Below, one piece after another: positions 1 through 60,927 of a stretch of DNA of 60,927 nt. Each line of letters starts with the position of its first letter. Within the stretch, counting starts at the first letter, position 1. This DNA is from Agromyces seonyuensis. GTDB lineage: Bacteria > Actinomycetota > Actinomycetes > Actinomycetales > Microbacteriaceae. The position numbers and the translations under genes were made by a program. A model generated the notes under the pieces. It made no database searches, had not been told where the DNA came from, and worked only from the letters and a program-made list of their open reading frames with translations. Where the stretch lies: contig NZ_WSTA01000009.1 in the NCBI RefSeq assembly GCF_009789225.1, positions 1 through 60,927 on the forward strand, written 5' to 3'.

Positions 1-606
1 GTGCTCTTCCGATCCCTGCCGACGCCCGCGGCCGCGGCCCCCGCGCCCGCGCTCGGCGGCCCGCTCGGCACGGCGATCCCCGGCTACCCCGTGCCGGGCC
101 CGGTCGACGAGTTCGACGCGCTCCGCACGACGGGCGGCGGCTTCGGCCCGGTCGACCCGTTCGACGGGGTCGCCCCGAACGACGAGTCGACCCTCGTGGT
201 CGGGGTCGACGTGCCGGAACCCGAGGACGCCCTCGACGAGGCGACGATCGTCGTCGACCGTCGTCCGGTCCGCCGCTTCGACCTCGTCCTCGACGACGGC
301 ACGACGCGGCTCGAGCTCTCGGGCGAGCGCGTCGTCCTGGGCCGCAACCCCGCGGTGCCGACCGACGGCAGCACGGCGGTCGCCGTGCCCGACGACACCC
401 GCACCCTCTCGAAGACGCACGCCCGCCTGGAGTTCGACGGCGAGCGCTGGAGCGTCACCGACCTGGACTCGACCAACGGCGTCATCGTCGTCGACGAGAC
501 GGGTGTCGAGCAGCTCCTCGAGGCGGGCACGACCGCCGTCGTCCTCGAGCGCTTCGTCCTCGGCAAGGTCGGCCTTCGGATCGCCGAACGGGGAGCCGGG
601 TCATGA
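1..606 (+). CDS. FHA-domain protein, probably cut by the window edge
   Basis: C-terminal forkhead-associated domain at about residues 103-195 of the visible 201, a module that binds phosphothreonine peptides. The usual ligand-binding residues are present: Arg115 in GRNP, Ser137 and His140 in SKTH, and Asn159 in STNG. The first 100 residues are Pro/Ala/Asp-rich and carry two acidic Thr motifs, DESTLVV (Thr64) and DEATIVV (Thr82), which look like kinase targets. The frame is already open at base 1, so the true start is probably upstream and the GTG at base 1 may be internal. The stop overlaps the phosphatase start by 4 bp (ATGA), so the two are translationally coupled. The role as a phospho-dependent adaptor in a Ser/Thr kinase pathway is inferred from the family and from the PP2C neighbour; the kinase itself is not in the window. 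Confidence 0.9.
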   Translation: MLFRSLPTPAAAAPAPALGGPLGTAIPGYPVPGPVDEFDALRTTGGGFGPVDPFDGVAPNDESTLVVGVDVPEPEDALDEATIVVDRRPVRRFDLVLDDGTTRLELSGERVVLGRNPAVPTDGSTAVAVPDDTRTLSKTHARLEFDGERWSVTDLDSTNGVIVVDETGVEQLLEAGTTAVVLERFVLGKVGLRIAERGAGS

Positions 607-1439
607 GCCTCGGCGTCGTCCTCGACGTCGCGGCGCTCACGGATCCCGGGCTCAAGCGCAAGGTCAACGAGGATTCGGTCCTCGCCGTGGACCCGGTGTT
701 CGTCGTCGCCGACGGCATGGGCGGCTACGAGGCGGGCGATCGGGCGAGCGCGGCCGTCGTCGCCGCGTTCCGCGAGCACCTCGCGGGCCGGCCCGACGCG
801 GAACTCGTCCACGTGCGCGACGCGCTCATGGCGGCCGACGTCGGCGTGCAGTCGGTGGCGGCGGGCACGAAGCGCGGCGCGGGCAGCACGGTCTCCGGCA
901 TCGTGCTCGTCGAGCACGAGGGCCTGGCGCACTGGCTCATCCTGAACGTCGGCGACTCGCGCGTGTACCGCTGGTACGCGGGCGAGCTCGAGCAGCTCAC
1001 GGTCGACCACTCGCTCGTGCAGGAGCTCGTCGACGACGGCTCGCTCACCCGCGAGGAGATGCAGACGCAGGCCAACCGCAATGTCATCACGCGGGCGATC
1101 GGTGCGCCGGACTCGACGGCCGACAGCTGGCTCATGCCCGTCGTGGACGGCGAACGGCTGCTCGTGTGCACCGACGGCCTGCACTCGGAGGTCGCCGACG
1201 AGGGCATCCGGGCGACGCTGACCATGAACGGCCGGCCCGAACAGGCTGCGGCGGCGCTCGTGCAGCTCGCCAAGCGCGCCGGCGGCCGCGACAACATCAC
1301 GGTCGTCGTGCTCGACGTGCGCTCCGGCGGGGTCCCGGAGGAACCGGGCTTCGACGACGAGGACGACGCGACGCTCGAGACCGGCCCCCGGGGCACCGAG
1401 TTCGAGGACGACACCCTGCCCGTGGGAGCGGCGCGGTGA
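603..1439 (+). CDS. PP2C-family Ser/Thr protein phosphatase (PstP-like)
   Basis: A 278-residue cytoplasmic metal-dependent phosphatase of the actinobacterial PstP type, expected to reverse phosphorylation by PknB-like kinases. Family motifs appear in order: NED near residue 22, the metal-binding VADGMGG around Asp37-Gly41, GDSRVYR in the middle, CTDGLHSEV, and the C-terminal GGRDNITVVVL. There is no transmembrane tail, unlike mycobacterial PstP. The last 25 residues are an acidic extension with two more Thr sites (DDATLET and EDDTLPV) resembling those in both neighbours. Its start overlaps the FHA stop by 4 bp and its stop overlaps the next GTG start by 4 bp, so the three genes form one tightly coupled operon. 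Confidence 0.95.
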   Translation: MSLGVVLDVAALTDPGLKRKVNEDSVLAVDPVFVVADGMGGYEAGDRASAAVVAAFREHLAGRPDAELVHVRDALMAADVGVQSVAAGTKRGAGSTVSGIVLVEHEGLAHWLILNVGDSRVYRWYAGELEQLTVDHSLVQELVDDGSLTREEMQTQANRNVITRAIGAPDSTADSWLMPVVDGERLLVCTDGLHSEVADEGIRATLTMNGRPEQAAAALVQLAKRAGGRDNITVVVLDVRSGGVPEEPGFDDEDDATLETGPRGTEFEDDTLPVGAAR

Positions 1440-2026
1440 GCGCCGCGGGCTTCGGCGCGCAGGACGTCGACGAGCTCGAGGACGGCACGCTCGTCGTCGA
1501 CCGCGAGCTCGACGAGGGCACGATCGTGCTCGACCGCGGCGCCGAGGAGGGCACGATCGTGCTCGACCGGCGCCCTTCCGACGGCGGCGAAGCCGGCGAC
1601 GGCGCCGCGGGCGTCGGGCCCGAACCCGACGAGGAGGGCACGATCGTCATCGGCGACGGCCGGATCGTCCGTCCCGTTCCGCCGACGTCCGCCCCGACCG
1701 GTCGCAGCCGCGCGGGCCGCCGCTCGCGCTCGCTGCGTCCCGCCCCCGTCGACCTCGCGACGGTGCGGCCGTCGAAGCCGGCATCCGGCCCGGGCGTCAT
1801 CACCGGCTACGCGCCGCGCACCGGCGGGGCGACCATCGCGCCCCCGCCCGCGATCGTGCGCGGCCCCGAGTCGACGCGTCGCGCCGACCCGTCGCTGCCC
1901 TCGCACGAGCGTCGTTCGCGGCGGACGGCGCGTGCCGCGCTCGGCTGGTTCTGGGGATCGATCGTCGTCGGCATCGCCGGACTCGCGGGGATTGCGGTCG
2001 CGGCCGTCGTGCTGCTGATCGGCTGA
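1436..2026 (+). CDS. Membrane protein with an 11-residue Thr repeat
   Basis: A 196-residue protein of no named family. The GTG start at 1436 was chosen because it forms the same 4-bp GTGA overlap used through this operon. The N-terminus holds three perfectly phased 11-residue repeats with core [ED]GT[LI]V[VL]DR, placing Thr18, Thr29 and Thr40 eleven residues apart, and a fourth EEGTIVI copy at Thr69. The middle is Pro/Arg-rich and disordered in character. One hydrophobic segment occupies the last 25 residues or so (GSIVVGIAGLAGIAVAAVVL), giving a tail-anchored topology with the repeats in the cytoplasm. The repeated acidic-x-Thr-Ile/Leu cores resemble pThr sites read by FHA domains. A docking role for the upstream FHA protein is an inference. 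Confidence 0.75.
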   Translation: MSAAGFGAQDVDELEDGTLVVDRELDEGTIVLDRGAEEGTIVLDRRPSDGGEAGDGAAGVGPEPDEEGTIVIGDGRIVRPVPPTSAPTGRSRAGRRSRSLRPAPVDLATVRPSKPASGPGVITGYAPRTGGATIAPPPAIVRGPESTRRADPSLPSHERRSRRTARAALGWFWGSIVVGIAGLAGIAVAAVVLLIG

Positions 2027-2062
2027 CGCGGGGCGATCCGGGCGGCGCTCAGAGCCGGACGA

Positions 2063-2845
2063 TCAGGACCTCTCGAGCCAGTCGGCGAGTGCCTCGCGGA
2101 TCTGCGCGGTCTGCGCCGGCAGCCCGTCGTCGCGCGCCGGGACGACGATCGAGTCGGCGCCGAGCGAGCGCGCCCAGACGTCCGCGAGCTTCACCGGATG
2201 CACCGGGTCGCGGGGCGCGCCGATGACGAGCGAGCGGATGCCCCGGTCGGCGACGGCGCCGAGTTCCGCGGGATGGTCGTAGGCGCGATTGCGCGGGATC
2301 TCGATGAGGCGCACCGCCCGCTCGACCGCCTGGGGCGCCGTGAACTGGGCGAGCAGCCCGCGCGCCCCGGCGGGCGACTTCGCCTCGATGCGCCGGTAGA
2401 CCGACGTGCGCCGGAACGCCTCGACGCCGCCCGGGCCGTGCTCGGCGAGCAGTTCGCCGATGACGGGGAATGCGCGGAGGTTGCGCGGAAGCGAGCGGTC
2501 GTCGAAGGACGGGCGGACGAACACCGCCCGCTCGACGGGCAGCAGGCCGCGCAGGCAGATGCGCAGGGCGATCGCGGCGCCCATCGAGATGCCCATGATC
2601 GTCACCGGGGCGGGGTCGCCGCCGCCGACGGCCACGACGCGCCGCACGTCGTCGGCGATCTCATCGGCGAGACGGTCGAGTTCGAAGTCGTCGGGGCCGC
2701 CGACCAGCGTGGAGGAGCCGTGCGCGCGCGCCTCGGGGGCGAGCACGAGCTCGTCGTCGCCGCGCGTGGCGCGCACGACGTGGCCGAAGAGCCCGAGGGG
2801 CTGCCGGCGATCGGATCCGAGACCGTGCAGCAGCACCGTCGTCAC
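2063..2845 (-). CDS. Alpha/beta hydrolase
   Basis: A 260-residue alpha/beta-hydrolase-fold protein. It opens with VTTVLLHGLGSD (oxyanion-hole HG motif) and has the nucleophile elbow GISMGAA (G-x-S-x-G), a later acid-loop candidate (IGAPRDPVHP), and a C-terminal region where the catalytic His would be expected but is not obvious. The usual His position reads ARDDGLPAQ, so the triad may be incomplete or shifted. No signal peptide or membrane segment, so it should be cytosolic. The GTG start at 2845 was chosen because it overlaps the stop of the upstream YqaJ-like gene by 4 bp. It converges on the phosphatase operon, with 36 bp between the two stops. Substrate cannot be predicted. Confidence 0.8.
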   Translation of the reverse strand: MTTVLLHGLGSDRRQPLGLFGHVVRATRGDDELVLAPEARAHGSSTLVGGPDDFELDRLADEIADDVRRVVAVGGGDPAPVTIMGISMGAAIALRICLRGLLPVERAVFVRPSFDDRSLPRNLRAFPVIGELLAEHGPGGVEAFRRTSVYRRIEAKSPAGARGLLAQFTAPQAVERAVRLIEIPRNRAYDHPAELGAVADRGIRSLVIGAPRDPVHPVKLADVWARSLGADSIVVPARDDGLPAQTAQIREALADWLERS

Positions 2846-3513
2846 CGCGCGCCCCCTCCGTGCGGCGCGGGGCGGCCGCCGAGGCCGATCGCCTCGAGGA
2901 GCTCGTCGGCGAGGGCGATGAGCACGGCGATCTGGTCGTCGTCGCGCTCGACCCAGCGCGACTGGGGCGCCCCGACGGGCACGAAGCCCTCGTGCTGCTC
3001 CCAGACGACGAGGGTGCGCTCGGCGCCGAGCACGTACTGCTGCCACCACACCTGGCGGAGGTAGCCGCGGGGGATCGAGCGCCAGACCTTCGCGGTCGTC
3101 TTGATCTCGCAGAGTTCGAGCGCGGCGCCGCGCACGCGCAGCCCGTCGGGCGTCGCGAGGTGGCGGGGGTCGTCGGCGGCGTGGAAGAGCTTCGTCGACG
3201 CCGCCATGCCGTGCTCGCGGGCGGCCCACTCGGCGATGACCGGTTCGCGGCTGCGACCGTGCTCGGTGTACGCGCTGCCGCCGAACCCGGTGCCGTTGAG
3301 CTTCTCCCACGCGGCGGATCGCACCGAGGCGCGGGTCGCGAGCTTCGCGGCGTCGGTCGCGGTGATGCCGCGGGAACGGGCGCGGAGCCAGGCGATGCGG
3401 TCGCTCGAGTCCGCGACGATGCGGGTCTCGTGCGGCAGCGTCGCCACGACGGGACCCGGCGCGGAAGGCGCCGGCGCGTCGAGCGCGAACAGCGCGAAGG
3501 GGGCGTCGGTCAC
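2842..3513 (-). CDS. YqaJ-family nuclease-like protein
   Basis: A 223-residue protein with the YqaJ viral-recombinase/lambda-exonuclease fold. Visible signatures are RSRGITATDAAKLA near residue 47, an acidic TEHGRSREPVIAEW segment, ATPDG near 118 and the catalytic-type CEIKT (E-x-K) near 131, followed by WRSIPRGYLRQVWWQQYVLG, typical of the DNA-binding face. Members are known in phages and in bacterial chromosomes as 5'-3' exonucleases or PD-(D/E)XK nucleases. Nothing else nearby is phage-like, and the gene is coupled to a hydrolase through a 4-bp overlap. The GTG start sits 6 bases after a TACCCT box (3520-3525 on the plus strand as agggta), so a leaderless mRNA is likely. Confidence 0.8.
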   Translation of the reverse strand: MTDAPFALFALDAPAPSAPGPVVATLPHETRIVADSSDRIAWLRARSRGITATDAAKLATRASVRSAAWEKLNGTGFGGSAYTEHGRSREPVIAEWAAREHGMAASTKLFHAADDPRHLATPDGLRVRGAALELCEIKTTAKVWRSIPRGYLRQVWWQQYVLGAERTLVVWEQHEGFVPVGAPQSRWVERDDDQIAVLIALADELLEAIGLGGRPAPHGGGAR

Positions 3514-3519
3514 GTTTCG

Positions 3520-3525
3520 AGGGTA
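3520..3525 (-). promoter_or_regulatory. -10 box for a leaderless YqaJ-hydrolase transcript
   Basis: TACCCT read on the minus strand. It ends 6 bases before the GTG at 3513, the spacing expected when transcription starts at the start codon. No Shine-Dalgarno sequence lies in between. Confidence 0.5.
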
Positions 3526-3558
3526 GTCGGTGCCGCGGACGATGCCGGGGAACGGGCA

Positions 3559-3594
3559 GCGCCGGATGCCTCCCGCGTGGGAGGCATCCGGCGC
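3559..3594 (-). terminator. Hairpin terminator of the ABC exporter operon
   Basis: A perfect 16-bp stem (gcgccggatgcctccc at 3559-3574 with its complement at 3579-3594) and a gcgt loop, just downstream of the ATPase stop on the minus strand. No U tract, as is common in high-GC actinobacteria. Confidence 0.75.
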
Positions 3595-3609
3595 CGTGCC
3601 GAGCGCGGA

Positions 3610-4407
3610 TCAGCGCTCGGTGACCACCCCCGCCTTGATGTACAGGCGGCGGTCGGCGCGCTTGGCCACGGCCGAGTCGTGCGTGACGACGATGAGCGTG
3701 AGCCCGCGCTCGTCGCGCAGACGCTCCAGCAGTGCCATGATCTCGTCGCGGGTCTCCTCGTCGAGGGCGCCCGTGGGCTCGTCGGCGAGGAGCACGGCAG
3801 GGTTCTTCACGATCGCGCGGGCGATGGCGACACGCTGCTGCTGGCCGCCGGAGAGCTCGGCCGGCAGGTGCGCACCGCGGTCGGCGAGGCCGACCGAGGC
3901 GAGGGCGGCCGCCGCGCGGTTGCGCCGCTCCTCCGCGGGGACGCCGAGCGGGGCGAGGGCCGCCTCGACGTTCTCCTGGGCGCTGAGGGTCGGGATCAGG
4001 TTGAAGTTCTGGAACACGAACCCGATGCGCTCGGCGCGGAGCTTCGTGAGCTCGCCGTCCTTCGCGTGGGAGATCTCGGCGTCGCCGAGCGCGATGCGAC
4101 CGGAGGTCGGCCGGTCGAGCGCCCCGAGCATCTGCAGCAGGGTCGACTTGCCGCCGCCCGTCTGCCCCTGCACGGCGATGTGCTCGCCCGCGCCGATCAC
4201 CAGGTCCACGCCCTTCAGCGCGGTGACCGCGCGGCCCTTCTGCTGGTACTGCTTGGTGACGCCCTCGAGGCGGTACCCCGCCGGCGGGGCGGCCGGGGTC
4301 GCCTCCGCCGGGACGGTCGCGATGGTCCCATCGGTCATGGTCGGCTCCGTTCCGTTCGCCGTGCTGGTCGTGTCAGGGGTGGTCGTCGTACCGCCGTTGC
4401 CGCTCAT
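3610..4407 (-). CDS. ABC transporter ATP-binding protein (MacB/LolD type)
   Basis: A 265-residue ATPase. Walker A is GQTGGGKST (the usual third residue Ser/Ala is Gly), the Q-loop is FQNFNLIPTLSAQENV, the signature is LSGGQQQR, Walker B is VLLADEPTGALD, and the H-loop is VVTHD. The LADEPTGALD sequence is diagnostic of the MacB/LolD/FtsE group that works with FtsX-fold permeases. About 45 unstructured Thr/Ala/Pro-rich residues precede the domain. Translation could also begin at Met24, but the first ATG overlaps the permease stop by 4 bp, which favours the long form. It should power the adjacent permease at the inner face of the membrane. The lumenal substrate is unknown. Confidence 0.93.
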   Translation of the reverse strand: MSGNGGTTTTPDTTSTANGTEPTMTDGTIATVPAEATPAAPPAGYRLEGVTKQYQQKGRAVTALKGVDLVIGAGEHIAVQGQTGGGKSTLLQMLGALDRPTSGRIALGDAEISHAKDGELTKLRAERIGFVFQNFNLIPTLSAQENVEAALAPLGVPAEERRNRAAAALASVGLADRGAHLPAELSGGQQQRVAIARAIVKNPAVLLADEPTGALDEETRDEIMALLERLRDERGLTLIVVTHDSAVAKRADRRLYIKAGVVTER

Positions 4408-5936
4408 GCGAGGCTCCGGAGGGCTTCGGCCGGCCGCAGGCGCGAGGCGCGCCAGCCGCCGATCGCACCGGCGAGGAGCCCGCCGAGGACCGCGATGCCG
4501 ATGGCGAGGAGGATGACCGACGGCGTGATCGGCGCGTGGAGCACGACCTCGGTCGTGGTCGAGCCGCCGCCGGCCTGGCCGAACGGGCCGCCGCCGCCGC
4601 CCATCATCTGACCGGCGTCGCCGCCCTGGCCGCCGGTCTGCCCGCCGCCGCCCTGGCCGCCGAAGTCGAAGCCGGAGCCGCCGGTCGTGCCGCCGAGCGT
4701 GGGGGAGACGAGGTTCACGACGAGGATGCCGATGAGGCCGAGCGCGAGGCCGACGACGCCGCCGATGAGTCCCTGCACGAGCGACTCGCCCGCGACCTGA
4801 CCCACGATGCGGCGGTTGCGCCAGCCGATCGCCTTGAGGGTGCCGAACTCGCGGGTGCGGCGGGACACCGACTGGACGGTCAGGAGGATCGCGATGAGGA
4901 ACGCCGCGACGAGCACCGCGATCGAGAGCCAGAGGCCGAGCGAGGAGATGAGCGTCGACGCCGAGCCGAGGGAGCCGGAGACGTTCGCGGCGAGATCGGC
5001 CTGGGTGCTGACGGTGAGGTCGGGCAGCGCCGCCTCGATGCCGGCCTGGATCGCGTCGATGTCGGCGGCGGAGCCGGCGCTGACGGAGAGCGTCGAGATG
5101 AGGCCTTCGTTGCCGGAGAGCGTCTGGGCGACGTCGAGGGGGATGTAGACGTTCGCGGCGGTCTCGGCGTCGGCCGAGGTCGACTCGACGATGCCGACGA
5201 CCTCGAAGTCGCTGCCGCCGACATCGATGGTGTCGCCGACGGCCAGCTCGGCCGTCGTCGCGTACGAGGCGTCGAGGATGGCGACGTCCGTGCCGGTGTC
5301 GCCGGACTCGAACGCGCGGCCGTCGGTGAGGGACACGGCCGACAGGGGGCCCGCGGTCGCGGCGCCGGGGTCGAGGCCGATGACCGAGAACGAGTTCACG
5401 TCGAACGCCGAGCCGCCGGCGCCGTCGAAGCCGCCGGTCGGCGGCTGCTGCCCGCCCCCGGTCGTGCCGCCGCCGCCGGTCTGCTGCTCGCCCTGCTGCA
5501 TCTGCGAGAAGTCGGGCAGCTCGCCGTCGAACGTCGTGTTCGTCAGTTCGAGGTAGCCGCTCGCCGCCGAGACGCCGTCGACACCGAGCACGGTGTCGAT
5601 CGCGGAGTCCTCGAAGGTCGAGGTCGAGAAGCCGGTGGTGAGGCGGGAGGTCGAGACCTCGGTGGAGCCGTCGTCGGTCGTCTCGCCCTGATCGGCGCCG
5701 AACTCGAAGCGGCCGGGGCCGCCGCCCTGCCCGGGCTCGGCGGGTGCGCCGGTCACGGTGAGGTCGGTGCCGACGCCGTAGACCGACTCGAGCACCGAGG
5801 CCTGAGCGTCCTTCACGCCCGTGGAGACGGAGTTGACGAGGATGACGAGGGCGATGGCGAGCGCCGTGCCGAGGGCGATGATGACGGTCTGCCGTCGTCG
5901 CCCGGCGAGCTCGCGGCGCAGGAATGTCGTGAACAT
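4404..5936 (-). CDS. FtsX-fold ABC transporter permease with Gly-rich loops
   Basis: A 510-residue MacB-type permease: one N-terminal membrane helix (TVIIALGTALAIALVILVNSV), a large extracytoplasmic domain of about 330 residues, then three C-terminal helices. The motif FGTLKAIGWRNRRI between helices 2 and 3 is typical of FtsX permeases. The ATG at 5936 (MFTTFLRRELAGRR) was chosen; the frame stays open further upstream but that stretch has no membrane-protein character. Unusual features are two Gly/Gln-rich low-complexity stretches, one within the first domain (near GGGTTGGGQQ) and one in the outer loop before the last helix (GGQGGGGQTGGQGGDAGQMM). The operon is divergent from a two-component system 235 bp away, an arrangement often seen with envelope-stress or peptide-efflux pumps. 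That link is inferred. Confidence 0.9.
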   Translation of the reverse strand: MFTTFLRRELAGRRRQTVIIALGTALAIALVILVNSVSTGVKDAQASVLESVYGVGTDLTVTGAPAEPGQGGGPGRFEFGADQGETTDDGSTEVSTSRLTTGFSTSTFEDSAIDTVLGVDGVSAASGYLELTNTTFDGELPDFSQMQQGEQQTGGGGTTGGGQQPPTGGFDGAGGSAFDVNSFSVIGLDPGAATAGPLSAVSLTDGRAFESGDTGTDVAILDASYATTAELAVGDTIDVGGSDFEVVGIVESTSADAETAANVYIPLDVAQTLSGNEGLISTLSVSAGSAADIDAIQAGIEAALPDLTVSTQADLAANVSGSLGSASTLISSLGLWLSIAVLVAAFLIAILLTVQSVSRRTREFGTLKAIGWRNRRIVGQVAGESLVQGLIGGVVGLALGLIGILVVNLVSPTLGGTTGGSGFDFGGQGGGGQTGGQGGDAGQMMGGGGGPFGQAGGGSTTTEVVLHAPITPSVILLAIGIAVLGGLLAGAIGGWRASRLRPAEALRSLA

Positions 5937-6158
5937 GACGGCGACGCTAGGTCGGCCGCCAATCGGGAGCCCATCGCCCTCCTCGCAGTCGCCTATGAAT
6001 CCCGTCCCGCCGACGGATGCCCCGCACGGCGCGGAATTGCGGGGCATCGCCGCCGAACCGACGGCGCGCCGACCTGCTGCGGGCGGACTGCGGGCGGGCG
6101 CAATCGCCTTCCACAGGTCGCCCGGCGCTCTTCCATAGAAACCGCATAGGCCCGTGCG

Positions 6159-6164
6159 GATACT
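6159..6164 (+). promoter_or_regulatory. -10 box deciding the response-regulator start
   Basis: GATACT ends 7 bases before the ATG at 6172. A ggag at 6166-6169 lies only 2 bases from that ATG, too close for a ribosome site, so a leaderless mRNA fits better. The GTG at 6154 would lie upstream of the -10 box. Confidence 0.45.
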
Positions 6165-6171
6165 TGGAGTC

Positions 6172-6912
6172 ATGACCGCCTCCACCGCACCCGGCGCCGC
6201 CCAGATCCAGAAGGCCGACGGCTCGCCCGTCCGCGTCCTCGTCGTCGACGACGAGCACTCGCTCACCGAGCTCCTGCGCATGGCCCTCCGGTACGAGGGG
6301 TGGGAGGTCCGCACGGCCGAGGCCGGCTACGACGCGGTCAAGGTGGCCCGCGAGTTCCGGCCCGACGCGATCGTGCTCGACATCATGCTCCCCGACATCG
6401 ACGGGCTCGAGGTGCTCCAGCGCGTGCGCGCCGACGGCAGCGAGGTGCCGGTGCTCTTCCTCACCGCGAAGGACTCGCTCGACGACCGCATCGCCGGCCT
6501 CACCGCGGGCGGCGACGACTACGTCACGAAGCCGTTCTCCCTCGAGGAGGTCGTGGCGCGCCTGCGCAGCCTCATCCGTCGCTCGACCCTCACCCTCGCC
6601 GCGACCCGCGACCCGATCATCACGGTCGGCGACCTCTCCCTCGACGAGGACTCCTACGAGGTCTACCGCGACGGCGATCTCGTCGAGCTCACGGCCACCG
6701 AATTCGAGCTGCTGCGCTACCTCATGCGCAATCCGCGCCGGGTGCTCTCGAAGGCGCAGATCCTCGACCGCGTCTGGAACTACGACTTCGGCGGCCGCGA
6801 GTCCGTCGTCGAGCTCTACATCTCCTACCTGCGCAAGAAGATCGACGCGGGCCGCACGCCCATGATCCACACCGTGCGCGGCGCCGGGTACATGTTGAAG
6901 GCCGCGGCATGA
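6172..6912 (+). CDS. OmpR/PhoB-family response regulator
   Basis: A 246-residue DNA-binding response regulator. The receiver domain (about residues 18-130) has the acidic pair DDEH, the phosphoacceptor Asp70 in VLDIMLPD, Thr in FLTAKD and Lys in YVTKPFS. The winged-helix effector domain (about 150-245) contains LTATEFELLRYLMRNPRRVLSK and ends in the family-typical VRGAGYMLK. The ATG at 6172 is preferred over the in-frame GTG at 6154 because a -10-like GATACT lies between them. Its stop overlaps the sensor kinase start by 4 bp. It is divergent from the MacB-type exporter and is the obvious candidate to control it, although no tandem binding repeat could be pinned down in the 235-bp gap. Confidence 0.95.
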   Translation: MTASTAPGAAQIQKADGSPVRVLVVDDEHSLTELLRMALRYEGWEVRTAEAGYDAVKVAREFRPDAIVLDIMLPDIDGLEVLQRVRADGSEVPVLFLTAKDSLDDRIAGLTAGGDDYVTKPFSLEEVVARLRSLIRRSTLTLAATRDPIITVGDLSLDEDSYEVYRDGDLVELTATEFELLRYLMRNPRRVLSKAQILDRVWNYDFGGRESVVELYISYLRKKIDAGRTPMIHTVRGAGYMLKAAA

Positions 6913-8519
6913 GCGAGCCGGGCGAGCCGGGCTACGCGTCGGCCGCCCGGATCCGCGTCGGCGTGCCGGACTCGGCCGCGCGCACCCAGACCGGCCGCGC
7001 GCGCCGCGGCGTCGCCTGGCCGCTGCGCCGCACGCTCCTGGGCATCCTCGCGCTCCTGCTGATCGCCGTGAGCGCTGGCGTCGGGCTCGTGAGCGTCTCG
7101 GTGTTCCACGCCTCGGCCGTGCAGCGCGTCGACACCGACCTCGAGTCGTCCGCCCGGCGGGTGCTCTCGGGCCTCTCGTTCGGCCAGCAGCAGGACCCGG
7201 GCGACTTCGTCGGCCAGCCCGGCATCAGCGCGGGCACCGTCGTCGGCGTCGTCTACGCCGACGGCACGATCGCGGCCCAGTACGTCGGGGCGCCGGGACA
7301 GGGCACGGTCGACGTGTCCGAGACGGACGCGAGCGCGCTCGCCGACGTGCCGGTCGCCGATGGGGTCGGGCCCGGGTTCCGCACCGAGGACATCGAGCCG
7401 GTCACCGTGCGGCTCGGCGACCTGGGGGACTACCGGGCCCTCGCCGTCTCCGGCGTCGACCTCCAGACCAACCAGCAGGTGCAGGTCGTCGTCGCGCTGC
7501 CGCTCGGCGAGGCGGAATCGGCGACCGCGCAGCTCGCGCTGACGATCACGCTCGTGGCGGCCGCGGGTCTCCTCCTCGCGCTCGTCGCCGGCTGGTTCAT
7601 CGTCGGCCGGGCGCTCGCGCCGCTCGAGCGCGTCACCGCGTCGGCGATGCGCGTCTCGGAGCTGCCGCTCGATCGCGGTGACGTCGAGCTCGCCGAGCGC
7701 GTCGAGACCGGCGACGACCGCACGGAGGTCGGTCGCCTGGGCGGCGCCTTCAACCGGATGCTCGGACACGTCAGCGACGCCCTCTCGGCGCGCGAGGCGA
7801 GCGAGCGCAAGGTGCGCCGCTTCGTCGCGGACGCGTCCCACGAGCTCCGCACGCCGCTCGCCTCGATCCGCGGCTACTCGGAACTCGTCCGACTGCACGG
7901 CGGGGAACTGCCCGAAGAGGTCCTGCACGCCCTCGGTCGCATCGAGTCGGAATCGGTGCGGATGACCGACCTCGTCGAGGACCTGCTGCTGCTCGCGCGG
8001 CTCGACGAGGGGCGCGAGCTCGCCCGCGAACCGGTCGACCTGCAGACGATCGCCCGAGACGCCGTCGGCGACGCGCAAGCCGCCGGACCCGAGCACGAGT
8101 GGTCGCTCGAGGCCCCGGAGGAACCGCTCGTCGTCGACGGCGACGAGCCGCGGCTCCGCCAGGTCGTCGTGAACCTCCTCGCGAACGCGCGCGTGCACAC
8201 GCCGGAGGGCACCCGAGTGCGGCTGCGGCTCGTCCGAGACGGAACGTCCGCCCGCATCGAGGTCGAGGACGACGGTCCGGGCATCCCGCCGGCCCTCTCG
8301 GACTCGCTCTTCGAGCGGTTCGCCCGCGGCGACTCGTCGCGCTCTCGTCGTGCAGGATCGACGGGCCTCGGCCTCGCGATCGTGCAGGCCGTGGTCGACG
8401 CCCACGGCGGCACCGTCGGGGTGCGGAGCGAACCCGGGGAGACGGTCTTCTCGGTGCGGCTGCCGCTCGCCGACCCTGCGGGCGATCGCCGCGCCCCGGC
8501 GGGCCGGAGCGAGGTCTGA
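6909..8519 (+). CDS. Two-component sensor histidine kinase
   Basis: A 536-residue class I sensor kinase. A basic cytoplasmic N-terminus is followed by a membrane helix (LLGILALLLIAVSAGVGLV), an extracytoplasmic sensor region of about 150 residues, a second helix (LTITLVAAAGLLLALVAGWFIVG), a HAMP linker, the DHp domain with H-box FVADASHELRTPLASIRGYSEL (phosphoacceptor His311), and a catalytic domain with N box VNLLANARVHTPEG, G1 DDGPGIP, F box FERFARGD and G2 GSTGLGLAIV. It overlaps the response regulator by 4 bp and is its cognate kinase. The sensor region has no recognisable domain, so the signal is unknown. Confidence 0.95.
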   Translation: MSEPGEPGYASAARIRVGVPDSAARTQTGRARRGVAWPLRRTLLGILALLLIAVSAGVGLVSVSVFHASAVQRVDTDLESSARRVLSGLSFGQQQDPGDFVGQPGISAGTVVGVVYADGTIAAQYVGAPGQGTVDVSETDASALADVPVADGVGPGFRTEDIEPVTVRLGDLGDYRALAVSGVDLQTNQQVQVVVALPLGEAESATAQLALTITLVAAAGLLLALVAGWFIVGRALAPLERVTASAMRVSELPLDRGDVELAERVETGDDRTEVGRLGGAFNRMLGHVSDALSAREASERKVRRFVADASHELRTPLASIRGYSELVRLHGGELPEEVLHALGRIESESVRMTDLVEDLLLLARLDEGRELAREPVDLQTIARDAVGDAQAAGPEHEWSLEAPEEPLVVDGDEPRLRQVVVNLLANARVHTPEGTRVRLRLVRDGTSARIEVEDDGPGIPPALSDSLFERFARGDSSRSRRAGSTGLGLAIVQAVVDAHGGTVGVRSEPGETVFSVRLPLADPAGDRRAPAGRSEV

Positions 8520-8548
8520 GCGGACCCGGACGCGCGGCGCGGGCGGCG

Positions 8549-8554
8549 TAGAAT
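8549..8554 (+). promoter_or_regulatory. -10 box upstream of the PucR-type gene
   Basis: TAGAAT lies 18 bases before the GTG at 8573, giving a predicted 5' leader of only about 12 bases. No convincing -35 hexamer was seen. Confidence 0.4.
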
Positions 8555-8572
8555 CGGGCTGCGGGCGGTCCC

Positions 8573-9835
8573 GTGGCCCGCGTCCCCTCGATCCCGAACG
8601 AGCCGTCCGTGAGCCTGCCCCAACTCGTCAACCACGTCGCACAAGCCGTGGGCCGCCCCGCCGTGCTCGAAGACCGTCGCCATCGCATGGTGGCCTACAG
8701 CCCGCAGGACGGTGTCATCGACGACGTCCGTCGCAACTCGATCCTCCGCCATCTCGCGGACCCGGCCGTGCGGTCGTGGCTCGACCGCATCGGTGCGTAC
8801 CGTGCCGACCACGCCATGCACATCCCCGAGAACCGGGAGCTCGGGATGCTGCCGCGGCTCGTCGTCCCGATCCGTCGCGCCGACACCGACGCCGACCTCG
8901 GGCACCTCTGGTTCATCGAGTCGCCCTCCGCCATGGACGAGGCGGCGGTCGCGCGCGCCGACGAGTACGCCGGCCGCATCGCCGACGAATGGACGCGCTC
9001 GACGCGACTGCTCGACGCGGATGCGGCGCAGGCCGGTGCGCAGGCGAGCACGCTCGTCTTCGGCACCGAGAAGCGCCGGGCGGGGGCCGCGGCCCGCCTG
9101 CTCGCGGAGCGTCGCATCCGCCCGGCCGACGGCGTGCGCATCCTCGTCCTCCGGGCCGCGTTCGACTCGGCCTCGCCACACTCCTCGCCGGCCCGCGCGG
9201 CCCTCGAGCGCACGATCCGGGCGGCGACCGGGGCTCTCGGAATCCCGTCGGTGCTCGCGTTCCCGCGCAAGAGCCAGGCGATCTTCGTCGTGCCCGCCGG
9301 CGGTCCGGCCCTGGCGGACGGCATCCAGGACGCCGCCGAGCGGCTGCTCGGGATCGGCGAGGTCTCCTTCGCCGGCATCCTGGGCGCGGATCGGATCGAC
9401 GTCGGCGTCGGCGGACCCGCCGCGCTGCTGGCCGGTGCGCGGGACAGCTACGTCCAGGCCCGCCGGGCGATCCGGATCGCGACGGAGTTCGGCCTCGCGC
9501 GCGGCGTGCAGCGCTGGGATGGGCTCGGCCCGTACCGGGGGCTGGGATCGATCGCAGAGCGCGGGCTGCGTTCGGCGGACTTCCAACACGGTCTCGAGCG
9601 GGTCGCCGCCGAGCGCGACGGCGCGGCCCTGCTCGAGACGGTCGAGGTGTATCTGGGCACCGGCGGGCGGGCCCAGGAGTCCGCGGCGGCGCTCAATCTG
9701 CATCGCAGTTCGCTCTACCACCGGCTGGGCCGGGTCGAGCGCATCCTCGACCTCGATCTGCAGGACGGCGTCGAGCGCCTCGGCCTCCACATCGCCATCC
9801 TGCTCGCGAAACTCGAGCGCGGCGCCGAACACTGA
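8573..9835 (+). CDS. PucR/CdaR-type transcriptional regulator
   Basis: A 420-residue regulator. The N-terminal third has a GAF-like character (LVNHVAQAVGRPAVLEDRRHRMVAYSPQ opening), the middle is a GGDEF-like or spacer region, and the C-terminus is the PucR helix-turn-helix: VEVYLGTGGRAQESAAALNLHRSSLYHRLGRVERI at about residues 362-396, then GLHIAILLAKL. Such proteins act as activators of catabolic or developmental genes, usually binding a small ligand at the N-terminus. The GTG at 8573 was taken as start; the in-frame GTG at 8609 is possible. It is separated by 53 bp from the sensor kinase and by 135 bp from the DUF916 gene. Its target is unknown; the adjacent surface locus is the simplest guess. 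Confidence 0.85.
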   Translation: MARVPSIPNEPSVSLPQLVNHVAQAVGRPAVLEDRRHRMVAYSPQDGVIDDVRRNSILRHLADPAVRSWLDRIGAYRADHAMHIPENRELGMLPRLVVPIRRADTDADLGHLWFIESPSAMDEAAVARADEYAGRIADEWTRSTRLLDADAAQAGAQASTLVFGTEKRRAGAAARLLAERRIRPADGVRILVLRAAFDSASPHSSPARAALERTIRAATGALGIPSVLAFPRKSQAIFVVPAGGPALADGIQDAAERLLGIGEVSFAGILGADRIDVGVGGPAALLAGARDSYVQARRAIRIATEFGLARGVQRWDGLGPYRGLGSIAERGLRSADFQHGLERVAAERDGAALLETVEVYLGTGGRAQESAAALNLHRSSLYHRLGRVERILDLDLQDGVERLGLHIAILLAKLERGAEH

Positions 9836-9840
9836 CCCGT

Positions 9841-9901
9841 CTGTGCGACGAACGTCGCACAGGATTCGACAGGGGTCGAACACTCGACCGATGCCCTGTC
9901 G
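9841..9901 (+). promoter_or_regulatory. Dyads between the PucR and DUF916 genes
   Basis: A perfect inverted repeat of ctgtgcgacg and cgtcgcacag around a 2-base centre occupies 9841-9862, a loop too short for a good hairpin and more like an operator. Immediately after it, cgacagg (9867-9873) pairs with cctgtcg (9895-9901) and encloses ggtcg/cgacc, forming a nested hairpin that could terminate the PucR message. A TAGGCT box at 9914-9919 could be the -10 for the DUF916 gene. Confidence 0.45.
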
Positions 9902-9970
9902 CGTCGGCGTTCATAGGCTATGCCCAGGCTGTGCAGCGGGCATCACCCGTCGCAGGATCGGAGGCGGGCG

Positions 9971-11074
9971 ATGTCACGGGGAACGAGGTCGGGCGGGGCG
10001 TTCGTCATCGCCGCATTGGCCCTCGCCGCCGCGCTCGCTCCGCTCACGGGTTCCGCCGCCGACGAGGCGGATGAGGCGGGTCAGATCACCTGGGCCATCC
10101 AGCCCTCCTCGCCCGAGGGGCCCGACGGACGCGACGTGCTCGAGTACTCACTCGGCCCCGGCGAGACCGCCACCGATTATGTCGGCGTCTCCAACCTCGG
10201 CGCCGAGCCGCTCGTCGTCCGCGTCTACGCGATGGATGCGCTCATGACCGCGGACGGCGCCTTCTCGCTGCCGCCCGCGGGGACCGCGTCGGAGGACGTC
10301 GGGGCGTGGGTCGGCATCACGGGCGACGGCGTCTTCACGATCGAGCCCGGCACTCGGGCCGAGATCCCGTTCCGACTGACGGTGCCGCCGAATGCGGAGC
10401 CGGGCGACCATGCCGGAGGCATCGTCGCCTCCCTCGCCGAGCTCTCGGAGACCGCCGGCGCCGACCAGCAAGTCGCGGTCGACCGGCGCGTCGGCGTGCG
10501 GCTCTACGTCGACGTTCCCGGCGTCGCCGCCCCGGCCGCGACCGTCTCCGACATCGACGTCGCGTACGAGGGCGGCTTCGCCTCCTTCGGCGGCCCGGCG
10601 ACCGTGACGTACACCGTCGAGAACCCCGGCAACCTCCGCCTCGGCGGCCTCGTGCGCATCGCGCTCACCGGGCCGTTCGGATGGGAGCTCGCGGCCGGCG
10701 AACCCCAGGAGCTGCCCGAGCTGCTGCCCGGCGGCAGCGTCCGACTCACGCAGGAGTTCGCCGACGTCCCGCCCGCCGTGCTCCTGACCGCGACCGCGGA
10801 TCTCGAGCCGGTCCAGCGCGAGGGTCGCAGCGGCGCGGTCGACGGCGAGCACCGCGCGGTCGGAACCGCGTGGGCCGTCCCGTGGCTGCTCCTCGTCGTC
10901 CTGCTCGCCCTCATCGCCGTCGTCGTGCTCCTCGTCCGCCGCGGCATCCTCCTGCGCCGGCGGCTGCGTGCCGCCGAAGCCGCGGTCGCCGCCGCGCAGA
11001 CGGCCGACGCGGGGGACGGCGTCGACTCCGACGCTCCCGAACCGGGCATCCCGGAACCCGCTGCGGCGCGCTGA
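9971..11074 (+). CDS. DUF916 (WxL-interacting type) membrane protein
   Basis: A 367-residue exported protein. It has a signal peptide (hydrophobic AFVIAALALAAALAPLTGSAADE), then a DUF916/WxLIP peptidoglycan-binding-like domain (about 35-155; ending RAEIPFRLTVPPNAEPGDHAGGIVASL), a second beta-rich domain (about 165-290; TYTVENPGNLRLGG), a membrane helix (WAVPWLLLVVLLALIAVVVLLV) and a short basic/Ala-rich cytoplasmic tail. In Firmicutes, DUF916-DUF3324 proteins bind WxL-domain proteins and peptidoglycan. Here it stands directly upstream of two secreted enzymes that share a WxL-like C-terminal domain, so it is probably their membrane receptor. The ATG at 9971 has ggagg at 9960-9964, six bases away, which decides the start. 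Confidence 0.85.
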   Translation: MSRGTRSGGAFVIAALALAAALAPLTGSAADEADEAGQITWAIQPSSPEGPDGRDVLEYSLGPGETATDYVGVSNLGAEPLVVRVYAMDALMTADGAFSLPPAGTASEDVGAWVGITGDGVFTIEPGTRAEIPFRLTVPPNAEPGDHAGGIVASLAELSETAGADQQVAVDRRVGVRLYVDVPGVAAPAATVSDIDVAYEGGFASFGGPATVTYTVENPGNLRLGGLVRIALTGPFGWELAAGEPQELPELLPGGSVRLTQEFADVPPAVLLTATADLEPVQREGRSGAVDGEHRAVGTAWAVPWLLLVVLLALIAVVVLLVRRGILLRRRLRAAEAAVAAAQTADAGDGVDSDAPEPGIPEPAAAR

Positions 11075-11217
11075 GCCGCCGCTCTGCGCTACCCGCGCGG
11101 CCCACGCCGACGCGGGAGCGACGTCCGGCGCGCCCGAACGCGCCGTCGTCGACCGCCGATGCGCCCTCGGGTGCGCCGCGCGGATCTTCGCACCACCACC
11201 GATCGGAAGGAAGCGAC

Positions 11218-13617
11218 ATGGCAGCATCCAGAACGCGAGGACCCGGGAAGGCGCGACGGGCGGCGGCCGTCCTCGCAACGATCCCGTTGCTCGGCGCCTC
11301 GCTCGCGATCGTCGGCGCGGCGCCGGCGAACGCCGCCGACGAGGTCGGCTCGGCGACGCTCGTGCCGATGCAGGTCACCGGCGACCCCGCGGAGCGCTTC
11401 TCCCTCGTCATCCTCGGCGACGGCTACACCGCCGACGAGCAGGACGAGTTCTACGAGCAGGTCGAGACCCACCTCGAGACCATGTGGAGCATCGAGCCCT
11501 TCAAGAGCTACCGCAACAACTTCAACGTGTACGCCGTCGGCATCGTCTCGGGGGAGTCGGGCGTCAGCTGCGACCGCACCCTCGACGCCCCCCGGCGCGA
11601 CACCCCGCTCAAGATGGCCTTCTGGGGCGGCTGCAACGCGAACAGCGTCGAGCGGCTGCTGACCGTCAACAACACGCTCGCGCGCCAGTACGCGAACCTG
11701 GCGCCGAAGGTCGACCAGATCCTCGCGCTCGCCAACAGCGACACCTACGGCGGCGCCGGCGGCAGCTACGCGACGGCGAGCGGCGGCAACGCCCTCTCGG
11801 CGCTCATCTCGCCCCACGAGATCGGGCACTCGCTCGGCGGTCTCCAGGACGAGTACGACTACTACTCGCGCGGCATCACCACGGGCGACTACCGGGGCGC
11901 CGAGCCGAGCTCGAAGCACCACACGATCATGAGCGTCGACGAGATGGCGGCCACGAAGACGAAGTGGTGGCGCTGGCTCGGCGAGCCCAGCGAATCGGGC
12001 GGCACCATCGGCGCCTACGAAGGCGGACAGTACTACTCGACCGGCATCTTCCGGCCGAGCCGGCACTCGATGATGAAGACCCTCGGCTACCAGTACGACC
12101 AGGTCGGCCGCGAGATCGTGACCGAGCGCGTGGCAGCCCGCGCTCCGCTCGTGCCGGATTCCACCCCCACGACGGGAACGGTCGCGGCCGACCAGGTGCT
12201 CTGGGTCGAGACCTCCCACCCCGTCTACCACGAGGTGGACGTCACGTGGGCGATCGACGGGGTCGAGATCGCCAACCCCGGCAATCTCCGAACGCTCGAC
12301 CTGGCCGGCGTCGACGCGGAGCCGGGTGCCGTCGTCACGGCGACCATCGTCGACGGCACCGAGTTCGTGCGCGACCCGGCGCTGCGGGCCAAATCGTCGA
12401 TGACCCAGGTGCGCACCTGGACCGTCGGGGAAGGGGCCGCGAGCTCGGCCGCCGTCGCACCCGCGATCACCGAGTCGAGCCCGACCGACCGCGCCGCGGG
12501 CGCCGATGACGTGCTCTACGTGAACACGACGCACCGGGCCGACCGTCCGTTCGCCGTGTCCTGGGCGGTCGACGGCGAGCCCGTCGCGAACCCGTACGGC
12601 AAGGCCGCCCTCGACCTCGAGACGCTCGACCTCGCGGCCGGCGCGCACGTCGTGAGCGCCCGCGTGACCGACCCCGACGATGCCGGAGCGGGCGCCGCGA
12701 GCGTCGAGTGGACCGTCGACAACGCCGGGCCGACGGTCGCCGCGACCGTCTCCGCACCGGTCTCGACCACGATCGGGGCGAACGGCGAGCCGCACTACCT
12801 CGTCAACGAGTCCTTCTCCATGAAGCTCGTCGCCACGGACGACCGCGACGGCTCGCTCGTTCCGGAGTTCCGGCTCGACGGGGACGGCTGGCACAACTAC
12901 TACGGCTGGCCGACCGACCCCGAAGCGCCGTTCCTCTTCACGCCGACCGGCACCAACATCGACGACCTGATCTACGGCAATCTCGGCTCCGGCGGCATGT
13001 CGCTCTCGCCGTTCGTGGAGCGCGAGCCCGGCTACGGCACGCACCGCATCGAGTACCGGGCGACCGACGCGGCCGGCAACATCGGCCCCGTTCAGGCGTT
13101 CACCGTGACCGTCCTCGGCGGCGACGACGCCGATACGCGCCAGATCATCACCGCCCCCGTCGAGGTCGCAGGCGGGCTCAGCCTGCAGGCGCCGGACGCC
13201 GACGGCGTCGAGCTCGAGCGCATCGTGCTCTCCGGCGTCGACGCGGAGACCGTCGGGATGCTCTCGCCGTTCCGGGTGGTCGACGCGCGCGGCACCGCCG
13301 CCGGTTGGGACCTCACCGGCCAGGTGTCCGACCTGACGAGCGGCTCCGGGATGATCCTCGCCGACAACCTGGGTTGGGAGCCGGCCGCCGAGGCAGTGAC
13401 CGGCTCGCTGCCGACGCCCGACGGACAGGCGCCGCAGGTCGAACCGGGCGCCCTCGAGCGACCCGGCACCGGCCTCGGCGAGCCCGCGAGCCTGTGCTCC
13501 GCACCCGCGGGCCACAGCGCCGGAGCCTTCTCGTGCGGCGGGGGCCTGACCCTCGGCGTGCCCGGTTCCACCCCGGCCGGCGTCTACGCCGGCGTCCTGA
13601 CGCTCACCCTCATCTGA
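11218..13617 (+). CDS. Secreted M64-family metallopeptidase with a WxL-like C-terminus
   Basis: A 799-residue exported peptidase. Signal peptide of about 40 residues ending PANAAD. The catalytic domain (about 45-310) contains the M64 (IgA-peptidase) zinc motif HEIGHSLGGLQDEY, with His200, Glu201 and His204. Two Ig-like repeats follow (about 315-405 and 415-505; each contains DVTWAIDGVEI- or AVSWAVDGEPV-like strands), then a further beta domain. The final 155 residues match a WxL domain: VVDARGTAAGWDLTGQVSDL (Trp697), two Cys, and terminal VYAGVLTLTLI, where the second WxL motif of Firmicutes is replaced by LTLTL. Good Shine-Dalgarno ggaagga upstream of the ATG. The substrate could be a host or self surface glycoprotein; not determinable here. 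Confidence 0.9.
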   Translation: MAASRTRGPGKARRAAAVLATIPLLGASLAIVGAAPANAADEVGSATLVPMQVTGDPAERFSLVILGDGYTADEQDEFYEQVETHLETMWSIEPFKSYRNNFNVYAVGIVSGESGVSCDRTLDAPRRDTPLKMAFWGGCNANSVERLLTVNNTLARQYANLAPKVDQILALANSDTYGGAGGSYATASGGNALSALISPHEIGHSLGGLQDEYDYYSRGITTGDYRGAEPSSKHHTIMSVDEMAATKTKWWRWLGEPSESGGTIGAYEGGQYYSTGIFRPSRHSMMKTLGYQYDQVGREIVTERVAARAPLVPDSTPTTGTVAADQVLWVETSHPVYHEVDVTWAIDGVEIANPGNLRTLDLAGVDAEPGAVVTATIVDGTEFVRDPALRAKSSMTQVRTWTVGEGAASSAAVAPAITESSPTDRAAGADDVLYVNTTHRADRPFAVSWAVDGEPVANPYGKAALDLETLDLAAGAHVVSARVTDPDDAGAGAASVEWTVDNAGPTVAATVSAPVSTTIGANGEPHYLVNESFSMKLVATDDRDGSLVPEFRLDGDGWHNYYGWPTDPEAPFLFTPTGTNIDDLIYGNLGSGGMSLSPFVEREPGYGTHRIEYRATDAAGNIGPVQAFTVTVLGGDDADTRQIITAPVEVAGGLSLQAPDADGVELERIVLSGVDAETVGMLSPFRVVDARGTAAGWDLTGQVSDLTSGSGMILADNLGWEPAAEAVTGSLPTPDGQAPQVEPGALERPGTGLGEPASLCSAPAGHSAGAFSCGGGLTLGVPGSTPAGVYAGVLTLTLI

Positions 13618-13623
13618 GGCCGA

Positions 13624-13660
13624 CCGGGGTGCGGGGCGTCACGAGCTCCCCGCACCCCGG
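13624..13660 (+). terminator. Strong hairpin between the two exoenzyme genes
   Basis: A perfect 13-bp stem (ccggggtgcgggg at 13624-13636, complement at 13648-13660) with an 11-base loop and no U tract. It may end the M64 mRNA or reduce read-through to the S15 gene. A 19-base near-identical tandem sequence (ccaccgcaccgatcccgc at 13678 and 13697) follows it. Confidence 0.7.
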
Positions 13661-13735
13661 CCACCGATCGTGCACGACCACCGCACCGATCCCGCTCCAC
13701 CGCACCGATCCCGCAGTCACCGAACCGGAGGAACC

Positions 13736-16063
13736 ATGTCCCGACCCAACCGCGCCGCCCGCCGGCGCACGCCGAGAGCCGTCGCGGCCCTCGCCGTGCC
13801 CGCGCTGGCCGCCGGCCTGCTCTCGATCGCCGCACCGGCGATCGCCGCCCCCGAACCCGCCGTCCCGACGTTCCAGGACGGACTCTCCCAGGCGGTCTTC
13901 ACGACCGACCGCAACGCCTGGATCACCCAGGAGGCGTGGGTGGAGAGCGAGGTCGACTCCGATCGCGACGGCAAGAACGACCTCGTCCATGTCGACGTCA
14001 CCCGCGTGCCCGAGACGGCGAACGGCCTCGACGTGCCGGTGCTCATGGAGATGAGCCCGTACTACGCGGGCGGCACCGGCGTGCCGAACTGGAACGTCGA
14101 CCACGAGCTCGGCGAGCCGCCGACGACCAAGGGCGGCTTCGCGGCGCCGAAGTACCCGACGACGAGCCCGAACATCTCGAACTCGCTCGAGACGACGTGG
14201 GTGCCGCGCGGCTATGCGGTCGTGCACGCCGAGTCCCTCGGCTCCGGCTTCTCGGAGGGCTGCCCGACCTCGGGCGGCACCAACGAGTCGCTCGGCGGCA
14301 AGGCCGTCATCGACTGGCTGAACGGCCGCGCGACGGCCTACACGAGCACCGACCGCTCGCAGACGGTCACGGCCGACTGGGCCACCGGCAGCGTCGGCAT
14401 GATCGGCACGTCGTACAACGGCACGCTGCCGATCGGCGTGGCGAGCACCGGCGTCGAGGGCCTCGAGGCCATCGTCCCGGTCTCGGCGATCTCCGACTGG
14501 TACAACTACTACCGCGCGAACGGCGCGGTCCGGGCGCCGGGCGGCTACCAGGGCGAGGACCTCGACGTGCTCGCCGACTACGTGCACACGCGTCCCGATC
14601 AGGCGATCTGCCAGCCGGTCATCGACGAGCTGCGCGCCGAGCAGGACCGCGCGAGCGGCGACCGCAGCGAGTTCTGGGCGGAGCGCGACTACCTCGCGAA
14701 CGCCGACCGGATCCACGCGGCGACGCTCGTGGCGCACGGTCTGAACGACTGGAACGTCATGACGAAGAACGCGTCTGACCTCTACGACGTGCTGAAGGCG
14801 AACGGCGTGCCGCACCAGATCTACCTGCACCAGGGCGGCCACGGGGGCAACCCGACCGACACGCTTCTGAACCGCTGGTTCACGCGCTACCTCTACCACG
14901 TGGAGAACGGCGTCGAGGCGCTGCCGAAGGCCTACGTCCAGCGCGAGGACCGCGTGCTGACCGAGTACGCCGAGTGGCCCGACCCGGCCGCGGCCGACGT
15001 CGCGCTCTCGTTCGGCGCGGCCTCGACGGCCAACACCGTGGGCGGCCTCGACTTCGCGGTCGACCGCTCGGGTCGCACCGAGTACCTCCTGGACGACGCG
15101 TCGAAGCGCGCGTCGACCCTCGCGACGGCCGCCCAGTCGGAGAACCGCCTCGTCTACCGCACCCGTGGGATCACGGACGCAGTGCGCCTCTCGGGCACGC
15201 CGAGCGTCTCGCTCGAGCTCGCGGTCGACCGCGACAAGGCGAACCTGACGGCGCTGCTCGTCGACTACAAGGCCAACGGCACGGCGACCATCGTGTCGCG
15301 CGGCTGGATGGACGTGCAGAACCGCAACTCGGACGCCGTCACCGACCCGATCGAGCCGGGCACCTCGTACGAGTTCGACTTCGACTTCGAGCCGAAGGAC
15401 TACGTCTTCGCGGCGGGCTCCTCGCTCGGCGTCGTCGTCATGTCCTCCGACAACGAGTACACGGTCCGCCCGGCTGCGGGCACGCGGCTCACGCTCGACC
15501 CGGCGAAGTCGTCGGTGTCGCTGCCGATCGTCGGCGGTGCGGCGAAGCTCGTGTCGGTCCTCGGTTCGGCGGGTCCCGGCACGGAGTACCAGGTCATCAC
15601 GACCGACATCTCCGGCGGGGCGCTGTCGATGTCGATCTCGAGCGACGAGCCCGTCGGCCTCGAGGCCGTCGCCCTCACCGGCGTCGACCAGGAGACGACC
15701 GGTTCCCTCCACGACGTCGAGGTGCGCGACTCGCGCGGCACGTCGGCCGGTTGGGACCTGACCGCCCAGGTGTCGGACTTCACGAGCGGCAGCGGCACGA
15801 TCCTCGCCGAGAACCTCGGCTGGACGCCGGCGGCGTCGGTGCGCGCGGGCGAACTGCCCACGCCTCCCGGCCAGTCGAGCGTCGTCGAGCCGGGCGCCGC
15901 GGTCGCTCCCGGCGTCGGCATCGGCGACGCCGCGACGCTGTGCTCCTCCGTCCGCGGAGCGAGCGCGGGTGCGTTCACGTGCGGTGCCGGGCTCGCGCTC
16001 GGCATCCCGGGCTCGACCTTGCTCGGCACCTACTCGGGAGTGCTGACGCTCACCCTCATGTGA
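13736..16063 (+). CDS. Secreted S15-family Xaa-Pro dipeptidyl-peptidase with a WxL-like C-terminus
   Basis: A 775-residue exported serine peptidase of the PepX/CocE (S15) family, predicted to remove X-Pro dipeptides or act as an acyl hydrolase. Signal peptide ends near APAIAAPEP. The catalytic domain has the nucleophile motif GTSYNG (Ser226), Asp338 in HGLNDWNV and His369 in HQGGHGG, the complete triad in family order. A jelly-roll domain follows (about 440-610; RLSGTPSVSLEL, IVSRGWMDVQNR). The last 155 residues repeat the domain found on the M64 peptidase: VRDSRGTSAGWDLTAQVSDF (Trp673) through YSGVLTLTLM. ggagg at 13727-13731 fixes the ATG start. The classic PepX N-terminal dimerisation domain is absent. 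Confidence 0.92.
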   Translation: MSRPNRAARRRTPRAVAALAVPALAAGLLSIAAPAIAAPEPAVPTFQDGLSQAVFTTDRNAWITQEAWVESEVDSDRDGKNDLVHVDVTRVPETANGLDVPVLMEMSPYYAGGTGVPNWNVDHELGEPPTTKGGFAAPKYPTTSPNISNSLETTWVPRGYAVVHAESLGSGFSEGCPTSGGTNESLGGKAVIDWLNGRATAYTSTDRSQTVTADWATGSVGMIGTSYNGTLPIGVASTGVEGLEAIVPVSAISDWYNYYRANGAVRAPGGYQGEDLDVLADYVHTRPDQAICQPVIDELRAEQDRASGDRSEFWAERDYLANADRIHAATLVAHGLNDWNVMTKNASDLYDVLKANGVPHQIYLHQGGHGGNPTDTLLNRWFTRYLYHVENGVEALPKAYVQREDRVLTEYAEWPDPAAADVALSFGAASTANTVGGLDFAVDRSGRTEYLLDDASKRASTLATAAQSENRLVYRTRGITDAVRLSGTPSVSLELAVDRDKANLTALLVDYKANGTATIVSRGWMDVQNRNSDAVTDPIEPGTSYEFDFDFEPKDYVFAAGSSLGVVVMSSDNEYTVRPAAGTRLTLDPAKSSVSLPIVGGAAKLVSVLGSAGPGTEYQVITTDISGGALSMSISSDEPVGLEAVALTGVDQETTGSLHDVEVRDSRGTSAGWDLTAQVSDFTSGSGTILAENLGWTPAASVRAGELPTPPGQSSVVEPGAAVAPGVGIGDAATLCSSVRGASAGAFTCGAGLALGIPGSTLLGTYSGVLTLTLM

Positions 16064-16074
16064 GCGCGATGCGC

Positions 16075-16120
16075 ACGACGGCGCGGGTCGGGGAGTTCGC
16101 TCCCCGGCCCGCGCCGTCGT
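16075..16120 (+). terminator. Terminator of the WxL-like surface locus
   Basis: A 21-bp stem with a ttcg tetraloop (loop at 16096-16099) and a single G-T wobble, beginning 12 bases after the S15 stop. It also lies just downstream of the XRE gene that ends at 16154 on the other strand, so it may work in both directions. Confidence 0.85.
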
Positions 16121-16153
16121 CGTGCGGGTCGTGCGGCGGGATGCCCGTGGGGC

Positions 16154-16687
16154 TCAGGACGCCCGTGCGGGCGGCGTGCGGATGATCACGATCGCCTCGG
16201 CGGGGCCGTCGACCGCCCGGTAGACGTGCGGGGCGTCGCTCGTCCAGGCGTGGTGCTCGCCGGTGCCGAGCTCGACCGCCGCGCCGACCGGGCCGACGGC
16301 GAGCCGTCCGGCCGTCACGACGAGGTCCTCGCGCACGTCGTCGCCGTGGCGGGGGGAGTCGTGCCCGGCGCCCGCGGGGAACTCCAGGCGGAACACCTCG
16401 ACGACGGTGCCGTCGGCGCCCTGCCGCACGTCGAGCTGGATGGCGCGGCCGCCGGCCGGGTCGTCGACGACGGTGCCGCTCGTGTCGCCGACGAGCGCGG
16501 TGATGGGGGCGCCGAGGGGCTCGCAGAGCGCGTAGAGGGTGTCGATCGTGGGATTGCGGAGGCCGCGTTCGAGCTCGCTCAGGGTGCCTTTGCCGATGCC
16601 GGCGCGGCGGGCGAGTTCGGAGAGCGAGAGTGCGCGCTCCACCCGCAGCCGCCGCAGGCGGGAGCCGACCTCCGGCCCTGCGTGCAT
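16154..16687 (-). CDS. XRE-family regulator with C-terminal cupin
   Basis: A 177-residue repressor-type protein. The helix-turn-helix lies at about residues 6-65 (LRRLRVERALSLSELARRAG, then GKGTLSELERGLRNPT). A cupin_2-like beta-barrel fills the rest (about 95-170), with FPAGAGHDSPRHGDDVREDLVV and TGEHHAWTSDAPHVYRA supplying His and acidic residues that could hold a ligand or metal. Such proteins sense small molecules and usually repress a neighbouring transporter or enzyme. The gene is divergent from a BenE-type transporter across 60 bp holding a large dyad, so it very likely controls both. An aggac at 16691-16695 lies just upstream of the ATG. Confidence 0.9.
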   Translation of the reverse strand: MHAGPEVGSRLRRLRVERALSLSELARRAGIGKGTLSELERGLRNPTIDTLYALCEPLGAPITALVGDTSGTVVDDPAGGRAIQLDVRQGADGTVVEVFRLEFPAGAGHDSPRHGDDVREDLVVTAGRLAVGPVGAAVELGTGEHHAWTSDAPHVYRAVDGPAEAIVIIRTPPARAS

Positions 16688-16708
16688 CCGTCCTGCCCTT
16701 CCACTACT

Positions 16709-16740
16709 GTTCCGTGAACAGAACGTTCTACGAACGGAAC
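16709..16740. promoter_or_regulatory. Operator dyad between the XRE-cupin and benE genes
   Basis: A 32-base dyad centred at 16724.5. The core is the perfect palindrome agaacgttct, and the outer arms are gttccgt (16709-16715) and acggaac (16734-16740), each separated from the core by 4 unpaired bases. It fills half of the 60-bp divergent gap, so a bound regulator would block both starts. Confidence 0.7.
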
Positions 16741-16747
16741 GATTGCG

Positions 16748-17992
16748 ATGAGCCTACGCGACCCCGCCGAACCGGCCGATGCCGGCACGCCGCGACGAGG
16801 TGCAGACGCGCCGAGCGCGCGCTCCGGCGGCCTCGCCGCGCCCGTGACCGCCGGCGTCGTCACCGCGCTCGTGGGCTTCACGAGCTCCTCGGCGGTGGTG
16901 CTCGCGGGGCTCGCGGCGGTCGGTGCCGACCACGCCGAGGCGGCATCCGGGCTCTTGGCGCTCACCGTCGCGACGGGGCTCGCGACCCTGCTGCTGTCGT
17001 GGCGCACCCGGATGCCCGTGACCGCCGCGTGGTCGACGCCGGGCGCCGCGCTCCTCGCCGCGAGCGGCATGCCCGAGGGCGGCTGGCCCGCCGCGGTCGG
17101 CGCGTTCATCGTGACCGGCCTCCTGCTCGTGCTCACCGGCCTCTGGGGACGGCTCGCCGACCTCATCGCCCGCATCCCGACCGCCATCGCGCAGGCGATG
17201 CTCGCCGGCGTCCTGCTCCCGCTCTGCCTCGCGCCGGTCACGGCGCTCTCGCTCTCGCCCTGGGCCGTCGTGCCGGTGCTCCTCGTCTGGCTCGTGCTCA
17301 GCCGTCTCGCACCGCGTTGGGCGGTGCCCGCGGCCTTCGCCGTCGCGGTCGTGGTGATCTCGATCGACCTCGGGGTGCGCGATGCGGCGCCGTCACCGGC
17401 GGACCTCGTGCCCGGGTTCGTGCTGACGGCGCCGGTGTTCGAGCCGGCGGCGCTCATCGGGCTCGCGCTCCCGCTCTACCTCGTGACGATGGCGTCGCAG
17501 AACCTGCCGGGCGCCGCGGTGCTCGCGAGCTTCGGCTACCGCGCGCCGTGGCGCAGCGCGATGCTCGTGACCGGCACGGGCACGATCGCCGGAGCGTTCG
17601 CGGGCGGTCACGCGATCAACCTCGCCGCGATCTCCGCGGCGCTCGCCGCCGGGCCGGACGCCGACCCGGACCCGACGCGGCGCTGGCGTGCGGGCGTCTC
17701 GGCCGGGGCCGCCTACCTCGTGCTCGCGGTCGCCTCCGCGGCGGTCACGGCGCTCGCCGTGCTCGCGCCCGCCGGGCTCATGGCCGCCGTCGCCGGGCTC
17801 GCCCTATTGCCCACCCTCGCCGGGGCGATCGGCACCGCGATGCAGGATGCAGCGGGCCGGCTCCCGGCCGTCGTCGCCTTCGTCGTCGCGGCGTCGGGCG
17901 CCGCGGTCGCGGGGATCGGCGCCGCGTTCTGGGCCCTCGTCGCGGGGCTCGTCGTGCACGCGGTGCTCCGGATCGGCCGTCGCCCGGCGTGA
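16748..17992 (+). CDS. benE: BenE-family benzoate/H+ symporter-like transporter
   Basis: A 414-residue membrane protein with 11-12 hydrophobic segments starting near residue 30. The family signatures are present: SWRTRMPVTAAWSTPGAALL near residue 80 and MASQNLPGAAVLASFGYRAPW near 250, which in BenE form the substrate core. Members import benzoate or related aromatics with protons, but many actinobacterial copies have no nearby benzoate pathway, and none is seen here, so the substrate is uncertain. Divergent from and probably repressed by the XRE-cupin protein. It converges on the MarR gene with only 16 bases between stops and no clear terminator. Confidence 0.88.
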   Translation: MSLRDPAEPADAGTPRRGADAPSARSGGLAAPVTAGVVTALVGFTSSSAVVLAGLAAVGADHAEAASGLLALTVATGLATLLLSWRTRMPVTAAWSTPGAALLAASGMPEGGWPAAVGAFIVTGLLLVLTGLWGRLADLIARIPTAIAQAMLAGVLLPLCLAPVTALSLSPWAVVPVLLVWLVLSRLAPRWAVPAAFAVAVVVISIDLGVRDAAPSPADLVPGFVLTAPVFEPAALIGLALPLYLVTMASQNLPGAAVLASFGYRAPWRSAMLVTGTGTIAGAFAGGHAINLAAISAALAAGPDADPDPTRRWRAGVSAGAAYLVLAVASAAVTALAVLAPAGLMAAVAGLALLPTLAGAIGTAMQDAAGRLPAVVAFVVAASGAAVAGIGAAFWALVAGLVVHAVLRIGRRPA

Positions 17993-18008
17993 GCCGGTCG
18001 GCCCCGCG

Positions 18009-18449
18009 TCAGCGCAGTCGCGCGAGCAGTTCGGAGAACATCGCGAGCTCCTCGGGCGACCAGTGCCGGAGGCGTTCGCCGAGCGAGGCCTCGTAGCGCT
18101 CGCGCGCCGCACGCACGCGCTCGACCGCGAGCGGCGTCGCCGAGAGGATGCGAGCACGCCGGTCGGTCGGGTCGGGTCGCGATTCGACGAGGTCGAGCGA
18201 CTCGAGCTGGCGGAGCTGCCGGCTCACGGCGGACTTGTCGGTGCGGAGCCGGTCGACGAGCTCGCCCGCGGTCGTCGCCTTGCCCGTCTCGATGTTGGTG
18301 AGCACCTGGTAGCCGAATGGCGCCAGATCGGGGTGCACGCTCGCGGCCGCGTCGCGCCAGCCGACGCGCACGCTCGCGAAGAGCGCGCCGAGGTCCTGGA
18401 TGACGGTCGCGACGGCGGCGTCGACGTCGAGTCGGGCGTCGTCGGTCAT
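18009..18449 (-). CDS. MarR-family transcriptional regulator
   Basis: A 146-residue winged-helix regulator. Recognition region at about residues 60-105: TTAGELVDRLRTDKSAVSRQLRQLESLDLVESRPDPTDRRARIL, which contains the family's D-x-R-x-R wing. It is clearly paralogous to the MarR gene ending at 18514 (shared VHP-L-P-GY-L start, DKS-VSRQ and LSATP-VE-VR segments). A TACACT box (18457-18462 as agtgta) lies 7 bases before the ATG, so the mRNA is probably leaderless. Ligand and targets are unknown; the adjacent DHA2 exporter is the likely target of one or both paralogues. Confidence 0.92.
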   Translation of the reverse strand: MTDDARLDVDAAVATVIQDLGALFASVRVGWRDAAASVHPDLAPFGYQVLTNIETGKATTAGELVDRLRTDKSAVSRQLRQLESLDLVESRPDPTDRRARILSATPLAVERVRAARERYEASLGERLRHWSPEELAMFSELLARLR

Positions 18450-18456
18450 GCCCGTC

Positions 18457-18462
18457 AGTGTA
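18457..18462 (-). promoter_or_regulatory. -10 box for a leaderless MarR transcript
   Basis: TACACT on the minus strand, 7 bases before the ATG at 18449. Confidence 0.45.
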
Positions 18463-18465
18463 CGA

Positions 18466-18503
18466 CGACGGCCCGCCCGCGCCAGGGCGCGGACGGGCCG
18501 TCG
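18466..18503 (-). terminator. Hairpin terminator of the MarR-DHA2 operon
   Basis: Two 18-base arms starting cgacggcccg and ending cgggccgtcg, with one mismatch, immediately beyond the minus-strand stop at 18514. It also lies inside the promoter region of the next MarR gene. Confidence 0.65.
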
Positions 18504-18513
18504 GGAGTGCGGA

Positions 18514-18948
18514 TCAGACCTCGGCGAGGCAGCCGAGCACGCGGGCGCACGTGACGAGCTCGTCGGGCGAGAACTCCTCGAGCGCCGAGCGCAGCCGCTC
18601 GTGGTGGAGGTCGCGGACCCGTCGCACCGACTCGACCCCGGCCGGGGTCGCGCTGAGCCGGCGGATGCGACCGTCGTGCTCGTCGATGCGGGACTCCGCC
18701 AGGCCGAACTCCTCGAGCCGGCCGACCTGGCGGCTCACGACCGACTTGTCCATCTCGAACAGCTCGGCGAGGAGGTGGGCGGTCGAGCCGCCCGTACGGA
18801 CGAGGTGCGCGAGCAGCTTGTAGCCCGCGGGCTGCAGCTCGGGGTGCACCTGCGCCGCCGCCTCGCGCCAGAGCAGCTTCGCGCGCCCGAAGAGCACGTT
18901 CACGCTCGACTCGACCGCGTCGATCGCGTCCGCCGTCGCGGCCTGCAT
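18514..18948 (-). CDS. MarR-family regulator paired with the DHA2 exporter
   Basis: A 144-residue winged-helix protein with the same architecture as the downstream MarR paralogue: dimerisation helix at the N-terminus (ESSVNVLFGRAKLLWREAAA), recognition region STAHLLAELFEMDKSVVSRQ, and wing EHDGRIRRLSATPAG. The ATG at 18948 lies one base beyond the exporter stop, so it is co-transcribed and probably co-translated with it. MarR proteins in such operons normally repress the exporter and are released by the exported compound. Repeated GTCAACTA-type elements upstream of the exporter are candidate binding sites. Confidence 0.92.
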   Translation of the reverse strand: MQAATADAIDAVESSVNVLFGRAKLLWREAAAQVHPELQPAGYKLLAHLVRTGGSTAHLLAELFEMDKSVVSRQVGRLEEFGLAESRIDEHDGRIRRLSATPAGVESVRRVRDLHHERLRSALEEFSPDELVTCARVLGCLAEV

Positions 18949-18949
18949 G

Positions 18950-20689
18950 TCAGCGCGTCCGCTCCGAGTCGTCCTCGGCGTCCGCGCGTTCGAGCACTGC
19001 CACCGAGCCGGTGGCCGTCGTCGGCTGCTCGCCCGAGGCGGGACGCAGCGCGGTGATCGAACCCGTCGCCGCGGCGCCGATCTCGGCCTCGGCGACCTCG
19101 ATGACCGATTCCTCCGCCTGCTCGCGGAGCTCGTCGCCCGCCGACTTCGTCGAGAGCTTCTTGTTCGGCAGGAACGCGATGGCGATGAGGCCGAGCACGG
19201 CGAGCGGGATCGCGATGAGGAACACGTCGGCGATGCCGTGGCCGTACGCACCCTCGACGATCGCGCGGATCGTGTCGGGCAGCGACGAGACCGCCGGCAC
19301 GTTGCCGCTCGCGAGGTGCTGCAGCGCATCGACCTCGCCCTGCGACGTCGGCTGGAACGTCGAGAGGTCGCCCTTCAGGTAGTCGGCGACCTGGGTGGCG
19401 AGCACCGAGCCCATGATGGTCACGCCGATCGTGCCGGCGATGGTGCGGAAGAAGTTCACGTTCGACGACGCGGCGCCCAGCTGGGTGGCGGGGGTGTCGT
19501 TCTGCACGATGAGGGTGAGGTTCTGCATCGTCATGCCGAGGCCCATGCCGAGCACGACCATGAAGACCGCGACGAGCCAGAACTCCGTGTCGTAGCGGAT
19601 CGTCGACATGAGGCTCACGCCCGCGATGATGAGGACCGCGCCCGTGACCATCCAGCCCTTCCACTTGCCGAAACGGCTGACGAGCTGGCCGATGATGATC
19701 GACGCGCCCATCTGGCCGACGATCATCGGGATCGTCATGAGGCCCGACTCGGTCGGGGTCGCGCCGCGCGCGAGCTGGAAGTACTGGGCGAGGAACACCG
19801 AGGTGGCGAACATCGCGACGCCGACGCCGATCGAGGCGACGACCGAGAGGGTGAACGTGCGGTTCTTGAAGAGCGTCATCGGCACGATGGGCTCCTTGAC
19901 GAAGAACTCGACGATCACGAAGGCGACGATCGCGACGCCGGAGGTGACGGCGAGCGCCCAGCTCGTGGTGGAGTCCCACTCGAACTGGCTGCCGCCCATC
20001 GACACCCAGATGAGCAGGAGCGAGACGCCGACGGCCATCAGCGCGATGCCGAAGTAGTCGATCGAGACCTTCGTGCCGCGCTGCGGCTTCGGCAGGTGCA
20101 GGGTGAACTGCAGCAGGATCAGGGCGACGATCGCGATCGGCACGCCGACGAAGAAGTTGGAGCGCCAGCCCCAGGCGTCGGTGAGGACGCCGCCGAGGAG
20201 CGGGCCGCCGATGGTGCCGAGCGCCATGATGCCGCCGACGACGCCCATGTACTTGCCGCGTTCGCGCGGCGAGATGATGAGCGCGACCGCGATCATGACG
20301 AGCGACATGAGGCCGCCGACGCCGAGGCCCTGGATGACGCGCACCGCGATGAGCATGTTGGTGTCGGTCGAGAAGCCGGCGATGACGGTGCCGACCGTGA
20401 AGAGGACGAGCGCGAGCTGGATGAGGATCTTGCGGTCGACGAGGTCGGCGAGCTTGCCCCAGATCGGCGTGGAGACGGCGGTCGCCAGCAGGCTCGCGGT
20501 GATGACCCAGGTGTACTGGGACTGCGTGCCGCCGAGGTCGGCGATGATGACGGGCATCGACGTCGACACGATGGTGCCGGAGATGACGGCGACGAACATC
20601 GCGACGACGAGGCCGGAGATGGCGGTGAAGACCTCCCGCGCCGAGCGCGTGGGCGCGGCGGCGGAGGCGGTGGGTGCTGGTGCGGTCAA
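18950..20689 (-). CDS. DHA2-family (EmrB/QacA) MFS drug exporter
   Basis: A 579-residue proton-driven exporter with 14 membrane segments, starting VFTAISGLVVAMFVAVISGTIVSTSMPVI, including the DHA2 motif ADLGGTQSQYTWVITASLLATAVSTPIWGKLADLVDRK and, later, GIMALGTIGGPLLGGVLTDAWGWRSNFFVGVP (motif C and the following loop). The C-terminal 80 residues are a charged cytoplasmic tail. The TTG at 20689 was chosen because aggga precedes it and because the further upstream in-frame TTG at 20752 is itself part of a TTGACA -35 box. It probably confers multidrug or antiseptic efflux; the substrate cannot be named. Confidence 0.93.
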   Translation of the reverse strand: MTAPAPTASAAAPTRSAREVFTAISGLVVAMFVAVISGTIVSTSMPVIIADLGGTQSQYTWVITASLLATAVSTPIWGKLADLVDRKILIQLALVLFTVGTVIAGFSTDTNMLIAVRVIQGLGVGGLMSLVMIAVALIISPRERGKYMGVVGGIMALGTIGGPLLGGVLTDAWGWRSNFFVGVPIAIVALILLQFTLHLPKPQRGTKVSIDYFGIALMAVGVSLLLIWVSMGGSQFEWDSTTSWALAVTSGVAIVAFVIVEFFVKEPIVPMTLFKNRTFTLSVVASIGVGVAMFATSVFLAQYFQLARGATPTESGLMTIPMIVGQMGASIIIGQLVSRFGKWKGWMVTGAVLIIAGVSLMSTIRYDTEFWLVAVFMVVLGMGLGMTMQNLTLIVQNDTPATQLGAASSNVNFFRTIAGTIGVTIMGSVLATQVADYLKGDLSTFQPTSQGEVDALQHLASGNVPAVSSLPDTIRAIVEGAYGHGIADVFLIAIPLAVLGLIAIAFLPNKKLSTKSAGDELREQAEESVIEVAEAEIGAAATGSITALRPASGEQPTTATGSVAVLERADAEDDSERTR

Positions 20690-20707
20690 GGCGTGTTCCC
20701 TACGGAG

Positions 20708-20773
20708 ATAGTTGATCTTCGTCAATGATAAGTATTTGTTGCGATTTGTCAACTATGGACGCCGGTCAACTAT
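20708..20773. promoter_or_regulatory. Promoter and candidate MarR sites upstream of the DHA2 exporter
   Basis: On the minus strand TTGACA (20747-20752) and TATCAT (20725-20730) are separated by 16 bases, a strong sigma-A promoter. Three copies of the element gtcaactat or its reverse complement occur at 20708-20716 (one base different), 20749-20757 and 20765-20773. The first is part of the dyad ttga-6-tcaa (20712-20725). Two overlap the promoter, as expected for repression by the operon's own MarR protein. Confidence 0.65.
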
Positions 20774-20797
20774 TCCTGGCAGCATCCTGGGAACGAT

Positions 20798-20826
20798 TTG
20801 GCCGACCGGGGGCCGTCCGCTATCGT
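20798..20826 (+). promoter_or_regulatory. rplJL promoter
   Basis: TTGGCC (20798-20803), 17 bases, TATCGT (20821-20826). Transcription should start near 20833, giving a leader of about 215 bases before rplJ. Confidence 0.6.
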
Positions 20827-20831
20827 GGTCT

Positions 20832-20978
20832 GAGCCGAAGACCGCTGGTCGTCGCGTCTTCCTTCGGGAAGGCCGATCGAAGTCTCGTGAGAACGAGGGC
20901 CCGCGCAGGTGTGAAGACCACTTCCCGGAAGCATCCGGGTGAAGCTCCGAGCGCTTGCGCCGGAGCTTTTTCGTTTTT
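20832..20978 (+). ncRNA. L10 leader with intrinsic terminator
   Basis: The stretch upstream of rplJ carries ccgaagaccgctggt (20834-20848), the conserved kink-turn-like core of ribosomal protein L10 leaders, and later gtgaagaccacttccc. It ends with an 8-bp stem aagctccg (20942-20949)/cggagctt (20961-20968) followed by a T-rich run ttttcgttttt, a textbook intrinsic terminator and rare in this GC-rich window. L10(L12)4 binding to such leaders represses its own operon in many bacteria. The terminator suggests control by attenuation rather than only at translation. Confidence 0.65.
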
Positions 20979-21048
20979 CACCGCGAGTTCGCGTGGTCCA
21001 GGCCGTGCATCGCCGCCGCGATGCACGTTGAGTACACAAGGAGTGGCC

Positions 21049-21537
21049 ATGGCGAACAAGGAAGCCTCGGTTGCCGAACTCACGAACCTGTTCGAGAGCT
21101 CGAGCGCCGTTCTGCTGACCGAATACCGCGGCCTGACGGTTGCCCAGCTGAAGACGCTGCGCAACAACATCCGTCAGGACGCGAACTACGCCGTGGTGAA
21201 GAACACGCTGACCAAGATCGCCGCGAACAACGCGGGGATCACGACGCTGGACGAGGACCTCAAGGGCCCGTCCGCCGTCGCCTTCGTGCACGGCGACTTC
21301 GTCGCCACCGCCAAGGCCGTTCGTGACTTCGCCAAGGCGAACCCCCTTCTCGTGATCAAGGGCGGCGTCTTCGAGGGCAAGTCCCTCAGCGCTGACGAGA
21401 TCAACATGTACGCCTCGCTCGAGAGCCGTGAGGTTCTGCTGGCGAAGGCTGCGGGAATGATGAAGGCGACGATGGGCAAGGCTGCCGCCACCATCGACGC
21501 GCTTCGCGAAAAGCTGGAGACCGCCGAGGCCGCGTAA
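21049..21537 (+). CDS. rplJ: 50S ribosomal protein L10
   Basis: A 162-residue L10 protein that forms the base of the ribosomal stalk and binds L7/L12 dimers. It begins [15 protein letters not shown] and includes the family segment [20 protein letters not shown] and the Ala-rich C-terminal helix ([27 protein letters not shown]) that docks L12. aaggag at 21038-21043 fixes the ATG at 21049. Cotranscribed with rplL 49 bp downstream and preceded by the L10 leader. Confidence 0.98.
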
Positions 21538-21586
21538 GCGCCCGGAGATCTCGTTACACAACCCCCATTTAGCTAGGAGATACATC

Positions 21587-21967
21587 ATGGCGAAGCTCAC
21601 CACCGAAGAGCTGCTCGAGCAGTTCGCTGGTCTCACGCTTGTCGAGCTCAGCGAGTTCGTGAAGGCGTTCGAGGAGAAGTTCGACGTCACCGCTGCCGCC
21701 CCCGTCGCCGTCGCCGGCGCCGGCGGTGCCGGTGCTGCCGAAGAGGTCGAGGAGAAGGACTCCTTCGACGTCGTCCTCGAGGCTGCCGGCGACAAGAAGA
21801 TCCAGGTCATCAAGGTCGTCCGCGAGCTCACCTCGCTCGGCCTCGGCGAGGCCAAGGCCGTCGTCGACGGTGCTCCCAAGGCCGTCCTCGAGGGCGCCAA
21901 CAAGGAGACCGCCGACAAGGCGAAGGAGGCCCTCGAGGCCGCCGGCGCCACCGTCACCCTCAAGTAA
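21587..21967 (+). CDS. rplL: 50S ribosomal protein L7/L12
   Basis: A 126-residue stalk protein. N-terminal dimerisation helices ([21 protein letters not shown]), an Ala/Gly hinge (about residues 37-52), and the conserved C-terminal factor-binding domain ([35 protein letters not shown]). aggaga at 21575-21580 precedes the ATG. It ends the ribosomal operon at two hairpins. Confidence 0.98.
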
Positions 21968-21968
21968 T

Positions 21969-21997
21969 CCCGCGCTCCGCCAGACGGAGCACGCGGG
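21969..21997 (+). terminator. First terminator after rplL
   Basis: cccgcg and ctccg (21969-21979) pair with cggag and cgcggg (21985-21997) with a 2-base bulge and a 5-base loop, starting one base after the stop codon. Confidence 0.65.
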
Positions 21998-22030
21998 TTG
22001 AGGGCGCGGACGCGCTCCAGCAACGCACGG

Positions 22031-22066
22031 AAGGGCGTCGCATCCGTCGGATGCGACGCCCTTTCC
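22031..22066. terminator. Second, bidirectional terminator
   Basis: A perfect 15-bp stem (aagggcgtcgcatcc at 22031-22045, complement at 22049-22063) with a gtc loop and a short tttcc tail. It lies between convergent rplL and the oxidoreductase gene, so it can end both transcripts. Confidence 0.75.
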
Positions 22067-22076
22067 GCATTGTCCC

Positions 22077-22160
22077 GTTGGTCGAGTCGCGACGAAGGAG
22101 CGTATCGAGACCCCGCGAGTCGACCTGCGGGGTCTCGATACGCTTCGATACTCGACCGAC
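22077..22160. repeat. Palindromic intergenic repeat, copy A
   Basis: gttggtcgag at the left and ctcgaccgac at the right flank an inner stem of gcgtatcgagacccc with ggggtctcgatacgc around a gcgagtcgacctgc-type centre. The same outer and inner blocks recur at 36784-37023 and 41366-41461, always between genes. Confidence 0.75.
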
Positions 22161-22166
22161 GGCGGA

Positions 22167-23339
22167 TTATTCGACCGACGCGGCGACGGACGCCGGGACC
22201 GCCCAGGGGGCGCCAAGCTCGGCGAAGGTGCGGCCCTCGGCGAGGACGCGGTCGCTCCAGCGCTCGACATCGGCGACGACGCGGTGGACGCCCTCGGGGC
22301 TCTCGCGGCGCTCGACGAACCCGTCCGGGATGCGATGGGGCGCCTCCGACGTGCGGACCGCCTCGAGCACCCGCATGAACCCGCCGGTCGCCGCCGCCGG
22401 TGCGACGAGCGAGGCGCCCGTGCCGAGGTGATCGAGCAGGTTCTCGAGCAGGCCGACGCGGGGATGGGCGCTCGTGTGCGGCAGGGCGCCGTCGTCGGCG
22501 AAGACCTGCACGACGTCGAGGGTGTACCAGAGGACGATCCGGCCGCGCGTCCCGGTCACGACGACGCACGGCTCGCTCCGACGCGGCGCCGTCAGGCTCA
22601 ACGCACCGGCGAGCGGGGCCCGGTCCTGGAGTTCGACGACGAACGAGGACGTGTCGTCGGCCTCGATGTCGTTCGCCCGGTGGAGGTCGAGCCGCACCCG
22701 GCCGACGTCGTCGGAGCGGTCGGCCCCGGCCACCGCGAGCGCCGTCGCGACGGCGTGGGCGAGCGGGTTGGTGACCGCGCCGTCCGCGACGGGTCGGCCG
22801 CCGAGCGTCCGGTGCCCCGCCCACGGCGCGCGCGTCCAATAGGCCTCGGTGCGCAGCCACGTGCCGAGCGCGCCGTAGCGCACGACCTCGCCGATCGCGC
22901 CCTCGGCGACGAGCCGGCGCACCTCGGCGATCCCCGCCGAGCCGAGGCTCTGGAATCCCAACTGCACGGCCCGGCCCGTCGTCGCGCTCGCCGCGACGAG
23001 CTGTTCGAAGTCGGCGAACGTCGGCGTGGGCGGCTTCTCGAGCAGGACGTGGGAGCCGGCCTCCATCGCGGCGAGGCCGAGCGGGAGGTGCGTGTGGATG
23101 GGGGTGCACAGGACCACGACGTCGAGGTCGGCAGCGTCGATCATCGCCGCGGCGTCGTCGAAGACGGCCGTCGACACCGGCAGGACCGGTTCCCCGGGCC
23201 CTGACGCGGGCGGCCGCGGGTCGGCGACGGCTGCGAGCTCGGCCCGCCCCGCCGCGACCAGCCCGAGCGCCGTGCGCACATGGCTCGCGCCGTGGCCGTG
23301 GATGCCCGCGATGCCGACTCGGGGGAGACCGGCGGTCAT
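22167..23339 (-). CDS. Gfo/Idh/MocA-family oxidoreductase
   Basis: A 390-residue NAD(P)-dependent oxidoreductase. The Rossmann part starts VGIAGIHGHGASH (G-x-G-x-x-x-H variant of the nucleotide loop), continues VVVLCTPIHTHLPLGLAAMEAGSHVLLEKPPTPT with the EKP motif (residues about 97-99), and is followed by the C-terminal alpha/beta substrate domain. Members oxidise sugar, inositol or amino-sugar derivatives. Its ATG overlaps the stop of the LacI-DUF6807 gene by 4 bp, and it is the last gene of the importer operon, so it probably acts on the imported carbohydrate. The active-site Lys of EKP is present. The exact substrate cannot be assigned. Confidence 0.9.
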   Translation of the reverse strand: MTAGLPRVGIAGIHGHGASHVRTALGLVAAGRAELAAVADPRPPASGPGEPVLPVSTAVFDDAAAMIDAADLDVVVLCTPIHTHLPLGLAAMEAGSHVLLEKPPTPTFADFEQLVAASATTGRAVQLGFQSLGSAGIAEVRRLVAEGAIGEVVRYGALGTWLRTEAYWTRAPWAGHRTLGGRPVADGAVTNPLAHAVATALAVAGADRSDDVGRVRLDLHRANDIEADDTSSFVVELQDRAPLAGALSLTAPRRSEPCVVVTGTRGRIVLWYTLDVVQVFADDGALPHTSAHPRVGLLENLLDHLGTGASLVAPAAATGGFMRVLEAVRTSEAPHRIPDGFVERRESPEGVHRVVADVERWSDRVLAEGRTFAELGAPWAVPASVAASVE

Positions 23340-25300
23340 CGGACGGCGCCCTGCGCGGCCGGAGTCTCCGTCGGTTCCGGCGGTTCGGGCAGCACCGGCA
23401 GGGAGGCCACCGGGATCGAGACCGGGCGGATGCGACGGCCGGACGCGAAGCGCAGGGCCAGTGCCGCGAGCTCGTCGGGATCGACCACCGCGCGATCGAG
23501 CAGGAGCGCGTCGAGGCCGAGCTCGACCGAGTCGCCCTCCGCGACGTGGAACGGCTCGTCCCAGGCGAGGGCCGGGCCGACCCCGAGGTACTCCGCGACC
23601 CGCGCGAACCACGGCCGCGGCCGCGGCCCGACCGGCTGCATGAGCAGCACCGTGGTCGCACGCGACGCATCCGTCACCGCGAGCCAGGGCGATCGCGAAC
23701 CGTGGGCATTGTCCTCGCCCGCTCCGTCGGCCGTGACGACCGTCGCAGCCCAGTCGGGGAAGCGCCAGAACACGCCGCCGTAGCCCGCTCCGACGCGGCC
23801 CTTCGTCGCAGGCGAGCCGAACTCGAGCGCCCCGAAGTTGGCGGTGAGGAGACTGCGCCAGCCGAGCATCCAGGCTTCGTCGGCGCCGACCCGCACGACC
23901 TCGCCGGTCGTCTCGCGGTGCTCGCCGAGCTGCGCGGCGCCGTGCTCGTCGAGCCACGTCAGCCGCTCGCGGAGCAATCCGCCCTCGACCTCGACGCCGT
24001 CGCGCCGCTGCCGGCCGTGGTTCGCCAGCATTACCGAGCCCGTGCCGCGCACGTACGTGCGCCCGCCCCAGTGGCTCGTGCCGTTGACGTCGGGCAGGGC
24101 CACGCCGAGCCCGAGATGGTGCAGGTGGTCGGCGGGCAGGGTGTCGGTCGTGACCGTGCCGGCCAGGGTCGTGACGGGATGCAGGTACGGGCGCGGCGAG
24201 AGCACGGCGTCGACGTCGTCGCCGGACTCGATGCGGGCGACCACGCGGCCGCCGAGCCGCAACTGCGGGCGGCCCGGTGCCAGCCAGCCCGACGATTCGG
24301 GCGCCGGACCGGTGCTCGCGCGCACCTCGAGGATGCCGCGGAAGGAGAGCGGATGCGTCGCCGGAGTGCCGGCCATCGCATCCCGGAGCCGGCGCCAGGC
24401 CTGCGCACCGAGCTCGTCCCGCGGCACCGAGACCGTCGTCAGCGGCGGTGCCGCGAACCGGGCGAGGGGGACGTCGTCGATGCCGCCGACCGAGAGGTCG
24501 CCCGGGACGTCGACGCCGAGCTCGCGCAGCCGGGCGAGCAGGCCGAGGGCGAGCAGGTCGTTGAAGCAGACGACGCCCGTGGCGCCGGAGGCGAGCACCG
24601 CCTCCGCGGCGGCGAAGCCGTCCTCGACGCGGGAACCCCCGGGCAGCTCGACGAGATCGAGCTCGGGGCGCATCGCGCCGAGCGCGGCGAGCCCGCGGCG
24701 GCGCAGCTTGTCGGCGAACGACTGCGCCGGCCCTGCGAGGTAGGCCAGTCGCGTGTGGCCGAGATCGAGGAGGTGCTCGGCGATGAGCCGTGCGGCGTGC
24801 TCGTAGTCCACGGAGAGCTCCGCGGCCGGGTCGCGATCGACGCGGCGGTTCACGACGACGGCCGGGCCGCAGCGCGCGATGAGCTCGTCGAGGCGGTCGG
24901 CGCTCATGCGCGGCGACACGAGCACGAGGGCGTCGCAGCGGGAGCGGGCTTCGCGGGCGATCTCCGCCTCGTGCTCCACCCGCTCGCCCGTGTCGGCGAT
25001 GAGCAGGCGGTAGCCGTCGCGGTCGGCCTCGCGGCTGAGGCCGGCGAGGACGCCCTGGAACATGGGGTTCGCGAGGTCGGGAACGACGAGCGCGATGGTG
25101 TTGCTGCGGCCTCGCACGAGATTGCGGGCCGTCTGGCTGGGGGAGTAGTCGAGTTTCTCGATCGCGTCGAGGACCTTCGCCGAGATCGCGGGATCGACCT
25201 TCTGGTTGCGGTTCAGCACGCGCGAGACGGATGCCTGCGAGACGCCGGCGTACTCGGCGACCTGGGCGATCGTGACCTGCCGGTGCGGCGGGTTCGGCAC
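23336..25300 (-). CDS. LacI-family regulator fused to a DUF6807 (PmoA-like) domain
   Basis: A 654-residue protein, about twice the length of a LacI repressor. Residues 8-57 form the helix-turn-helix (VTIAQVAEYAGVSQASVSRVLN); 63-335 form the sugar-binding core (IALVVPDLANPMFQGVLAGL, VVCFNDLLALGL, VGGIDDVPLARFAAPPLTTV). Residues about 345-640 are a DUF6807/PmoA-like beta-rich domain, recognised by SPRPYLHPV, DHLHHLGLGVALPDVNGTSHWGG and the GYGGVFWRFPDW segment. The GTG start has a ggagg Shine-Dalgarno. Both parts are in one frame with a short Pro/Ser linker, so this is a true fusion, not a frameshift. It sits within the ABC-importer operon it presumably controls. DUF6807 has no established reaction. 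Confidence 0.9.
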   Translation of the reverse strand: MPNPPHRQVTIAQVAEYAGVSQASVSRVLNRNQKVDPAISAKVLDAIEKLDYSPSQTARNLVRGRSNTIALVVPDLANPMFQGVLAGLSREADRDGYRLLIADTGERVEHEAEIAREARSRCDALVLVSPRMSADRLDELIARCGPAVVVNRRVDRDPAAELSVDYEHAARLIAEHLLDLGHTRLAYLAGPAQSFADKLRRRGLAALGAMRPELDLVELPGGSRVEDGFAAAEAVLASGATGVVCFNDLLALGLLARLRELGVDVPGDLSVGGIDDVPLARFAAPPLTTVSVPRDELGAQAWRRLRDAMAGTPATHPLSFRGILEVRASTGPAPESSGWLAPGRPQLRLGGRVVARIESGDDVDAVLSPRPYLHPVTTLAGTVTTDTLPADHLHHLGLGVALPDVNGTSHWGGRTYVRGTGSVMLANHGRQRRDGVEVEGGLLRERLTWLDEHGAAQLGEHRETTGEVVRVGADEAWMLGWRSLLTANFGALEFGSPATKGRVGAGYGGVFWRFPDWAATVVTADGAGEDNAHGSRSPWLAVTDASRATTVLLMQPVGPRPRPWFARVAEYLGVGPALAWDEPFHVAEGDSVELGLDALLLDRAVVDPDELAALALRFASGRRIRPVSIPVASLPVLPEPPEPTETPAAQGAVR

Positions 25301-25360
25301 GAGGGACCTCCGTCGAGGGATCGGGTTGGGCGGGGGCTGGATGGGCGAAGATTGTGGGGA

Positions 25361-25399
25361 CCGCCGGCCGAGGAGCGGAACGGGCTCCTCGGCCGGCGG
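25361..25399 (-). terminator. Hairpin between the binding-protein and LacI-DUF6807 genes
   Basis: A perfect 16-bp stem, ccgccggccgaggagc (25361-25376) with its complement (25384-25399), and a 7-base loop. It lies within the operon and would lower read-through from the abundant binding-protein mRNA into the regulator gene. Confidence 0.7.
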
Positions 25400-25473
25400 C
25401 GTTTCGCTGCCGGGTGTCGGTCGGGGACCGACGGTGTCGATGGAGCGGAACGGGCTCCTCGGCCGGCGGCGTT
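25372..25473. repeat. Duplicated 32-base segment
   Basis: Bases 25372-25403 and 25442-25473 are identical 32-mers beginning ggagcggaacgggctcctcg. Copy one carries the loop and right arm of the hairpin above; copy two lacks the outer left arm. This points to a recent tandem duplication. Confidence 0.8.
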
Positions 25474-25487
25474 CAGTGCCGGTCGGC

Positions 25488-26807
25488 TCAGACCGCGGCG
25501 TCGTCCAGCGCCGTCTGGAGCTCCTCGAGGAAGCTCGCGGCGGCCTCGTCCGGCGTCATCTCGCCGAACAGCACGGCAGTGGTGTGCTGGTCGATGATCG
25601 TCTCGATCACGCCGCCGCCCGGGGGCGTGGCGGGCGGGGCGTCGCCGACCGAGAGGCTGTCGAGGAACTCGACGACCGTCTGGTTCACCTCGTCGAGCTT
25701 CGGCGTGATGTACTCGCGGATCTTCTCGTTGGCGGGAACGCCGCGCTCGGCGAGGAGCAGGTCGGCCGCATCCTCGCTGTTGGCGAGGTAGTCGAGGAAC
25801 GTCGCGACCTCGGCCGGGTGCTCGGTCTTCGCGGAGGAGGACCAGAACATGGACGGCTTGTAGTACGCGGAGTCGTCGGTCGTGCCGGGCACGCGCAGGG
25901 CGACGAGGTCCTGGCCGCTCGCGTCGCGGAGCGCCTGCACCTGGTTCGACCACCACGGGCCGAAGGCCGACGCGTTGGTCGCGGTGAAGGACTCGGCGAG
26001 ACCGCCGGACTCGCGCTCGACCGTCGCGGCCGGGTCGGGCGTGGCGCCGCCCTCGGTGGCCTCGAGGAGGAACTCCCACCAGCCGGCGAGGTCCTCTTCG
26101 GTCGCGGCGATGCCGCCGTCGGTCGTGTACAGCGCGCTGCCGTTCTGGCGGAGCCAGTTGTTCAGGCCGCCGTCCTCGAAGCCCCACGACTGGGTGCCGA
26201 TGGTCGCGCCGCCGCTCGCGGAGGCGACCTCCTCGGAGACGTCCACGAAGTCGTCCCACGTCCACGACTCGTCGTCGGGCAGGTCGATGCCGTACTGGTC
26301 GAGGATCGTCTGGTTGGCGATGATCGTGTACGAGTTCACGCCGACGGGGATGCCGTACTGCGTGCCGTCGAGGGCGCCGGTGCCGAGGGTGGCGGCCGGG
26401 AAGTCCTCGGTCGAGAGGATCGACGAGTAGGCGCCGAGGTCGGCGAGCACGCCGTTGGCGGCATAGGTCGAGAGCTGCTTCTCGTCCATCTGGATGATGT
26501 CGGGGATCTCGCCGGCGGCGACCGAGGTGTTGAGCTTGTCCCAGTAGCCGGCCCAGTCGGTGTACTGCGGCTCGATGGTGATGTTCGGGTGCTCGTCCTC
26601 GAAGGCCGCGATGATCTCCTCGGTCGCGGCGTGGCGGGTGTCATTGCCCCACCAGGTGAACGAGAGGGTCACGGGCTCGTCGGAGAGCTCGAGCTGCTCC
26701 GCCTCGGGAGCGGCCGCGGGGGAGCCGGCGCAGGACGTGAGCGCGAGCATCGTCGCTGCGCTCAGACCGACGAGGACGCCGACACGGCGTCGTGTGTTGC
26801 CTCGCAT
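25488..26807 (-). CDS. Sugar ABC transporter substrate-binding lipoprotein
   Basis: A 439-residue extracellular solute-binding protein (family 1, MalE/UgpB type). Lipoprotein signal MLALTSCAG with the lipobox Cys near residue 27. Typical features are VTLSFTWWGND at the start of the mature protein, PDIIQMDEKQLSTYAANGVLADL, and the hinge strand YGIPVGVNSYTIIANQTILDQYG. It captures an oligosaccharide or similar sugar and delivers it to the two permeases encoded upstream. Being the third gene, after the permeases, is unusual; binding proteins normally come first. No ATPase is encoded in the operon, so a shared MsiK/UgpC-type ATPase elsewhere must drive it. Confidence 0.93.
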   Translation of the reverse strand: MRGNTRRRVGVLVGLSAATMLALTSCAGSPAAAPEAEQLELSDEPVTLSFTWWGNDTRHAATEEIIAAFEDEHPNITIEPQYTDWAGYWDKLNTSVAAGEIPDIIQMDEKQLSTYAANGVLADLGAYSSILSTEDFPAATLGTGALDGTQYGIPVGVNSYTIIANQTILDQYGIDLPDDESWTWDDFVDVSEEVASASGGATIGTQSWGFEDGGLNNWLRQNGSALYTTDGGIAATEEDLAGWWEFLLEATEGGATPDPAATVERESGGLAESFTATNASAFGPWWSNQVQALRDASGQDLVALRVPGTTDDSAYYKPSMFWSSSAKTEHPAEVATFLDYLANSEDAADLLLAERGVPANEKIREYITPKLDEVNQTVVEFLDSLSVGDAPPATPPGGGVIETIIDQHTTAVLFGEMTPDEAAASFLEELQTALDDAAV

Positions 26808-26870
26808 GGTGCATTCCTTCCTAGTGCTGTTGGGTGGTGCAGTGGTGGCGACGCGTCCGGGGCCGGCGCG

Positions 26871-27806
26871 TCACTTGATCCCCGTCGTGGCGATGCCCTT
26901 GATGAGGTACTTCTGCCCGAAGAGGAAGATGAGGAAGATCGGGAGGAGGGCGACGACGCTCATGGCGAACAGCTGCCCGAAATCGGTGGAGCTCTGCGAG
27001 TCCTGGAAGGCGTTGAGCGCCAGCGGCACGGTGTAGAGGCTGGGCTTCGTCAGGAAGATGAGCTGGCTGAAGAAGTCGTTCCAGGTCCAGATGAAGGTGA
27101 AGATCGTCGTCGTGGCGAGGGCCGGGACCATGAGCGGCAGGATGATCTGCGCGAAGATCCGGGGGTGGCCGGCGCCGTCGATGCGCGCCGCCTCGTCGAG
27201 CTCGCGCGGGATTCCGCGGATGAACTGCACCATCAGGAAGATGAAGAAGGCGTCGGTCGCCAGCAGCTTCGGCACGATGAGCGGCAGGAACGTGTTCACC
27301 CAGCCGAGCTGGCTGAACAGGATGTACTGCGGCACGATCACGACGTGGATCGGCAGCATGATCGTGACGAGCATGATGGCGAACCACCACTTCTTGCCGG
27401 CGAACTCGAGCCGGGCGAACGCGTAGGCCGCGAGCGAGCACGAGACGAGGTTGCCGATGATCGAGCCGATGACGACGATCGCCGAGTTCAGCAGGTAGAC
27501 GTTGAACGGGTAGCTCAACGCGTTCCAGCCGTCGGTGTAGTTCGACACCTCGAAGCTGTCCAGGATGATGCCGGGCTCGCGGAAGATCAGCTCGTTGGGC
27601 CGCAGGGAGCTCACGACCATCCAGATCACCGGGTAGAGCATGAGCGCGGCGGCCGCGATGAGCAGCACGTGGCGCAGGATGCTCGTGAAGGGCTTGCGCA
27701 TCGCCGCGCGGCGGCGCCGGCGATCGCGGATGTCCTCGATCGGTTCGCCCGTCACCACCCACTCGGTGACGGGTGCGGGCTCGGTGGGAAGGTCAGTCCT
27801 GGTCAT
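26871..27806 (-). CDS. Carbohydrate ABC transporter permease (MalG type)
   Basis: A 311-residue inner-membrane permease with six predicted helices (first LLIAAAALMLYPVIWMVVSSL). The EAA loop that contacts the ATPase is IPRELDEAARIDGAGHPRIFAQIILPLMVPAL near residues 200-230. It overlaps the upstream permease by 14 bp, showing tight translational coupling. Works with the MalF-type permease and the downstream binding protein. Confidence 0.94.
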   Translation of the reverse strand: MTRTDLPTEPAPVTEWVVTGEPIEDIRDRRRRRAAMRKPFTSILRHVLLIAAAALMLYPVIWMVVSSLRPNELIFREPGIILDSFEVSNYTDGWNALSYPFNVYLLNSAIVVIGSIIGNLVSCSLAAYAFARLEFAGKKWWFAIMLVTIMLPIHVVIVPQYILFSQLGWVNTFLPLIVPKLLATDAFFIFLMVQFIRGIPRELDEAARIDGAGHPRIFAQIILPLMVPALATTTIFTFIWTWNDFFSQLIFLTKPSLYTVPLALNAFQDSQSSTDFGQLFAMSVVALLPIFLIFLFGQKYLIKGIATTGIK

Positions 27807-28722
27807 CGTAGAAAACCCAATACTTCGAGGCCCAGAAGTTCAGGGCGGTGAATGCGCCGATGATCACGAGGAGCAGCCAGGCCATCGCCGAGGCGTAGCC
27901 CATGTCGAGGCTCGTGAAGCCGCGCTGGTACAGGTAGAGCGTGTAGAAGAGCGTCGAGTCGACCGGTCCGCCGGTGCCGCCGGAGACGACGAAGGCCTGC
28001 GTGAACGACTGGAAGGCGCCGATGATCTGGAGGATCAGGTTGAAGAAGATGATCGGCGTCAGCATCGGCATCGTGATGCGCCAGAACTGCTGCCAGCGGC
28101 TCGCGCCGTCGACCGAGGCCGCCTCGTAGTACATCGTCGGGATCTGACGGAGGCCGGCGAGGAAGATCACCATCGGGGAGCCGAAGGTCCAGACGTTCAG
28201 GATCATGAGGGTGCCGAGCGCGGTGTCGGGGCTCGAGATCCAGCCCTGGCCCTCGATGCCGAACCAGGCGAGCACCTGGTTGACGAGCCCGTCGTAGCCG
28301 AAGAGCTGGCGCCAGAGCACGGCGATGGCGACGCTCGCGCCGAGCAGCGAGGGCAGGTAGAACACCGAGCGGTAGATCGCGAGGCCGCGAAGGCCCCGGT
28401 CGAGGACGACCGCGAGCAGGAGTGCGAGTGCGAGCTGCAGCGGCACCGAGATGAAGACGTACTGGAACGTCACGAGGAGGGAGTGGTGCAGCCGCTCGTC
28501 CTCGATCATCCGCTCGATGTTCGTGAGGCCGGTGAACTTCGGCGGGCTGAGGAGGTTGTACTTCGTGAACGAGAGGTACAGGGACGAGATCATCGGGCCG
28601 ATGGTGATGACCGCGAGCCCGAGGAACCACGGCAGGAGGAAGAGGTACGCGGCCTTGTTCTGCCGTCGCCCCTTGGGAGCGCTCCCGCCTTTGAGGGTTC
28701 GCAGTTCGCCGAGAGCACTCAT
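27793..28722 (-). CDS. Sugar ABC transporter permease (MalF type)
   Basis: A 309-residue permease with six helices (first AYLFLLPWFLGLAVITIGPMI) and the EAA loop QIPTMYYEAASVDGASRWQQ. The ATG at 28722 was chosen because aggagg lies 5 bases upstream (28728-28733). An in-frame ATG at 28806 exists but has no ribosome site and would lie close to the operator-like dyad. First gene of the minus-strand importer operon, preceded by a LacI-type operator at 28810-28829. Confidence 0.94.
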   Translation of the reverse strand: MSALGELRTLKGGSAPKGRRQNKAAYLFLLPWFLGLAVITIGPMISSLYLSFTKYNLLSPPKFTGLTNIERMIEDERLHHSLLVTFQYVFISVPLQLALALLLAVVLDRGLRGLAIYRSVFYLPSLLGASVAIAVLWRQLFGYDGLVNQVLAWFGIEGQGWISSPDTALGTLMILNVWTFGSPMVIFLAGLRQIPTMYYEAASVDGASRWQQFWRITMPMLTPIIFFNLILQIIGAFQSFTQAFVVSGGTGGPVDSTLFYTLYLYQRGFTSLDMGYASAMAWLLLVIIGAFTALNFWASKYWVFYDDQD

Positions 28723-28809
28723 GCGAGCCTCCTCGGGCGGCCGCTGCGGGCCGGTCGGTTGAAGGTCGTGTCGGGCACGCGGACTCCAGTCATCGTCGTT
28801 GATCACTTT

Positions 28810-28829
28810 CCGAGAAAGCGCTATCTCGG
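28810..28829. promoter_or_regulatory. LacI-type operator upstream of the importer operon
   Basis: ccgagaaagcgctatctcgg is a 20-base dyad with a GCGC centre and only one mismatched pair, the classical LacI-family layout. It lies about 90 bp before the first permease, downstream of a possible TTGCCA-18-TAGAAA promoter on the minus strand (28866-28871 and 28842-28847). A half-site tttctcgg recurs near 28920. The LacI-DUF6807 protein encoded in this operon is the likely ligand-responsive repressor. Confidence 0.7.
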
Positions 28830-29028
28830 ATGCTGGGGACGTTTCTACCCGAGTCCCCCGGGGTCTGGCAAGCCCTTTCCCGAATTCATTCCGAGAATTC
28901 CGTCGGGATCCGTGAAAGGGGTTTCTCGGGATGCATGCGGCGTCGCCGTGCGCGGCGCGTCATCGAGGCGGCTCGGGCGCGGTGGCCGGCCGTCGTCGGC
29001 CCGACTGTTCGCGTTCCCGAACCGTATC

Positions 29029-29056
29029 GCCAATCTATATAGATTGGCTATATGAT
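29029..29056 (+). promoter_or_regulatory. Palindromic operator and leaderless promoter of the MarR-MFS operon
   Basis: A perfect 20-base palindrome (gccaatctatatagattggc, 29029-29048) is followed within 2 bases by TATGAT (29051-29056), a -10 box that ends 6 bases before the MarR ATG. A bound dimer would cover the promoter, so autorepression is expected. Confidence 0.75.
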
Positions 29057-29062
29057 GTCGGG

Positions 29063-29572
29063 ATGGACGATCAGAAGCCGACGGACGCGAACGGCGCCCG
29101 CATCCTGCACCCGGATCGCGATCTCGCCACCGTCATCGGCGACCTCGTCGCGGTCTCCAGCCGCCTCGCGCGCCTGGCCGCGAGCGAGACCGGCAACGCC
29201 GAATCCCCCGCGGTCTGGCGCACGCTCGCCGTGCTGCGCGACCTCGGCCCGCTGCGTCTCGGCGAGCTCGCGCGTGCGAGCCGCGTGGCCCAGCCGACCA
29301 TGACCAAGCTCGTGCACGCGCTCGACGAGCGCGGTTGGGTGCGCCGGCTCGTCGACGCGGCCGACGGCCGCGCGTGGAAGATCTCGCTCGACCCGTCCGG
29401 CCTCGCCGCGCTCGACGCGTGGCGCGCCGAGCTCGGCGAGGCCCTCGCCCCCTGGTTCGCCGGCCTCTCGCCCGACGACGTCGACACCCTCATCGACGCC
29501 TCGCGCATCGTGCACGAGCGCCTCGACCTCCAGCCCGCCCGCGGAGCCGTCCGGCCCGGGGGCGTCGCGTGA
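29063..29572 (+). CDS. MarR-family transcriptional regulator
   Basis: A 169-residue winged-helix regulator with helix-turn-helix LGELARASRVAQPTMTKLVHALDERGWVRRLVDAADGRAWKI at about residues 75-115 and flanking dimerisation helices. The ATG at 29063 follows TATGAT by 6 bases, so the mRNA is probably leaderless. The stop overlaps the GTG of the MFS gene by 4 bp. It should sense the compound exported by that transporter and repress the pair through the 20-base palindrome. Confidence 0.93.
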   Translation: MDDQKPTDANGARILHPDRDLATVIGDLVAVSSRLARLAASETGNAESPAVWRTLAVLRDLGPLRLGELARASRVAQPTMTKLVHALDERGWVRRLVDAADGRAWKISLDPSGLAALDAWRAELGEALAPWFAGLSPDDVDTLIDASRIVHERLDLQPARGAVRPGGVA

Positions 29573-30867
29573 GCGCCGCCACGTCGAGCCTCCCCGTACT
29601 CGAGACCGCACCGGGCGCACCGGCGGCCACGACCGCGCCGGCGAAACCGAGCATCCTGCACCAGCCGAAGGCGGTCTGGGCCGTCGCGTTCGCCGCCGTC
29701 GTGTCGTTCATGGGCATCGGGCTCGTCGACCCGATCCTGCCCGCGATCGCCCGCGACCTCGAGGCGAGCCCCGCGCAGACGCAGCTGCTCTTCACGAGCT
29801 ACCTGGCCGTGACCGGCCTCGCGATGTTCTTCACCAGTTGGGTGTCGACCCGCATCGGGGCGAAGCGCACGCTGCTCATCGGCCTCGCCGTCATCGTGGT
29901 CTTCGCCGCGCTCGCCGGGTTCTCGGGCAGCGTCGACGGCGTCATCGGCTTCCGCGCCGGCTGGGGCCTCGGCAACGCCCTCTTCATCTCCACGGCGCTC
30001 GCGACCATCGTGGGTGCGGCCTCCGGCGGCGCGGCGCAGGCGATCATCCTCTACGAGGCGGCGCTCGGCCTCGGCATCGCGATCGGGCCGCTGCTCGGCG
30101 GTGCGCTCGGCTCCCTGTCGTGGCGCGCGCCGTTCTTCGGCACCGCGGTGCTCATGGCGGTGGGCTTCATCGCGATCATGACGATGCTGCGCACCGACGC
30201 CGCGCGGCCCGCGCCGACCCGCCTCTCGGCGCCGTTCCGCGCGCTCGCGAAGCCGGGCCTCGGCGTCATGGCGACCGCGGCGTTCTGCTACAACATCGGC
30301 TTCTTCGTGCTGCTGGCCTACACACCGTTCGCGCTCGAGGCGATCGGCATGGGCTCGGCGGTCTCGCTCGGCCTGATCTTCTTCGGCTGGGGGCTCGCGG
30401 TCGCGGTCACGTCCGTCTGGGCCGCCCCGTGGCTCACGGCGCGCCTGCGCCGCACCGTCGTGCTGCGCATCGTGCTCCCGCTGCTCGCGCTCGACCTCGT
30501 CGCCGCGGCGCTCCTGGTGCACTCCCTCGTCGGGCTCATCGTCTGCGTCATCGTCGGCGGGCTCTTCCTCGGCGTCCTCAACACGGTGCTCACGGAGTGC
30601 TCGATGGAGGCCGCCGACGTGCCGCGCCCCGTGGCATCCTCGGCCTATTCGGGCGTGCGCTTCCTCGGCGGCGCCATCGCCCCGCCCGTGGCGACGCTCA
30701 TCGCCGGCGCCTTCGGCGGCGAGTGGGCCTTCGTGTTCGGCGCAGCCGCCGTGCTCGCCGCGACGCTCGTCATCGTGCTCGGCCGACGCGCCCTCGTGAG
30801 GGCCGACGCCGGGGAGGAGCACGCCCCCGAGGTCGCGCAGGCGATCGCGTTCGGCGACGCCGCCTGA
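29569..30867 (+). CDS. MFS drug-type exporter
   Basis: A 432-residue major-facilitator protein with 12 membrane segments, first at AVWAVAFAAVVSFMGIGLVDPILPAIARDL, where the VDPILPAIARDL sequence is typical of DHA1 drug antiporters. Motif C-like GLGIAIGPLLGGALG lies in helix 5. The GTG at 29569 is set by the 4-bp GTGA overlap with the MarR stop. About 40 low-complexity residues precede the first helix. The substrate is unknown but MarR control implies a toxic small molecule. Confidence 0.92.
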   Translation: MSAATSSLPVLETAPGAPAATTAPAKPSILHQPKAVWAVAFAAVVSFMGIGLVDPILPAIARDLEASPAQTQLLFTSYLAVTGLAMFFTSWVSTRIGAKRTLLIGLAVIVVFAALAGFSGSVDGVIGFRAGWGLGNALFISTALATIVGAASGGAAQAIILYEAALGLGIAIGPLLGGALGSLSWRAPFFGTAVLMAVGFIAIMTMLRTDAARPAPTRLSAPFRALAKPGLGVMATAAFCYNIGFFVLLAYTPFALEAIGMGSAVSLGLIFFGWGLAVAVTSVWAAPWLTARLRRTVVLRIVLPLLALDLVAAALLVHSLVGLIVCVIVGGLFLGVLNTVLTECSMEAADVPRPVASSAYSGVRFLGGAIAPPVATLIAGAFGGEWAFVFGAAAVLAATLVIVLGRRALVRADAGEEHAPEVAQAIAFGDAA

Positions 30868-30873
30868 ACCACC

Positions 30874-30914
30874 GCCGCGCGCCCGCATCCGATCGCCGGA
30901 TGCGGGCGTGCGGC
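30874..30914 (+). terminator. Terminator of the MarR-MFS operon
   Basis: Two 18-base arms (30874-30891 and 30897-30914) containing cgcccgcatccg and its complement, with one G-T wobble and a 5-base loop, directly after the MFS stop. Confidence 0.8.
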
Positions 30915-30971
30915 GCGTCCGGACGCCGTGAGAGCGCGTTCACCCGTGGCCCGATCGTGACCCGGCGGTCC

Positions 30972-31001
30972 TTGCCCCCCGGCATAGCCCGGGCATAGCG
31001 T
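30972..31001 (+). promoter_or_regulatory. Promoter of the Agl-like importer operon
   Basis: TTGCCC (30972-30977), 18 bases, TAGCGT (30996-31001), giving a leader of about 60 bases. No clear LacI-type dyad was found in it. Confidence 0.45.
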
Positions 31002-31066
31002 GGAGCGCGGAACGGTTCGGGGGGACTGCGATCCACCTATGAACTCGATGAAGAGGGAGAGAGGTT

Positions 31067-32425
31067 ATGCGCACATTCCAGCGACGCGGCGCTTGGGCAG
31101 CCGTGGCGGGAGCCGCGGTCATCGGCCTGGCGCTCACTGGCTGCACGGGCGATGCGGCGGAACAGGACGCCGCCGACGTCGACTGCGGCGACTACGAGGA
31201 CTACGGCACGTTCGACGGCGCCGAAGTCACCATCTCCGGCACGATCCTGGACCTCGAGGCCGACCGCCTGGTCGAGTCGTGGTCCGACTTCCAGACCTGC
31301 ACGGGGATCTCGATCGAATACCAGGGCTCGAGCGAGTTCGAGGCGCAGATCGCCGTGCTCGCCGAGGGCGGCAACGCGCCCGACATCGGCATCGTGCCGC
31401 AGCCGGGCCTGTTGAACCGACTCGTCGCGGGCGGCTGGGCGATCCCGGCATCCGAACCCGTCGTCGCGAACATCGACGAGTTCTGGGATCCCATCTGGAA
31501 GGAGTACGCGACCGTCGACGGCACGACGTACGCCGCTCCGCTGATGGCGAGCATCAAGGGCTACGTCTGGTACTCGCCGACGGAGTTCGAGGAGGCGGGC
31601 TACGAGATCCCGACGACCCTCGACGAGCTGAGCGACCTGTCCGCGACGATCGCCGCCGACAGCGGCCACAAGCCGTGGTGCGTCGGACTCGAATCCGGTG
31701 AGGCGACGGGCTGGCCCGGCACCGACTGGATCGAGGACTACATGCTCCGTCTCCACGGTCCCGAGGTCTACGACCAGTGGGTAACGCACGAGATCCCGTT
31801 CAACGACCCGATGGTCGCCGAGGCGTTCGACGCCGTCGGCGAGTACCTCAAGAACGAGGACATGGTCAACGGCGGCATCGGCGACGTCTCCACGCAGATC
31901 AGCGAGGCCTTCCAGACGGCCGGCCTGCCGATCCTCGACGGCGAATGCTCGCTGCACCACCAGGCCTCGTTCTACGAGACCTTCTGGAACCCGGACGGCG
32001 GCGACGAGAACACGGTGGCGTCCGACGGTTCGGTGTTCGGCTTCCTGCTCCCGCCGGTCGACGCCGACAGCGGCATGGCCGTCACGGGCGGCGGCGAGTT
32101 CCCGGTCGCGTTCCGCGACGCCGAGGAGGTCGAGGCGGTGCGCGCGTACCTCTCGAGCGACACCTGGGCGAACAACCGCGTCAGCCTCGGCGGCGTGATC
32201 AGCGCCAACAAGGGCGTCGACCCGGAGAACGCGTCGAGCGAGCTGCTCGTCCAGTCCATCGAGATCCTCCAGGATCCCGAGACGACGTTCCGCTTCGACG
32301 GTTCCGACCTGATGCCGGGCGCCGTCGGCGCCGACTCCTTCTGGAAGGGCATCGTCTCCTGGGTCGGCGGCGAGGACACGCAGACCGTCCTCGACACCAT
32401 CGAGGCGACCTGGCCCAGCAGCTGA
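31067..32425 (+). CDS. ABC transporter substrate-binding lipoprotein (AglE-like)
   Basis: A 452-residue solute-binding protein with a lipoprotein signal (VIGLALTGCTG, lipobox Cys near residue 26). The mature part resembles alpha-glucoside-binding AglE: VTISGTILDLEADRLVESWSD opening, FEAQIAVLAEGGNAPDIGIVPQPGLL and GYVWYSPTEFEEAGYEIP. A gagagagg Shine-Dalgarno precedes the ATG. First gene of a three-gene operon with two permeases and no ATPase. Binding of an alpha-glucoside is inferred only from similarity; no glucosidase is nearby. Confidence 0.9.
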   Translation: MRTFQRRGAWAAVAGAAVIGLALTGCTGDAAEQDAADVDCGDYEDYGTFDGAEVTISGTILDLEADRLVESWSDFQTCTGISIEYQGSSEFEAQIAVLAEGGNAPDIGIVPQPGLLNRLVAGGWAIPASEPVVANIDEFWDPIWKEYATVDGTTYAAPLMASIKGYVWYSPTEFEEAGYEIPTTLDELSDLSATIAADSGHKPWCVGLESGEATGWPGTDWIEDYMLRLHGPEVYDQWVTHEIPFNDPMVAEAFDAVGEYLKNEDMVNGGIGDVSTQISEAFQTAGLPILDGECSLHHQASFYETFWNPDGGDENTVASDGSVFGFLLPPVDADSGMAVTGGGEFPVAFRDAEEVEAVRAYLSSDTWANNRVSLGGVISANKGVDPENASSELLVQSIEILQDPETTFRFDGSDLMPGAVGADSFWKGIVSWVGGEDTQTVLDTIEATWPSS

Positions 32426-32435
32426 ACATCGGGGC

Positions 32436-32500
32436 GCCTCTGGCACTGATCGCATCGGCAGAGGCATGATCGAGGGGCGGGGCGCGAGCTCCGCCCCTCG
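32436..32500 (+). terminator. Tandem hairpins after the binding-protein gene
   Basis: gcctctg (32436-32442) pairs with cagaggc (32459-32465), and cgaggggcgg (32471-32480) pairs with ccgcccctcg (32491-32500). They lie inside the operon before the permease genes, a position that protects binding-protein mRNA and limits permease expression. Confidence 0.65.
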
Positions 32501-32536
32501 GCAACCCCCAGTCTCGACGACGAACCGGGAGGCACG

Positions 32537-33505
32537 ATGACGACGAACGACCTGCTCGGGAAGATCCTGCTGCTCTTCATCGGCCTCGCGGTGTTCGCCG
32601 CCGTGGTCGGGCTGCTGATCTTCTTCATCGACAAGGCGCCCAAGCGCGGCCGCGACTACTGGCAGCTGGCCGGGTTCCTGCTGCCGGCCCTCATCCTGAT
32701 CGCGATCGGCCTGGTCTACCCCGCGATCCGCACGTTCATCCTGTCGTTCCAGACGAACGACGGCGCGTTCACCTTCGACAACTTCGTGTGGGCGTTCACG
32801 CAGCCGGCCGCGATCCGCACGCTGATCAACACCCTCGTGTGGGTGCTGCTCGTGCCGACGCTCGCGACGGCGATCGGCCTCGCCTACGCGGTCTTCATCG
32901 ACCGCTCCCGCGGGGAGAAGTACTACAAGTCGTTGCTGTTCATGCCGATGGCGATCTCGTTCGTCGGCGCGGGCATCATCTGGCGCTTCGTCTACGAGTA
33001 CCGCTCGCCGGGGCGCGACCAGATCGGCCTCCTCAACGCGATCGTCGTGGCGTTCGGCGGCGAGCCCGTGCAGTGGCTCCAGTCCGACCCGATCAACACG
33101 ATCCTGCTCATCGTCGTGATGATCTGGATCCAGACCGGTTTCGCGATGGTCGTGCTGAGCGCCGCCATCAAGGGCATCCCGACCGAGCAGCTCGAGGCCG
33201 CAGAGCTCGACGGCACGAGCGCCTGGCAGCGTTTCACGAACGTCACGCTCCCCGGCATCCGGCCCTCGCTCGTGGTGGTGCTCACGACGATCTCGATCGC
33301 GACGCTGAAGGTCTTCGACATCGTCCGCACGATGACCGGCGGAAACTTCAACACGAGCGTCGTCGCCAACGAGATGTACACCCAGGCGTTCCGGGCGAGC
33401 GAGGTGGGGCGCGGTTCGGCGCTCGCCATCATCCTGCTCATCTTCGTGCTGCCGATCGTCGTCTACAACGTCAGAGTGCTGCGCCGGCAGAGGGAGATCC
33501 GATGA
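32537..33505 (+). CDS. Sugar ABC transporter permease (AglF-like)
   Basis: A 322-residue permease. It has an extra N-terminal helix (ILLLFIGLAVFAAVVGLLIFFI) before the usual core that starts WQLAGFLLPALILIAIGLVYPAI, a feature of the AglF subgroup. EAA loop IPTEQLEAAELDGTSAWQRFTNVTLPGIRPSL. The stop overlaps the next permease start by 4 bp. Provides half of the channel for the sugar bound by the upstream lipoprotein. Confidence 0.92.
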   Translation: MTTNDLLGKILLLFIGLAVFAAVVGLLIFFIDKAPKRGRDYWQLAGFLLPALILIAIGLVYPAIRTFILSFQTNDGAFTFDNFVWAFTQPAAIRTLINTLVWVLLVPTLATAIGLAYAVFIDRSRGEKYYKSLLFMPMAISFVGAGIIWRFVYEYRSPGRDQIGLLNAIVVAFGGEPVQWLQSDPINTILLIVVMIWIQTGFAMVVLSAAIKGIPTEQLEAAELDGTSAWQRFTNVTLPGIRPSLVVVLTTISIATLKVFDIVRTMTGGNFNTSVVANEMYTQAFRASEVGRGSALAIILLIFVLPIVVYNVRVLRRQREIR

Positions 33506-34491
33506 GCATCGCACCCGCGGACCTGCCCGCACCGAAGGAGGTCGGCGGCGACGACGTCGTCACGGCCATGACGCTCGGCGAGACGAAGACCGGTCGGGTC
33601 AAGAAGCGCCTGACGTCGCGCACCGCGACGATCGCCTCGCTCATCATCGCCGTCCTCTGGACGATCCCGACGTTCGGCCTGTTCATCTCGTCGTTCCGGC
33701 CGGCGGAGCTCATTCGCGAGACCGGGTGGTGGACGGTCTTCTCGAACTGGGGTTGGACGCTCGACAACTACAACGAGGTGCTCTTCTCGGCGTCGCAGTC
33801 GTCGCCGCAGCTGGGCTCCTACATCGTCAACTCGATCGCGATCTCGATCCTCGGCGTGCTCATCCCGCTCGTCTTCGCGTCGATGGCGGCGTACGCCTTC
33901 GCGTGGATCAAGTTCAAGTGGTCGAACGCGCTGTTCATCTTCATCTTCGCGCTCCAGATCGTGCCGATCCAGGTGGCCCTCGTGCCGCTGCTGCAGTTCT
34001 TCAGCACGTTCCTGCGGCCCTCGATGGAGTGGCTGCACGACGTCATCCCGATCATCCCGACGCAGAACTACGTGCCGCTGTGGATCGCCCACACGATGTT
34101 CGGCCTGCCGCTCGCGATCTTCCTGCTGCACAACTTCATCGCGGACATCCCGGCGGACGTCATCGAGGCGGCCCGCGTCGACGGCGCGACCCACGGCCAG
34201 ATCTTCTTCCGCATCGTGCTCCCGCTCGCCGTGCCGGCGATCGCGTCGTTCGCGATCTTCCAGTTCCTGTGGGTCTGGAACGACCTGCTCGTCGCGCTGA
34301 TCTTCTCGGGCGGCACGCAGGACGCCGCGCCGCTCACCCAACGATTGGCGGAGATGGTCGGGTCGAGAGGTCAGGACTGGCAACGCCTGACGGCGGGCGC
34401 GTTCGTGTCGCTCGTCATCCCGCTCATCGTGTTCTTCAGTCTGCAGCGGTACTTCGTACGAGGGCTGCTCGCCGGATCTACGAAGGGGTAG
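33502..34491 (+). CDS. Carbohydrate ABC transporter permease (AglG-like)
   Basis: A 329-residue permease with six helices (first IASLIIAVLWTIPTFGLFISSF) and EAA loop IPADVIEAARVDGATHGQIFFRIVLPLAVPAI. It has the large outer loop (FSTFLRPSMEWLHDVIPIIPTQNYVPLWIAH) typical of AglG. The ATG at 33502 overlaps the previous stop by 4 bp. Ends the operon, followed by a hairpin terminator. Confidence 0.93.
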   Translation: MSIAPADLPAPKEVGGDDVVTAMTLGETKTGRVKKRLTSRTATIASLIIAVLWTIPTFGLFISSFRPAELIRETGWWTVFSNWGWTLDNYNEVLFSASQSSPQLGSYIVNSIAISILGVLIPLVFASMAAYAFAWIKFKWSNALFIFIFALQIVPIQVALVPLLQFFSTFLRPSMEWLHDVIPIIPTQNYVPLWIAHTMFGLPLAIFLLHNFIADIPADVIEAARVDGATHGQIFFRIVLPLAVPAIASFAIFQFLWVWNDLLVALIFSGGTQDAAPLTQRLAEMVGSRGQDWQRLTAGAFVSLVIPLIVFFSLQRYFVRGLLAGSTKG

Positions 34492-34524
34492 CCGGCGGGT
34501 CAGGGGGAGGCACTACCGAGGCGG

Positions 34525-34560
34525 GAAGGCCGGGCGTGGGGGCGCCCGGCCTTCTCTCCT
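34525..34560 (+). terminator. Terminator of the Agl-like importer operon
   Basis: gaaggccgggcg (34525-34536) pairs perfectly with cgcccggccttc (34543-34554) around a 6-base loop, followed by tctcct. Confidence 0.8.
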
Positions 34561-34722
34561 CCGAGTGTGCGGGGGAGCGCGGCGGATTCCACCGAGCGCG
34601 GGACGAGCGGATTCGTTGCGCGCCGGACCCGGGACGACCGGCTCCCGCACCGGCTCGACACGCCGTTCGCGCTCGGCGGATCGGGACATCCGGCCTGCTG
34701 CGGGGCCGTCGCCGGGCGGGCT

Positions 34723-34728
34723 TAGGGT
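34723..34728 (+). promoter_or_regulatory. -10 box for a leaderless ABC exporter transcript
   Basis: TAGGGT ends 6 bases before the ATG at 34735. Confidence 0.5.
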
Positions 34729-34734
34729 GGGCCC

Positions 34735-36768
34735 ATGAGCATGGGCGGAGGGCCGGGTGGCCGCGCGGCCAGGTCGGCCGGCATGCCGGGCGGGCTCGGC
34801 GGGCGCGGCGTGAAACCCGTCGACGAGGATGCCGCCCGCGCGCAGATCTCGGCGGCGCCGAGCATCCCGCACCTGCTGCGCCGCATCGGCGGCCTCTTCC
34901 GGCCGCACCGCGCGGCGCTCGTCACGGTCGTCGTGCTCGTGCTCATCGGCGCCACGCTCAGCATCATCCCGCCGCTGCTCACGCAGCGCGCCTTCGACGA
35001 CGGCCTCTTCGCCCCGACGGGGCCGAACCTGCCGCTGCTCGGCGGGCTCGTGGGCCTCATGGTGCTCGTCTACGTCGTCTCGGCGCTGCTCGGCGTCTGG
35101 CAGACGTGGCTCACGGCGACGATCGGCAACGAGGTCATGGGCGCCCTGCGGGTGCGGCTCTTCACCCACCTCCAGGCGATGGAGCTCTCGTTCTTCACCC
35201 GCACGAAGACGGGCGTCATCCAGTCGCGCCTGCAGAACGACGTCGGCGGCGTCGCCAACGTGCTGACCAACACGGTCTCGAGCGTGCTCGGCAACACCGT
35301 CACGGTCATCTCGGCGCTCATCGCGATGCTGCTGCTCAACTGGCAGCTCACCCTCATCGCCGTCGCGCTCATGCCGTTCATGGTGATCGCGCAGCGCCGC
35401 GTCGGCCGTGTGCGGGCCCGCATCGCCGGACAGACGCAGGAGTCGCTCTCGGAGATGACCGCGATCACCCAGGAGACGCTGTCGGTCTCGGGCATCCTGC
35501 TCGGCAAGTCGTTCAGCCGGCAGTCGAGCGAGATCGATCGCTACGCCGACGCGAACCGCACGCAGATCGGCCTGCAGGTGCGCCAGCAGATGACCGGCCA
35601 GTGGTTCTTCGCGATGGTGAACATCTTCCTGTCCTCGATCCCGGCGATCGTGTACCTCGTCTCGGGATTCCTGCTCGGCGGCGGCTCGACCGACATCACG
35701 GCGGGCACGATCGTCGCCTTCACGACCGTGCAGTCGCGGCTCCTCTTCCCGCTCATGGGCCTCATGCGGGTCGCCCTCGACCTGCAGACCTCCGGCGCTC
35801 TGTTCGCCCGTATCTTCGAGTACCTCGACCTCGTGCCCGCGATCACCGACCCGGCCGAGCCGAAGCCCGTGCCCGCCGGCGCCGCGCTCGGGCGGCTCGA
35901 GTTCGACGGGGTCTCGTTCCGCTATCCGGATGCCCGTGCCGACGAGCATCCGACGCTCGAACAGGTCTCGTTCACCATCGAACCGGGCGAGTTCGCGGCG
36001 TTCGTCGGACCGTCGGGCGCGGGCAAGACGACCGTGTCCTACCTGATCCCGCGGCTCTACGAGGCATCCGAGGGATCGGTGCGGTTCGCGGGGGTCGACG
36101 TGCGCGACCTCGCGCAGGCGAGCCTCATCGACCGCATCGGCATCGTCAGCCAGGAGACCTACCTCTTCCACGCGACGATCGCCGAGAACCTGCGCTACGC
36201 GAAGCCCGACGCGAGCGATGAGGAACTCGAGGCGGCCGCGCGCGCCGCGAACATCCACGACACGATCGCCTCCTTCCCCGACGGCTACGAGACGGTCGTG
36301 GGGGAGCGCGGGTACCGGCTCTCCGGCGGCGAGAAGCAGCGCATCGCGATCGCCCGGGTGCTGCTGAAGGATCCGCCCGTGGTCGTGCTCGACGAGGCGA
36401 CGAGCGCCCTCGACACGATCTCCGAGCGCGTCGTGCAGCACGCGCTGGATGACGCGACCCGCGGCCGCACGACCGTGGCGATCGCGCACCGGCTCACGAC
36501 GATCGTCGGGGCCGACGTCATCTTCGTCGTCGTCGCCGGCCGCATCGTCGAGCGCGGCACGCACCCCGAGCTGCTCGCGACGGGCGGCGTCTACGCGTCG
36601 CTCTTCCACGAGCAGCAGACCGCCGCGATCGCACCGGCGCCGGATGCTCCGGAGGAGGGCCCCGGGTCGAGCGACGCGCCCGCGGCGCCGGCGCCGGCGC
36701 CCGAGCCGACCGGACCGATCCGCACGTTCTCGCCGGACCTCGACGAGCCGGCGCCTCCGGTCGAGTAG
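34735..36768 (+). CDS. ABC transporter, fused permease and ATPase (MDR type)
   Basis: A 677-residue half-transporter. A Gly-rich N-terminus is followed by six membrane helices (first AALVTVVVLVLIGATLSIIPPLL; residues about 58-345) and the ATPase domain (about 385-620): Walker A GPSGAGKTT, Q-loop IVSQETYLFHATIAENL, signature LSGGEKQR, Walker B VVVLDEATSALD, H-loop IAHRLTTI. The C-terminal 55 residues are Pro/Ala-rich and disordered. It exports lipid, peptide or drug as a homodimer or with a partner. No partner gene is adjacent, so a homodimer is likelier. The mRNA is probably leaderless. Confidence 0.95.
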   Translation: MSMGGGPGGRAARSAGMPGGLGGRGVKPVDEDAARAQISAAPSIPHLLRRIGGLFRPHRAALVTVVVLVLIGATLSIIPPLLTQRAFDDGLFAPTGPNLPLLGGLVGLMVLVYVVSALLGVWQTWLTATIGNEVMGALRVRLFTHLQAMELSFFTRTKTGVIQSRLQNDVGGVANVLTNTVSSVLGNTVTVISALIAMLLLNWQLTLIAVALMPFMVIAQRRVGRVRARIAGQTQESLSEMTAITQETLSVSGILLGKSFSRQSSEIDRYADANRTQIGLQVRQQMTGQWFFAMVNIFLSSIPAIVYLVSGFLLGGGSTDITAGTIVAFTTVQSRLLFPLMGLMRVALDLQTSGALFARIFEYLDLVPAITDPAEPKPVPAGAALGRLEFDGVSFRYPDARADEHPTLEQVSFTIEPGEFAAFVGPSGAGKTTVSYLIPRLYEASEGSVRFAGVDVRDLAQASLIDRIGIVSQETYLFHATIAENLRYAKPDASDEELEAAARAANIHDTIASFPDGYETVVGERGYRLSGGEKQRIAIARVLLKDPPVVVLDEATSALDTISERVVQHALDDATRGRTTVAIAHRLTTIVGADVIFVVVAGRIVERGTHPELLATGGVYASLFHEQQTAAIAPAPDAPEEGPGSSDAPAAPAPAPEPTGPIRTFSPDLDEPAPPVE

Positions 36769-36783
36769 CGCTCCGTTCGTCCG

Positions 36784-37023
36784 GTGGTCGAGTAGCGAGC
36801 GGAGCGATCGTCTCGAGACCGGGTGCGGTTGTCTCGATACGGCGCTGGCGCGCCGACTCGACCAGCGAAATGGTCGCGTCTCGAGACCGGGTGCGGGGGT
36901 CTCGATACGGCGCTGGCGCGCCTACTCGACCAGCGTTGCGTTGGTCGAGTAGCGAGCGGAGCGAGCGTATCGAGACCGGGTGCGGGGGTCTCGACACGGC
37001 GCCGGCGCGCCGACTCGACCGGC
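36784..37023. repeat. Palindromic intergenic repeat, three tandem copies (B)
   Basis: Copy 1 (36784-36866) runs tggtcgagtagcgagcggag to ctcgaccagc; copy 2 (36871-36934) lacks the left part; copy 3 (36941-37023) is complete. Each holds gagaccgggtgcg, then gtctcgatacggcgctggcg and a closing ctcgacc. They fill the entire gap between the ABC gene and the convergent DUF305 gene and are the only candidate terminators there. Confidence 0.8.
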
Positions 37024-37039
37024 GGAGGCCGCGGGGCGA

Positions 37040-37795
37040 CTACTGCCGTTCGGCGAGCATCTCCGTCATCAGGTCGATCTCCGACTGCTGCATCATGACG
37101 ATGTTCTCGGCGAGGCCGACCACCGACGGGCGGTCCCCGCGGGCGAGGTACGCCTCGGCCATCTCCACGCCGCCCTGATGATGGGCGATCATGAGCTCGA
37201 GGTAGAGGCGTTCCGCCTCGACGCCGGTCGCGTCGCTGAGTTCCTGCAACTGCTCGTCGGTCGCCATGCCCGGCATCGGCTGCCCCGGCTCGTGGGAGCC
37301 GGACTCCGCGTGCTCGTGCGGCGACCCCGAGAGCGTCGGCAGCGTCATCCACGTCATCGAGGGCTGGGAACCGGCCTGGTTGAGTCCCCACTCCTGCAGC
37401 CAGCCGTAGAGCTGGCCGGCCTGGCCGGACTGCGCCGTGATGATGTCCCACGCGAGCGTGCGCACTTCGGGGTCGTCCGTGCGGTCGCGGATGAGGCGCG
37501 ACATCTCGACGGCCTGGTGGTGGTGCTCCTGCATGTCGCGGGCGAAGCCGGCCTCGGCGCTCGTGTCGCTCGGAGCCTCGGCCTCCGGCGCGAGCGTCGA
37601 GAGCCGGCCGAACGAGTACGCCACGAGGGCCACGACGACGATCGCGACGAGCGACACGATCGCGAGGACGGCGATCGCCGGCCGACGCGGGGCGTCCGCC
37701 TGGTCGTCGTCGAGCTCGTCGAGCTCGTCGAGTTCGTCGGGGTCCTCGACGTCGTCGAGTCCCTCGACCCCGTGCTCCGACTTCGCGTCCGTCAT
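37040..37795 (-). CDS. DUF305-domain membrane-anchored protein
   Basis: A 251-residue protein. An acidic cytoplasmic N-terminus containing DELDELDELDD precedes one membrane helix (AIAVLAIVSLVAIVVVALVAYSFG) and a long extracytoplasmic DUF305 (ferritin-like helical) domain. The domain's two His motifs are clear: FARDMQEHHHQAVEMS near residue 85 and LELMIAHHQGGVEMAEAYL near 200; Met/His-rich segments between them (QPMPGMATDE, MMQQSEIDLM) suggest metal contact, copper being the usual proposal. Encoded 16 bp after the DUF3105 gene in one operon. Function is not established experimentally for this group. Confidence 0.92.
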   Translation of the reverse strand: MTDAKSEHGVEGLDDVEDPDELDELDELDDDQADAPRRPAIAVLAIVSLVAIVVVALVAYSFGRLSTLAPEAEAPSDTSAEAGFARDMQEHHHQAVEMSRLIRDRTDDPEVRTLAWDIITAQSGQAGQLYGWLQEWGLNQAGSQPSMTWMTLPTLSGSPHEHAESGSHEPGQPMPGMATDEQLQELSDATGVEAERLYLELMIAHHQGGVEMAEAYLARGDRPSVVGLAENIVMMQQSEIDLMTEMLAERQ

Positions 37796-37811
37796 CGAGC
37801 GTCCAGTTCGA

Positions 37812-38486
37812 TCAGGAGAGCGAGCCGGTCTCGTCGACCCCGCCCGTGCAGACCGCGTTGGGCTCGGGGACGGTGGCGGCGCGCCAGTACTGCTCGAAGA
37901 ACTCGGAGATCCGCGGGTCGTCGGCGGAGTCGACCTTGAGCTGCGCGTTCCACGCGCTCACGGCGATCGGGGTGTCCATGTTCTCGTAGGGGGAGAAGAC
38001 CGCGAAGCTGAGCGGCAGGTAGGACTTGAGCTTCGCGATGTCGTCCTCGTCGACCTGGGCGGGGTCGTAGGTGAGCCACACGGCGCCGTGCTCCATCGAG
38101 TGCACCGCGTTCTCATTGGGAACCGGCACGTCGTAGACGCCGCAGTTCAGCCAGACCTGGTTGTGCTGGCCGCCGGCCGGCGGGTCCTGGGGGTACTCGA
38201 CCGTGCCCGAGACGTGCTCGCTCGTGTTCTCGAAGGTCTCGACGCCCTCGATCTCGCCGGGAGTGGCGCCGCCCGCGTAGGAGGCCGGCTTCGGCGTCAG
38301 CACGATCGTCGTGACGACGAGGGCGATGACCGCGACCGCCGCGACGGAGCCGGTCCAGATCCAGATGAGCTTGTTGCGCTTCCGGGCCGCTTCCTTCTTG
38401 CGGTACGCGGCGAGCTTCGCGTCGCGCGCGGCGGCGCGCTGCTGCTTGACCGTCGGGTTCTGGTTCGAAGCGGACTGCTGGGGCAC
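37812..38486 (-). CDS. DUF3105-domain membrane-anchored protein
   Basis: A 224-residue protein with a basic N-terminus (KQQRAAARDAKLAAYRKKEAARKRNK), one helix (LIWIWTGSVAAVAVIALVVTTIV) and an extracytoplasmic DUF3105 domain holding PPAGGQHNQVWLNCGVYD, AVHSMEHGAVWLTYDP and one further Cys near the end. The His/Cys content and pairing with DUF305 suggest a shared metal-related envelope role, which is inference. The GTG at 38486 with gagagg at 38494-38499 was chosen; the in-frame GTG at 38522 lies 9 bases from a TAGGCT box (38532-38537) and cannot be excluded as a near-leaderless start. Confidence 0.88.
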   Translation of the reverse strand: MPQQSASNQNPTVKQQRAAARDAKLAAYRKKEAARKRNKLIWIWTGSVAAVAVIALVVTTIVLTPKPASYAGGATPGEIEGVETFENTSEHVSGTVEYPQDPPAGGQHNQVWLNCGVYDVPVPNENAVHSMEHGAVWLTYDPAQVDEDDIAKLKSYLPLSFAVFSPYENMDTPIAVSAWNAQLKVDSADDPRISEFFEQYWRAATVPEPNAVCTGGVDETGSLS

Positions 38487-38531
38487 GTGGGGGCCTCTCG
38501 TCGGGTTTGGCGGGGACGACACTCGTCGCCG

Positions 38532-38537
38532 AGCCTA
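38532..38537 (-). promoter_or_regulatory. -10 box of the DUF3105-DUF305 operon
   Basis: TAGGCT on the minus strand (agccta on plus). It lies about 100 bp from the divergent TAGGCT that drives the poly-Cys leader. Confidence 0.5.
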
Positions 38538-38637
38538 AACGATGCCGCGGCAAGCAACCGCGGGAATCCGCCGGGTTCCCGGGGCTTCCCCAGGGCGCGG
38601 GGGCGCCGACCGGCTACCCGGCCCCGGGGGATGCGGC

Positions 38638-38643
38638 TAGGCT
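38638..38643 (+). promoter_or_regulatory. -10 box of the transsulfuration operon
   Basis: TAGGCT ends exactly 6 bases before the GTG at 38650, so transcription should start at that codon. Confidence 0.6.
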
Positions 38644-38649
38644 GGTCGA

Positions 38650-38694
38650 GTGCTCCCGCCGTTCTCGTGTTGCTGTCGTCGCCGTTCGCGCTGA
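38650..38694 (+). CDS. Leaderless poly-cysteine leader peptide
   Basis: A 14-residue open frame, MLPPFSCCCRRRSR, starting with GTG 6 bases after TAGGCT and ending with TGA at 38694. Three consecutive Cys codons (TGT TGC TGT) followed by three Arg codons would stall ribosomes when charged Cys-tRNA is scarce. Leaderless poly-Cys short frames that attenuate cysteine-metabolism operons are known from mycobacteria. This one precedes the cystathionine beta-synthase gene by 118 bases, a span containing a hairpin (38721-38749). The downstream pathway makes the regulatory reading attractive, but translation and function are not shown here. Confidence 0.65.
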   Translation: MLPPFSCCCRRRSR

Positions 38695-38720
38695 CCCAGC
38701 TTCCTGCGCGCAATTCGGCA

Positions 38721-38749
38721 GTCCGGCGCGGGCGCGAACGCCCCCGGAC
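38721..38749 (+). promoter_or_regulatory. Hairpin between the poly-Cys leader and the CBS gene
   Basis: gtccgg pairs with ccggac and gggcg pairs with cgccc around a cgaa loop, with a 3-base bulge. It starts 26 bases after the leader stop. It could be an attenuator or a structure that hides the CBS start region, depending on where ribosomes stall. Confidence 0.5.
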
Positions 38750-38812
38750 CCGTCGCGATCGGCATCCGACGCCTGCGTGCACCACACGACACGACCCTGA
38801 GGACCCATTCCA

Positions 38813-40177
38813 GTGCGTTACGCGAACCACGTCGTCGACCTCGTCGGCGGCACCCCCCTCGTCAAGCTCAACCACGTCACCGACGGCATCCAGGCCACGG
38901 TGCTCGTCAAGCTCGAGTACCTGAACCCCGGCGGCTCCTCGAAGGACCGCATCGCGACGCGCATCATCGACGCGGCCGAGCAGGAGGGCAAGCTCGCCCC
39001 CGGCGGCACGATCGTCGAGCCGACGAGCGGCAACACCGGCGTCGGCCTGGCGCTCGTCGCGCAGCAGCGCGGCTACCGCACGATCTTCGTCGTGCCCGAC
39101 AAGGTCGGCGAGGACAAGCGCAACGTGCTCACGGCCTACGGCGCCGAGGTCGTCGTGACCCCGACGGCGGTCGCCCCCGAGAGCCCGGAGTCCTACTACT
39201 CGGTGAGCGACCGGCTCGTCGCCGAGATCCCGGGCGCGTTCAAGCCGAACCAGTACGACAACCCGAACGGCCCGCGCGCGCACTACGAGACGACCGGTCC
39301 CGAGATCTGGGCCGACACCGAGGGCGAGGTCACGCACTTCGTCGCGGGCGTCGGCACGGGCGGCACGATCACGGGCACCGGGCGCTACCTGCGCGAGGTC
39401 TCGGGCGACGCCGTGCGCATTATCGGCGCCGACCCCGAGGGCTCGGTGTACTCGGGCGGCACGGGCCGTCCGTACCTCGTCGAGGGCGTCGGCGAGGACT
39501 TCTGGCCGGGCACCTACGACCCCGCCGTGCCGCACGAGATCATCGAGGTCACCGACGCCGAGTCGTTCGCGATGACCCGTCGTCTGGCGCGCGAGGAGGG
39601 CATCCTCGTCGGCGGCTCGAGCGGCATGGCCGTCGTCGCAGCGCTCAAGGCGGCCAAGGACGCTCCGGCGGACTCGGTGTTCGTCGTGCTGCTGCCCGAC
39701 GGCGGCCGCGGCTACCTCGGCAAGATCTTCAACGACACCTGGATGCGCGCGAACGGCTTCGCGAACGCGCCGGCCGGCCACACCGTCGCGAACCTGCTCG
39801 CGGCGAAGGCCGACCGCATCGCCCCGCTCGTCTACGTGCACCCGACCGACTCGGTGCGCGACGCGATCGACCGGATGACCGAGACCGGCGTCTCCCAGCT
39901 GCTCGTGCTCGGCGCCGAGCCGCCCGTCGTGCTCGGCGAGGTGCGCGGTGCGCTCGACGAGGAGGCGCTGCTCGAGCTCGTCTTCTCCGGCGCGGTGCAG
40001 CTCACCGACGAGGTGTCGACGCTCGATGTGTCGCCGCTGCCGCTCATCGGCGTCAACGAGCCCGTCGCGACCGCGCGGGCGGAGTTCACCACGCATCCGG
40101 CACTGCTCGTCACCGACGGCGGCAAGGTGCTCGGCGTCGTGAGCCGCGCCGACCTCCTGACCTACCTCTCCGCGTGA
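38813..40177 (+). CDS. cbs: Cystathionine beta-synthase
   Basis: A 454-residue PLP enzyme that condenses serine (or O-acetylserine) with homocysteine, the first step of reverse transsulfuration; some relatives act as cysteine synthases. Fold-type II features: LNPGGSSKDRIA with PLP-binding Lys44, TSGNTG phosphate-side loop, GTGGTITGTGRYL glycine loop, and SSGMAV near residue 268. A tandem CBS-domain pair follows (about residues 335-452; LVYVHPTDSVRDAIDRMTE), which in this family senses a ligand such as AdoMet; the heme-binding N-terminus of animal enzymes is absent. The GTG start has gagga at 38799-38803. The next gene, a gamma-synthase, begins 32 bases later. Confidence 0.94.
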   Translation: MRYANHVVDLVGGTPLVKLNHVTDGIQATVLVKLEYLNPGGSSKDRIATRIIDAAEQEGKLAPGGTIVEPTSGNTGVGLALVAQQRGYRTIFVVPDKVGEDKRNVLTAYGAEVVVTPTAVAPESPESYYSVSDRLVAEIPGAFKPNQYDNPNGPRAHYETTGPEIWADTEGEVTHFVAGVGTGGTITGTGRYLREVSGDAVRIIGADPEGSVYSGGTGRPYLVEGVGEDFWPGTYDPAVPHEIIEVTDAESFAMTRRLAREEGILVGGSSGMAVVAALKAAKDAPADSVFVVLLPDGGRGYLGKIFNDTWMRANGFANAPAGHTVANLLAAKADRIAPLVYVHPTDSVRDAIDRMTETGVSQLLVLGAEPPVVLGEVRGALDEEALLELVFSGAVQLTDEVSTLDVSPLPLIGVNEPVATARAEFTTHPALLVTDGGKVLGVVSRADLLTYLSA

Positions 40178-40209
40178 CGCGCGCGATCGAGACGAATCGA
40201 GATACCGAC

Positions 40210-41352
40210 ATGACTTCCTTCGAGACCATCGCCATCCACGCCGGCCAGGACGCCGACCCCACGACGGGCGCGGTCATCCCGCCGATTCACGTCACCTCCA
40301 CCTACGTGCAGGACGGCATCGGCGGCCTCCGCGGCGGCTACGAGTACTCGCGCGGCGGCAACCCGACGCGCACGGCGCTCGAGACGCAGCTCGCCGGCAT
40401 CGAGGGCGGCGCCTTCGGCCTGTCGTTCGCGTCGGGCCTCGCGGCCGAGGACGCGCTGCTGCGCACGGTGCTCGGCCCCGGCGACCACGTCATCATCGGC
40501 AACGACGTCTACGGCGGCACGCACCGCCTCATCCGCCGCATCCACGGCGGCAAGGGCGTCGAGCACTCGACGGTCGACACGAGCGACCTGGATGCCGTCG
40601 CGGCGGCGATCCGCCCCGAGACGAAAATCCTCTGGGTCGAGACGCCGTCGAACCCGCTCATGAAGCTCAGCGACATCGCGGCGCTCGTCGAACTCGGCCA
40701 CTCCCGCGGTCTGCTCGTCGTCGTCGACAACACCTTCGCGAGCCCGGCGCTGCAGCGCCCGCTCGAGTTCGGCGCCGACGTGGTCGTGCACTCGACGACG
40801 AAGTACCTCGGCGGCCACTCCGACGTCGTCGGCGGCGCGCTCGTGCTGAACGACCCCGAGCTCGAGGAGCAGGTGCGCTTCACCCAGTTCGCGGCCGGCG
40901 CGGTCTCGAGCCCGTTCGACGCGTTCCTCACCTCGCGCGGCATCAAGACGCTCGCCGTGCGCATGGAGCGGCACTCGTCCAACGCGCAGGCGATCGCCGA
41001 GCACCTCGTCGGCCACGCCGCGGTCGCGCGCGTCCTCTACCCGGGCCTGCCGACGCACCCCGGCCACGAGCTCGCGGCGCGGCAGATGTCGGGCTTCGGC
41101 GGCATGATCTCGCTCGACCTCGCCGGCGGCGAAGCCGCAGCGCGGAAGTTCGCCGAGTCGACCGAGCTCTTCTCCCTCGCCGAGTCGCTCGGCGGCGTGG
41201 AGTCCCTCGTGAACTACCCGTCGGAGATGACGCACGCGTCGGTCAAGGGCACGCCCGCCGAGGTGTCGCCGTCGATCGTGCGCCTGTCGGTCGGCCTCGA
41301 GGCCGCCGCGGACCTCATCGCCGACATCGACGGCGCGCTCGCGTCGCTGTGA
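40210..41352 (+). CDS. metB: Cystathionine gamma-synthase/lyase
   Basis: A 380-residue Cys/Met-metabolism PLP enzyme. It opens MTSFETIAIHAGQDADPTTGAVIPPI, carries YEYSRGGNPTR, SGLAAEDALL, and the PLP Lys198 in VVHSTTKYLGGHSDVVGG, and ends with SPSIVRLSVGLE. Either direction of chemistry (gamma-synthase or gamma-lyase) fits; next to a beta-synthase, the lyase step giving cysteine is plausible and the symbol is provisional. The ATG at 40210 was preferred over an in-frame GTG at 40174 that overlaps the CBS stop because family members start at MTSFET. Co-transcribed with CBS and so under the poly-Cys leader. Confidence 0.92.
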   Translation: MTSFETIAIHAGQDADPTTGAVIPPIHVTSTYVQDGIGGLRGGYEYSRGGNPTRTALETQLAGIEGGAFGLSFASGLAAEDALLRTVLGPGDHVIIGNDVYGGTHRLIRRIHGGKGVEHSTVDTSDLDAVAAAIRPETKILWVETPSNPLMKLSDIAALVELGHSRGLLVVVDNTFASPALQRPLEFGADVVVHSTTKYLGGHSDVVGGALVLNDPELEEQVRFTQFAAGAVSSPFDAFLTSRGIKTLAVRMERHSSNAQAIAEHLVGHAAVARVLYPGLPTHPGHELAARQMSGFGGMISLDLAGGEAAARKFAESTELFSLAESLGGVESLVNYPSEMTHASVKGTPAEVSPSIVRLSVGLEAAADLIADIDGALASL

Positions 41353-41365
41353 GCGCGCCGTTCGC

Positions 41366-41461
41366 GGTGGTCGAGGAAGCGAGGAGTGGCGTCTCGAGAC
41401 CGGGCGAGTCGACCTGCTGCAGGGTCTCGATACGGCGCTGACGCGCCGACTCGACCGACGG
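41366..41461. repeat. Palindromic intergenic repeat, copy C
   Basis: ggtggtcgag through gtctcgagaccgggcgagtc, gacctgctgcagggtctcga, tacggcgctgacgcgccgac to ctcgaccgacg. Centre resembles copy A (gcgagtcgacctgc), arms resemble copies B. Confidence 0.75.
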
Positions 41462-41538
41462 CAATGCTGGCAGTTTTTCTCCGGAGCGTGTCGTTACTGC
41501 CATCGCCGGCGCTGCCCGGGCGACGGAATGATCGAAGC

Positions 41539-42855
41539 GTGACGACCGAGACCGCACCCCGACCCGCCGGCCCCGCCCGAGGAACCACCGCGCCGCGGCG
41601 GGCGGGGCTCGGCCTCGTGCAGGGCACCGCGCTCTACATCGCGAGCGTGCTCGGCACGGGCATCCTGACCCTGCCGGGCCTCGCGGCCGCCGCGGCGGGC
41701 CCGGCCTCGGTGCTCGCCGTCGCCGCGGTCCTCGTGCTGAGCATCCCGCTCGCCGGCACCTTCGCCGCGCTCGCCTCGCGCTTCCCCGACCCGGGCGGCG
41801 TGGCGAGCTACGTGCGTCGCGCCCTCGGAGGGACCGCCGCACGGGCGGCCGGATACTGGTTCTTCTTCGGCATCTCGATCGGGGCGCCGGTCGTCGCCGT
41901 CCTCGGCGGCGAGTACGCCGTGGCCGTGCTCGGCGTCGATCGCGCCGCCGTGCCGTGGATCGCCGCCGCCATCTTCATCCCGCCGTTCGTCGCGAACTGG
42001 TTCGGCGTGCGCGTCGCGGGCTGGGTGCAGTTCGTGCTGACGGGCCTGCTGCTCGCCCTCGTGATCGGCGTCGTCGCGGTCGCCGTGCCGGCGGCCGACG
42101 CGACGAACTTCCAGCCGTTCCTGCCGCACGGTTGGGCCGGCGTCGGCACCGCGGTGAGCCTCTTCGTGTGGGCGTTCGCCGGATGGGAGGTCGGCACGCA
42201 CCTCGCCGGGGAGTTCCGCGACCCGCGCCGTACGATCCCGCTCGCGACCGGTATCGCGATCGTCGTCGTCGGCATCGGTTACCTGGCGCTCCAATGGGCG
42301 ACGGTCGCGGTGCTCGGCGAGTCCGCGGGGGAGGGCGTCGTGCCCCTCCTCGCGCTCGTGTCGGCGACCGCGCCCGGCATCGGCCCCGTGCTGGTCGCGA
42401 TCGTCGCCGCCATCGTCACCCTCGGGGTGCTGAACTCCTATCTGCCCGCGTTCGGCAAACTCGGCGCCGCACTGGGGCGTGACGGCGACCTCCCGCGACG
42501 GTTCGCGCGCGGCGCCGCCGACGGCGAGGTGCCCCGTCCCGCACTCGCGCTCACGGGCATCCTCATGGCCGCCTACCTCGTGGCCATGATCGCCGGCGGG
42601 CTCGACCTGACCGCGTTCATCCTCATCCACACGAGCACGATGGTCGCCATCTACACCGCCGGGATGCTCGCCGCGACGCGCATCCTTCGCCGCGGCAGCC
42701 TCGGGTGGGTGCTCGCGGTCGTCGCGAGCGTGCTCACTCTCGGCCTGCTCGTGCTCGCCTGGCAGCACCTGCTCGTGCCCGGTCTCCTCGCGCTCGCGGC
42801 GGTCGCCGTGACGCTCGTCCGGCGCGGGCGGGCACGGAGCGCAACCGCGATCTGA
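41539..42855 (+). CDS. APC-superfamily amino-acid permease/exporter (YjeH-like)
   Basis: A 438-residue membrane protein with about 12 helices, first at GLVQGTALYIASVLGTGILTLPGLAAAAAGPA, where GTGIL is the APC superfamily's helix-1 break. The overall layout (PGGVASYVRRALGG, YWFFFGISIGAPVVAVLGGEYAV, FVWAFAGWEVGTHLAGEFRDPRRT) resembles E. coli YjeH, which exports methionine and branched-chain amino acids. The GTG at 41539 was chosen as the last start before the conserved core. Its place after the transsulfuration genes fits methionine or sulfur-amino-acid export, but a repeat element separates them, so it may be independently transcribed. Confidence 0.85.
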   Translation: MTTETAPRPAGPARGTTAPRRAGLGLVQGTALYIASVLGTGILTLPGLAAAAAGPASVLAVAAVLVLSIPLAGTFAALASRFPDPGGVASYVRRALGGTAARAAGYWFFFGISIGAPVVAVLGGEYAVAVLGVDRAAVPWIAAAIFIPPFVANWFGVRVAGWVQFVLTGLLLALVIGVVAVAVPAADATNFQPFLPHGWAGVGTAVSLFVWAFAGWEVGTHLAGEFRDPRRTIPLATGIAIVVVGIGYLALQWATVAVLGESAGEGVVPLLALVSATAPGIGPVLVAIVAAIVTLGVLNSYLPAFGKLGAALGRDGDLPRRFARGAADGEVPRPALALTGILMAAYLVAMIAGGLDLTAFILIHTSTMVAIYTAGMLAATRILRRGSLGWVLAVVASVLTLGLLVLAWQHLLVPGLLALAAVAVTLVRRGRARSATAI

Positions 42856-42895
42856 GCGGTCGGCCCGCGGCGCGGCCTGGCGCCGGGGCGGCGCA

Positions 42896-43744
42896 ATGGG
42901 CGAGACTGTGACGATGAACGTGCCCGCCTACACGTTGCGCGACGGCCAATCGATCCCCCAGATCGGCCTCGGCACCTACCGGCTCGACGGAGCCGAGGGA
43001 CTCGCCTCGATGGTGCAGGCGATCGAGAGCGGGTACCGACTGCTCGACACCGCGTACAACTACGGCAACGAGGCCGAGGTCGGCCAGGCGCTCGTGCGCT
43101 CCGGCATCGACCGCGCCGAGCTCTTCGTCACGACCAAGCTGCCCGGCCGCCACCACGGCTTCGACGAGACCCTCGAGAGCTTCGAGGAGTCGCGGGCACG
43201 GCTCGACCTCGACTGGCTCGACCTCTACCTGATCCACTGGCCGAACCCCTCCGTCGACCGCTACGTCGAGAGCTGGCGGGCGATGATCCGCCTCCGCGAG
43301 AAGGGGCTCGTGCGCTCGATCGGCGTCTCGAACTTCACGGCGCCGATGCTCGCGCGGCTGGAAGACGAGACGGGCGTCGTGCCGGCGATCAACCAGGTCG
43401 AACTGCACCCCTATTTCCCGCAGGGCGGTCTGCGCCGCTATCACGACGACCACGGCATCCGCACGCAGAGCTGGAGCCCGCTCGGTCGGGGCAGCGAGCT
43501 GCTCGCCGAGCCGGTGATCGTCGACCTCGCGAGCGCGAAGGGCGTCAGCCCGGCCCGCATCGTGCTGCGCTGGCACGTTCAGCTCGGCACCATCCCGATC
43601 CCGCGCTCGCGCGACGCCGCACGGCAGCGCGAGAACCTCGACGTGTTCGACTTCGAACTCGCGCAAGAGGAGGTCGCGGCGATCTCGGGGCTCGAGCGCG
43701 GACGGCTGTGGGGAGCCGACCCCGACGAGCACGAGGAGCAGTAG
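42896..43744 (+). CDS. Aldo/keto reductase
   Basis: A 282-residue NADPH-dependent AKR barrel enzyme. The catalytic tetrad is visible: Asp in LLDTAYNYGNEAEVG, Tyr in the same segment, Lys in FVTTKLPGRHHG, and His in LYLIHWPNP. The cofactor end has IPIPRSRDAARQREN. The family reduces aldehydes and ketones such as methylglyoxal or diketogluconate. ATG 42896 was taken; ATG 42914 is equally possible. The next gene starts 52 bp downstream. Confidence 0.94.
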   Translation: MGETVTMNVPAYTLRDGQSIPQIGLGTYRLDGAEGLASMVQAIESGYRLLDTAYNYGNEAEVGQALVRSGIDRAELFVTTKLPGRHHGFDETLESFEESRARLDLDWLDLYLIHWPNPSVDRYVESWRAMIRLREKGLVRSIGVSNFTAPMLARLEDETGVVPAINQVELHPYFPQGGLRRYHDDHGIRTQSWSPLGRGSELLAEPVIVDLASAKGVSPARIVLRWHVQLGTIPIPRSRDAARQRENLDVFDFELAQEEVAAISGLERGRLWGADPDEHEEQ

Positions 43745-43784
43745 CCCCGCGCTCCGCCGTCGAGGCGAGGCGCGCCCGGCCGCA

Positions 43785-43790
43785 TAGGCT
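43785..43790 (+). promoter_or_regulatory. -10 box for a leaderless MFS transcript
   Basis: TAGGCT ends 6 bases before the GTG at 43797. Confidence 0.5.
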
Positions 43791-43796
43791 GGATCG

Positions 43797-45194
43797 GTGC
43801 GTCACGAGAGTCCCGGCAGCGAAGCCGTCCCGAGCGAACCCGCCACGATCATGGCGCCGTCGCTGCGCTGGCTCACGGTCGGCATGGTCGCCCTCATCGT
43901 CATCGCGGCCTTCGAGTCGCTCGCCGTCACGACCGTGATGCCGGGCATCGCCGCCGAGCTCGACGGCGAGGAGCTCTTCGCCCTGGCGTTCGCGGTGCCG
44001 TTCGCGGCCGGCGTCGTCGGCATGGTGGTCATCGGCAACTGGACCGACCGCCGAGGCCCGGTGGTGCCGCTCATCGTCGCGGGGTCCGTCTTCGCCGTCG
44101 GCCTCGTCATCGCGGGACTCGCCCCGACGATGGAGGTCTTCGTGCTGGGCCGTCTCGTGCACGGGCTCGGCGGCGCGGCGGTGACGGTGCCGATCTACGT
44201 CATCGTCGCGCGCGTGTACCCGCCGACACTGCATCCGCGCATCTTCGCGGCGTTCGCCGCAGCCTGGGTCGTGCCCTCGATCATCGGGCCGGCCATCGCC
44301 GGCGCGATCGCCGACGCGGAGGGCATCGGCTGGCGCTGGGTCTTCCTCGGCGTCCTCGTCATCACCGTTCCGGCCGCCTTCCTCATGGCCGCCCCGCTCT
44401 TCCGGGCCCGCGACGCGGTCGCCGGCGACCCGAGCGTGCCGTGGAGCCGTTCGCGCTTCGGCTGGGCCCTCGTCGCGGCCGTCGCCGCCCTCGGGGTGAG
44501 CCTGTCGGAGGAGCTCGCCGCGCCGTGGCGCTGGGTCGTCGCGCTCGCCTCGATCGCCCTCGTCGTCGTCGCGGCTCGGCCGCTGCTGCCGGCAGGCGCG
44601 CTCCGGGTCGCCCGGGGGCTGCCCGCGGCGGTCGTGCTCAGGATGCTCGTCGCCGGCGCCTTCTTCGCGACCGAGCTCTACCTGCCCTATCTGCTGCAGT
44701 CCGAGTACGAGCTGACTCCGGCGCTCTCGGGCGTCGTGCTGACGGGCGCGGGGATCTCCTGGGCGGCCGGGTCGTGGTTGCAAGGACGGCTCGGCGCGCG
44801 GCTGACGAACGCGCGCGCGGTCGCGATCGGGACGGCGACGCTGCTCGCGGCCCTCGTGGCGGTGCTCGCCACCGCGGCGTTCGCGCTGCCGGTGTGGTGC
44901 GCGTTCGCCGCCTGGACGGTCGCAGGTGCCGGGATGGGGCTCATGTACCCGCGCTTCACGGTGTCGGTGCTCGAACTCTCGCCGGTGAGCGCGCAGGGGT
45001 TCAACTCGTCGGCCCTCACGATCGGGGAGTCGCTCGGCGTCTCGGTGTCGATCTCCGTGACAGCCCTCGTGGCCGGCGCGCTCGCGTTCGACGCGTTCAC
45101 CGCGGAGTTCGCCGTGACGGTGCTCGTCGCCCTCGTCGCCCTGCTCCTGGCCGCACGCATGCGCCCGGCGGCGTCGGCGTCGGACCGCGGCTGA
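43797..45194 (+). CDS. MFS transporter, DHA-type
   Basis: A 465-residue major-facilitator protein with 12-14 helices. First helix LTVGMVALIVIAAFESLAVTTVMPGIAAEL has the T-T-VMP-I pattern of drug/H+ antiporters; the A-motif loop is GNWTDRRGP and the proline-bearing helix 5 reads IIGPAIAGAIAD. The putative leaderless GTG start is set by TAGGCT. The substrate is unknown. No regulator is adjacent on the same strand apart from the LacI gene 336 bp later, which faces the sugar operon. Confidence 0.9.
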   Translation: MRHESPGSEAVPSEPATIMAPSLRWLTVGMVALIVIAAFESLAVTTVMPGIAAELDGEELFALAFAVPFAAGVVGMVVIGNWTDRRGPVVPLIVAGSVFAVGLVIAGLAPTMEVFVLGRLVHGLGGAAVTVPIYVIVARVYPPTLHPRIFAAFAAAWVVPSIIGPAIAGAIADAEGIGWRWVFLGVLVITVPAAFLMAAPLFRARDAVAGDPSVPWSRSRFGWALVAAVAALGVSLSEELAAPWRWVVALASIALVVVAARPLLPAGALRVARGLPAAVVLRMLVAGAFFATELYLPYLLQSEYELTPALSGVVLTGAGISWAAGSWLQGRLGARLTNARAVAIGTATLLAALVAVLATAAFALPVWCAFAAWTVAGAGMGLMYPRFTVSVLELSPVSAQGFNSSALTIGESLGVSVSISVTALVAGALAFDAFTAEFAVTVLVALVALLLAARMRPAASASDRG

Positions 45195-45307
45195 TCCGAG
45201 CGGGTCGATCTCAGCGGGCTGAGCCGGCCGGGCTGAGCCGGCGGGGTCGCGGCCGGCTGCCGTCGCTTTCGCGGTCGGGCGGCGGGCAGATCGGCGGCGC
45301 TCCGTGG

Positions 45308-45321
45308 TCGAAACGATTCGA
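45308..45321. promoter_or_regulatory. LacI-like dyad in the MFS-LacI gap
   Basis: tcgaa-acga-ttcga, a 14-base dyad with a CG centre (one mismatched pair), in the 336-bp stretch 45195-45530. That stretch also holds two tandem copies of gggctgagccgg (about 45227-45250), but no gene was recognised in it. Confidence 0.35.
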
Positions 45322-45419
45322 GCCTGACCGGGGAATTGTCCGGACCGGCGGGCTTCGGATGCGGCCGGATTCGTATGCCGGTTCGGGCATCTCTTGCGGA
45401 AATGACCGCTGACCGGCGG

Positions 45420-45508
45420 ATGTGACGGTCACATGCCGGGCGGCACCTCGGAATCGCACTCTCGCGACGAATGTGCATAATGGGAGCGCCGCATGTGAAC
45501 GTGCACAT
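45420..45508. promoter_or_regulatory. Two operator-like dyads upstream of the LacI gene
   Basis: atgtgac-g-gtcacat (45420-45434) is a perfect odd palindrome. atgtgaacgtgcacat (45493-45508) is an even dyad with one mismatched pair. A cataat -10-like hexamer (45476-45481) lies between them. The same half-site reappears upstream of the sugar operon at 46630, indicating autoregulation plus control of the transporter. Confidence 0.65.
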
Positions 45509-45530
45509 CGGAGTCGAACGGTCGCGGGTG

Positions 45531-46559
45531 ATGCCAGAGCTTGACGGAGGGCGACAGCCCAGCATTCGCGATGTCGCGCGCCTCGCGGGGGTCTCCCATC
45601 AGACCGTCTCGCGCGTGCTCAACGACCACCCCAGCATCCGCCCCGAGACCAAGCAGCGCGTCATCGACGCGATGGGCGAGTTGAAGTACCGGCCCAATCG
45701 CGCCGCCCGCACGCTCGTCACGAGCCGGTCCCGCACGATCGGCGTCCTGTTGGCCACGCGCGGCGAGTACGGGCCCACCTCCTCGATCGCCGCGATCGAG
45801 GACGCCGCCCGCGAGCAGGGCTACTGGGTGACGACCGCGAACCTGCCGGCGACGACGCCCGAGGCCATCGCCGAGGCGGTCGCCCACCTGCGCGAGCAGG
45901 ACATCGAGGGCCTCATCGTGATCGCGCCGCAGGTGCGCACCTTCGACGTGCTCGCGGAACTCGCCCTCGGGGTGCCGGTCGTGAGCCTCCAGTCCGCGGC
46001 CGGCGCCCTGCGCACGGAGATCGCCGACGACCAGGTGACGGGCGCGCGCCTCGCGACCGAGCACCTGATCTCGCTCGGACACCGCGAGATCGTGCATCTC
46101 GCGGGTCCGCGGGACTGGATCGAGGCCGAGAGCAGGATGCGAGGATTCCTCGATGCGGTCAACGACGCCGACCTGATGACCCACCCGCCGTTCCTCGGCG
46201 ACTGGACCGCCGACTTCGGCTATTACGCCGCCCGTGAGCTCGCCCGACGGCGCGATTTCACGGCGGTGTTCGCCGCGAACGACCTCATGGCGATCGGCCT
46301 CATGCACGGTTTCCGCGACATGGGCCTCGACGTTCCGAGGGCCGTCAGCATCGTCGGATTCGACGACATCCCCGTCGCTCGGCACGTCTGGCCGCCGCTC
46401 ACCACGGTGCACCAGGACTTCCGCGGCGCCGGACGCCGGACGATCGCGCTGCTGCTCGCCGAGATGGGCGTCGACACCGGGTACGCGGATGCACCGGTCG
46501 CCGCGCACCTCGAGGTGCGGGCCTCGAGCGCGCCGCCCATCGGCGCCCAAGTCGGCTGA
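45531..46559 (+). CDS. LacI-family regulator of the monosaccharide importer
   Basis: A 342-residue repressor. Helix-turn-helix SIRDVARLAGVSHQTVSRVLNDHPSI and hinge YRPNRAARTLVTSRS precede the sugar-binding core (IGVLLATRGEYGPTSSIAAI, FAANDLMAIGLMHGF, IVGFDDIPVARHVWPPLTTV). No strong ribosome site fixes the start; ATG 45531 (MPELDG) was chosen because it gives the normal family length and lies downstream of the operator dyads, while earlier in-frame ATGs at 45471 and 45480 would overlap the predicted promoter. Direct neighbour of the importer operon, to which its operator motif points. Confidence 0.92.
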   Translation: MPELDGGRQPSIRDVARLAGVSHQTVSRVLNDHPSIRPETKQRVIDAMGELKYRPNRAARTLVTSRSRTIGVLLATRGEYGPTSSIAAIEDAAREQGYWVTTANLPATTPEAIAEAVAHLREQDIEGLIVIAPQVRTFDVLAELALGVPVVSLQSAAGALRTEIADDQVTGARLATEHLISLGHREIVHLAGPRDWIEAESRMRGFLDAVNDADLMTHPPFLGDWTADFGYYAARELARRRDFTAVFAANDLMAIGLMHGFRDMGLDVPRAVSIVGFDDIPVARHVWPPLTTVHQDFRGAGRRTIALLLAEMGVDTGYADAPVAAHLEVRASSAPPIGAQVG

Positions 46560-46591
46560 ACCGGCCGTTATCGAAGCGAGATTCGGTCGAC

Positions 46592-46643
46592 TTGACACGC
46601 ACCCGGGTCGGATGCACGATTGACGACGATGTGAACGGTCACA
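46592..46643 (+). promoter_or_regulatory. Promoter and operator of the monosaccharide importer operon
   Basis: TTGACA (46592-46597), 17 bases, CACGAT (46615-46620) as -10, then the dyad tgtgaacggtcaca (46630-46643) a few bases into the transcript. The dyad matches the half-site gtgaac/gtcac seen upstream of the LacI gene. About 155 bases of leader follow, in which no gene was seen. Confidence 0.6.
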
Positions 46644-46800
46644 CGCCGTCACACCCCACAGTTCGATCCCCACTGACAGCGAGGTCATCCGTGAGCAACT
46701 CGCCGCTTCGGCGCAGTCGGGCGCATGTCGATCGCGATCTCGTCGCGAACCCGAGACAGCAGCGCGTGCCCATCACGGGCACCGAGGAAGGTGCCGCCCG

Positions 46801-48348
46801 ATGAGTCTCAATCCCCCCATCCTCGAGATGCGCGACATCACCAAGGAGTTCCCGGGCGTCAAGGCCCTCTCCGAGGTCTCCATCACGGTCCGAGCAGGCG
46901 AGATCCACGCGATCTGCGGCGAGAACGGCGCCGGCAAGTCCACCCTCATGAAGGTGCTCTCCGGCGTCTACCCCGCGGGCACCTACACCGGCGAGATCTG
47001 GTTCCAGGGCGAGCTCGTCGAGTTCAAGGACATCCGGGCCAGCGAGCACGCCGGCATCGCGATCATCCACCAGGAGCTCGCGCTCATCCCCGAGCTCTCG
47101 ATCACCGAGAACATCTTCCTCGGCAACGAGATCGCCAAGGGCGGCCGCATCGACTGGACCGAGGCCAAGCGCCGCGCCGTCGATCTGCTCGCCCGCGTCG
47201 GCCTCGACGAGAACCCCGACACGCAGATCAAGCACCTCGGCGTCGGCAAGCAGCAGCTCGTCGAGATCGCGAAGGCGCTCGCCAAGAACGTCAAGCTGCT
47301 CATCCTCGACGAGCCGACCGCGGCCCTCAACGAGGACGACTCGCAGCACCTGCTCGACCTCATCCTCGGCCTCAAGGGCAAGGGCATCGCGTCGATCATG
47401 ATCAGCCACAAGCTCAACGAGATCGAGCAGATCTCCGACTCGATCACGATCATCCGCGACGGCCGCACGATCGAGACCCTCGACGTCGCCGCCGGCGGCG
47501 TCGACGAGGACCGCATCATCCGCGGCATGGTCGGGCGCTCGCTCGAGAGCCGCTACCCCGACCGCACGCCGAAGATCGGCGAGGTCTTCTTCGAGGTCAA
47601 GGACTGGACGATCCAGCACCCGCAGGTGCCCGAGCGGCTCGTCGCGAAGGGCTCGAACCTGAACGTCCGTCGCGGCGAGATCGTCGGCCTCGCGGGCCTC
47701 ATGGGAGCCGGCCGCACCGAGCTCGCGATGAGCCTCTTCGGCCGCTCCTACGGCACGTACCTCGGCGGCACGATCATCAAGGACGGCCAGGAGATCGTCC
47801 TGAAGGACGTGCAGGCCGCGATCGACCACGGCCTCGCCTACGTCAGCGAGGACCGCAAGGTCCTGGGCCTGAACCTGCTCGACACCATCAAGCGCTCGAT
47901 CGTCGCCGCGAAGCTCGGCAAGATCTCCAAGCGCGGGGTCATCGACAACCAGCAGGAGCACGGCATCGCCGAGGGCTACCGCAAGCAGCTGCGCATCAAG
48001 ACCCCGAGCGTCGACGCGGGCGTCTCGAAGCTCTCGGGCGGCAACCAGCAGAAGGTCGTGCTGGCGAAGTGGATGTTCACCGACCCCGACCTGCTCATCC
48101 TCGACGAGCCCACCCGCGGCATCGACGTCGGGGCGAAGTACGAGATCTACACGATCATCCAGCAGCTCGCCGCACAGGGGAAGGGCGTCATCCTCATCTC
48201 CAGCGAGCTGCCCGAGCTGCTCGGCATCGCCGACCGCATCTACACGGTGTTCGAAGGACAGATCACCGACGACATCCCTGCATCCGAAGCGACCCCGGAG
48301 AACCTCATGCGGCGCATGACCTCCGCGAAGAAGAAGGCGAACGCATGA
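46801..48348 (+). CDS. mmsA: Multiple-monosaccharide ABC transporter ATP-binding protein
   Basis: A 515-residue double ATPase of the GguA/MmsA/XylG class. First domain: Walker [10 protein letters not shown], signature LGVGKQQ, Walker [16 protein letters not shown]. Second domain: degenerate nucleotide loop GLMGAGRTE, signature LSGGNQQK, Walker [15 protein letters not shown]. The [25 protein letters not shown] insert is typical of MmsA/GguA. A gaggaag Shine-Dalgarno lies 9 bases before the ATG. It energises uptake of several aldoses (xylose, arabinose, glucose, galactose in characterised relatives). Stop overlaps the permease start by 4 bp. Confidence 0.94.
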
Positions 48349-49691
48349 CCAGCGCCACTGACACCCCCAAGAAGAGCGGCGGCTTCTCCGACATCCGGAA
48401 GATGTTCGGCGGCGGCCAGTCGACCCTGCGCCAGTTCGGCATCCTGGGTTCGCTCCTCGTCATCATCCTGATCTTCCAGATCTGGACCGGGGGTCTGACG
48501 CTCTCCCCGACGAACCTCATCAACGTCGTCAACCAGTACTCGTACATCCTGATCCTGGCGATCGGCATGGTGATGGTCATCATCATGGGCCACATCGACC
48601 TGTCGGTCGGCTCGGTGGCGGCGTTCTCGGGCATCGTCGTCGCGAAGGCGATGGCGGACTGGAACCTCCCCTGGCCGTTCGCCATCGTGCTCGGCCTCGT
48701 CGTCGGCGCGCTCATCGGCGCCTGGCAGGGGTGGTGGGTCGCCTACGTCGGCGTCCCGGCGTTCATCGTGACGCTCGCGGGCATGCTCATCTTCCGCGGC
48801 GCGAACCAGGTCGTCGGCCAGTCGACGACGGTTCCCGTCCCCTCCGAGTTCGGCGTGATCGGCGCCGGCTACCTGCCCGAACTGCCCATCGCGCTGCCGT
48901 TCAACGTGCTCACGATGCTGCTCGGCCTCATCGGCGTCGCGTGGATCATCTGGAACGAGTTCCGCCTGCGCGGCCAGCAGAAGCGCACCGGCTCCGACAT
49001 GGCGCCCGTCTGGGTCTCGATCCTGAAGGTCGTGCTGCTCTCCGCCGTCATCCTCTGGGCCGCGTGGCTCTTCGCGACCGGCCGCCCCGGCACGAGCTTC
49101 CCGGTCTCGGGCATCATCCTCGTCGTCCTCGTCATCGTCTACTCGTTCGTCACGAACAAGACGGTCTTCGGCCGCCACATCTACGCGGTCGGCGGCAACC
49201 GTCTCGCCGCGAGCCTGTCGGGCGTCAAGGACCGCCGGGTCGACTTCTTCGTCATGATGAACATGTCGGTGCTCGCCTCGCTCGCCGGCATGATCTTCGT
49301 CGCCCGCTCCACCGCCTCCGGCCCCCAGGACGGCAACGGCTGGGAGCTCGACGCCATCGCGGCCGTCTTCATCGGCGGCGCGGCGGTCTCGGGCGGCATC
49401 GGCACCGTGATCGGCTCGATCATCGGTGGTCTGGTCATGGCGTTCCTGAACAACGGCCTCCAGCTCATCGGCACGGGTGCCGACCTGGTCTCCATCATCA
49501 AGGGCCTCGTGCTGCTCCTCGCGGTCGGCATCGACGTGCTGTCCAAGCGCAGCGGCGGGGCATCCATCTTCGGCATCTGGTCGCGTCGCCGTCAGGCGCG
49601 CCTCGAGACCGCCGTTCCCGAAACTCCCGCCGTCGAGCCGACGGCCGGGACAAATGAGACGAGCATCCCGGCCGACAATCGTCAGCCGTGA
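48345..49691 (+). CDS. mmsB: Multiple-monosaccharide ABC transporter permease
   Basis: A 448-residue permease of the GguB/MmsB group with about 10-11 helices, longer than RbsC because of an extra middle section ([20 protein letters not shown] and a further helix). Conserved segments: [23 protein letters not shown] and [19 protein letters not shown], plus [29 protein letters not shown]. Its ATG overlaps the ATPase stop. It forms the membrane channel for the sugars delivered by the downstream binding protein. Confidence 0.94.
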
Positions 49692-49743
49692 CCCCGATCG
49701 CACCCGGGTTCGTTTCACTCAACCAAGAGAAAGTGACTGATCA

Positions 49744-50856
49744 ATGAAGAGAATCGCTTTGGCCGCAACCGCGGTGGCAGCTGCCGCGGCGCTCACCCTC
49801 GCCGGCTGCTCGTCCTCCGAGCGCGGCGGATCGGGCGACTCGACGGACGCCGCCGGCTTCGCCGCCGACTCGTCGATCGGCATCGCCCTGCCCGACAAGA
49901 CCTCGGAGAACTGGGTGCTCGCGGGCGACCTGTTCACCGACGGTCTCGAAGAGGCCGGCTTCAAGGCCGACGTGCAGTACGCCCCGGCGTCCAACACGGT
50001 CGCCGAGCAGCAGAACCAGATCTCGAGCATGGTCACCAACGGCGCCAAGGTCATCGTCATCGGCGCCAAGGACGGCAAGCAGCTCGGCACCCAGCTCCAG
50101 CAGGCTGCCGACGCCGGCGTCAAGATCATCGCCTACGACCGCCTGATCGAGAACACGGAGAACGTCGACTACTACGTCGCGTTCGACAACTTCAAGGTCG
50201 GCCAGCTCCAGGGCGAGGCGCTGCTCGCGGGCCTCGAGGAGCGTTCGGGCCACGGCGCGCCGTGGAACGTCGAGCTCTTCTCCGGCTCGCCGGACGACGC
50301 CAACTCGGCCGTGTTCTTCAACGGTGCGATGGACGTCCTCCAGCCGAAGATCGACGACGGCACCCTCGTCGTCGCGTCGGGCCAGACCGAGATCGCCCAG
50401 ACGGCGACCCAGGGCTGGGAGGCCGAGAACGCCCAGAGCCGCATGGACTCGATCCTCACCTCGACCTACGGCTCGCAGGAGATCGACGGCGTCCTCTCGC
50501 CGAACGACACCCTGGCCCGCGCCATCATCACCTCCGTGCAGCAGGCCGGTAAGGACATGAGCAAGGTCACCGTCACCGGTCAGGACTCGGAGGCCGAGTC
50601 GGTCAAGTCGATCATGGAGGGCATCCAGTACTCCACGATCAACAAGGACACCACCCTGCTGGTCGAGCAGACCATCAAGATGATCCAGGACCTCCAGAAG
50701 GGCGAGGAGCCCGAGGTCAACGACACCGAGCAGTACGACAACGGCGTGAAGGTCGTTCCGGCGTACCTGCTGGCTCCGGTCATCGTCACCAAGGAGAACG
50801 CGGCCGAGGCGTACGCCAACGTCCCGTCGCTCCTGGAGATCGTGGAGTCCTACTAA
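49744..50856 (+). CDS. chvE: Multiple-monosaccharide-binding lipoprotein (ChvE-like)
   Basis: A 370-residue periplasmic-type binding protein tethered as a lipoprotein (AAAALTLAGCSSSERGG, lipobox Cys near residue 20). Core motifs: SIGIALPDKTSENWVLAGDLF, NQISSMVTNGAKVIVIGAKDG, IIAYDRLIENTENVDYYVAFDNFKVG and VLSPNDTLARAIITSVQQAG. ChvE relatives bind arabinose, glucose, galactose and xylose; the precise range here is unknown. Separated from the permease by 52 bp and followed by two hairpins, so it probably also accumulates as a separate stable mRNA. The gene symbol is by similarity to the Agrobacterium protein. Confidence 0.93.
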   Translation: MKRIALAATAVAAAAALTLAGCSSSERGGSGDSTDAAGFAADSSIGIALPDKTSENWVLAGDLFTDGLEEAGFKADVQYAPASNTVAEQQNQISSMVTNGAKVIVIGAKDGKQLGTQLQQAADAGVKIIAYDRLIENTENVDYYVAFDNFKVGQLQGEALLAGLEERSGHGAPWNVELFSGSPDDANSAVFFNGAMDVLQPKIDDGTLVVASGQTEIAQTATQGWEAENAQSRMDSILTSTYGSQEIDGVLSPNDTLARAIITSVQQAGKDMSKVTVTGQDSEAESVKSIMEGIQYSTINKDTTLLVEQTIKMIQDLQKGEEPEVNDTEQYDNGVKVVPAYLLAPVIVTKENAAEAYANVPSLLEIVESY

Positions 50857-50865
50857 GTTCCACTG

Positions 50866-50919
50866 CCCCGGCTCCGGCCGGGGAACGACGGCGGGGCGGG
50901 TGCGCGAGCACCCGCCCCG
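50866..50919 (+). terminator. Tandem terminator of the monosaccharide importer operon
   Basis: ccccggc/gccgggg (50866-50883, tccg loop) followed by cggggcgggtgc with its perfect complement (50892-50919, gcga tetraloop). Confidence 0.8.
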
Positions 50920-50973
50920 TTCGTCGTGTCCGGCGCTCCGGACTGGCCGCGCACGATCAGCGCCGGTCGGCGC

Positions 50974-51348
50974 TCACGCCCACTTCGGCAGTTCCTGGAG
51001 CGTCCAGCGGTTGCCGTCCGGGTCTTGCAGCGTGACGAAGCGGCCCCAGGCCTGCTCGTCGACGCCCTGCGCGTCGACCCCTTTGGCACGCAGGTCGGCG
51101 AGCACCGCATCCGCGTCGTCGATGACGACCTGGATGACGTCGAGCGAGCCCGGTTCGAGCGTCGCGCCGAGCCCTTCGCCGATCGCGATCGAGCACGCCG
51201 ACCCGGGCGGGGTGAGCTGCACGAACCGCAGTTCGGGCGACACCCGTTGGTCGTGGTCGGCGTTGAAGCCCAGCTTGTCGACGTAGAAGGCTTTCGCCCG
51301 GTCGACGTCGCTCACGGGCACGTGGATGAGTTCGATCTTCCAATCCAT
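50974..51348 (-). CDS. VOC-superfamily (glyoxalase-like) protein
   Basis: A 124-residue single-domain VOC protein. IELIHVPVSDVDRAKAFYVDKLGFN opens the first beta-alpha-beta unit, and RFVTLQDPDGNRWTLQELP closes the second, the classic DPDGN end. Metal-ligand candidates are His10 in the first strand and Glu near the end. The ATG at 51348 has gaggggga just upstream; an earlier in-frame start at 51399 would overlap the opposite gene's promoter. Members range from glyoxalases to antibiotic-resistance proteins and small oxygenase-like enzymes; no specific substrate can be given. Confidence 0.9.
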   Translation of the reverse strand: MDWKIELIHVPVSDVDRAKAFYVDKLGFNADHDQRVSPELRFVQLTPPGSACSIAIGEGLGATLEPGSLDVIQVVIDDADAVLADLRAKGVDAQGVDEQAWGRFVTLQDPDGNRWTLQELPKWA

Positions 51349-51419
51349 GGGGTCCCCCTCGATGTCCCAGGCCTCCAGGATGCCTCGCACCGCCGACAAC
51401 CCTGCGGGAGGATGGAGGC

Positions 51420-51995
51420 ATGGCCCTCCACATCACCGGCGACGACGCCGCCGACCGACTGCTCAGCGACGACGCCTTCGCCCTCCTCACCGGGATGCTG
51501 CTCGATCAGCAGGTCGCGATGGAGACGGCGTTCGCCGGCCCCGAGAAGATCCGCGAGCGTCTCGGCTCGATCGACCCGGCGAGCGTCGCCTCGACCGACC
51601 CGGAGCGGTTCGTCGAGGTGTTCAAGCAGACCCCCGCGGTGCACCGCTTCCCCGGTTCGATGGCCGGTCGCGTGCAGCAGCTCGCCCAGGCGGTCGTCGA
51701 CGACTGGGGCGGCGATGCCGCCGCGATCTGGACCGAGGGCGAGCCGAGCGGCGCCGAGGTGCTGCAGCGGCTGCAGGCGCTGCCCGGCTACGGCGACCAG
51801 AAGGCGCGCATCTTCCTCGCGCTCCTCGGCAAGCAGTGCGGACTGACCGCCCCCGGCTGGCGCGAGGCCGCGGGCGCCTACGGCGAGGAGGGCTCGTACC
51901 GCTCGGTGGCGGACATCGTCAGCCCTGAGTCGCTGCAGAAAGTGCGGGCGACGAAGCAGGCCGCGAAGGCCGCGGCGAAGGCCGCGAAGAGCTGA
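51420..51995 (+). CDS. HhH-GPD base-excision-type protein
   Basis: A 191-residue protein with an endonuclease III-like helical fold: FALLTGMLLDQQVAMETAFAGP at the N-terminus and the helix-hairpin-helix LPGYGDQKARIFLALLGKQ at residues 121-139. In E. coli Nth the catalytic Lys lies in LPGVGRK, and here that position is Gln127. The catalytic Asp of the GPD loop is not obvious either (GLTAPGWREAAG follows), and the Fe-S cysteines are missing. It may therefore bind DNA damage without lyase activity. Short Lys/Ala tail at the C-terminus. gggagg at 51406-51411 supports the ATG. Divergent from the VOC gene. Confidence 0.85.
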   Translation: MALHITGDDAADRLLSDDAFALLTGMLLDQQVAMETAFAGPEKIRERLGSIDPASVASTDPERFVEVFKQTPAVHRFPGSMAGRVQQLAQAVVDDWGGDAAAIWTEGEPSGAEVLQRLQALPGYGDQKARIFLALLGKQCGLTAPGWREAAGAYGEEGSYRSVADIVSPESLQKVRATKQAAKAAAKAAKS

Positions 51996-52005
51996 GGCCG
52001 GCCGC

Positions 52006-52056
52006 GGCCCTACCGGAGTAGCATCCCGGAATCGCTCCGGGGAGGGATGCCGGCGG
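52006..52056 (+). promoter_or_regulatory. Upstream region of the kinase operon, homologous to the acyltransferase upstream region
   Basis: Begins ggccctacc, then gtag, then cgctccg and gatgcc. Aligned without gaps to 54074-54124 about 34 of 51 bases agree. ccctacc and gtag here form an imperfect version of the perfect palindrome at 54076-54091. Confidence 0.6.
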
Positions 52057-52082
52057 ATGGGGCCTCTGCGAGAGTGAGCAGC

Positions 52083-53393
52083 ATGTCCGCACCGCTCGGC
52101 CCCATCGCGCCGCCGCCGCTGCCGCCGGAACCTCCGGCCGTTCCGGCGCCGCGGTCGGCCCCGACCCACGAACCCGATCCCGCTCCCGCCGCATCCGATC
52201 GGCTGCTCGGGACCCTCTCGTTCGAGCGGATGCTCGCGCTCCTCGCGATCGTCGCCGGCGTCGTGCTCTACGCGGTCGACGTGCCGATCCTCGCGGCGGC
52301 CTACGACGTGCACGTCGCGATCGCGTTCGGTGTCGCGCTGCTGACCGCCGGCGCGATCCCGCTCGCGCTCGTCGCTCCGTGGACGGCGGTGGCGGCCTCG
52401 CTCGTCGGGGCAGTGCTCTTCACCGTGTTCGGCACCGCCGGCCCGGGGGATCCGTGGCCGGTGGGGGTGCCGCAGTTGCTCGCCCTGTGCGCGCTCATCG
52501 CCGTGCTCGCGCTGCGCGGGCGGCGCACCGCCGCCGCCTGGGCGTGGGCGGGCGGCGTGATCGTGCCGCTCGCGTTCGCGTTCCTCCCCGACCGCGGGGC
52601 GACGCCGGACGGCATCGTCGCGAACATCGTGACGGTCGCCGGCGTCAGCGCGCTCGCGCTCGTCGCCGCGCTCGTCGCGCAGGTCGGGCGCTCCCGGGTG
52701 AGCGAGGAACTCGAGCGCGGCCGTCGCGCGGTCGAGGTCGAGCACGAGCGCCGGGTCGTCGCCGAGGAGCGCACGCGCATCGCCCGGGAACTGCACGATG
52801 TCGTCGCCCACAGCCTCTCGATCGTGCAGGTGCAGGCGACGAGCGCGCCCTACCGCCTGCCCGACCTCGACCCCGCCGCCGCCGACGAGTTCCGCGCGAT
52901 CGCGGCCTCGGCGCGGACGGCGATGGGCGAGCTGCGCGGCCTGCTCTCGGTGCTGCGCGCGCCCGACGCCGACGTCGAGACCGCCCCGCAGCCGGGGCTC
53001 GCCGAACTGCCGACGCTCGTCGCGAGCGTCGAACGGGCGGGGCTGCCGGTGCAGGTGCGCATCGAGGCCGACGGCGCGGACGACGGGCTCGCCGGTCGCG
53101 CCGCGTACCGCATCGTGCAGGAATCGCTGAGCAACGTGCTCCGCCACGCGCCGGGTGCCGCGACGGAGGTCCTCGTGCAGGAGCGGGGCGGGACGGTGCT
53201 CGTCACCGTGCGCAACCAGGCGCCGCCCGAGCCCGCGCCGTCCGACACCCGCGGCGGCGGCCACGGCATCATCGGCATGCGCGAACGCGCCCGCGCCCTC
53301 GGCGGCTCCCTCGACGCCGGACCGACGCCAGAGGGCGGGTTCCGCGTGCACGGCGAGCTGCCGCAACGCGCCGGCGACGCGGCGGGGGCCTGA
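52083..53393 (+). CDS. NarL-type sensor histidine kinase
   Basis: A 436-residue HisKA_3 kinase. A Pro-rich N-terminus is followed by about five membrane helices (first MLALLAIVAGVVLYAVDVPIL), then the dimerisation domain with ARELHDVVAHSLSIVQVQA (phosphoacceptor His238) and an ATPase domain with YRIVQESLSNVLRHAPGA and GHGIIGMRERARALGGSL. The sensor has no extracytoplasmic domain, so it probably senses within the membrane. The ATG at 52083 was selected; GTG 52074 is possible. Its stop overlaps the regulator start (TGATG). Confidence 0.93.
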   Translation: MSAPLGPIAPPPLPPEPPAVPAPRSAPTHEPDPAPAASDRLLGTLSFERMLALLAIVAGVVLYAVDVPILAAAYDVHVAIAFGVALLTAGAIPLALVAPWTAVAASLVGAVLFTVFGTAGPGDPWPVGVPQLLALCALIAVLALRGRRTAAAWAWAGGVIVPLAFAFLPDRGATPDGIVANIVTVAGVSALALVAALVAQVGRSRVSEELERGRRAVEVEHERRVVAEERTRIARELHDVVAHSLSIVQVQATSAPYRLPDLDPAAADEFRAIAASARTAMGELRGLLSVLRAPDADVETAPQPGLAELPTLVASVERAGLPVQVRIEADGADDGLAGRAAYRIVQESLSNVLRHAPGAATEVLVQERGGTVLVTVRNQAPPEPAPSDTRGGGHGIIGMRERARALGGSLDAGPTPEGGFRVHGELPQRAGDAAGA

Positions 53394-54064
53394 TGGGCAT
53401 CCGGGTGCTCGTCGCGGACGACCAGGCGATGGTCCGCGCCGGCTTCGCCGCCGTGCTCGACGCCCACGACGGCATCGAGGTCGTCGGCCAGGCCGCCGAC
53501 GGCGACGAGGCCGTGCGGCTCGCGCACGAGCTGCGCCCCGACGTCGTCGTCATGGATGTGCGGATGCCCGGCCGCAACGGCATCGAAGCCACGGCGGCCC
53601 TGCAGACGCCGCCGCGCTCGAGCGACTACGTGCCGAAGGTGCTCATGCTCACGACCTTCGACATCGACGACTACGTGTATGCGGCGCTCCGGGCCGGGGC
53701 GAGCGGCTTCCTGCTCAAGGACGCGCTGCCGGAGGACGTGGTCGCCGCAGTGCGGGTCATCGCCGCCGGCGACGGGCTGCTCGCGCCGAGCGTGACCCGA
53801 CGGCTCATCGAGCAGGTGGCCGCGACCCCGCCCGCGCCCGTCGTCGAGGAGCACCGACTCGCCGGGCTCACCGAACGCGAGCGCGAGGTGCTCGTGCAGA
53901 TCGCCCAGGGCCGCACCAACCACGAGATCGCCGAGGCGCTCTTCATCGCGGAGCAGACGGTGAAGTCGCACGTCAGCCGCATCCTCGCGAAGCTCGGGCT
54001 CCGCGACCGGGTGCACGCCGTCGTCTTCGCCTACGAGACCGGTCTCGTCCGCGCCGGTCGCTGA
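53393..54064 (+). CDS. NarL/LuxR-family response regulator
   Basis: A 223-residue regulator. Receiver domain with DDQAMVR acidic pair, phosphoacceptor Asp55 in VVMDVRMPGRNG, Thr in LTTFD and Lys in GFLLKD. LuxR helix-turn-helix at about residues 160-215: LTEREREVLVQIAQGRTNHEIAEALFIAEQTVKSHVSRILAKLGLRDR. Translation is coupled to the kinase (1-base overlap). The perfect palindrome CCCTACC-cc-GGTAGGG upstream of the acyltransferase, with a weaker copy before the kinase, is its probable binding site. Confidence 0.95.
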   Translation: MGIRVLVADDQAMVRAGFAAVLDAHDGIEVVGQAADGDEAVRLAHELRPDVVVMDVRMPGRNGIEATAALQTPPRSSDYVPKVLMLTTFDIDDYVYAALRAGASGFLLKDALPEDVVAAVRVIAAGDGLLAPSVTRRLIEQVAATPPAPVVEEHRLAGLTEREREVLVQIAQGRTNHEIAEALFIAEQTVKSHVSRILAKLGLRDRVHAVVFAYETGLVRAGR

Positions 54065-54073
54065 GCGTCATCC

Positions 54074-54124
54074 GGCCCTACCCCGGTAGGGGGCGAGAAG
54101 CGCTCCGCGGGGCGATGCCCTCGG
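54074..54124 (+). promoter_or_regulatory. Palindrome and duplicated upstream region of the acyltransferase gene
   Basis: ccctacc-cc-ggtaggg (54076-54091) is a perfect 7-2-7 palindrome fitting a NarL-type dimer. The region through gatgcc and cgg is related to 52006-52056. Confidence 0.65.
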
Positions 54125-54185
54125 CGGCAGCGCATTCCTAACCTGCCCGGGCGGGCGGAGACGCCGCCCGGGCAGGGAGCCTCCG

Positions 54186-55583
54186 ATGACCATCGCCGCC
54201 GTGCGGCCCGCCGCACACCCCGGGCCCGCGACCGCCCGGCCCGAATCCGAACGGGACGGTGCCGTCGACGCGGCCCGCGCGTTCTGCCTCGTCGTCGTGC
54301 TCGCACTGCACGCGCTCATGGTCGGGGTGTCGCTCGACGCCTCGGGGCCCGTGCTCGGCAACGCCCTCGACGGGTGGGCGGGCCTCGCCCCGCTGACCTG
54401 GTTCGCGCAGGTGATGCCGCTCTTCTTCGTCATCGGCGGGTTCGCCGGCCGGCGCGGCTGGCAGCGGATGCGCTCGCGCGGCGGCACGGCGGGCGACTTC
54501 GTGCGGGGCCGGCTCGCCCGGTTGGTGCGGCCGGCGGTCGCGCTCGTCGGGTTCGTCGGGCTCGGGCTCGCGGCGCTGTCGGTCGCGGGGGTGCCCGCCG
54601 ACATCGTCGCGACCGCGGGCTTCCGCATCGGCCAGCCCCTCTGGTTCCTCGCGGTCTACCTCGGCGCGACGGCGCTCGTGCCCGCGATGTCCCGGCTTCA
54701 TGAGCGACGTCCGCTCACGGTCGTGGCGGCGCTCGCCGCGCTCGCGCTCGCCGTGGACGGGCTGCGCGCGGCGACCGGCATCACGGCGTTCGGGCTGCTG
54801 AACCTCGCGTTCGTCTGGCTCCTCGTGCAGCAGTTCGGGTTCTTCCTCGCGGACGGCCGGCTCGAGCGGCACTCCCGCCGCGTGCGGGCGCTCGCCCTGC
54901 TCGCTGCCCTCGGGATGCTCGCATCGCTCATCGTGCTCGGCGGCTACTCGCCCGACCTCCTCGAGAACCTCAACCCGCCCACCTTCGCGCTCGTGCCGCT
55001 CGGCGTCGCCCAACTGCTCGCCTTCTCGCTCGTGCGCCCGGCGCTCGGCCGGTGGGCGGCGCGTCCGGGGCCGGCGCGGCTCGTCGCCCGATTCGGTGAG
55101 CAGGGCATGACGCTCTACCTGTGGCACCTGACGGCGTACGTGCTGCTCGCCGGCGTGCTGCTGCTCGGCGCCCAGGCGGGTGCGATCGGCCTGCCCGCCC
55201 CGCAGACCGCGGAGTGGTGGCTGAGCCGGCCCGTCTGGCTCCTGGCCGCGATCGCCCTCGCCGTGCTCCTGGCGCGGGCGACGGCCCGCTTCGAACGCGG
55301 GGGCCGCATCGTTCCCCAGTCCTGGGCCGGGCGGCGGATGACGCGGGCGGGCGTGCCCGTCGGGGTCGCCGTGCCGGCGGGCATCCTGGGCGTCGTCGTC
55401 GTGCTGGTGCACGGGTTCGGACCGCTTCCGGCCCTCGTCTCCGCGGGGCTCCTCCTCGTCGCGCTCGCCGGATCGTCCAAACCGGGTCCGCAAGTTTCGG
55501 GGGCTGGAATCGAGGACGACCGCGCCGGGAGTCCGGCCCGCGCCGCGCGGGGACTAGCATCGGGGGATGAGCGACGCAGCTGA
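54186..55583 (+). CDS. Acyltransferase_3-family membrane protein
   Basis: A 465-residue integral membrane O-acyltransferase-like protein with about 10 helices. The family's early Asp/His region is visible (DGAVDAARAFCLVVVLALHALMVG), as is QVMPLFFVIGGFAGRRGWQRM, whose R-x-x-R segment is typical. Such proteins acetylate or acylate cell-wall sugars, lipids or antibiotics. The C-terminal 40 residues are polar and overlap the start of the LacI gene by 17 bp. The shared upstream palindrome suggests control by the preceding two-component system, perhaps an envelope-modification response; that is inference. Confidence 0.88.
   Translation: MTIAAVRPAAHPGPATARPESERDGAVDAARAFCLVVVLALHALMVGVSLDASGPVLGNALDGWAGLAPLTWFAQVMPLFFVIGGFAGRRGWQRMRSRGGTAGDFVRGRLARLVRPAVALVGFVGLGLAALSVAGVPADIVATAGFRIGQPLWFLAVYLGATALVPAMSRLHERRPLTVVAALAALALAVDGLRAATGITAFGLLNLAFVWLLVQQFGFFLADGRLERHSRRVRALALLAALGMLASLIVLGGYSPDLLENLNPPTFALVPLGVAQLLAFSLVRPALGRWAARPGPARLVARFGEQGMTLYLWHLTAYVLLAGVLLLGAQAGAIGLPAPQTAEWWLSRPVWLLAAIALAVLLARATARFERGGRIVPQSWAGRRMTRAGVPVGVAVPAGILGVVVVLVHGFGPLPALVSAGLLLVALAGSSKPGPQVSGAGIEDDRAGSPARAARGLASGDERRS
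55555..55560 (+). promoter_or_regulatory. -10 box for a leaderless LacI transcript
   Basis: TAGCAT ends 6 bases before the ATG at 55567, inside the last codons of the acyltransferase gene. Confidence 0.5.
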
Positions 55584-56592
55584 GACCGACCGCGTGACCC
55601 TCGCGCAACTCGCCGAACTCGCGGGAGTTTCGCTCTCGACGGTGTCGAAAGTGCTGAACGGTCGCACCGACGTGTCGGCGGCGACGCGGGCCAAGGTCGA
55701 GGCGCTGCTCGAAGCGCACGGCTACCGCCGCCGCGGTGCGGGGGAGCCGCGATCCGAACTCATCGAGCTCGTGTTCCCCGAGCTGCAGAGCGTGTGGTCG
55801 ATGGAGATCATCGGCGGCGTCGAGGCGGTCGCGCGCACCCATGGACTGTCGGTCGTGCTGACGGAGTCGGGCGACCGGCACGCGCCCGCCGAGGACTGGG
55901 TCGACGGGGTGCTGCGTCGACGGCCGGTCGGCGTGGTGCTCGTCTTCAGCGATCTGCCTCCGGCGATGAAGCGCAAGCTGCGCTCCCGCGCCATCCCGTT
56001 CGCGATCGTCGACCCCGCGGGCGACCCCGCCCCCGACGTGCCCTCGGTCGGCTCGGCGAACTGGTCGGGCGGGCTCATGGCGACCCGTCACCTCATCGAG
56101 CTCGGGCATCGCCGCATCGGCATGATCTCCGGCCCCGACGACATGATGTGCTCGCTCGCCCGCATCGACGGCTATCGCTCGGCGATGGGCACCGCGGGAC
56201 TGCCGCTCGACGACGCGCTCGTGCGCTACGGCGACTTCGAGGTCGACGGCGGCCGCACGGGCGCGGCAGCGCTGCTCGATCTGGCCGACCCGCCGACGGC
56301 GATCTTCGCGGGCAGCGACCTGCAGGCGCTCGGCGTGCTCGAGACGGCGTACGCCCGGGGCATCCGCGTGCCCGAACAGCTCTCGGTCGTCGGCTACGAC
56401 GACATCCCGGCCGCCCGGTGGGTGACGCCGGCCCTCACGACCGTGCACCAGCCGTTGCGGCGCATGGGCGCGAGCGCCGCCGAGCTCGTGATCCAGCTGG
56501 CCGCCGCCGAGACTCCGGAGCAGCCGACGCCGCGCATGGACCTCGCGACGCACGTCGTCGTCCGGCAGAGCACGGCGGCCCCGGCGGCCTGA
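55567..56592 (+). CDS. LacI-family regulator of the GH3/importer operon
   Basis: A 341-residue repressor: helix-turn-helix VTLAQLAELAGVSLSTVSKVLNGRTDV and a sugar-binding core with IELVFPELQSVWSMEIIGGV, AIFAGSDLQALGVLETAY and VVGYDDIPAARWVTPALTTVHQP. This form, with LELGHRRIGMISGP and a DMMCS loop, is close to XylR-like actinobacterial regulators of xylan or beta-glucan use. The mRNA is probably leaderless, from TAGCAT. It ends 22 bp from the convergent GH3 gene. The operator would lie in front of the importer operon beyond the window edge. Confidence 0.93.
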   Translation: MSDAAETDRVTLAQLAELAGVSLSTVSKVLNGRTDVSAATRAKVEALLEAHGYRRRGAGEPRSELIELVFPELQSVWSMEIIGGVEAVARTHGLSVVLTESGDRHAPAEDWVDGVLRRRPVGVVLVFSDLPPAMKRKLRSRAIPFAIVDPAGDPAPDVPSVGSANWSGGLMATRHLIELGHRRIGMISGPDDMMCSLARIDGYRSAMGTAGLPLDDALVRYGDFEVDGGRTGAAALLDLADPPTAIFAGSDLQALGVLETAYARGIRVPEQLSVVGYDDIPAARWVTPALTTVHQPLRRMGASAAELVIQLAAAETPEQPTPRMDLATHVVVRQSTAAPAA

Positions 56593-56614
56593 TCGCCGAC
56601 CGGGGCCGCCCCGT

Positions 56615-58978
56615 TCACACGGCTTCGACGCGCCAGTCCGGGTGCAGGGCGCGGTCGAAGCCGACCTCGCGGCGGGGGCCCGCGAGTTCGACCTCGGCGG
56701 CCGGCACGAGCTCCCCGCTCGAGCGGCCCCATGAGAAGACGAGCGCACCGGGCTCGACGGCGCGGCGCCCGTCGCGGCCGGTGAAGGCCGCGAGGTCGGC
56801 GGGGACCCGCACGGTCAGCCGCACTGAAGCGCCGGGTTCCAGCTCGACGCGGCGGAAGCCGACGAGCCGCTGCACCGGGCGAACGACCGAGGCGATCGGG
56901 TCGTGCAGGTAGAGCTGCACGACGTCGGCCCCGGCGCGCTCGCCCGTGTTGCGCACGGAGAGGGCGAGCTCGACGTCGCCGTCGACGGGGACGGTCCCGG
57001 CGGCGGCCGACTCGTCGGACCACTCGAAGCGCGCGTACCCGAGGCCGTGCCCGAAGGGGAAGACGGCCGACGGGTCGAGATTCGACACGTCGTTCGCGCG
57101 GCCGAGGGGCGCGGCGAGGTACGTCGAGGGCTGCGCGCCGGGCCGCGCCGGGATGCTGACGGGCAGTCGCCCCGACGGGTTCACCCGCCCCGAGAGGATG
57201 CCCGCGAGCGCGGTCGTGCCGGCCTGTCCGGCGAAGAACGCCTGCACGATCGCCGCCGCGCGCTCGGCCGCGGAGCCCAGGGCGTACGGCCGGCCAGACA
57301 GGAGCGCGACGATCGTCGGCGTGCCGGTGTCGAGCACGGCATCCAGGAGCTCGCCCTGCGCGCCCGGCAGATCGAGCGAGGCGACGTCGCATCCTTCGCC
57401 GCTCGTGCCGCGCCCGAACAGGCCGGCGCGGTCGCCGAGGGCGACGATCGCGAGGTCCGCGTCGGCCGCGGTCGCGGCGGCCGCGGCGATGCCGTCCCGC
57501 TCGCCGCCGGCGATGGAGGTGCCGGCGACGTGCACGAACTCGACACCGGGCAGTTCGGTTTCGAGGGCCTCGCGCAGGCTCGGCAGGTCGATGCCCACGG
57601 GCGTGCCGGGGTGGTGGGCGCCGACGTGCAGGGGGAAGGAGTAGCAGCCGAGCACGGCGAACGGGTCCTCGGCGGTCGGGCCGACGATCGCGATGCGACG
57701 GGGTGCCGTGCGACCCGCGCCCTCGAGCGGGAGCGTGCCGTCGTTGGCGACGAGCACGATCGCCGATTCCGCGAGGCGGCGGGCGACGTCGCGGTTGCCG
57801 GGGGAGTCGAGGTCGATCGCCTCGAGGTCCGCCGGTTCGGCGCTCCAGTCCGGGTCGAGCATCCCGAGTCCGATCTTCTGCGCGAGCACGCGGTCGAGGG
57901 CGCGGTCGACGAGCCCCTCGTCGATGCGGCCGTCGCGCACGGCCGACACGAAGGCCGCGCCGAACGCGTCGACGGTCGGCAGTTCGACGTCGATGCCTGC
58001 CGTCAGCGCGAGGGCCGCGGCCTCCTCGGGAGAGCCCGCGACGGCGTGCAGCTTCTCGAGGAACGCCACCGAGAAGTAGTCGGCGACGACCGTGCCGGAG
58101 AAGCCCCAGCGCTCGCGCAGCACGTCGTCGAGCAGGCTCGGGTCGGCGGCCGTCGGCACGCCGTCGAGGTCGGTGTACGAGTTCATGACCGAGCGCGGCG
58201 CCGCATCGCGGATCACCATCTCGAACGGCGGCAGCAGCACGTCGGCCAGTTCGCGCGGCCCGACGGACACGGGCGCGAGGTTGCGGCCCGCCTTCGAGGC
58301 CGAGTAGCCGACGAAGTGCTTGAGCGTCGCGACGACGCCCGCGCCCTCGAGACCCCGCACGTAGGCGGTGCCGATCGTGCCGACGAGGTACGGGTCCTCT
58401 CCCATCGTCTCCTCGACGCGGCCCCAGCGGGCGTCGCGCACGACGTCGAGCACGGGGGCGAGGCCCTGGTGCACGCCGACCGCGCGGAGGTCGGCGCCGA
58501 CGCGACGCGTCATCTCCTCGACGAGCTCCGGGTCGAAGGTCGCAGCGAGCGAGAGCGGCACCGGGTAGGCGGTCGCGCCCCATGCGGCGAACCCGGCGAG
58601 GCACTCCTCGTGGGCGATCGCAGGGATGCCGAACCGACCCGACGCGACGATGCGAGCCTGCGTGCGGGCGAGGGAGCGCGCGCCCTGCCGCGCCGCGACC
58701 GGTGCCGTGCCGAAGGGCCGGGTGAGCTGGCCGAGGCCGTTCGGGAGCAGGTCCTCGAGGGCCGGCGCGGGCGACATGTCGTGCTGGTGCGGGGCGACGT
58801 CCTCGCCGTCCGCGCTCGCGCCGACCCAGAGGCCGACGAGCTGGCCGACCTTCTCCTCGAGCGTCATGGCGTCGCGGAGGGCGGCGACCCGTTCGGCCGT
58901 CGGCCGCGAGGGGTCGCGCCACGGGGCATCCTGGATCGGCGGGTTCGAGGCGAGCGCCCCGGAGGCAGTGGCTTCCAC
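56615..58978 (-). CDS. Glycoside hydrolase family 3 (beta-glucosidase or beta-xylosidase)
   Basis: A 787-residue GH3 enzyme without a signal peptide, so cytoplasmic. The (alpha/beta)8 domain (about 25-370) carries FGIPAIAHEECLAGF, GRVEETMGEDPYLVG, the substrate-site KHFVGYSASKAGRN and nucleophile Asp300 in VVADYFSV. The alpha/beta sandwich domain follows (about 390-600), then a fibronectin III-like domain (about 680-770; LALSVRNTGERAGADVVQLYLHDP). The usual SDW after the nucleophile region is ADY here. The GTG at 58978 was chosen, with gaaagg 6 bases upstream; TTG 58984 would abut that site. It should cleave beta-linked oligosaccharides brought in by the two upstream permeases; glucoside versus xyloside is open. 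Confidence 0.93.
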   Translation of the reverse strand: MEATASGALASNPPIQDAPWRDPSRPTAERVAALRDAMTLEEKVGQLVGLWVGASADGEDVAPHQHDMSPAPALEDLLPNGLGQLTRPFGTAPVAARQGARSLARTQARIVASGRFGIPAIAHEECLAGFAAWGATAYPVPLSLAATFDPELVEEMTRRVGADLRAVGVHQGLAPVLDVVRDARWGRVEETMGEDPYLVGTIGTAYVRGLEGAGVVATLKHFVGYSASKAGRNLAPVSVGPRELADVLLPPFEMVIRDAAPRSVMNSYTDLDGVPTAADPSLLDDVLRERWGFSGTVVADYFSVAFLEKLHAVAGSPEEAAALALTAGIDVELPTVDAFGAAFVSAVRDGRIDEGLVDRALDRVLAQKIGLGMLDPDWSAEPADLEAIDLDSPGNRDVARRLAESAIVLVANDGTLPLEGAGRTAPRRIAIVGPTAEDPFAVLGCYSFPLHVGAHHPGTPVGIDLPSLREALETELPGVEFVHVAGTSIAGGERDGIAAAAATAADADLAIVALGDRAGLFGRGTSGEGCDVASLDLPGAQGELLDAVLDTGTPTIVALLSGRPYALGSAAERAAAIVQAFFAGQAGTTALAGILSGRVNPSGRLPVSIPARPGAQPSTYLAAPLGRANDVSNLDPSAVFPFGHGLGYARFEWSDESAAAGTVPVDGDVELALSVRNTGERAGADVVQLYLHDPIASVVRPVQRLVGFRRVELEPGASVRLTVRVPADLAAFTGRDGRRAVEPGALVFSWGRSSGELVPAAEVELAGPRREVGFDRALHPDWRVEAV

Positions 58979-58980
58979 GT

Positions 58981-59880
58981 TCAACCTTTCACCGCGCCCT
59001 GCAGCCCGCCGACGATGCGTTTCTCGGCGAGCAGGAAGAAGACGAGCGCGGGGATCATCGCCAGCGACGTGTATGCGAGCACGGCGCCGGTGTCCTGCGA
59101 GTACTGGGTGGAGAACTGGGTCACGCCGAGCGGCAGCGGCCAGAAGTCCTGAGGGAGGGTGCCGGTCGAGATCACGAGCAGCGGGAGCAGGTAGCCGTTC
59201 CAGCTCGCGACGAAGGCGAGCACGCCGACCGTGACGAGGCCGGGCATCGACAGCGGCAGCAGGATGCGCCAGAAGTAGCCGATGCGGCTCGCGCCGTCGA
59301 TCGCAGCCGCCTCCTCGAGTTCCTCGGGGATCGCCTTGAGGAACGGCACGAGGATGATGATCGTCGTCGGCAACGCGAAGGCGATGCCCGGGATGATCAC
59401 GCCGAGGTAGGTGCCGTGCAGCCCGAGAGTGCGCAGCAGCAGGGTGAGCGGCAGCGCGGCCACCGTCAGCGGGAACATGAGCCCCGCGGCGAAGAGGGTG
59501 TAGAGCGCCCCGCGCCCGCGGAAGTCGTACCGGGCGAGCACGAACGCCGCCATAATGCCGAGCACGACGACGCCCACGGTCGTGGCGACGGCGAGCAGCG
59601 TGCTGGCGCCGACGTTGCCCCAGAAGCGCGTCGAGGTGAGCACACGCACCCAGTTGTCGATCGTCCACGGGTCGGGCAGGCCCGCCGGGTTCGCGTTGAG
59701 GTCGGCGGTCGTGCGGAGTCCCCCGAGGAAGACGTAGATCACGGGGCCGATGGCGACCGCGGCGATGACGAGCGCGACGAGGTAGACGAAGGGCTGCCCC
59801 CAGTCGAAGCGTCGGCCCGCGGGCGCGGGCGGCAGCTCCTCGCGGGTGCGGCCGGTGGTGAGGCTGGTGGTCTCGGTCAT
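58981..59880 (-). CDS. Carbohydrate ABC transporter permease (MalG type)
   Basis: A 299-residue permease with six helices (first VYLVALVIAAVAIGPVIYVFLGGL), EAA loop IPEELEEAAAIDGASRIGYFWRILLPLSMPGL. Lies directly between a partner permease and the GH3 gene, one base separating it from the former and two from the latter, all on the same strand. Substrate probably a beta-linked oligosaccharide. Confidence 0.94.
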   Translation of the reverse strand: MTETTSLTTGRTREELPPAPAGRRFDWGQPFVYLVALVIAAVAIGPVIYVFLGGLRTTADLNANPAGLPDPWTIDNWVRVLTSTRFWGNVGASTLLAVATTVGVVVLGIMAAFVLARYDFRGRGALYTLFAAGLMFPLTVAALPLTLLLRTLGLHGTYLGVIIPGIAFALPTTIIILVPFLKAIPEELEEAAAIDGASRIGYFWRILLPLSMPGLVTVGVLAFVASWNGYLLPLLVISTGTLPQDFWPLPLGVTQFSTQYSQDTGAVLAYTSLAMIPALVFFLLAEKRIVGGLQGAVKG

Positions 59881-59881
59881 G

Positions 59882-60927
59882 TCAACGGCTCCCGGTGACG
59901 GCGCCCGCGAGATCGCGGCGCAGGGCGAAGCGCTGATAGACGAGCGCGATGACGAGCGAGATGACGAACAGGATGACCGCGATGGCGCTGCCGTACCCCG
60001 GCTGGCCGGCGAACTGGCCCTGCTGCACCATGTACGTCGCCATCGTCTCGGTGGCCATGCCGCGCACGGTCGGCGCGACGGTCACCCAGACCATGTCGAA
60101 GAGCTGCAGCGAGCCGATGATCGACAGGAACGCCCAGATGCGGATCGTCGGCCCGAGCAGCGGCAGCGTGATGTGGCGCTGGATCTGCCACCAGCTCGCG
60201 CCGTCGATGGCCGCGGCCTCGGAGAGTTCGTCGGGCACGCCCTGGAGCCCGGCGAGCATGAGGATGATCGCGAAGCCGACGTACTTCCAGGTGAGGATCG
60301 CGAAGAGCGTCCAGAGCGCGATGGCCGGATCGGCGAGCCAGTTCTGCTGCAGCGATCCGAGGCCGACGGCCTCGAGCATCGCGTTGACGCCGCCGTTCGG
60401 CTGGAGGAGGAGCTTCCAGGAGAGGCCGGCGATGACCTCGGCGAGCACGTAGGGCACGAAGATCAGCAGCCGGAACACGGCGCGGCCGCGCATCGGCCGG
60501 TTGAGCAGCAGCGCCACCCCGATCGCGATGGGGCCCTGGATGAGCAGGGACAGCGCGAGGATCAGGAACGTGTTGCCGATCGCCTTGACGAACTCGGGGC
60601 TCTCGAACGCGCGGGTGTAGTTGCCGAAGCCGATGAAGCGCTCCGGGTCGGCCAGGTGCTCCCAACGGAACGCGGCGGGCAGGTTGTAGAAGCTGTAGAC
60701 GGCCGCGAGCACGACCGGCACGATGACGAAGCCGACGAAGACCACGAGCGCCGGGCCGGCGAACAGCGCGATCTCGGCGCGCGTGCGCCAGACGCGTCGG
60801 CCGGGGCCGGAGCCGCGGCGGGCCGTGCGGGGGGACCGGGGGGCCGGGCCCGCGGTGGCGGGCCCGGCCGATTCGAGGAGTGCGGGCGGGGCCCAGAGCG
60901 GCGCCGCGGCGGCCCGCGTGTTGGCAG
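59882..60927 (-). CDS. Sugar ABC transporter permease (MalF type), cut by the window edge
   Basis: At least 348 codons are open to the last base. The recognisable core starts at the helix IALFAGPALVVFVGFVIVPVVLAAVYSFYNLP. The EAA loop is GVPDELSEAAAIDGASWWQIQRHITLPLLGPT. The upstream ~60 codons to the edge (Ala/Pro/Arg-rich, WRTRAEIALF just before the helix) are in frame with no ATG or GTG, so the start lies beyond 60927. Pairs with the MalG-type permease; the binding-protein gene would be expected further upstream, outside the window. Confidence 0.93.
   Translation of the reverse strand, partial: ANTRAAAAPLWAPPALLESAGPATAGPAPRSPRTARRGSGPGRRVWRTRAEIALFAGPALVVFVGFVIVPVVLAAVYSFYNLPAAFRWEHLADPERFIGFGNYTRAFESPEFVKAIGNTFLILALSLLIQGPIAIGVALLLNRPMRGRAVFRLLIFVPYVLAEVIAGLSWKLLLQPNGGVNAMLEAVGLGSLQQNWLADPAIALWTLFAILTWKYVGFAIILMLAGLQGVPDELSEAAAIDGASWWQIQRHITLPLLGPTIRIWAFLSIIGSLQLFDMVWVTVAPTVRGMATETMATYMVQQGQFAGQPGYGSAIAVILFVISLVIALVYQRFALRRDLAGAVTGSR

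Follow-up and report, generated by a model that had tools for sequence, protein, structure and literature searches.

The cystathionine beta-synthase (CBS) gene of Agromyces seonyuensis is preceded by a very short, Cys-rich reading frame, which raises the question whether this frame arose by chance or is a device by which cysteine supply controls the genes behind it. In the window (the whole stretch of DNA analysed, 60,927 nucleotides), direct reading of the sequence reproduces exactly the arrangement on which the original prediction was built, namely TAGGCT, a gap of exactly 6 bases, and a GTG opening MLPPFSCCCRRRSR, with three consecutive Cys codons inside (Table 1). The frame has 14 codons before the stop (GTG CTC CCG CCG TTC TCG TGT TGC TGT CGT CGC CGT TCG CGC TGA), and the position of the -10 box would place the transcription start at 38650. 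No sigma-70 promoter match with a -35 box was found at the window leader, and Rfam 15 gave no match over the gathering score in the window. The stop of the short frame lies 118 bases before the CBS start, and the start of the cystathionine gamma-synthase/lyase family gene (CGS) overlaps the CBS stop. With both family matches above cut-off, the short frame is the first frame of a cysteine-metabolism operon. The divergent neighbour, a gene for a DUF3105 protein (37812-38522, minus strand), has no visible part in the CBS leader. Repeats of 40 to 86 bases (GGGTCTCGATACGGCGCTGGCGCGCC..) at 36782-37025 and 41422-41461 flank the CBS-CGS region on both sides.

Table 1. Positions in the window of the short frame, its predicted pairing partners and the operon behind it.
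Feature	Positions	Strand	Basis
-10 box TAGGCT of predicted promoter	38638..38643	+	sequence; box class TANNNT in 46 collected frames
Spacer GGTCGA, between TAGGCT and GTG	38644-38649		read directly
Leaderless short ORF MLPPFSCCCRRRSR, GTG start 38650-38652, TGA stop 38692-38694	38650..38694	+	
Cys codons TGT TGC TGT, proposed cysteine sensor	38668..38676	+	sequence, conservation, TGT over-use
Predicted 5' arm of closing stem, end of codon 4 to codon 10, whole Cys run inside	38661..38679	+	minimum-energy fold of 38650-38830
Strong inner hairpin, no U-tract 3' of it	38721..38749	+	fold prediction
Predicted 3' arm, holding the CBS Shine-Dalgarno GAGGA (38799-38803)	38786..38804	+	fold prediction
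CBS, GTG start 38813	38813..40177	+	TIGR01137 573 bits (cut-off 510); PF00291 and PF00571
CGS	40174..41352	+	NF005871 626.8 bits (cut-off 513); PF01053

The poly-Cys frame before CBS is not a product of chance. When both strands of the window were scanned for a TANNNT box followed by 6 or 7 bases, an ATG or GTG and a frame that has adjacent Cys codons and does not exceed 20 codons, the CBS leader was the one match. The same pattern matched 44 times in 130 CBS loci (1.08 Mb counting both strands), all 44 matches being CBS leaders, and 0 times on one strand of 5 Mb of first-order Markov sequence. Loss of the Cys run in close relatives had been named beforehand as a possible refutation; in 35 of the 37 genomes of the genus, CBS is preceded by a short leaderless frame that has two or more Cys codons, and these are adjacent in 34 of the 35 (L013 has C-R-C). 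Two members of the genus (L006 and L008), which form one clade in the CBS tree, lack the frame and retain the -10 box and the ribosome-binding site (by eye), a natural loss. A model of the frame built from sequence only and run on 60 genomes had its best match at the CBS leader in 32 of the 37 genus genomes, many of which had contributed to it (33 of 45 frames were used); the exceptions were G008, G009, G017, G025 and G026. Five weaker matches of this model (E 0.004 to 0.024) were discarded, as the pattern scan found no leaderless poly-Cys frame there.

Beyond the genus, 60 of the 103 other-genus CBS loci of the Microbacteriaceae were examined, mostly the more similar ones, of which 21 carry the frame before CBS and 39 do not. 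The frame is also found in two Naasia loci, in Labedella populi, in a locus of another family (L038), and at all six CBS loci of Promicromonospora (Promicromonosporaceae). In a further family (f4), 41 genomes yielded 11 CBS loci, and the frame stands before CBS in every one, each time with 7 bases between a TANNNT box and its start; five of the 11 peptides end in FSCCCR, letters that the window peptide also contains. The CBS loci of Mycobacterium, Nocardia, Arthrobacter, Cellulomonas, Blastococcus and Micromonospora showed no frame within 400 bases upstream, a search that a distant frame could escape because f4 frames lie up to 435 bases upstream. No such frame was seen around cysH/cysD (eight genus genomes with 1.5-kb flanks, six of them with 4 kb more upstream) or around a cysK-like gene (eight genomes), in stretches that may not reach every operon's promoter; a multi-operon set was therefore not seen.

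CBS proteins of Promicromonospora (L051-L056) are sister to those of the window genus (L001-L037) in a quick tree (SH-aLRT 99), and are closer to them than the other Microbacteriaceae in that tree are, so the placement suggests horizontal transfer of CBS together with its leader. The f4 homologues (L292-L302) match only about residues 1-356 of the 454-residue CBS of the window and thus seem to be without most of the C-terminal CBS-domain part. Among single loci, L245 has upstream of CBS a leaderless frame (MRVTLRCRLG, by eye) with a single Cys codon at the same position, perhaps a decaying sensor, and L016 has three closely spaced copies of TTGTCGCTGACGC at the frame end and immediately behind it, which looks like a duplication of the sensor's last part.

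Several features of the 46 collected frames (TANNNT box required, gap of 4 to 10 bases allowed; a C-S-C frame of Naasia lichenicola, L072, without a strict box was not collected) carry signs of selection. The distance from box to start is 6 bases in 26 and 7 bases in 20 frames, the start codon is GTG in 43 and ATG in three, Cys codons are adjacent in 44 (the window has CCC), and the residue after the last Cys is Arg or His in 45; the peptides, 8-14 residues long, are otherwise very variable. The number of Arg varies, however, and tuning of the stall by the Arg codons, as had been proposed, is not the sole reading because the Arg bases also lie in predicted stems. Cys codon choice is inverted: the frames have 102 TGT and 13 TGC, whereas the 46 CBS genes behind them have 2 TGT and 72 TGC (Fisher p 7.5e-36, the cells not being independent). 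In f4, the frames use TGT only and the CBS genes contain 0 TGT and 3 TGC. CGS lies directly 3' of CBS in all 46 loci with a frame vs. 39 of 84 without, counts that are uncorrected for kinship and include some frameless stretches that end early.

Frame and leaderless-looking CBS gene never occur together. Among 190 CBS loci, which are not all distinct (at least L066 = L192, L065 = L232 and L061 = L201), 67 have the frame, 36 a leaderless CBS and none both, while 87 fall in a class with neither that is defined by strict patterns and includes L191, whose poly-Cys frame has no box at the right distance. L066 (C-R-R-C) was counted in this comparison only. In the family set of 97 loci, the corresponding numbers are 56 with frame, 21 with leaderless CBS, 20 with neither and 0 with both (Fisher p 2.7e-10, kinship uncorrected).

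Since many relatives keep such a frame at the same place, a role as an intrinsic cysteine gauge, of the kind known from mycobacteria, is very probable. We consider it likely that 38650-38694 is the gene of a leaderless cysteine-sensing leader peptide that acts by ribosome-mediated translational attenuation of CBS-CGS, an account in which the frame, its conserved position behind a -10 box, the kept Cys codons, the codon bias and the operon context are observed, and in which we infer the transcription start, translation, stalling and cysteine response of the leader. RNA polymerase would start at or next to the GTG, and a ribosome would load directly on the 5' end. With ample Cys-tRNA, the ribosome would cross the Cys codons, terminate at 38692 and leave; codons 4-10 would then pair with the stretch up to and including the CBS Shine-Dalgarno, and CBS would be poorly translated. 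When Cys-tRNA is short, the ribosome would halt on the Cys codons with a footprint covering most of the short frame, which would free the CBS ribosome-binding site, and CBS and the overlapping CGS would be made, giving cysteine from homocysteine by reverse transsulfuration. The original prediction is partly supported: its observation was correct and so was the core of its interpretation, with the cysteine response a proposal. Conservation bears out the leaderless poly-Cys leader as a candidate cysteine-responsive attenuator, but a terminator-type hairpin was not recovered, as 38500-38850 contains no intrinsic terminator (hairpin plus U-tract). A switch in which the frame itself covers the CBS ribosome-binding site appears better supported than a terminator hairpin.

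In the minimum-energy fold of the window leader, the two arms listed in Table 1 pair around inner hairpins. The predicted hairpins before CBS are present, although shuffled sequences fold just as well as the entire leader (z 0.15). The frame-pairing probability of 38799-38804 is 0.82-0.97 in folds ending at 38830 or 38842 and about 0.2 in a fold ending at 38900, in which the minimum-energy structure still keeps the pairing. One test, a noisy one that used the 40 bases before CBS, found the pairing to be better than with shuffled ribosome-binding regions (z -2.2, p 0.027); other tests found no excess in the window (z 0.24; z +0.37 and +0.45; exchanged-partner residual +1.3). For the window genome, the modelled evidence is mixed and the pairing is a proposal. 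A 9-bp pair (38683-38691 with 38732-38740) was rejected as the key switch, such a length being, by estimate, unsurprising in a G+C-rich stretch.

Comparison across loci (without L050, whose frame lies 316 bases from CBS and which was left out of the pairing tests and later placed in the f4 set) gives a graded result. With 14 cluster representatives and a test confined to the ribosome-binding site, a frame's own partner beats those of other clusters (permutation p 0.008); over all clusters, neither a wider pairing test (p 0.064) nor an ungapped test (p 0.055) was significant, and several clusters show no excess pairing. In Promicromonospora, masking is far better than by shuffled frames at all six loci (z 2.5 to 6.9), and a duplex test against frame shuffles gave z -4.1 to -0.5, with only four of six below -1.7. 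A group of 12 similar leaders (L014, L015, L019, L021, L022, L024-L027, L029, L031 and L033), which is not one clade in the CBS tree, is informative as well: in ten of them, the Cys codons and the codon that precedes them form an uninterrupted pairing of 6 to 10 bases with the stretch preceding the CBS start, a pairing that in three leaders extends into the CBS start codon. Both-sided changes occur at one position of this pairing (C-G, G-C, U-A and U-G, by eye), and a leader's own partner outperforms exchanged partners (p 0.013); no such pairing is seen in L025 or L027. With a stall in the model, opening the ribosome-binding site becomes cheaper by over 0.5 kcal/mol at 35 of 45 loci and for 10 of 14 representatives, but this model is weak alone because blocking any 30 bases tends to free partners.

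The f4 leaders are organised differently. There, the frame forms the predicted 5' arm of a long hairpin, whose 3' arm was recognised by eye in 9 of 11 loci, and own-partner pairing is significant over the 11 related loci (p 0.0005), with five passing p 0.05 singly and L292 and L294 showing no excess. The 3' arm reads GACGCATAAC or GACGCATACC in nine of the 11, is absent from L292 and L294, and lies about 10-100 bases after the frame stop (L292-L302). The frame stop is 183-405 bases before CBS; the hairpin cannot mask the CBS start directly, and the output in f4 must therefore be different or indirect. Our confidence is slightly lower than the main values would suggest, because the Promicromonospora duplex test and the f4 loci taken singly give weaker results. 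Overall, modelled pairing between frame and CBS start is clear in Promicromonospora and one leader group, and partial elsewhere.

The main rival to translational attenuation keeps the same cysteine sensor and moves the switch to transcription, so that a stalled ribosome changes the choice of hairpin or shields the RNA from Rho and transcription continues into CBS only under cysteine shortage. The distance of the f4 hairpin from the CBS start would suit this reading, Seliverstov et al. 2005 (PMC1262725) suggested Rho for the cys and cbs leaders of Actinobacteria, and in the group of 12 similar leaders the segments CGTCGC, GCGAC, GCGTCGC and GACGC alternate (by eye) as in a trp attenuator. These segments, however, hardly vary and thus give no covariation evidence, the genus-wide consensus fold is weak (-16.7 kcal/mol), and the window has no U-tract terminator; we regard control of transcription as rather unlikely, a good deal less so than the two readings that follow.

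One of these is that the peptide itself acts, for example as a redox- or metal-sensing Cys-rich product, in place of stalling at its codons. The Arg or His after the last Cys in nearly all frames could be read in this way, but the rest of the peptide varies freely, the architecture occurs only before CBS in the scanned loci, and the inverted Cys codon choice points to a role of the RNA or of decoding and not of the product, which leaves this reading with very little probability. Slightly less credible still is a functionless chance frame behind an ordinary promoter: frames so short are common and the fold of the whole leader is no better than that of shuffles, yet the spacing of 6 or 7 bases from the -10 box, the pattern scan, the exclusion between the two CBS states, the Cys codon bias and above all the conservation make it very unlikely.

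A broader reading is one that we put forward tentatively as possible. Several Actinobacterial families may share an old leaderless poly-Cys leader at CBS whose bases would have a threefold role, as the beginning of the message, as a cysteine sensor via the rare TGT and as the arm that masks the CBS start. CBS promoters of the family would alternate between a leaderless CBS and a leaderless sensor followed by a CBS with a Shine-Dalgarno; acquiring or losing a dozen codons would then place the reverse-transsulfuration operon under cysteine control or release it. Leaderless frames as cysteine attenuators would extend beyond mycobacteria to Microbacteriaceae, Promicromonospora and a third family, and to the pathway from methionine to cysteine, on whose control in these bacteria we found little in print. 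The codon inversion together with the natural deletion offers a handle on whether the choice of rare codons in the leader serves decoding or RNA pairing.

Among known systems, the mycobacterial frames invoked as precedent in the original prediction are indeed described: leaderless Cys-rich frames precede cysA2, Rv0485 and nirA (Shell et al. 2015, PMC4633059). For M. smegmatis, Canestrari et al. 2020 showed attenuation that depends on cysteine, according to papers that cite it (PMC9031893, PMC13236596), and these leaderless polycysteine short ORFs are also covered in PMC9094748. As described there, the mycobacterial frames share with the window leader, where leaderless initiation is predicted, the leaderless position after a -10 box, a Cys run near the end and a place before a sulfur-metabolism gene; they differ in host family and gene, which here is CBS-CGS. 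As a positive control, a similar scan of four Mycobacterium/Mycolicibacterium genomes detected in all four, ahead of rhodanese genes, a poly-Cys frame (V..RLEL.LTKRRAVDLCRVAGCCCCCC..) that lies 7 bases after a TANNNT box and is, from its position, presumably the published one. The mycobacterial frames found by scan encode unrelated peptides of 30 residues with 8-9 Cys, as compared to 8-14 residues here, and mix TGT and TGC, whereas TGT dominates in the CBS leaders.

Other known leaders share fewer of these traits. The uORFC-8-2 motif before cysS in Rhodobacterales (PMC8632094) has two tandem Cys codons and a proposed ribosome-mediated attenuation, but its description gives an AUG frame inside a structured leader with an intrinsic terminator at its end, a dominance of UGC, and another gene and phylum. 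The terminator hairpin with U-tract of a classical trp-type attenuator is absent from the window leader (38500-38850). Closer are the leader peptides with a Cys run that Seliverstov et al. 2005 (PMC1262725) predicted in Mycobacterium and P. acnes, ahead of cys operons, and in Bifidobacterium longum, ahead of cbs; the last is also a short frame with Cys codons near the stop and no obvious terminator. The passages of that paper on these leaders differ in proposing Rho-dependent termination and in making no mention of leaderless initiation, and they do not name Leifsonia xyli, one of the genomes included, as having such a leader. Among the matches listed from the open literature, where Microbacteriaceae was the one name queried, there was no description of such a frame in Microbacteriaceae or Promicromonospora. 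Thus, the kind of leader is known already, from mycobacteria (experimentally, per the citing papers) and from the 2005 B. longum prediction, so the extension to CBS is not new as a link to cbs. New here are the predicted leaderless architecture at CBS, its breadth, the inverted codon bias and the mutual exclusion with leaderless CBS genes. In its proposed action, the leader would match the translation attenuation outlined for the mycobacterial case, in which the uORF pairs downstream and occludes the Shine-Dalgarno until a stalled ribosome opens it (PMC13236596).
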